The notes beneath the pieces were generated by a model, which saw nothing but the letters and a program-made list of their open reading frames with translations, had not been told where the DNA came from and did no database searches. From positions 1 through 22,271 of the IMG/VR virus record IMGVR_UViG_3300030616_000086: a stretch of 22,271 nt of DNA; one strand, given 5' to 3'. Of this stretch, positions 1-22,271 are shown one piece after another (within the stretch, counting starts at the first letter, position 1; every line of letters starts with the position of its first letter). The position numbers were made by a program, and so were the translations under genes. The stretch is from a virus.

Positions 1-936
1 GTCCTCGCAGTACCCCGGCCAGTGGCCCGTTTCGACGCACTGCTTGTAGCGGTCAAAAGCCGTGCGCACCTTGATCGCGCCGACCTCCAGCATCGCCGGC
101 GACGCCCACACCGGTCTCGCGTCAAACGGCTCGTTGTCCTCCAGGAACACCCAGGCGAACAGTGGCCGAGTTTCCTCAATAGATTCCGCCGCCTCCAGGT
201 ACCACGCCGCTTGCATGTCCCAGCCGTAGTCGCGGATCGACTTCTGTAGCGATTCCTCGGTGGCCTTACCCACTTGGCACTTTTTCAGGTCGAGCACCGT
301 ATCGGGGCACTTCGCGCCGTGGATCCACTTGTCGAGCCGGGCCTTGCACGGGAAGCCGTCCTTGGACCAGACGATGGACACCTCCGCCCCGCCGTGCGCC
401 CGCAAGAGCTTCACAACCTTGTGGGCGAACACGCTGGCGACGATGCGTTCGATACGCCCAGCCTCAGCCGAATCAACGTAGTCAATCGGCTCCGTGGCGT
501 CGGGGAACTGCTTGCGGTGCGTGCCGCAATACCACTGGTGGTTGTTCGCGTCGTAGAATCGGCCAGCCGAGCCGCATGGCTGCCCTTTGCGTGGCCCCGA
601 CGCAACCGGCACCTTGCATGGTTGGGCGACGAGAAATTGCTTACGGAATAGGTCGGGCTCCAGCAGCCGACAATGCACGGCCCGGCCGAGCTTGCGGGCG
701 CGGCTGTCGGAGTCCAGCAGGCCGTCAATGGCCGCCTTGAGGTGTTTCGGGGACACCTGATAGCCGAGCTTCAAAGCCGAGGCGTTGAGCGCGGGCCACA
801 TCCGGTATTCCTCATACGGCACCTCGTACACGCCGGGCGCTGGGCACTCGGCCAGCCACTCGGGCGTGAATGGCTCGGGGGCGCCGGGCAGAACGGCGAA
901 GCTCGCCACCTCGTTGTCGTTGTGAATCTTCTTCAC
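1..936 (-). CDS. RecE-like PD-(D/E)XK exonuclease, 3' end outside window
   Basis: At least 312 codons are open and no stop is reached before the left edge, so the C-terminus is missing. The GTG start at 936 follows a GGAGG site and overlaps the previous stop as GTGA. The nuclease core is visible: E185, then D202 in ARLDKW, then LDLKK (D216, K218), and a QxxxY motif (Q242, Y246) in YGWDMQAAWYLE. This arrangement fits the RecE/exonuclease VIII-type nuclease domain (DUF3799-like), which resects double-strand ends for phage recombination. Between the N-terminal part and the core lies a Cys/His set (C107, C121, C137, H140; local motif QWYCGTH) that looks like a small zinc-binding insertion. It is the third gene of a csrA-led operon. 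A single-strand annealing protein, the usual RecE partner, would be expected further left. The family call is fairly sure; the biological role is inferred. Confidence 0.8.
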   Translation of the reverse strand, partial: MKKIHNDNEVASFAVLPGAPEPFTPEWLAECPAPGVYEVPYEEYRMWPALNASALKLGYQVSPKHLKAAIDGLLDSDSRARKLGRAVHCRLLEPDLFRKQFLVAQPCKVPVASGPRKGQPCGSAGRFYDANNHQWYCGTHRKQFPDATEPIDYVDSAEAGRIERIVASVFAHKVVKLLRAHGGAEVSIVWSKDGFPCKARLDKWIHGAKCPDTVLDLKKCQVGKATEESLQKSIRDYGWDMQAAWYLEAAESIEETRPLFAWVFLEDNEPFDARPVWASPAMLEVGAIKVRTAFDRYKQCVETGHWPGYCED

Positions 937-1259
937 AAGCGTGCCCTCCGTTCCGTGTCTGCCGCTCGCCGCAATTCCCAGTCCACTTCACACGCCTCCA
1001 GCATCGCGTCGTGGCAGTCACGCTCCGCTCCGCGCTCTTGCCGCTCAGCGTCGATGTTTAGGCCGGTGCCTTGCGAATAACGCAGCCACCGTTGCATTTC
1101 GATCCCGCCCGGCCCAATCACGTCCACCTCGACCTCTTCCAGCCGGGGCCGGCCGGTGATCTCGAAAGTGCCATCAGGGTTCCGGCGGTACGGCACCAGG
1201 AACAGCCAGGTGGCGTTTTCGTGCGTGTAGGTGTACTCCGCGCGATTGTCATGCGGCAT
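933..1259 (-). CDS. Small phage protein of unknown function in the csrA-recE operon
   Basis: This 108-aa protein is not recognised. Its ATG overlaps the csrA stop (TAATG) and its TGA overlaps the GTG of the exonuclease (GTGA), so it is almost certainly translated, coupled to both neighbours. The N-terminal half looks like a beta-rich fold (ENATWLFLVPYRRNPDG, then LEEVEVDVIGPGG). The C-terminal half is charged and probably helical (DAERQERGAERDCHDAML). There is no signal peptide or membrane segment. Its place suggests a role in early DNA metabolism or in regulation with CsrA, but that is only context. Confidence 0.75.
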   Translation of the reverse strand: MPHDNRAEYTYTHENATWLFLVPYRRNPDGTFEITGRPRLEEVEVDVIGPGGIEMQRWLRYSQGTGLNIDAERQERGAERDCHDAMLEACEVDWELRRAADTERRARL

Positions 1260-1639
1260 TACGCAGGCTCCTGTTCACGCAACACGGCTATCGCGGCCGA
1301 CAAATACTTTTGCGCCATCGTTAACCGCTCGCGACACAGCGGGCCAACAAACCCGGCGGCCTCAATCACCTGGCCGACCAAGCCGATGGCCGTGTCGCAG
1401 TGGCGCGCGGCCGTGTCTGGGTTGTTGGGCGAATCGTCGGTCGGCAAGTCGCCGGCCAGCGAATGCACGTCGCCATGCGCCTGCTGCAAGAGGTAGATTT
1501 CCTCGCGATGCACCGGCACCTCGGGCGGGGCGTCGATGCCGAGCCGGACCGCGTTGCCGCTCCGAATCTCGACCACGACGATTGTGATATCGTCGCCGAT
1601 TCTGATGGATTCGTTCTTGAGCCGCTGTAAGACGAGCAT
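1259..1639 (-). CDS. csrA: CsrA/RsmA-family translational regulator with C-terminal extension
   Basis: Residues 1-53 match the CsrA fold closely: it begins MLVLQR, has [13 protein letters not shown] and [18 protein letters not shown]. CsrA dimers bind GGA motifs in RNA hairpin loops, often over ribosome binding sites. The RNA-contacting residues L4, R6 and the Arg of VHREE (position 45 here, equivalent to R44 in E. coli) are kept. Usual CsrA proteins are about 60-75 aa. This one is 126 aa, with an added tail that starts with a polar linker (residues about 57-80) and ends in probable helices (region of [12 protein letters not shown] and [12 protein letters not shown]). The start is supported by a GGAGGA site. 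It is the first gene of an overlapping three-gene operon, preceded by a hairpin-rich leader and the integrase terminator. A regulatory role in the phage is inferred; the family assignment is secure. Confidence 0.92.
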
Positions 1640-1675
1640 GGTTGGTTCCTCCGTGAGTGTGAATGTCAGTCTAAA

Positions 1676-1741
1676 TTACCCGCGCCCCTCGCGTCGTGCG
1701 TGGCTCCCTCCTGGGCGTCCGGTCCGGGAGGCGCGGGGTAA
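1676..1741 (-). promoter_or_regulatory. Hairpin-rich leader upstream of csrA
   Basis: The stretch between the integrase stop and csrA has no gene. Besides the terminator listed separately, 1676-1686 (ttacccgcgcc) and 1730-1741 (ggcgcggggtaa) are complementary over 11 of 12 positions, with smaller C/G-rich complementarity inside. If transcription reads through or starts just upstream, this would fold as a long stem in the csrA 5' leader. I see no convincing -35/-10 pair. A regulatory role is inferred from position only. Confidence 0.35.
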
Positions 1742-1785
1742 AAAAAGAGAGCCCCCGGCGCGCCGCCAGTGGCAACGCCGAGGGC
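1740..1785 (-). terminator. Intrinsic terminator after the integrase
   Basis: On the minus strand GCCCTCGGCG (1785-1776) pairs with CGCCGGGGGC (1760-1751), ten pairs with one G-T, around a 15-nt loop. It is followed by TCTC and seven T (1746-1740). It lies 25 nt after the integrase stop and about 100 nt before csrA. It therefore separates integrase transcription from the csrA operon. Confidence 0.8.
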
Positions 1786-1809
1786 CCGGACCCGATGCGG
1801 CAAAATGAT

Positions 1810-2691
1810 TCACGGACGCGGCAGCGCTGCCAGCGCATCTAGGGCCGCGTCGCCGGTGTTCGCAATTCTGGGGTCGATGTAGTGCCTGACCGTAAGTTCC
1901 GGCCGGCAGTGACCGGCTTTCTTGCAAGCCAACTCGACCGATTCGCGAGCCGTGTAGCTGAGCGAAGTCCGGCGTAGCTTGTGGAAGAGGTCCTTTCGCT
2001 TGCGGCTGGCACTCAGCCCGGCCGCTTCGACGATCCGCCGGAATTGCCGCCAAAGGTGGACCATGGAAAACGGCCAGGGGAACAACCGCGTCCGGCGTGG
2101 ATCGTACATCGGCCGCAATGCGTCGACCGTCTGATCGGACAATGGACACCACTGCTCCGTGCGGTCTTTCTGGTTTTCGGCCCGTAGCACAATCCACGCG
2201 TCGCCCAGGTTGCAATCCGCCGGCTCCGTCGCCAACACTGCCCCGATTCTCCCTGCCGTATCGTAGACGGTCAGAATGAGAGCCCGCCAAAATGTCGACC
2301 GGGGCACGCCGTCCAGTGGCGCACCGCCGGCCGACTGGGAGGAAAGCAGTAACGCAGACACCTCTTGTGCCCGCCAGGCCACCGGCGCTCTCCTCGGTTC
2401 CGGTTGCTTGGGAATGAGCCGCGTGCGAGGCGGTGACGCCAAACCTTCGTCGGCCGCCGCACGCCAGAGTGTGAGTAACGCTCGCCGCCTGCTGTTGGTC
2501 GTGGCCGCCGCGTGAGTCTTGGCGTAGTCGGCCAATCGTTCGGCAAGCCGTCGTTCGGTCAGTTCGACCAGCGGACAATCCAATAGCCGAGCCGCGACCG
2601 CAAGCTGCTTTGCCGATCCTTCGGCCAGCGGCCGCGTCGGAAGATAGTACCTCGACAGGTACTCGCAGAATGTGATCGCGGAGCCTACCAT
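1810..2691 (-). CDS. int: Tyrosine recombinase (phage integrase)
   Basis: This 293-aa protein has an N-terminal SAM-like core-binding region (residues about 5-95) and a C-terminal catalytic domain with the full active-site set: R148 in DTAGRIG, K175 in ENQKDR, H237 and R240 in HKLRRTS, H261 in AGHCRPE, and the nucleophile Y271 in TVRHYIDP. It is slightly short for a phage integrase and seems to lack a separate arm-binding domain. The ATG at 2691 has only a weak ribosome binding site, and an in-frame stop lies four codons upstream. It sits beside an excisionase-like gene and a tRNA-like sequence, the classic arrangement for site-specific integration into a tRNA gene. A second, longer open frame over the same bases (1676-2851) lacks these motifs and was set aside. 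Confidence 0.92.
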   Translation of the reverse strand: MVGSAITFCEYLSRYYLPTRPLAEGSAKQLAVAARLLDCPLVELTERRLAERLADYAKTHAAATTNSRRRALLTLWRAAADEGLASPPRTRLIPKQPEPRRAPVAWRAQEVSALLLSSQSAGGAPLDGVPRSTFWRALILTVYDTAGRIGAVLATEPADCNLGDAWIVLRAENQKDRTEQWCPLSDQTVDALRPMYDPRRTRLFPWPFSMVHLWRQFRRIVEAAGLSASRKRKDLFHKLRRTSLSYTARESVELACKKAGHCRPELTVRHYIDPRIANTGDAALDALAALPRP

Positions 2692-3035
2692 ATTGCACGC
2701 TCAGACAGTGTGCCCCGCTTTTGGCCGAACGGCCGATGCTGAAAGTATAGGCCACAATGTGGCTGTATCTTCCAGGCGCAAAAGCAGGGGCGTACAGTGA
2801 GCGCGTCATGCAGGCGCATCCGTGCCCGAGGCCAAGCCGTAGCCAGGGCAAAAGGGTCCGGTTGTGCCGGATCGCGGGGCTGGAGCGGAAAATCGCTGGC
2901 CTGAGTCTGAGTCACGGCCCGGCTTTACGGGCGGCCGACGTTAGATTCCAAAAGGTGCTCCGTGTTTCCGGTCGCACCCGTGCCGCAAGAGGCGGCGTGA
3001 GGTGCCAGGTTTAATTAACGTGACCGATTTTAGCG
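2692..3035. other. Intergenic stretch between xis-like gene and integrase
   Basis: About 340 bases without a supported gene. A minus-strand frame at 2685-2915 (76 codons) and a plus-strand frame at 2757-3014 are open, but their products are Arg/Pro/Ala-rich, have no ribosome binding site and no recognisable family. The A/T-rich patch near 3011-3050, containing ttaattaacgtg and two copies of agcgt in tttagcgttagcgtgaat, is unusual in this G/C-rich window. It may hold integrase or excisionase binding sites or the int promoter. I cannot define one. Confidence 0.4.
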
Positions 3036-3275
3036 TTAGCGTGAATCGCCGTCAATAGGAGCCGGCGGATTTTTCGCGGGCCGACCTGGACCCTTGCTCT
3101 GTTTCTCTCGCACGGACCGGAAACGGTGAATCTCGGCCACTGGCACGGCCCAGGCGCGTGCGTTGAGCTTCTGCCCGGCCAAATCACCTTTTCCGAGAAG
3201 CTGCCTCACACGACTGTCTGTGAGCCCCAGGAGAGACGCCGCCTCTTGGACGCCGACGATGGATGTGTCGATCAT
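3036..3275 (-). CDS. Excisionase-like helix-turn-helix protein
   Basis: 79 aa from the ATG at 3275. An earlier in-frame ATG at 3284 is only one base from the GGAGG site, while the one at 3275 has a ten-base spacing, so the later start is preferred. Residues about 6-50 form a MerR/excisionase-type winged helix-turn-helix: GVQEAASLLGLTDSRVRQLL is the HTH, followed by a wing with AWAVPVAEIHRF. The C-terminal tail carries GPGRPAKNPP, which resembles an AT-hook (GRP core) and would add minor-groove contacts. Located between the integrase and the tRNA-like site, it most likely acts as the recombination directionality factor or as a small regulator of int. Which of the two cannot be told from sequence. 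Confidence 0.75.
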   Translation of the reverse strand: MIDTSIVGVQEAASLLGLTDSRVRQLLGKGDLAGQKLNARAWAVPVAEIHRFRSVREKQSKGPGRPAKNPPAPIDGDSR

Positions 3276-3323
3276 GGTTGACATGCCTCCACCGTACCGT
3301 TACCGTGAAAATACGTCAAGAGA

Positions 3324-3393
3324 CAACCCGAGGTGGTAATTCGGCCCTAGCACTTGCCGCCCGGCCATTACTGGTTACGGCCACCTCGGGTTG
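3324..3393. repeat. 13-bp perfect inverted repeat beside the attachment region
   Basis: CAACCCGAGGTGG (3324-3336) and its exact reverse complement (3381-3393) are separated by 44 bases, between the xis-like gene and the tRNA-like sequence. It has no T-tract on either strand, so it does not look like a terminator. By position it could be a pair of integrase or excisionase arm-type binding sites, or an RNA stem. Function unknown. Confidence 0.6.
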
Positions 3394-3399
3394 CCTCAG

Positions 3400-3447
3400 T
3401 GGCGGGGACAGGATTCGAACCTGCGACCTCGAGGTTATGAGCCTCGC
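3400..3447. other. attP: Putative attP core within the tRNA 3' half
   Basis: Phage integrases commonly recombine within the 3' part of a tRNA gene, and attP then carries a copy of that part. Here the well-formed segment from the anticodon stem to the discriminator base lies 125 bases from the xis-like start and points its 3' end towards xis and int. Phage structural genes lie on its other side. That geometry fits attP, not attL or attR. The exact crossover cannot be seen without the host tRNA gene. Confidence 0.45.
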
Positions 3448-3480
3448 GAGCCACCTGACCATTTAGCGGCATACCCCACT
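3400..3480 (-). tRNA. tRNA-Met(CAU)-like sequence with abnormal D arm
   Basis: Read on the minus strand, the 3' two thirds are a good tRNA: anticodon stem CGAGG/CCTCG with loop CTCATAA (anticodon CAT at 3437-3439), a five-base variable loop, T arm GCAGG-TTCGAAT-CCTGT and 3' acceptor strand CCCCGCC plus discriminator A. CCA is not encoded. The 5' side is doubtful. Its end (AGTGGGG) pairs with six of the seven acceptor bases, but the first pair is A-C, and 27 nt separate the acceptor and anticodon stems where about 19-22 are usual. GCCGC/GTGGC could still form a D stem. It is either an unusual phage tRNA (Met, or Ile if the C is modified) or a tRNA 3' part carried as an attachment site with a decayed 5' half. 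Confidence 0.55.
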
Positions 3481-3517
3481 AAATGGTGTAGCCCGCGCTA
3501 CGCGCAGAACGCGCAGC

Positions 3518-3542
3518 AGAAAGCCCCGCCGGGCGACGGGGC
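3518..3542 (-). terminator. Weak terminator-like hairpin
   Basis: On the minus strand GCCCCG (3542-3537) pairs with CGGGGC (3528-3523) across an eight-base loop and is followed by TTTCT. The T-tract is short, so termination would be weak. It is placed where leftward late transcription would otherwise run into the tRNA-like and integration region. Confidence 0.35.
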
Positions 3543-3566
3543 GAAGGTGGCCGCCACCGCGAGGGC

Positions 3567-3595
3567 TTGCAATTCGGCCGGTGGGGTGGTAGGGT
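3567..3595 (+). promoter_or_regulatory. Possible promoter of the plus-strand gene
   Basis: TTGCAA (3567-3572) and TAGGGT (3590-3595) are separated by 17 bases, matching sigma-70-type elements at four and three of six positions. A transcript from here would start near 3602 and include the GGGGAG site before the ATG at 3617. A promoter of its own is expected for a gene facing against the rest of the phage. Confidence 0.4.
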
Positions 3596-3616
3596 GGGGG
3601 CGAAAGGGGAGAAGTC

Positions 3617-4024
3617 ATGGGCAAATCTCGACCGCAGTGGATGCCGACGGCACCGGCGGCTCTTGTCCTCTTGCTGGCGGGTTGGATCGGCTTGTCTCTG
3701 TTGTGCCGCGAAGAGGTCGCCCGCCGCCCCGAGCCGCCGCCCCGCCCTGCCCGCCCTGCCCAGGACGTGGCCTGCGTCTACAGCAGCTACGGTGCCGCCA
3801 AGCAGTTCGTCGCGCGCCAGCTTACCAGCCCTTCCACGGCCAAGTGGCCGACGGTCAGCCAAGTGTCGGTGGGCAGGGTGCCCGGCGAGGCCGATCAGTG
3901 GCGGATCGTGAGCTACGTGGACAGCCAAAACGGCTTCGGAGCCATGGTCCGCACGAAGTGGACGGCCGAGGTGGAGTACCACGGGCGTGACCAGTGGACG
4001 CTGGTGTCGCTCACTACCGATTGA
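3617..4024 (+). CDS. Membrane-anchored small protein, probable phage cargo (moron) gene
   Basis: 135 aa, the only supported plus-strand gene. The ATG follows GGGGAG at a proper distance. Residues about 12-31 (PAALVLLLAGWIGLSLLC) form one hydrophobic segment, so the protein is probably anchored with its C-terminus outside. The LSLLC end is not a good lipobox. A Pro/Arg-rich linker follows, then a compact domain with motifs QLTSPSTAKWP and SYVDSQNGFGAMVRTKW. Similar SPSTAxxP...VDxQNxFGAxxR patterns occur, as I recall, in many small secreted or zinc-ribbon-linked bacterial proteins of unknown function. It lies convergent to the last tail gene (36 bases between stops) and next to the attachment region, with a probable promoter of its own. 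These are the usual signs of a gene expressed from the lysogen. Role unknown; envelope modification or exclusion is speculation. Confidence 0.8.
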   Translation: MGKSRPQWMPTAPAALVLLLAGWIGLSLLCREEVARRPEPPPRPARPAQDVACVYSSYGAAKQFVARQLTSPSTAKWPTVSQVSVGRVPGEADQWRIVSYVDSQNGFGAMVRTKWTAEVEYHGRDQWTLVSLTTD

Positions 4025-4060
4025 CTGGCGCCTTCCCGCAGCCTCGCTTCGTGGCTCGCC

Positions 4061-5224
4061 TCACCTCAGTGCCGGGCACAGCCACTGGCACCACAAGTGC
4101 CAATCGTCTATCACGAGTGTCGAGCCGCTGTCCGTGCCGTCACCGTCGATTTTCGCCTGGATCGTCGCCTCGGTGCCGGCGTCTGTGACGAGCATCGCGG
4201 CAGCGTTGAGCGTGCCGTCTACTCGCGCAGACCCGTTTCGGTATCCCATCTGTGTCCCCTCCAGGTCGCCAAAGCGGATGGTCCCCGCCGTGGCACTCAT
4301 CGCGGCACGGAAGAATACGTCGCGGTTTGCGCCGTCCCAAAGGCTGTAGGTGTGGTAATGCCCATCCGCCGTTGAGGTGTTCGTCTCGTCGAAGTCTGGC
4401 GTCAGGCAGCTTGTGGCGTGCCACTGGACGTGCAGCCCGATCAGCCACGTGCCCGTGTAGTGGAACTTGATGCACGGGTCGCCGTAGTCCGTGACATTCA
4501 TCATCGTCGCAAGGGATGACGCCGACACGCGGCCATAATAGTCTTGCGGCTTGAGCGAGCCGTAAGTCGTGTAGCCCGAATCGAGAACAATCTTTGTGCT
4601 GCCAGGGACGATAATGAGCGGCGGTGCGCTGTGATCGATCCCGAGGTATCGCACCCAATACACATCATAGGTCGGGGCTGGATCGGCGTCGGGGTCGGGC
4701 CGCACGTCGCTCGGCCCGGCCGAGATGATCACATACCGCTGCGGATAGTATGAGTTGTAGCGACTCGTCGACCAGCCTTCATCGTTTTCAATCGCCCGCA
4801 ACCGGAAGTCGTCGTCTACGTTATTCGTCGGCCCAACGATGTCGCCCGCGCCCAAGTCACGATCCGCGCGGGCAAGCGTCGGCCAATGCTCGCCCGTGCT
4901 GCATGTGCCTGATTCGTTGCGTAGCACTTCGGACGATCCATTGATGTAGACCATCATGCGCTGATACAAGTAGCCCGTGCCGGTGTCGATCTCGCGGCAT
5001 GTCAGCGTGGTCGGATTGCCACTACTGGCCGCATGCCCACGGATAATCCCATAGGCTGGACAATCCGCGTAGAGCATCCGAAACGGTATCTTGCGCTCTT
5101 CTCCCAGCGTGTGCGGCGTGCGCCTCGGTACGCTGTGCGTCGACCCCTGAATCCCGCGCTCGACGTGCTTGACCGCTCGCACGATCCGCCGCGCACCGTC
5201 CTTATCGAAAACGGTTCCGGCCAT
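4061..5224 (-). CDS. Tail-tip or fibre protein, possible C1q/TNF-like C-terminal domain
   Basis: 387 aa. The ATG overlaps the previous stop (TAATG). The N-terminus (residues 1-25, FDKDGARRIVRAVKHVER) is charged and helical and may attach the protein to the virion. The middle part is rich in Tyr, Ser, Asp and Gly and gives no family. Residues about 252-270 (FHYTGTWLIGLHVQWHA) followed by a beta-rich stretch resemble the start of C1q/TNF-like jelly-roll domains, which form trimeric tips of phage fibres. This resemblance is weak and judged by eye. As the last gene of the late block, after the tape measure and two other tail genes, it is probably part of the receptor-binding end. The structural role is likely; the fold is uncertain. 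Confidence 0.8.
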   Translation of the reverse strand: MAGTVFDKDGARRIVRAVKHVERGIQGSTHSVPRRTPHTLGEERKIPFRMLYADCPAYGIIRGHAASSGNPTTLTCREIDTGTGYLYQRMMVYINGSSEVLRNESGTCSTGEHWPTLARADRDLGAGDIVGPTNNVDDDFRLRAIENDEGWSTSRYNSYYPQRYVIISAGPSDVRPDPDADPAPTYDVYWVRYLGIDHSAPPLIIVPGSTKIVLDSGYTTYGSLKPQDYYGRVSASSLATMMNVTDYGDPCIKFHYTGTWLIGLHVQWHATSCLTPDFDETNTSTADGHYHTYSLWDGANRDVFFRAAMSATAGTIRFGDLEGTQMGYRNGSARVDGTLNAAAMLVTDAGTEATIQAKIDGDGTDSGSTLVIDDWHLWCQWLCPALR

Positions 5225-6393
5225 TACGTCGCGTCCTCACGAATAACAGTAGTGGCAAACACGCCCTTCGCCAGCGTACCGAGCGACCGGCCCGACGTGA
5301 CCTTGAAGCTGTCGAGGTACATCTTTTCCTCTTCCGCGCCCGCGTCACGCTGGAGGCAGGCGATGGGCTGGACCATCGTGCTGCTGGCGATGTTCGACAT
5401 AACAACCGTCGCGCCGCTCTGCTCGGTGCCGTTGATGTAGAACTTCACGTCGGCCAACGAAGAGAAGTCTATCCGAAAATGCGTCCAGGTGTTGTCAACC
5501 AGGTCGGCCCCGCTGTCCTGGTCGTCCGTGTCCGTACTGCCGTCGTCGGCCTCAACCAAGATGTTCGCCGAGGTGCCTTCCATGCGGAACCAGGCCGACG
5601 TAGCCACCGCGTCTAGATCGTCTTCGGCATTGGTGTGGGCCGAACAGACGCCCAATACAAGCCGCTGGTCGGCCGAGCCCAGGGCGTTGGTGCCGGTCAG
5701 GTCCAGTTTTGCCCGCCACTCGACAATAGGCCGCTCGAACAGGTCGATCCACAGGTTATCCGACGTGAACAGTTGCGTCGACTGGGCCTCGCTGTCCGAA
5801 CTGTTGATTAGCGAGTACACGCCACAACCCGAGTCCGTCACATAGTCCTCGGTGCTGTTCGCCGTTTCCGCGTCCACCGCCCACAAGGCCGGCAGCGTGT
5901 CCCCGGCGTCGGCCACGAAGTCCTCGACAAGCGCGAAGTCGTCCGCGTCGGCCCCGTTCGGCAACACGATCACCTCCAATACGTCGCCGTCTGCCAGCGT
6001 GCTTGTGCTTACCGTGCCGGACACCAGCGTGTATGCAGTATCGGCCGAGTCGATCTCAACCGGGCTTGAAAGGATCGACGTGCCGTTCTTGTGTAGGTCG
6101 ACGTCCACGGTTGAAGTGGACGTACACGCGACAACCGCCCCAACCTCGAACGCCACGATGGTCCCCGTGCTGCCGTACACGGTGTGAATCACCTGCGAGT
6201 CGAACGCCGCTGTCTGGTCGCTCGGCTGCGCGTAGGTCTTGCTTGTCTGGTGCTCCAGCTTGGTAGCCGCGATGGCAGCCGACGCGGATACCTTGGCGTT
6301 TGTCACCGTGCTGTCGGGCAGCGTCACGGTATCGTTGAACACGACGTCATCCATGAAATGCTGCTCGCCGATTATTCGGGAAGGTTCGGCCAT
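5224..6393 (-). CDS. Tail fibre/adhesin with LamG/concanavalin-like lectin fold
   Basis: 389 aa, very acidic and rich in Thr, Ser, Ala and Asp. The N-terminal part carries the segment LPDSTVTNAKVSASAAIAAT, a type of linker I associate with phage fibre and head-fibre proteins, then a beta-rich domain up to about residue 155. Residues about 215-340 look like a laminin-G/concanavalin A-type beta sandwich: VEWRAKLDLTGT, SAWFRMEGT, and NTWTHFRIDFSS followed by VKFYINGTE. Such domains bind glycans, which suits host recognition. It lies 16 bases after the preceding gene and overlaps the following one at TAATG. The upstream bases (aggagtcaagac before the ATG) give a good ribosome binding site. Fibre role is inferred from fold and place. 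Confidence 0.82.
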   Translation of the reverse strand: MAEPSRIIGEQHFMDDVVFNDTVTLPDSTVTNAKVSASAAIAATKLEHQTSKTYAQPSDQTAAFDSQVIHTVYGSTGTIVAFEVGAVVACTSTSTVDVDLHKNGTSILSSPVEIDSADTAYTLVSGTVSTSTLADGDVLEVIVLPNGADADDFALVEDFVADAGDTLPALWAVDAETANSTEDYVTDSGCGVYSLINSSDSEAQSTQLFTSDNLWIDLFERPIVEWRAKLDLTGTNALGSADQRLVLGVCSAHTNAEDDLDAVATSAWFRMEGTSANILVEADDGSTDTDDQDSGADLVDNTWTHFRIDFSSLADVKFYINGTEQSGATVVMSNIASSTMVQPIACLQRDAGAEEEKMYLDSFKVTSGRSLGTLAKGVFATTVIREDAT

Positions 6394-6409
6394 TGTCTTG
6401 ACTCCTGTT

Positions 6410-7309
6410 TCATAGGTTCAACGGGCCAAATGCCGCCCGTTCGTATTGTCTGAATTCGAGATAGTACGGGTCCGCGTCGTCGGCCAGTTTCGTCCCGTCT
6501 GCCGCCAGCAATACCGGCACCGTGCTTTTCGTGCCGTCGTCATCTTCGCCCAGTACGGGCACCGTGTCCGTGTCTTCTTTCAGGTGTCGCGGTCCGGCGT
6601 TAAGCACCTCAAGCGGGATCCACTTGCGACGATTCGTGTGTATCTCGATGTTCTCGCTGAAAAACTCGACGCCGTTTTCGTAGAGGGGACCATGCGCACC
6701 GTACACCGCGATTTTGCAGGTGTCTTTTGCGTGGCCCCGCCAGGTGTCGCTGTTGACTTTATTGCGGTAGCTTTCCGCTTTCGCTTCGTCGAACGATGCG
6801 ACGTTGCGGGTCGCGGTGATGATCCCATGCACTTGCTCGGTCAGCGGCGGCGGGTCAAGCGGGTCGCCCATGCGTTGGCCGCCGACCGCCGGCCCGGCCG
6901 TGTTGACGTAGGCTTTGCCGTCGAGATCCTTGAACTGCGTTTCCGTGTAAATCGCGCCGGCCCACGTGAACACCGTCGGCCGATTGAGCGGGTTGGCGAC
7001 GTCTTGATTCGGGTGCTGCTCTCGGTCAAACTTGGAATCGTACTTGCACACCACTTCCCATATGGCATGGCCGTTCGCAAGCTCGGCTATTTTGTGCGGG
7101 TCAAGCTGCTTGCACAATGCGCCGCTGTCCGCCGGGTGCGCCTGGTACTTGACCGGAATGCCCAGGGCAACCGCCGCGTATATCGTTTGTTCGGTATCGC
7201 TGGTCGAGTCGCAGTCAACGATCAGCACAATCGTGTACTGTCGCCGTCCATGCACGTCGGCCGTGCCGCGATTGGTCGCGTATTTCGTCGTTACGCTTAC
7301 AACGCTCAT
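6410..7309 (-). CDS. Tail protein immediately downstream of the tape measure (distal-tail candidate)
   Basis: 299 aa from the ATG at 7309, which overlaps the tape-measure stop as ATGA. An in-frame start far upstream (7522) would lie inside the tape-measure gene and is not used. I do not recognise the family. The N-terminal part is beta-rich (VVSVTTKYATNRGTADVHGR, QYTIVLIVDCDS). The middle contains WAGAIYTETQFKDLDGK and HGIITATRNVASFDEA. The C-terminus has WIPLEVLNAGPRHLKEDTD and YYLEFRQYERAAFGPLNL. In siphophages the gene after the tape measure usually encodes the distal tail protein that starts the tail tip, so that is the best guess. It rests on position alone. Confidence 0.8.
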   Translation of the reverse strand: MSVVSVTTKYATNRGTADVHGRRQYTIVLIVDCDSTSDTEQTIYAAVALGIPVKYQAHPADSGALCKQLDPHKIAELANGHAIWEVVCKYDSKFDREQHPNQDVANPLNRPTVFTWAGAIYTETQFKDLDGKAYVNTAGPAVGGQRMGDPLDPPPLTEQVHGIITATRNVASFDEAKAESYRNKVNSDTWRGHAKDTCKIAVYGAHGPLYENGVEFFSENIEIHTNRRKWIPLEVLNAGPRHLKEDTDTVPVLGEDDDGTKSTVPVLLAADGTKLADDADPYYLEFRQYERAAFGPLNL

Positions 7310-8865
7310 GCCATATTCACCACTTCCAAGTCTTGTACCTGCCGGGTGTTGGCTTCGATCTTTTCGAGGATCGCGTTGCCCTTCTCCACGGCCTTCACTT
7401 CGGGCGATTGGCTGTTGACAATCGTGGAGTACGCCGCGGCCGATCCGCGAGCCATCGCGGACACCGAGTACGGCCCGCCCGGCGTCGTCGGCATTTCCTC
7501 CGGCCCCCGGAACTTGGCCCACGCTGCGTCTACGCCACGCTGGTGCATCTCTTGCGACAACGCGCCGACGGCAAGGTATTTGTCGAGGTCCGCGAGGTCC
7601 GCGCCAAGCTGCTCAAGCGGCGTGCGGAGTGTTGCGGCAAACGCCATGCCTTCGGAGAACGTCGCGGATAGTTCCGTGCTGAGCTTGTGAACGCTCGCCG
7701 TCACTCGCTTGTCGAACTCAATCAGCTTGTCGAGCGGTTCGCGCAGCCCGGCCGCAAGGTCTTTGGCGTTTGTCAAAAATGCCTTGCCCATCTCAAGTGC
7801 CGGACTCGCCAATCCGCGACCGGCCCCGAGTACGGCGGATGCTGTTTCCTGCTGTTGCTTAGCCGCCGCCTCGGCCGCTTGCTTGGCCCGCTGCTGCCGT
7901 TCGCGATCTTCAGCAATTCGTCGCATCCGTTCCGATGGCGTGTGTGCCGTCCAAATGTCCGTCCACTTAGCCGGGCTGTTTACCGCCATCTTGCCGACAT
8001 TGGCTACCGTGTGCCCCACGTCCGCAACAGTCGCCCAGAATCCGGTTCCCGCGTCCGCCGCCTTTGACATTTTGCCGCGTGCCTTATCGGCAGCATCGCC
8101 GGCATCGCCCCACGCCTTAACGAGGTCTTCCCCGATGATCTCAACCAGCGGGGCAAGGCCAATCGCTGCTTCCTGGAACACCGACGAAAACACGGTGCCC
8201 ATCTTCGTCATCGCGTCGTTTGCCGCTTCGATCTTCGCCGCGTCCACGCGGCCGAACGTCTTGCCCAGCCGCTCGGCCTCAGCCCCCATTGCGGCCAATC
8301 CTTTTTCCCCGGCCGCAAGCGTGTTCAACAAACCCATGTTCGCCTTGCTGAACAGGTTGGCCGCGATGGCGTTACGCCGGGCGGGCTCTTCGATCTTTTC
8401 AAGCGCCTTGGCAATCTCGCGGAACGCCTGGTCGGGCTTCATGGCAACGAGGGCCTTGGCCTCCAGCCCCAACTCTTTCAAAGCAGGGGCCGCCGCACCG
8501 CTGCCCCGTGCCGCCTCGCCGAGCCGCTTAGCCATCGTGGCCAGCCCGGCGTCGAGTGACTTGGATCCCGCACCGGTCAACTCGGCCGCGTGGCGTAGCT
8601 TCTGCAAGTCCTCGGTGGCCACGCCCAGTTGATCGGAGAGTTTAGCCGTGGCGTCGATGGACTCCATTTGCCGCTTGACCATCAGGCCGAGGCCGCTTAC
8701 CGAACCCACCGCCGCGAGTGCGGGCACCATGCCGCCAAGTGCGCCGGTCAGCCCTTTGACCTTCTTACGAAACGCCGCGACTGTTCGCCCTGCCTTGCCC
8801 ATGCCGGCGCGAAACTTGGCCGTGTTCGCCACAAGGTTTACGTACAGACTACCGACGCTTGCCAT
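7306..8865 (-). CDS. Tail tape measure protein
   Basis: 519 aa, Ala- and Lys-rich, and the longest tail protein here. It begins ASVGSLYVNLVANTAKFRAG, the usual start of tape measure proteins, followed by a Gly/Ala-rich hydrophobic segment at about residues 40-65 and a long mostly helical body (LRHAAELTGAGSKSLDAGL, then LERIEEPARRNAIAANLFSK-type text in the phage tail TMP region). A Lys/Gln/Ala-rich coiled part lies near residues 320-345. By the rule of about 1.5 angstrom per residue it would set a tail of roughly 75-80 nm, short for a siphophage. Position directly after the G/G-T chaperones, which coat the tape measure during assembly, confirms the call. Its TGA overlaps the next ATG. Confidence 0.9.
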   Translation of the reverse strand: MASVGSLYVNLVANTAKFRAGMGKAGRTVAAFRKKVKGLTGALGGMVPALAAVGSVSGLGLMVKRQMESIDATAKLSDQLGVATEDLQKLRHAAELTGAGSKSLDAGLATMAKRLGEAARGSGAAAPALKELGLEAKALVAMKPDQAFREIAKALEKIEEPARRNAIAANLFSKANMGLLNTLAAGEKGLAAMGAEAERLGKTFGRVDAAKIEAANDAMTKMGTVFSSVFQEAAIGLAPLVEIIGEDLVKAWGDAGDAADKARGKMSKAADAGTGFWATVADVGHTVANVGKMAVNSPAKWTDIWTAHTPSERMRRIAEDRERQQRAKQAAEAAAKQQQETASAVLGAGRGLASPALEMGKAFLTNAKDLAAGLREPLDKLIEFDKRVTASVHKLSTELSATFSEGMAFAATLRTPLEQLGADLADLDKYLAVGALSQEMHQRGVDAAWAKFRGPEEMPTTPGGPYSVSAMARGSAAAYSTIVNSQSPEVKAVEKGNAILEKIEANTRQVQDLEVVNMA

Positions 8866-8866
8866 G

Positions 8867-9205
8867 TTATCGCTTTCGCTTTTTGCCCCAGCGCTTTTTG
8901 ATCGCCGCGAACTTCGCTTTCATGCTCGCCTCGCTGCTTCGCTTCACCACGGGCTCATCCCACTTTGGCAGGAAGTCGCCCGGTGCCGGTGTTCGCGCCC
9001 CACGCTTCATATGCGGCGCTATCGTTGCCGACGCTATCACGCCGGCCCGCAAGTCGGCTCGGTCCTCGGGCAGCGGCTCGATTGAGTACAACGCCTCCCA
9101 TTCGCTCAACTCCCGCGAGTCCATCGACTCCAGCAGTTCTCGCTTGCTTTTTCCCAACGACCGTGCTAGTCGATATATGAACCGGCGCCGGTCGTCGCGT
9201 CGGAG
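8867..9205 (-). CDS. Tail assembly chaperone T part (expressed as G-T frameshift fusion)
   Basis: This frame encodes the gpT-like (DUF4035-type) domain: RRFIYRLARSLGKSKRELLE, then MDSRELSEWEALYSIEP and ERADLRAGVIAS. The only in-frame start codon here is a TTG at 9157, without a ribosome binding site, and it would cut off conserved residues. The frame is open from the slippery heptamer at 9205-9211 onwards and is -1 relative to G. I therefore read it as the extension of G: about 117 codons of G followed by 112 codons of T, a fusion of about 229 aa. In lambda, G and G-T bind the tape measure and recruit tail tube protein in a set ratio. Its stop lies one base before the tape-measure ATG. Confidence 0.88.
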   Translation of the reverse strand, partial: LRRDDRRRFIYRLARSLGKSKRELLESMDSRELSEWEALYSIEPLPEDRADLRAGVIASATIAPHMKRGARTPAPGDFLPKWDEPVVKRSSEASMKAKFAAIKKRWGKKRKR

Positions 9206-9211
9206 TTTTTT
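9157..9211 (-). promoter_or_regulatory. Programmed -1 frameshift signal
   Basis: The minus strand has A AAA AAC at 9211-9205, exactly in the X XXY YYZ phase of the G frame (GCA AAA AAC). The -1 frame is open from there into the T domain, while G stops 39 bases further on. Downstream, ACGACCG (9195-9189) can pair with CGGTCGT (9163-9157), and the 12-base palindrome accggcgccggt (9181-9192) can fold too. Both are possible stimulatory structures at ordinary spacing. Confidence 0.85.
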
Positions 9212-9555
9212 GCCAATTCCTCGACGTTATCCGCCCCCATTCCGTTGAGCTTCCGAGCGGCATTGAACAGCCGTTCAACAATGGGTGACGGTAACCGCCC
9301 GATCTTCGCAGCACCTGCGGTCGGGTTGTCGAACAGCGGCTTGCCCTTGTCGTCGCACAAGCACACCGCCAGCAATCGAGCCGAAAGGTTGTCCACGTTG
9401 CGGGTCGCACCGTCGAACACGCTTGCGTCGTATGCGTCACGTTCCCGCCCGTTCAGCACCCGCAAGTAGCACTCGCCGTGCAACTCGGTAAGCTGGTGCT
9501 TTTCGACTTTTGCCTGCTGGTCGGCTGCCTTCTCGAAGTCCTCTTTCGTCAACAT
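9166..9555 (-). CDS. Tail assembly chaperone G
   Basis: 129 aa, starting MLTKEDFEKAADQQAKVEKH with a charged helix, then a beta part (LTELHGECYLRVLNGRERD) and a helical C-terminal part (SPIVERLFNAARKLNGMG, NVEELAKNS). This is the usual pattern for gpG-like chaperones between tail tube and tape measure. The C-terminal 12 residues after the slippery site (SDATTGAGSYID) are used only in the short product. The ribosome binding site before the ATG at 9555 is weak (GGGAA). It works together with the T extension in tail assembly and is not expected in the finished virion. Confidence 0.85.
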   Translation of the reverse strand: MLTKEDFEKAADQQAKVEKHQLTELHGECYLRVLNGRERDAYDASVFDGATRNVDNLSARLLAVCLCDDKGKPLFDNPTAGAAKIGRLPSPIVERLFNAARKLNGMGADNVEELAKNSDATTGAGSYID

Positions 9556-9592
9556 GGCATTTCCCCGTAAGGGCTCCCGTGTTATGACCGCA

Positions 9593-9934
9593 TTACGCGG
9601 CCGTTTCCTTGACCGTCACCGCCGAGGTGATCTTGTCGTCCAGCGAGCCCGACGTGACGATGTTTGTTATCACGCCGTTGGTGAGCGATTCGGCGGAACC
9701 GTCGTTCCACGCCACGGCGACCGCCCCTTCGTCGCCGACTGAGAGAGCGTTGCCGCCGACAATCGTGAACGTCGCCGTCACGTCGGGGATACCGGCCTCG
9801 TAAGTGTGCGACGAATCGCCCGCGCCCGTCACGTCCACTTCGGCCGCCGCCTCCGTGTAGTTGATGTCGAGAAGCGGCGTTTCCGCTCCAGTCGCGAATG
9901 TTATCGTTGATCCATTGAATCCATCGTCTGCCAT
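9593..9934 (-). CDS. Major tail tube protein (small type)
   Basis: 113 aa, acidic and Thr/Ala/Gly-rich with alternating beta-strand text: GSTITFATGAETPLLDINYTE, AEVDVTGAGDSSHTYEAG, DVTATFTIVGGNALSVGDEG. It is small for a tail tube protein but has the strand order and the position (after head completion genes, directly before G/G-T) expected of one. The tail tube is a stack of hexameric rings built around the tape measure. The ATG at 9934 has only a weak site (GGTGAAG) and is preceded by 90 bases without a gene, containing a small hairpin (agcagt/actgct, 9994-10013). A decoration role cannot be excluded but is less likely here. Confidence 0.75.
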   Translation of the reverse strand: MADDGFNGSTITFATGAETPLLDINYTEAAAEVDVTGAGDSSHTYEAGIPDVTATFTIVGGNALSVGDEGAVAVAWNDGSAESLTNGVITNIVTSGSLDDKITSAVTVKETAA

Positions 9935-10024
9935 TGTTCTTCACCATGCACGTCCCGGCCGTGCTGTTGCCGTCTGTGAACACGCGGGCGAGCAGTCCGG
10001 GGAAACTGCTTTTCGGGGGCTACC

Positions 10025-10543
10025 CTAGCCCGCGTTTAGCTTATTGATTGCCTTTTGCACTTCCGCTCGCATGACTCCTAGCGCCACGTCGCTTGACGCG
10101 CTCATGGCTCGCCGCAGGAATGCACGCGGTGCGGTATGCTTCGTTCCTCGTTCAACAAGATGCGCGTACTTAGTCGGGTCGCGATACTCCATCGACTCGG
10201 CACGCATTGCCGCCTTGCCGCTGGTTATGTCCTTTTTGCCGACGGCCTTCATGTACTTGCCGCGCTTCTTTGATTGCTTTTTCTCGACCAATCCACCCAT
10301 GCCTTTGCGCGGCCCGATTGTTGCGCCGATAACCATGCCGTCGCGGCTCATCCACACCCGATGGCCGAGCGACCTTTTCAGCAAGCCCGAATCTTTCACG
10401 ACGGTTTGCTTTGCAGCTTTGACGACGAGTCGCGCCGCCTTGGTTACGCCAGTTCGCAGGGCCTTGTTTTGCAGCTTGACCGGCAACGCTTTCAGCGCGT
10501 GCAGTAGTTCCTTTTCGCCGTATAGCTTGCCTTCAATCTTCAT
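10025..10543 (-). CDS. HK97 gp10-like neck/tail-joining protein
   Basis: 172 aa from the ATG at 10543, which overlaps the preceding stop as ATGA; the longer in-frame start at 10741 would lie inside that gene. It begins MKIEGKLYGEKELLHALKAL and is very basic (KAARLVVKAAKQTVVKDSGLLKRSL in the family's helical region), with the conserved end YAHLVERGTKHTAPRAFLRRAM. This text is typical of the HK97-gp10 family, small proteins that complete the head-tail interface. It forms a cluster with the closure and tail completion genes upstream. Function follows from family and context. Confidence 0.9.
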   Translation of the reverse strand: MKIEGKLYGEKELLHALKALPVKLQNKALRTGVTKAARLVVKAAKQTVVKDSGLLKRSLGHRVWMSRDGMVIGATIGPRKGMGGLVEKKQSKKRGKYMKAVGKKDITSGKAAMRAESMEYRDPTKYAHLVERGTKHTAPRAFLRRAMSASSDVALGVMRAEVQKAINKLNAG

Positions 10544-10941
10544 ACCGTCCCCCACATCGCCCAGTCCTGTGACACGCGATGCTCTTGCAGTTGCGTGCCG
10601 GGCTCGCCGCCTTCGGTCATGTCTGTTTCGTTGATCAGGTTCGCCGGGCTTACAGTCGGACTGCTGGTGTGCGTCCAGCCACCCAACGCCGAGCGGATCG
10701 CGTCGGCTATCGTGCGGGCCGTCCGCTGGTTGGCGGCCCATACGTCAACCTGCATCGTGATCCGCGTTGTCGTTTCCACGCCGGCCGCCGAGTTGACCGG
10801 CTCCGTTGTGACCCGCCCGAATGTGACACACGGAAGCTTGCCGTTGTGTGGTCGCCAGCCGCGATAGAACCGGCTTCCGACTCGCGAACTTATCGCGGTA
10901 GTGTGTATCAGCTTCTCAAAAATGGCGTCTTCCAGCGTCAC
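10540..10941 (-). CDS. DUF3168-like tail completion protein
   Basis: 133 aa. It begins with the helix MTLEDAIFEKLIHTTAISSRVG, continues with RFYRGWRPHNGKLPCVTFGRV, and has a beta part with TTRITMQVDVWAANQRTARTIADAIRSAL and a C-terminal strand EHRVSQDWAMW. This is the layout of DUF3168/lambda gpU-related tail terminator proteins, which cap the tail tube and join it to the head. The start overlaps the head-closure stop (ATGA) and its own stop overlaps the next ATG, so all three are translationally coupled. The family call is by eye but well supported by order. Confidence 0.85.
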   Translation of the reverse strand: MTLEDAIFEKLIHTTAISSRVGSRFYRGWRPHNGKLPCVTFGRVTTEPVNSAAGVETTTRITMQVDVWAANQRTARTIADAIRSALGGWTHTSSPTVSPANLINETDMTEGGEPGTQLQEHRVSQDWAMWGTV

Positions 10942-11261
10942 GATTCATCCACCTCCGCACAGTGCAACTCCAGTAATCGCGTGCCGTCGATCTCCACTTG
11001 CATCGGCGGGCCAAGTAGTTCGAGCGTCCGCGACCCCCAAACCACGACACACTGCGAGTTCAAGTCGTTGCGCTCCCGCATCCGCACGACGTACTCCAGT
11101 TCCGGTTGCGCCTGTACTGCCCGATACGCCTCTCGGCTGGTGCTCGGGAGAATCTCGGCCCATGCGGTGCCCAGCGTGCTCAACCGCTCGTATACCGTGC
11201 CTCGGTCGTTTGCTTCGACCCGGCTCTTGAGCGTCACCGATTTATTCAGCCGTCCGATCAT
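10938..11261 (-). CDS. Head closure protein (SPP1 gp16 / Phage_H_T_join-like)
   Basis: 107 aa. The text MIGRLNKSVTLKSRVEANDRG, then GTAWAEILPSTSREAYRAVQ and YVVRMRERNDLNSQC, is the standard pattern of head-tail joining proteins of the SPP1 gp16 type: a small beta barrel that seals the connector after DNA packaging. It starts eight bases after the preceding stop and overlaps the following gene as ATGA. It stands directly before the tail completion protein, as in many HK97-like siphophages. Confidence 0.9.
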   Translation of the reverse strand: MIGRLNKSVTLKSRVEANDRGTVYERLSTLGTAWAEILPSTSREAYRAVQAQPELEYVVRMRERNDLNSQCVVVWGSRTLELLGPPMQVEIDGTRLLELHCAEVDES

Positions 11262-11269
11262 GCGTCAGC

Positions 11270-12094
11270 CTATGCGACGTAAATGGGAATCTGGTAACTC
11301 GTGCCGGCAATATCAATAGTGATGTATCCGTCCTCGGTGCTGCCTTCCGGGTCGGCGGTCATGCCATCGCTGGAGACAGTCACGCCGGCCGCACCCGCCG
11401 CCTTGCAGTGCAGGAGGTTTGTCATCGTGCCGGATGCGCAGAACATGCTGCCGACCTTGCTGTTTGGTGCGAGCATGTACATCCCGTAGTCGATGGCGTC
11501 CGATGAATCGCTGTAGAGGTGCGCTTCGATCAACGACGCCTCGGCGGCAGCGTTCGCTGTGTCGGGCTCATATTTAAGGTTGACGTACAGCCCGGACACT
11601 AATCCGGTGCCGTCAACATCGCCGCCCGACACATAGTGCTTGCATATGATGCCCGAATGCGTGCCACCTATCGCGCCGGCCGAGCGGTTGATCTTGAGGA
11701 TGTTCCCGCAGTCCGTCGTTTCGTCGCCGGTCATCGCGGTAACGCTGTTCAGGTTGATGGGGTGATCAACACCCGTAGCCGCGCCGGCTATCGTGACCGA
11801 CGCAAGACCACTCGCCGCACCAGCCGTGAGTGTGGCCGTGCCATCCGTGAACGTGGTGGCCGTTACCGACCCCAGTGTGGCCAGGTCTTTGGACGCATCG
11901 ACCACCAGCGCTTTGCTCGCTGCAACGGTGCCGGCCGTCACCCCGTCGAGTTGCGTAAGCTCGACGGTCGAAAACAGATCCAGATCGTCCAGTTGCCGGC
12001 TGATATCCTTGCCGTCGCCGTTCAACACCTGGGCTTGGGTCAGGTCGAGTTTTTCTGTAACTGTGATAACGTCCGCATTCACTGTTTCAGGCAT
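11270..12094 (-). CDS. Putative head-fibre/decoration protein
   Basis: 274 aa, rich in Ala, Thr, Gly and Asp. Residues about 40-80 have the pattern ELTQLDGVTAGTVAASKAL followed by VVDASKDLATLGSVTATTF, a segment I associate with fibre-like and head-decoration proteins of phages. The C-terminal part is beta-rich and ends with EDGYITIDIAGTSYQIPIYV. A GGAGGG site precedes the ATG at 12094. It lies between the head-tail connector and the head closure gene, so a virion component on the head or neck is likely, but no defined family was recognised. Its acidic, repeat-like strands suggest a trimeric fibre. Confidence 0.75.
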   Translation of the reverse strand: MPETVNADVITVTEKLDLTQAQVLNGDGKDISRQLDDLDLFSTVELTQLDGVTAGTVAASKALVVDASKDLATLGSVTATTFTDGTATLTAGAASGLASVTIAGAATGVDHPINLNSVTAMTGDETTDCGNILKINRSAGAIGGTHSGIICKHYVSGGDVDGTGLVSGLYVNLKYEPDTANAAAEASLIEAHLYSDSSDAIDYGMYMLAPNSKVGSMFCASGTMTNLLHCKAAGAAGVTVSSDGMTADPEGSTEDGYITIDIAGTSYQIPIYVA

Positions 12095-12107
12095 GGCTAG
12101 CCCTCCG

Positions 12108-12719
12108 CTATGGACTTGGTGATCGGAAACTGTATTGACTCAACAGCACGCGGGCCGCCCGCGGCATATCAATCGGGTTCCACTGGCTGGGCCGCCCGGC
12201 GTCCTCGTCACCTCGGTTCGTCGCCAGGTGAGCGACGATCAACTTCAATGCGTGATTGATCGCGTCGGGCACGTCGCTACCCGAAGTGCCGTAGCCGCAC
12301 TTGTACGTCACCTTCACGACGTCCGCGTGCGCCCGAGGTGTCGGCCAGCTCTGGCCATACTTGAGCCGCACCACACCAACGCGGCTCGGTGCTCCCAGTT
12401 CGTATACGTCCGATGAAAGTGTCTGGGTGTCGCCGGCCGTGTCGGTGTAGGTGATTTCGGTTATGGAGTCAGTGGGCGGGTACGGCAGAACGATCTCGGT
12501 CGGGAAACCATCGAGGTGCAAGTCCCACGTTTGGTCGATAAAACGGCTCCACGTTTCCGTTTCTGCCATATCCACCGCGTTGTCGATAAGCGTGTTGAGG
12601 TACGCATCGCTATCAAAACTGTCCGACCCCGCCGCGTCGTCCCATCGCAAGTGGGTCTTCACGTCGGCAAGCACAATCGGCGTCGTGTCCGGTGCAGTAT
12701 TAAGTACCAGCTTGGACAT
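12108..12719 (-). CDS. Head-tail connector (gp6-like adaptor)
   Basis: 203 aa. It begins KLVLNTAPDTTPIVLADVKTHLRW, the typical start of phage gp6-like head-tail connector proteins, followed by the helix DAYLNTLIDNAVDMAETETW, the segment QTWDLHLDGFPTEIVLPYPP, the strand SITEITYTDTAGD, and a C-terminal helix in VPDAINHALKLIVAHLATNR. The protein forms a ring under the portal. A GAGGG site lies before the ATG at 12719. A small gene overlaps its first 20 bases, and the fibre-like gene follows after 13 bases. Confidence 0.9.
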   Translation of the reverse strand: MSKLVLNTAPDTTPIVLADVKTHLRWDDAAGSDSFDSDAYLNTLIDNAVDMAETETWSRFIDQTWDLHLDGFPTEIVLPYPPTDSITEITYTDTAGDTQTLSSDVYELGAPSRVGVVRLKYGQSWPTPRAHADVVKVTYKCGYGTSGSDVPDAINHALKLIVAHLATNRGDEDAGRPSQWNPIDMPRAARVLLSQYSFRSPSP

Positions 12720-12861
12720 TGTTCACCCTCTGCCGTCGCTTACGCGGCTTGATTTCCTCGGCTATTCCGCGACGGATAAGCACGTTTGCTACGCCGTCCG
12801 GTCGCTCGCACGTGTCACCCACCCGCAGCCGCCGCCATGCTCGCAGTATTCGCAGTTTCAT
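12700..12861 (-). CDS. Small 53-aa phage protein between sugar gene and connector
   Basis: Short frame starting ATG at 12861 and ending TAA at 12702-12700. The product starts MKLRILRAWRRLRVGDTCER and continues PDGVANVLIRRGIAEEIKPR, then a basic tail. The pattern 'G-D-x-x-x-x-x-D-x-V-A-x-x-L-I-x-R-G-I-A-E' is, from memory, common among tiny proteins near head-tail connector genes of many phages. It overlaps the end of the upstream gene by 47 bases and the connector start by 20. The ribosome binding site is poor (AGG, eleven bases away), so coupled translation is likely. Function is unknown; a small neck or scaffold part is possible. Confidence 0.6.
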   Translation of the reverse strand: MKLRILRAWRRLRVGDTCERPDGVANVLIRRGIAEEIKPRKRRQRVNNVQAGT

Positions 12862-13483
12862 TGAGACTTACCTTTTTCACGTTGTCCCCGTCGATCTCGA
12901 AGTTGAGCCGGCCGTAGAACACGAACTCGATATCAGGGCACGCCGCGACACACGACCGCCAGAACGGCCCGATGTAAAGCGTGGTATGCTGGAATGCCCG
13001 CTTGTTGCGTACCGCACCGCCTTCCCAGTAGTCGCCGCCGTTGTCGGTTTGCGGCATGTTGCTCACGTAGCCCTCGTGGCCCGGCAACAGCATCCGCGTG
13101 CACCCGTTGGCAATCGCGAACTGGGCGCAAAACAGACCAGAGAACATGCAGTCGGTGTAGCCGTCGCGACTGAACTCGACATTGCCGCCCGGCCCCGTCA
13201 CCTCCATCGCGTGGTCCGGTTCGGGTATGCCGCGATCTTTCCACGCGCTCGGCACTCGCTTGAGCGTTATCAGTTGCAGGCCGTGTGTCCTGCGCAGGTC
13301 ATTGGCTCGCCGCGCAAACTGCTTGCAGGCGGTTTGGTCGCTGAGAAAGTAATAGTCGGGCACGCACAGCTTGATGCCGCTGTTGGTCGTGATGACGGTT
13401 GGCTCGGGGTACTGCTGGAGTGCACGCATGAAGCCAGCCGGTGCGGTATGCGATGAACCCAGGTTTAGCCAGGTGGTATTCAT
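12815..13483 (-). CDS. DUF115-like, possibly sugar-related protein
   Basis: 222 aa. The ATG at 13483 overlaps the synthetase stop (ATGA), with GGAG nine bases upstream. Visible parts are an N-terminal Rossmann-like start (WLNLGSSHTAPAGFMRAL), TNSGIKLCVPDYYFLSDQ in the middle, and GLFCAQFAIANGCTRMLLPG near residue 130. The order 'naming strand, PDYY-x-x-SD, then G-x-x-C/A...A-x-x-x-G...L-x-G' recalls DUF115/MAF-like proteins, which are linked to nonulosonic sugar transfer on flagellin. The likeness is weak and by eye, but the neighbour is a CMP-sugar synthetase, so a role in moving such a sugar is plausible. No membrane segment is visible. The Ala-rich C-terminus overlaps the 53-aa gene. Confidence 0.7.
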   Translation of the reverse strand: MNTTWLNLGSSHTAPAGFMRALQQYPEPTVITTNSGIKLCVPDYYFLSDQTACKQFARRANDLRRTHGLQLITLKRVPSAWKDRGIPEPDHAMEVTGPGGNVEFSRDGYTDCMFSGLFCAQFAIANGCTRMLLPGHEGYVSNMPQTDNGGDYWEGGAVRNKRAFQHTTLYIGPFWRSCVAACPDIEFVFYGRLNFEIDGDNVKKVSLNETANTASMAAAAGG

Positions 13484-14139
13484 GGGCGTGGCTCCAGTAG
13501 GAACCGGGCGTATTCCAGGTCGGCCGGTTCGTCCACGTCAACGTAAGGCGTGGTCACCTCGACGAACGACACACGCCCGCCGATAAAATACCCCGTCCTA
13601 GCGAAGTAATCGCAACGCGAAGCAAACGGGCCACCGGCGAGCCGGTACTCTTCGGGCGCGTCCTGGCGGCGGCTCTGGTCGTGGGTGTAGATGGGCACGC
13701 CGTAACCGTCCGGTGCCTTTCGCCATAGGTAGACCGTATCGCGTTGCACGGTGATCGCCGTATCCGCCTCGTGGACGACCAGGGCACGCACCGCTCGGTC
13801 GATCAGGTCCGGTGTCTGGCACGGGTTGGTGCACTCAAGCACCACGACCACGCCGGGCTCTTCCGCTATCGCGTCCAATGCGTGTTCGATAACCGGGGCC
13901 GTAAGCACTTCGTCGGCGGCCAGTTCCGCCGGTCGGTCGATAACCTCGGCCCCGTACTCGCGAGATACGGCGGCAATCTCCGCGTCCTCGGTGGAAACGT
14001 ACACGGCGTGTATTGTGGTCGCCGCTCGGGCCGCATTGATAGCTAGCCCAACAAGCGGCACGCCGCTGATCGTCTGAAGGTTTTTACGCGGGATGCCCTT
14101 GGAACCACCACGCGCCGGTATGATCGCCACTGCGTGCAT
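13480..14139 (-). CDS. CMP-sugar (acylneuraminate-type) cytidylyltransferase
   Basis: 219 aa from the ATG at 14139; a longer in-frame start at 14292 adds sequence without family likeness. The enzyme joins CTP to a nonulosonic acid (sialic, legionaminic or pseudaminic type) or a related acid sugar. Family marks are the nucleotide-binding IPARGGSKGIPRKN at residues 7-20, VYVSTEDAEIAAVSREYGAE, TNPCQTPDLIDRAV in the place of the usual QPTSPLR segment, SRRQDAPEEYRLAGG (the RRQD-x-P-x-x-Y signature) and the C-terminal VDVDEPADLEYA. Length is normal for NeuA-like enzymes. It lies inside the head gene cluster and is coupled to the next gene. Which sugar is used cannot be read from sequence; KdsB-type enzymes lack the RRQD signature, so NeuA/PseF/NeuA-like is preferred. 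Confidence 0.88.
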   Translation of the reverse strand: MHAVAIIPARGGSKGIPRKNLQTISGVPLVGLAINAARAATTIHAVYVSTEDAEIAAVSREYGAEVIDRPAELAADEVLTAPVIEHALDAIAEEPGVVVVLECTNPCQTPDLIDRAVRALVVHEADTAITVQRDTVYLWRKAPDGYGVPIYTHDQSRRQDAPEEYRLAGGPFASRCDYFARTGYFIGGRVSFVEVTTPYVDVDEPADLEYARFLLEPRP

Positions 14140-14213
14140 GCCGCACCCCGATCTGATTAAGGGCGGCGACCAGGAAAGGCACCGGCCGCCGCCCCGAGGA
14201 ACCACCCCACCAC

Positions 14214-14672
14214 TCACACGCGAAGTATTTGCGAGATACCGCGCTCCGTCGCGGTGAACGGAGGTTCTTTCGCTCGCGACAACTCCGCCCACACCACGTA
14301 ATAGCCGCCGGCGGTTCCGTCGCCGACGGTGATCGTTGCGTCCAGGTATCGCTTGCGGTATCGCAAGTCGATCTGAAACTCAAAGAACTTGTCATCGTCG
14401 GTGGCACTCGGCAGCGTGGACGTGCTGCCCGCCACGTTCGTGCTGGTGCCGAACACCAGGCCGGTCACGTCGGCGTGGCTGGTGCCAGAGGTGTCCGACT
14501 CGGTGATCTTGGCCGCCGTGCACGCGATGTCGGTCGCACCGAGCAAGAGGACAATGGTGCAATAATCAAAGCCCTTGGTATCGAGCTCGGCCACGGTCAG
14601 TGATGCGTTGTCAACCAGCGCACCCGGCGCGGTCAGCAGCACCCGCTTGGTGCCCACTTGTGCAGGATTCAT
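14214..14672 (-). CDS. Small structural protein following the major capsid gene
   Basis: 152 aa from the ATG at 14672, chosen because CAAGGAAAG lies nine bases upstream; an earlier in-frame ATG (14744) has no such site. The protein is beta-rich, with MNPAQVGTKRVLLTAPGALV at the start, DYCTIVLLLGATDIACTAAK in the middle and FFEFQIDLRYRKRYLDATIT plus GGYYVVWAELSRAKEPP near the end. I recognise this general type, unnamed, from positions just after phage capsid genes, where it is often a decoration or stabilising protein. The family is not certain. It is preceded by 74 bases after the capsid stop. Confidence 0.75.
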   Translation of the reverse strand: MNPAQVGTKRVLLTAPGALVDNASLTVAELDTKGFDYCTIVLLLGATDIACTAAKITESDTSGTSHADVTGLVFGTSTNVAGSTSTLPSATDDDKFFEFQIDLRYRKRYLDATITVGDGTAGGYYVVWAELSRAKEPPFTATERGISQILRV

Positions 14673-14746
14673 AATTGGCTTTCCTTGTGTTGGTTTTTCG
14701 GGAAAGCCGGGCGCGGGACCAGCCACGCCCGGCGTAAGGGACATGG

Positions 14747-16087
14747 CTAGCTGGACGGGGTGGCCAGCATAATGACCGGGCCGGCGTTGGAGGTGTCACC
14801 AACGTCATGCACGTTGATGTCCACCCGCTCGGTGCCCTGGATGGCAATCTGCCGATACTCGAAGTACCGGCTCGAATCGGCCTCAACCTGGATGCCTTGG
14901 CGGCTGCCGAGGGTCGTGCCCATCGACAGGTCGCCAAAGTAGGCGAGCCCGTTCGTCGAGGTCTGGGCGCCCAAGGTGCTGTTCATAATCTGCACCTTGT
15001 TGACCGGGTAGCCGAGGAAACTGTCGGCCCGCTTGCCTTCGATGTCGGTCGTTGTGTTGCCGCCCGCCGCGTCGGCCAACCGCATCATCGACGCGGCCCA
15101 GCCGGCTTGGCTGATATACCATTCCGGTCGGATGCCGGGGTACATCGGCAACATGCCGATCATTTCCTCGAAGTCGGTCAGGTCGAGCGTGCTGAATGCC
15201 GTGTTCGCGGTTGCGGCCGTCGACACGGTCGCGGTCGCCGCAGCACACGCCGTTATCAGGCCGACCGTGCCGCCGTAGGTGCTGGTCCCGTCACCGAGGA
15301 ACAGCATGCGGTCTTCCTTTTCGGCGAACGCGAGGGCAATCTCGCGCGCCACGATTCCCGCGATGTCGATCACGGCGTCGGTCGCCAGTTCCTTCGATAG
15401 CCGGGTCAGCGTGGCGATGGTCCGGCAGACCAACTGCACCTGGTTGAAGGCGAGTTCGCTTTCGGTCGTCGCGCTGTCTTCGCCCACGAAGTAGGCAGTC
15501 AGGCCAGAGAGCCGGCGCGGCACCACAAGCGTGTCGCTACCCATCGGGATCACGTTACACTTACGGCGTGCCGTGCCGTACTGCTCTTGCAGGTCGATGA
15601 TCGACATGGAGTATTCGGGCGGAATGAAGATGCCGCCCTCGCTATCAACCGAGCCGGTCATGGTGAGGTGCTGGGCCCCGTAGTCGTCCAGCCAGCGCCG
15701 GGCGGGGGCGTGCCCCATGAGGTGAGCCAAGCACCATTGACCGCTGGCGTAGGCCGTGCCGGCGTCCGGCAGGCCGTGGAGGTTGGCGCGTCGGGCTACG
15801 GCGGGAATACCATCACCGCTCGGCTGGCCCTGGTTGCCCAGGTTGTCGGGGGTCGTCCGGCGCGGGGCGGGCGTGTTGAGGAATGTGGTACGGGCCGCCT
15901 GTCGGTCGGCCAGTGCGTCGGCCTTGCGTTTGGCCTCGATTTGGGCCTGGAGGTCGTCGCACTTCGCTTCGAGCTCCGTGACTTCCGCCGACTCTTCCTT
16001 GGTCAACGCCCGGTCGGCGTCGACTGCCGCCTTCAGAAGCTCGTCGATGCGAGCGGTTGCGGCCTTCAGTTGTTCTGCCAAGTCCAT
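14747..16087 (-). CDS. Major capsid protein, HK97 family
   Basis: 446 aa. The start at 16087 is chosen over 16153 because GGGA lies upstream and the text MDLAEQLKAATARIDELLKA is the usual beginning. Residues about 1-70 form the charged coiled-coil delta domain (scaffold) removed by the prohead protease, followed by a Pro/Gly-rich linker with RRTTPDNLGNQGQ, where cleavage probably occurs. The capsid fold follows with SIIDLQEQYGTARRKCNVIP, LVVPRRLSGLTAYFVGEDSA, RLSKELATDAVIDIAG, KEDRMLFLGDGTSTYGG and the E/P-loop and A-domain text at the C-terminus (SRYFEYRQIAIQGTERVDI). The family call is strong. Two hairpins lie just upstream. Confidence 0.95.
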   Translation of the reverse strand: MDLAEQLKAATARIDELLKAAVDADRALTKEESAEVTELEAKCDDLQAQIEAKRKADALADRQAARTTFLNTPAPRRTTPDNLGNQGQPSGDGIPAVARRANLHGLPDAGTAYASGQWCLAHLMGHAPARRWLDDYGAQHLTMTGSVDSEGGIFIPPEYSMSIIDLQEQYGTARRKCNVIPMGSDTLVVPRRLSGLTAYFVGEDSATTESELAFNQVQLVCRTIATLTRLSKELATDAVIDIAGIVAREIALAFAEKEDRMLFLGDGTSTYGGTVGLITACAAATATVSTAATANTAFSTLDLTDFEEMIGMLPMYPGIRPEWYISQAGWAASMMRLADAAGGNTTTDIEGKRADSFLGYPVNKVQIMNSTLGAQTSTNGLAYFGDLSMGTTLGSRQGIQVEADSSRYFEYRQIAIQGTERVDINVHDVGDTSNAGPVIMLATPSS

Positions 16088-16096
16088 GATTTGTCC

Positions 16097-16124
16097 CTTG
16101 TGCTGCGCCGCTGTGCAGCACAAG
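16097..16124 (-). promoter_or_regulatory. Hairpin directly upstream of the major capsid ribosome binding site
   Basis: CTTGTGCTGC and GCAGCACAAG (16097-16106 and 16115-16124) are perfect reverse complements with an eight-base loop. The ribosome binding site GGGAC and the capsid ATG follow within ten bases, and the stem overlaps the AAG of the site. It could control capsid translation or protect the mRNA 5' side after cleavage. Confidence 0.6.
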
Positions 16125-16126
16125 AA

Positions 16127-16193
16127 ACGCCGAAGCGGGCAGCACAGCGGCAATCGTCGATTGATTGCCTGACTGTGCCACCCGCTTCGGCGT
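16127..16193 (-). promoter_or_regulatory. Long three-part hairpin between prohead protease and capsid genes
   Basis: Stems: 16127-16139 with 16181-16193 (13 pairs, ACGCCGAAGCGGG and its complement), 16142-16147 with 16173-16178 (6 pairs) and 16149-16155 with 16163-16169 (7 pairs), with small internal loops and a seven-base end loop. On the minus strand it is followed by TTTCTTG, a weak terminator-like tail. It could be a partial terminator, an RNase processing site or a stabiliser that separates low protease from high capsid expression. Confidence 0.65.
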
Positions 16194-16274
16194 GTGACAG
16201 AATCAGTCGTTCTACTCGGCTGCCGGATCGCATCGGCGTCCGACCCGCCGGGCAGCGGTTGTCAGTTGTTCCCG

Positions 16275-17129
16275 TTAAATGTCCACATCTCCCGGCTTCA
16301 GGCAACAGCGGTTTTGGTTCCTGCGCTGTAAGTTGGCGATCTGTAAGCGGTTACGCTCCGCGATTCCCTCTGTGTCCGGCCCATACCGCAAGTCCAGCCA
16401 ACGGTTTAACCAGGCCATGACGCGAGCCTCGGCTACCTCGCGGGGCGCGTCGCCGAACTGCTGGTCGAGCATCGCGGTCGCTTGTCGAACGATTCCATCG
16501 GGCAGCCCGGCCAGGTCGGCGGATAGGAAGGCACGGGTCGCATCGCCAGTGTCCACGACGTCCACGGCGTGCAGTGCCTTGGGTCGCCAAAGCGGCGGCA
16601 GTTGGTGGCCGTCCTCATCCTCCAGCGGTCGGCCCTTTTTGTCCATTCGCAATTCTTCGTCAGCCTGAATGACCAGGCTCGCACCCATCGCGTCGGGATC
16701 CTCCGTGGCGAGGTCCAGCAGGTAGTCGCCCAGGTTGCCGTTGGGGTTGCCCTCGAATGCGGTGTTCGATAGGTAGAGGTCGGCACGGACTGCCTCCACC
16801 TCGCGCAGCTTGCCCGGCTCGCCCGGCGTTTCGCGTGTTACCTTCTCCCGGCGTGGGTTCCTTGCCCGGCCGAGGAATGAGCCCAGGCCGTCGCTGGAAA
16901 GCGTGGGGTGGGTGAAGCGGCTCTTGAGCCCCTTGGGCTCGGCACGCATTAGGCGAACGATCTCACGCAATGCTGGCCGGTCGAACTCACCCCGGCCCTC
17001 TGACCGGAACGGGCCTTCCTCGGCGACCAGAAAACCATTCAGCCGGCGGTTGTCTCGGTCAACGCCTATTTCGCGGGCAGCCGCTTTCAGGCCGGCTGCT
17101 TGCCAGTTCGGGATTTTGGTCAATGGCAT
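16275..17129 (-). CDS. Prohead protease (serine-type)
   Basis: 284 aa. The ATG at 17129 has AAGGA at about eight bases and overlaps the portal end by ten bases; the longer frame start at 17312 would lie within the portal gene. The visible pattern is NGFLVAEEGPFRSEGRGEF, then the probable catalytic His in KSRFTHPTLSSDGLGSFLG (H74) and Ser in the same segment (S78, S79 or S84), then YLSNTAFEGNPNG and DYLLDLATEDPDAMG, ending with a helical Arg-rich C-terminus. Capsid maturation proteases of this kind cut the capsid delta domain and then themselves. Position between portal and capsid supports the call. It differs from the classic HK97 gp4 text, so the exact subfamily is open. Confidence 0.85.
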   Translation of the reverse strand: MPLTKIPNWQAAGLKAAAREIGVDRDNRRLNGFLVAEEGPFRSEGRGEFDRPALREIVRLMRAEPKGLKSRFTHPTLSSDGLGSFLGRARNPRREKVTRETPGEPGKLREVEAVRADLYLSNTAFEGNPNGNLGDYLLDLATEDPDAMGASLVIQADEELRMDKKGRPLEDEDGHQLPPLWRPKALHAVDVVDTGDATRAFLSADLAGLPDGIVRQATAMLDQQFGDAPREVAEARVMAWLNRWLDLRYGPDTEGIAERNRLQIANLQRRNQNRCCLKPGDVDI

Positions 17130-18760
17130 TTGTCTATTCCTTGCAGCGAAGGTTTCCAGGTCTTGGTGAGCGTGTCGATTCGGTCCGCCAGTTCGTCCGC
17201 TGGGCACTCGCACGCGGCCAGGATACTTTCCCGTGCCGCGGCGATGTGTCGGGCGGCCAGCAGGCTCAGAACCGCGTCCGGGTCGCGGGTGTCGTTCGTG
17301 ACGGCCAGCCACGCAACGAGCGGCGGCCGAACGGCCTCGCGGAAGTGTGTTTCATGCTTCGAGTAAAACGAATCTACCTTGCCGAGAAACTTCTCGGGCA
17401 CTTTCGCCGCTCGCCGGATGGCGTTGCCTTCAACGCACTGCATTTGATACACGGTATTCGCGGCTGCCACCCACGCGGCGTCAACGGCCTTCTGGTTGGG
17501 CTGTCCGCTCAGTTTCGGGTCGCCCCCTTCCTCTTCCTCCCCCTCTTCCTCGCCAGGTTCCGGCTCATCGGCTGTGATCTTCTCGATCGGTGTGAGGTTC
17601 AGCGGCACAAAGTGTTTGTCCCCGTCGTCTCCGTCAAGTGCGTTTCGATTCTCGATCTCCCGCCACTCGTTGAGCGTCAATGCACCGTTGAGGAATTGTG
17701 CGGTCAAGGCGGTGGTCCGCGCGCCCGTGTCGCCACGCAGTAACCCGTCAATCAAGAACTCCGCAAAGTGCTCGTCGTCGTCAACCAGCAGTTGCCGCCG
17801 AATCGCCGCCTCGTAGCGTACCAGCCACGGCCGAATGGAGTGTGTAACCAGGTTCAGGTTTTCGGATTCGATGTTCGTGAAGGTCGCCCGGCTGAGGTCC
17901 GCCAGAATGTGCGGCGGCAGCCGATACCAGCGGGCAATCTCCGTTACGTTGTGCTGGCGTGACTCCAGAAACTGCGCCTCCTCGGGCGGTACGCCGATGG
18001 CCTGGTACGTCGTGCCCTCGCGCAACAGCGCGGTGCGGTGTGCGTTCTCCGCTCCGCCGCCGTGCATCGACTCCCACCCCTTACGCATCGCGTCCGCCGC
18101 TTCCTTCGTGGGGTTGCCTGGGTGTTGGAGCACGCCGCCCGGCCGGGCACCGTTCCCGAAGAACGCCGCGCCGTACTTCTCGGTTGCCACGCCCATCCCA
18201 ATCGACTCACGGGCCTGGCGAATCACACCCTTGCCCGTGATGCCGTTTTCGGAAAGCGTGCCCACGAGGTGTAACATGTTCTGGCTGCCGATAGTGATGA
18301 TCTGGCCCGTATCATCGCTCACCTCATATGCCACCGCACCAGCCGTCGTGCGGATCGGCCGAACCTGCCGGGCGTGAAGCGGCCATAGTTCGCGGATCGT
18401 GCCGTCCGGCGTCCGCGTGATCTCCGCGTAGGCGTTCCCCCAGTTGACGAGAAACGCCGTCATCATTTCGCGGAACGTGAAGGCGTCCATCTCGGTATTT
18501 GGCGCGTCATGCAAAACACGGTACAGGTTGTGGTCGGGTGCCCGTTCCTTGCCCCGCCCGCCCGGTAGACGGCGGTAGGTTATCAGCGGCAAGCTCGCCA
18601 CCGTCTCCGCTATGATCCGAGTTGCAGCCCACACAGCCGAATAGTTCAGTGCGGTGTTCTCGTTGATCGTCTCGCCGGTCAGGGTCCGCGTGCCACCCAG
18701 GGCGTCAAAGAACCATCGGGAAGGCGCGCTGGTGCCGGACAATACGCTGTCGAATATCAT
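17120..18760 (-). CDS. Portal protein, HK97 family
   Basis: 546 aa. The start at 18760 follows GGAGG and overlaps the previous stop as ATGA. Family marks: ENTALNYSAVWAATRIIAET at the start, LPLITYRRL, the segment FREMMTAFLVNWGNAYAEI, LREGTTYQAIGVPPEEAQFL, and EIARWYRLPPHILADLSRAT followed by FTNIESENLNL. These are typical of the Phage_portal family (HK97 gp3-like), which forms the dodecameric ring for DNA entry. The C-terminal part is longer than usual: an acidic stretch (EPEPGEEEGEEEE, about residue 420), then a helical extension of about 110 residues that may be a fused internal or scaffold part. The extension continues in frame and overlaps the protease gene. Confidence 0.95.
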   Translation of the reverse strand: MIFDSVLSGTSAPSRWFFDALGGTRTLTGETINENTALNYSAVWAATRIIAETVASLPLITYRRLPGGRGKERAPDHNLYRVLHDAPNTEMDAFTFREMMTAFLVNWGNAYAEITRTPDGTIRELWPLHARQVRPIRTTAGAVAYEVSDDTGQIITIGSQNMLHLVGTLSENGITGKGVIRQARESIGMGVATEKYGAAFFGNGARPGGVLQHPGNPTKEAADAMRKGWESMHGGGAENAHRTALLREGTTYQAIGVPPEEAQFLESRQHNVTEIARWYRLPPHILADLSRATFTNIESENLNLVTHSIRPWLVRYEAAIRRQLLVDDDEHFAEFLIDGLLRGDTGARTTALTAQFLNGALTLNEWREIENRNALDGDDGDKHFVPLNLTPIEKITADEPEPGEEEGEEEEGGDPKLSGQPNQKAVDAAWVAAANTVYQMQCVEGNAIRRAAKVPEKFLGKVDSFYSKHETHFREAVRPPLVAWLAVTNDTRDPDAVLSLLAARHIAAARESILAACECPADELADRIDTLTKTWKPSLQGIDKCH

Positions 18761-18900
18761 CGTTTGATTTCCTCCACGGTTGCCCAGAGAATGAGCACAC
18801 CCCCGACAACCAGCCCGGCCACGGGCGGCGAGATTACTGCCGCCGACACCGCCACTGTTACCAGTCCTACAAATGCCATGATGTCGCGCAAAGCAGGCAT
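18757..18900 (-). CDS. Small membrane protein between terminase and portal (47 aa)
   Basis: 47 codons plus stop. The ATG overlaps the terminase stop (TAATG) and the TGA overlaps the portal ATG (ATGA), so it is tightly coupled. The product begins MPALRDIMAF; hydrophobic stretches VGLVTVAVSAAVI and VAGLVVGGVLILWA are split by SPP, giving two short membrane segments or one hairpin, and the end is charged (VEEIKR). Its ribosome binding site lies in the end of the terminase gene (GAGG in the last codons). Function unknown; small membrane proteins of late operons may be holin-like or act on entry or exclusion. None of these is shown. Confidence 0.7.
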   Translation of the reverse strand: MPALRDIMAFVGLVTVAVSAAVISPPVAGLVVGGVLILWATVEEIKR

Positions 18901-20504
18901 TACCAGACCTCTAGTTCGTGCGTGTCATAGTACGAGCCGCCCGTGTCGTTCATTGCGGCCCGCCCGACGGCCATGATGGCCGCCACGATTCCGTCGATCT
19001 TCTCGGTACTCTTTTTCTTCGATGGCTTGATGTTGCCGCTCGCGTCCGTCTCCACCGTGACGTTGCTGGCCATCCAGCGTAGCACCGGATTGTCGCCGTG
19101 GCGTATCTTGTTGCTCAAGACGGCCTTTTCGAACTCTTTGGTCGGCCCGCTCATCGAAACGAACCCTTGCCTATGCTCCAGCACGTTTAGGCCGTCCTGG
19201 GCTTGCATCTCGTCAAGCAGGTGGTATGCGTTCCACGGGTCCGCCGCAAGCTCCACGATTCTGTACTTGCGAGCCAGTGCGTTGATGTCACGGCGCACAA
19301 CCTCGTAGTCAACCACGTTGCCTTCGGTCAGCGTGATAAACCCCTGCCTCGCCCACGTTAAGTACGGCACCCGATCCCGCTTCTCTCGCTCGCGAGCCTT
19401 GTCGGCCGGTATCCAGAAGTGGGCATCGAGAATGTAGGTGTCTAAATCACGAGCCGCCAGCACGCACGCGGTAGCGTCCGTGGTTGCCGACAGGTCCAGC
19501 CCGGCCCAGCACGGCCCGCCGTCTGGTAACGCGGCTTCCGCCCCGCAAGCGTCCCACGCCTCCATGGGCAGCCACCGTACATCCTGCTCGGTCTTGATGT
19601 TCAGGTGTAGCCGCTTGAAGGTGTTCTCGAAGGTCGGCGACTCTTGCGCCCGCTTGCACTCGTGCGCGATGTACTCTTCCGATACCGACACGCCAAGGTT
19701 TGGATTCGCTTTCGCCCAGATTTCCGGGTCCGTCCAATCGTCGTCAATGCTCGCCTCGTAGATCACCGGCAGGAAGGCTGGGTCTTCGATGATCCCATCG
19801 CGAACCTTGCAAGCGTAGTCGTGCTTCTCATTGCAGATCGACTCCCGGTCGAAATCGGCCGTCGTGATGTGGATCGTGAGCGGCTGCCGGCGGGCACCCG
19901 TCGAGGTCATGAGCACGTCGACAAGCTCGCGGTTCGGCTGTGCGTGCAGTTCATCCACCACCACCAGGTGGGAATTGTAGCCGTGCTTGGTCCCCGCCTC
20001 GGCGCTGATCGCCTTGTAGCTGCTGCCGCCAACAACCACGCTGTTCTGATAGACCGTGGCCGCCGATTCGAGTACCGGCTCGTTGTGGACCATGCCTTTA
20101 ACTTGGGCAAACACCAGCTTCGCTTGGTCGCGGTCGGCCGCTGCCGAGTACAGTTCCGCGCCCGGCTCGCCGTCGGCGAACAGCACGTAGGCGATGATCG
20201 CCGCAAGCAGTGTCGTCTTGCCGTTTTTTCTGGGCACGTACACCAGAGCCTCCCGGTATCGCCTGGTTCCGTCTTTCCGTTTCCACCCAAACAGGTTTGC
20301 AACCATCGCCCGCTGCCACGGCTTCAGCACAAACGGCTCGCGGGCCAGTTCACCTTTGACGTGGGTGCAGCATTCCTCAATAAACGCCAGGGCGTTGCCG
20401 GCCGCTTCCTCATCGAACGTACACTCCCCGGCCGTCTCGCACGGATCGTAGCCCGGCACCAGCCGGATGGTCTTCTGTAGCTCAAAGTCAAGTGTCGCGG
20501 GCAT
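18900..20504 (-). CDS. terL: Terminase large subunit
   Basis: 534 aa, Terminase_1-like (HK97 gp2 type). The ATPase has Walker A in VPRKNGKTTL (residues about 90-99) and Walker B in VVVDELH (D184, E185). The nuclease part has the first acidic residue D336 in AGLDLSATTD, and near the C-terminus KIDGIVAAIMAVGRA, the usual last acidic site. The protein cuts and pumps DNA into the prohead through the portal. The ATG at 20504 lacks a clear ribosome binding site, so translation may depend on coupling to the small subunit, which ends 47 bases upstream. The stop overlaps the 47-aa gene. Confidence 0.96.
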   Translation of the reverse strand: MPATLDFELQKTIRLVPGYDPCETAGECTFDEEAAGNALAFIEECCTHVKGELAREPFVLKPWQRAMVANLFGWKRKDGTRRYREALVYVPRKNGKTTLLAAIIAYVLFADGEPGAELYSAAADRDQAKLVFAQVKGMVHNEPVLESAATVYQNSVVVGGSSYKAISAEAGTKHGYNSHLVVVDELHAQPNRELVDVLMTSTGARRQPLTIHITTADFDRESICNEKHDYACKVRDGIIEDPAFLPVIYEASIDDDWTDPEIWAKANPNLGVSVSEEYIAHECKRAQESPTFENTFKRLHLNIKTEQDVRWLPMEAWDACGAEAALPDGGPCWAGLDLSATTDATACVLAARDLDTYILDAHFWIPADKAREREKRDRVPYLTWARQGFITLTEGNVVDYEVVRRDINALARKYRIVELAADPWNAYHLLDEMQAQDGLNVLEHRQGFVSMSGPTKEFEKAVLSNKIRHGDNPVLRWMASNVTVETDASGNIKPSKKKSTEKIDGIVAAIMAVGRAAMNDTGGSYYDTHELEVW

Positions 20505-20551
20505 CGTCTGTCTGTGATGCTGCGACGTTCCCCGCCGTCAGTCGTTCCCGG

Positions 20552-21022
20552 TCATCCCACCACCTTTAGAAAACGCCCCTTGCCCTCGGGGGCTTGGGGC
20601 TTCGTTGCCGTAACCCGCGACCGACTGGAAGGTGTCAGCCCAAGCTCGGCTGCGAATGTATTCATCTGTTTTAACGCCATACTCAAAATGCTCACGTACG
20701 GCGAGCAAAACGGCATCTTACTTTTCGGACTTATCAACACGGCCCCGTACTTCTGCACGTCGGCCGATGCCTTCACGTACAACCCCCACGCCTCACAGTA
20801 GCCCGCCATCACAGCCCGGTCGGCTCGGGTGAGCGTGCCGGCTTCCGACAGCATCTTCGCCAGGCGCTTCCACTCCGCCTTCGCTTCCTTGCCTAGATGT
20901 CGCGGACAAGTTGGGGCCGTGCGGCCGTAGTCGGGCTCGGCCTCGTTGTATGCCCGCTTGCCGGGGTTGCCCGCCAGCTTGTGGTATGCCGTCGGTTTCG
21001 GTTTTGGTCCGCGTTTAGCCAT
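20552..21022 (-). CDS. terS: Terminase small subunit, P27 family
   Basis: 156 aa. It begins MAKRGPKPKPTAYHKLAGNPGK, the standard start of P27/Terminase_4 small subunits, followed by the helical core with CPRHLGKEAKAEWKRLAKML, GTLTRADRAVMAGYCEAWG and the segment YVSILSMALKQMNTFAAELG and SSRSRV at the end. It recognises the packaging site and activates the large subunit. Its start overlaps the end of the methyltransferase gene by eight bases. Confidence 0.93.
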   Translation of the reverse strand: MAKRGPKPKPTAYHKLAGNPGKRAYNEAEPDYGRTAPTCPRHLGKEAKAEWKRLAKMLSEAGTLTRADRAVMAGYCEAWGLYVKASADVQKYGAVLISPKSKMPFCSPYVSILSMALKQMNTFAAELGLTPSSRSRVTATKPQAPEGKGRFLKVVG

Positions 21023-22226
21023 CGGTCAACCTCGGTGTCAGGTCAGCGTCTACCGCCCGCTGGAGGATCACCGCCACGTACTTGGGGGCAATCTCAACCC
21101 CGTAGCAGACGCGGCCGAGTTGCTCGGCTGCGATGAGGGTGGTGCCGGAGCCGAGGAAGGGGTCTGCCACAATGTCGCCTCCCCTTGTATGGTTCTGAAT
21201 GGCGCGACCAAAGAGCGCCGTGGGCTTCATTGTCGGGTGTTCTCGGGATGCCTTCGGCCGGTCGACCTCCCACATGGTGGTGCGTGTGCGGTCGGGGTTC
21301 TTCAGGCGATCCCCGTTGGTCCATCCAAACAATATCGGTTCATGTTGATAATGGTATTCAGAATGTCCGAGGACCATTGAGTCCTTCCTCCACACCATAA
21401 TTTGCCGCAGGATGCCCCGACGTTTCCAGTCCCCGGCAAACAGTAAATGCAACGGTCCGGGCGGGACCGTTGCAAACCAATACGCACCCGGACGACTCAC
21501 CACCTCCCCCCAGTCAAACCACTTCACTATGCGAGCCGCCAGCTCCTTCTCACTACAATCGTCGTTCGCTATTGTCAACGCGTCCTTGGTTTTGCCCACA
21601 TACGACACGCCGTAGGGTGGGTCAGTCACAAGCATCGCTGCCACCCCTGGCCACGGACACCGTGTTTCGCGGTCCCCGCACAGCACCCGATGCGTACCCG
21701 CCCTCCCCGGAATCTCCCACAACTGGCCAAGCTCCACCTTCCATTTCTTCAGCAGTTCGTCGGCCCGGTCAATCTGCGGTTCGGGGTCCGGCGTCTCGGC
21801 CCCGCTCTCGAATAGGTCAATCCCCTCCCCCGCCGCCAACTCCCCGAGCATCTTTTCCACGCCCTCGTTGTCCGACTCGATCCCCGCCAGCAACTCGCCC
21901 AAGGCCTGCTTGTTCGCCTCGGCCATCGCGGCCAGCGGGTCTAGCGTCGCAAGCAGCTTGTCCGCTTCCTTGGCGGTCAGGTCCAGTACCAACACCGGCA
22001 CTTCCGTATCCGGCGTCGTCTCCGCTCTCAGGTGCCCGTCGATCAACTCCAGCTTGCCGCCCCGCAGTTCTCGGGCCAGCAAGGCGTCCGCATACCCGAT
22101 CTCGGCCAGCACGCCCTTGAGCGCGTCCCGCTGGGCCTGGGGATGCGTTCGCCTTTTTTTCTTGTTCGGCTGAAGGTCCCGCGCCTTCACCCGCCGCAGT
22201 TCCTTGATCCGGTCCTGAACTTTCAT
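21015..22226 (-). CDS. ParB-like domain fused to DNA methyltransferase
   Basis: 403 aa. Residues about 12-100 form a ParB/Srx-type nuclease-like fold (KARDLQPNKKKRRTHPQ, LARELRGGKLELIDGHLRAE, VPVLVLDLTAKEADKLL). After an acidic linker comes an amino-methyltransferase: VTDPPYGVSY (DPPY at 202-205), YHYQHEPILFGW, HPTMKP (330-335) and DPFLGSGTTLIAAE (355-361), with DPPY before FLGSG as in the beta order. The product would be N6-methyladenine or N4-methylcytosine; the target site cannot be read. Such fusions are frequent beside terminase genes in phages and may mark packaging sites or protect against host restriction. The ATG at 22226 has no clear ribosome binding site. The gene upstream is outside the window. 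Confidence 0.92.
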   Translation of the reverse strand: MKVQDRIKELRRVKARDLQPNKKKRRTHPQAQRDALKGVLAEIGYADALLARELRGGKLELIDGHLRAETTPDTEVPVLVLDLTAKEADKLLATLDPLAAMAEANKQALGELLAGIESDNEGVEKMLGELAAGEGIDLFESGAETPDPEPQIDRADELLKKWKVELGQLWEIPGRAGTHRVLCGDRETRCPWPGVAAMLVTDPPYGVSYVGKTKDALTIANDDCSEKELAARIVKWFDWGEVVSRPGAYWFATVPPGPLHLLFAGDWKRRGILRQIMVWRKDSMVLGHSEYHYQHEPILFGWTNGDRLKNPDRTRTTMWEVDRPKASREHPTMKPTALFGRAIQNHTRGGDIVADPFLGSGTTLIAAEQLGRVCYGVEIAPKYVAVILQRAVDADLTPRLTDG

Positions 22227-22271
22227 GTCAAATTGGGTACCCCATAAATTGTGCGAAAAAACACGGAACGG

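Follow-up and report, generated by a model that had tools for sequence, protein, structure and literature searches.

An overlapping pair of genes, one for a CMP-sugar synthetase and the other for a divergent glycosyltransferase-like partner, lies within the head gene cluster of a 22,271-base virus record (the window, meaning the whole stretch of DNA analysed). To judge from its sequence, the pair is probably expressed late and activates a sialic-like sugar, which it then transfers, most likely to a virion protein. For a broader reading the chances are about even: a temperate lineage of Planctomycetota phages may decorate the proteins of its own virions with nonulosonic acid by means of this head-operon unit, which is a two-domain enzyme in several members, and may form a self-sialylating particle. 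We infer the catalytic activity, the sugar, the acceptor and the benefit of the pair from its genes. None of the cultured phages searched here is described as having such a sugar-activating and sugar-attaching pair among its capsid genes.

Table 1. Features of the module, its flanks and the integration region in the window.
Feature	Position	Strand	Size or evidence
CMP-nonulosonate synthetase, NeuA/PseF-type (sialic-like sugar)	13480..14139	-	219 aa; PF02348, PDB, TIGR03584, motifs
Partner: divergent MptE-like/DUF115 (Maf-like) domain, probable CMP-sugar-dependent glycosyltransferase	12815..13483	-	222 aa
ATGA stop/start overlap of synthetase and partner, 4 nt	13480..13483	-	sequence
HK97-type major capsid protein, candidate acceptor	14747..16084	-	PF05065 8.3e-38; phrog_10 6.8e-53
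phrog_5707 gene	14214..14744	-	phrog_5707 2.7e-10
Head-tail adaptor gene, other flank of module	12108..12719	-	PF05135 1.4e-5; phrog_442 3.8e-25
Tyrosine integrase	1810..2691	-	PF00589 2.8e-6
3' part of tRNA-Met gene beside integrase	3400..3460	-	RF00005 38.3 bits, shortened D arm

The minus-strand gene order begins with a ParB-like/DNA methyltransferase gene, TerS, TerL, portal, a 345-aa ORF and the major capsid gene, continues with the phrog_5707 gene, synthetase, partner and head-tail adaptor, and ends with other connector and tail genes (among them the tape measure) and an integrase at the left end. The 345-aa ORF has no convincing family match and is probably the maturation protease by position. 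The module is thus flanked upstream by the phrog_5707-type and capsid genes and downstream by the adaptor, and the ATG of the partner shares its bases with the TGA of the synthetase, an overlap that suggests translational coupling of the two. The preliminary description had placed a NeuA-like synthetase with all key motifs and an overlapping partner between capsid and connector genes, and each part of that placement is borne out. The phrog_5707 protein is a possible acceptor or decoration protein, and the tyrosine integrase suggests that the phage is temperate. The packaging cluster opens with a ParB-like N-terminal part fused to the DNA methyltransferase (21015-22226, minus strand).

The synthetase scores 77.4 bits against the cytidylyltransferase model PF02348, above its cut-off of 22.6 (E = 1.8e-21), and its best PDB matches are CMP-NeuAc synthetase structures (up to 4.5e-26, vs 2.3e-7 for KdsB). 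Its top NCBIfam match is the PseF model TIGR03584 (4.2e-31), with 108.3 bits against an equivalog cut-off of 205.7; no NCBIfam equivalog cut-off is reached, so that these matches assign a type of enzyme rather than a particular sugar, and a distant likeness to KdsB also appears in NCBIfam. The motifs IPARGGSK, KN, STED, RP, RRQD and DVDEPADL are intact, with “AGG” following RRQD where the solved synthetase 6ifd has “NG”. The catalytic motifs ARGGSK, KN, RP, RRQD and D-x-D are retained in nearly all 16 phage copies.

The partner is more divergent. Alone, the window protein has no Pfam or NCBIfam match and nothing convincing in PHROGs, and the PF01973 gathering score is not reached by it (no match) or by any of 15 family members (best E = 0.058). 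A profile built from these 15 sequences (alignment A3) nevertheless aligns by hhalign with 14 MptE-like/DUF115 (PF01973) domains at a probability of 94.7 over 139 collinear columns, vs 0-0.6 for five column-shuffled profiles and 0.1 for reversed profiles. Structure prediction from the single sequence gave a pLDDT of 33, and an AlphaFold model built with A3 reached a pLDDT of 88.8 and a pTM of 0.87. The matches of this model in the viral structure library BFVD are uncharacterised phage proteins and several proteins annotated as MptE-like/DUF115, the latter mostly at probability 1.00 with TM scores of 0.48-0.59; a PDB structure search returned only weak, generic Rossmann folds. From the hhalign match, the model and its structure matches, and the fusions and gene context described below, the partner is a divergent DUF115-type (MptE-like/Maf-type) domain, as had been guessed from the letters alone.

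A second set of matches points to sialyltransferases, although the E-values are weak on their own. Of the eight PDB sequence matches of the partner profile, the best seven are Campylobacter CstII-type entries (E = 0.16-0.41), falling on the SG..A..G..I.L.G.D.Y stretch, and the only PHROG match, in two of the 15 members, is phrog_4603, an alpha-2,3-sialyltransferase (best E = 0.003). Like CstII of family GT42 (PF06002), the partner has an SG..A..G..(I/V)..G...Y...Y stretch, aligned by profile search, in which its two tyrosines occupy positions where CstII binds the phosphate of CMP. Membership of GT42, which these matches suggested, was rejected because the partner matches 18 GT42 sequences poorly over the whole profile (hhalign 7.8%, 32 columns). 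Nor does an invariant His follow the tyrosine motif in the 15-sequence alignment, as conservation of the GT42 catalytic His would require; N34, Y139 and Y152 are invariant or nearly so. In a solved Maf structure, the Maf_flag10 domain (pfam01973) is described as resembling Cst-II (PMC11339370), and this reconciles the CstII matches of the partner with its MptE-like/DUF115 match. The MptE-like family, as its name indicates, includes archaeal pterin diphosphokinases, and the fold alone is therefore no proof of glycosyl transfer.

Relatives were sought among 2.9 million viral contigs, which were queried with the synthetase; the partner profile was then run over the ORFs of the fetched loci. A single-protein search with the partner matched no viral contig, and relatives were reached first through the synthetase and later through partner alignments. 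Loci were thus collected through the module genes, several of the contigs are short, and the counts that follow describe module carriers rather than the whole lineage. Both genes occur in 15 distinct related contigs (16 counting one identical pair), a recurrence far beyond chance, and every contig with the partner has the synthetase. The two are fused in six (L002, L003, L005, L010, L013/L014 and L017; in L002 and L003 synthetase and partner-like domain lie within one continuous ORF), adjacent in eight and separated in one by a pair of sugar-related genes. Among separate neighbours, the synthetase comes first in the window, L006, L007, L009 and L016, and the partner in L015, L018, L057 and L062. 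In L170 a methyltransferase and a glycosyltransferase (phrog_1962, 8.7e-11) stand between the two genes. L007 and L170 were reached through the partner, and the synthetase was still beside or near it. These six fusions, with adjacency or near-adjacency in the rest, support one functional unit.

In all relatives seen, the module lies inside the head cluster of the same kind of phage, at varying locations. As far as the contigs extend, it follows the phrog_5707 gene and precedes the adaptor in the window, L002, L003, L005, L010, L013, L017 and L016; it comes after the adaptor in L006, L007 and L009, between portal and capsid in L015, L018 and L057, and between terminase and portal in L062 and L170. 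Where contigs extend that far, the phrog_5707 gene comes after the capsid gene in most relatives, and in the majority of module-bearing contigs its protein shows 49-64% identity. A tree of 121 synthetases places the 16 module copies together, with one long-branched cellular row alongside, and requires at most two label changes. Protein distances of synthetase and partner are strongly correlated (Mantel r = 0.79; none of 5000 permutations as high), whereas capsid distances correlate at r = 0.33 with the synthetase and r = 0.50 with the partner; a nearly exclusive synthetase clade that covaries more with the partner than with the capsid supports the unit further. Third codon positions are more divergent than first and second positions in all pairs compared. 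The tree grouping, distance correlations and codon pattern together indicate that the pair moves as one unit that is old in the lineage and under constraint. Distant prophage loci in Planctomycetota share the capsid/phrog_5707 order but lack the module, which is therefore not required for assembly as such. A search of 50,697 phage records matched the partner to none and the fused protein to just one, labelled Moritella viscosa.

Some neighbouring observations concern gene structure in these contigs. The L170 module spans 752-3370 as four genes (partner, methyltransferase, glycosyltransferase and synthetase) between terminase and portal. In L018 (3139-3738), the reading frame of the partner domain stays open for about 200 more residues upstream, and this extension matches nothing in Pfam. 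NeuA genes and GMDFYE-motif proteins occur in L044, L066, L078 and L048, where the latter match an iterated partner profile; they were rejected as members of the partner family because they are too distant, and are possibly a second, separate family of phage sialyltransferase-like proteins.

The partner profile has a single match in 392 Planctomycetota genomes (E = 3.9e-5), in the C-terminal part of a multi-glycosyltransferase protein of >2,000 aa with a NeuA-HAD protein and NeuB nearby. The partner is absent, among the matches listed, from the 80 best cellular synthetase loci, and L154, considered as a cellular fusion of the pair, was dismissed since it has no partner-profile match.

In the proposed mechanism, the synthetase would use CTP to convert a host-made nonulosonic acid (sialic, legionaminic or pseudaminic-like) to a CMP-sugar, from which the MptE/Maf-like partner would move the sugar to an acceptor. 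Fusion and gene overlap suggest that the intermediate may be channelled between the two. The likeliest acceptor would be a protein of the virion (capsid, phrog_5707 protein or a tail protein). Its O-glycosylation would take place in the cytoplasm, either ahead of assembly or while assembly proceeds, in the manner of Maf enzymes acting on flagellin. Maf enzymes O-glycosylate Ser/Thr of flagellin with nonulosonic acids (PMC11339370). Support for this function comes from the matches of the partner (the MptE-like/DUF115 profile, the local CstII motif, the sialyltransferase PHROG and viral DUF115 structures), from the extra glycosyltransferase and methyltransferase of L170, and from the sole Planctomycetota match lying in a giant glycosyltransferase near NeuA and NeuB.

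Most CMP-sugar synthetases and CstII-like enzymes work in the service of surface glycans, and the pair could accordingly modify a glycan or protein of the host cell surface, for example to block further phage adsorption or the sticking of progeny to debris. The apparently temperate lifestyle of the phage, and the location of the cellular homologue in a cluster of glycan genes with NeuA and NeuB, would fit such a role, which is the main alternative but which we nonetheless regard as unlikely: in the relatives seen the genes never leave the late head operon, whereas conversion genes usually lie at a prophage end, and no flippase, anchor or membrane gene accompanies the pair. A virion acceptor is favoured over the host surface by this position and by co-inheritance with head genes, because the unit stays in the late head operon even where it is placed differently and, in the material seen, has no membrane or flippase gene accompanying it.

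It is distinctly improbable that the pair works with another sugar or acceptor, such as KDO, another CMP-sugar or a small molecule handled by an MptE-like enzyme. The distant KdsB-likeness of the synthetase and the pterin diphosphokinases among MptE-like proteins point that way, as does the acceptance of CMP-KDO by some Maf enzymes (PMC11339370); NeuA-type structures, however, match the synthetase far better than KdsB does, and fusion to a CMP-sugar synthetase favours a CMP-sugar donor. That a bacterial surface-glycan gene was inserted recently and by chance beside an unrelated neighbour, with no phage function, is scarcely credible. Stray genes do get into phage genomes, and these searches found the pair in only about 16 contigs of 2.9 million, but the six fusions, the gene overlap, the single deep-branched clade and the greater variation at third codon positions speak against it, and conservation already refutes it. 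The preliminary description had named just such a random insertion with an unrelated partner as the outcome contrary to its own reading; the module proved instead to be conserved, fused in relatives and old in the lineage.

The 3' part of a tRNA gene beside an integrase is a usual attachment core, and the tRNA-Met fragment of the window is probably such a core. Its 46 nt occur exactly in 8 of 246 Planctomycetota genomes, vs 0 of 289 genomes of a control phylum, and the host is therefore probably a member of the Planctomycetota; phylum names of genome sets derive from the titles of the loci whose genomes served as centres. Prophage-like relatives of the capsid protein, 32-36% identical, were found in 3 of 294 Planctomycetota genomes; identity to cultured phages reaches about 25%. 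As candidate host phyla, Chloroflexota (201 genomes) and the phylum of a Lentisphaerae genome (195 genomes) gave no match to the capsid protein. No sugar-making gene was found among the window proteins scanned, in agreement with the preliminary description, which had supposed that the sugar is taken from the host and proposed looking for nonulosonic acid synthesis in host genomes. A NeuB-family match occurs in 131 of 149 Planctomycetota genomes and is strong (E below 1e-30) in 60 (~40%), including three of the four att-bearing genomes in this sample. The host phylum can thus supply the sugar, and host supply in this phage is consistent with these counts.

By profile comparison, the partner belongs to the same domain superfamily as the Maf flagellin glycosyltransferases (Maf_flag10/MptE-like, PF01973, DUF115); it is likewise expected to use a CMP-nonulosonate donor, and cytoplasmic protein glycosylation is a known Maf task. 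Unlike Maf, it consists of one short, phage-borne domain of about 200 aa that Pfam does not detect; it is often fused to a CMP-sugar synthetase and lies among head rather than flagellar genes. The synthetase shares family, motifs and expected reaction with NeuA/PseF, but the phage proteins form their own clade, below the PseF and other equivalog cut-offs, and are fused to a transferase-like domain in relatives. The literature searched for phage sialic acid synthetases yielded nothing relevant. Mycobacteriophages Che8 and Rita have capsid proteins with glycans and phage glycosyltransferase genes (Freeman et al. 2023, cited in PMC11256854). Virion glycosylation with phage-encoded enzymes would be the shared feature, predicted here from genes. 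In the related phage Maravista, however, the glycosyltransferase genes lie near the genome 3' end, the hosts differ, and no CMP-sugar synthetase or DUF115 domain is mentioned.

Few cases of phage virion glycosylation are known, and none with sialic-like sugars as far as found here. A compact, often fused, capsid-linked synthetase-transferase unit would offer a direct test case for particle glycosylation in masking, stability or adsorption to host glycans. It would tie the Maf/DUF115 family to virus assembly and provide a small natural enzyme for protein sialylation, and the tRNA-Met site gives a host lead (Planctomycetota) for a lineage without a close cultured relative.

Other features of the window lie outside the module. 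An int-alpA RNA (Rfam RF02996; 44.5 bits, gathering score 35.8) at 9970-10035 on the minus strand sits between connector and tail genes, away from any integrase. The ORF at 1259-1639 (minus strand) resembles, as read by eye, a CsrA-type RNA-binding regulator. The tail-region protein at 5224-6393 (minus strand) has a concanavalin A-like (Laminin_G_3) domain and is a possible glycan-binding tail part.
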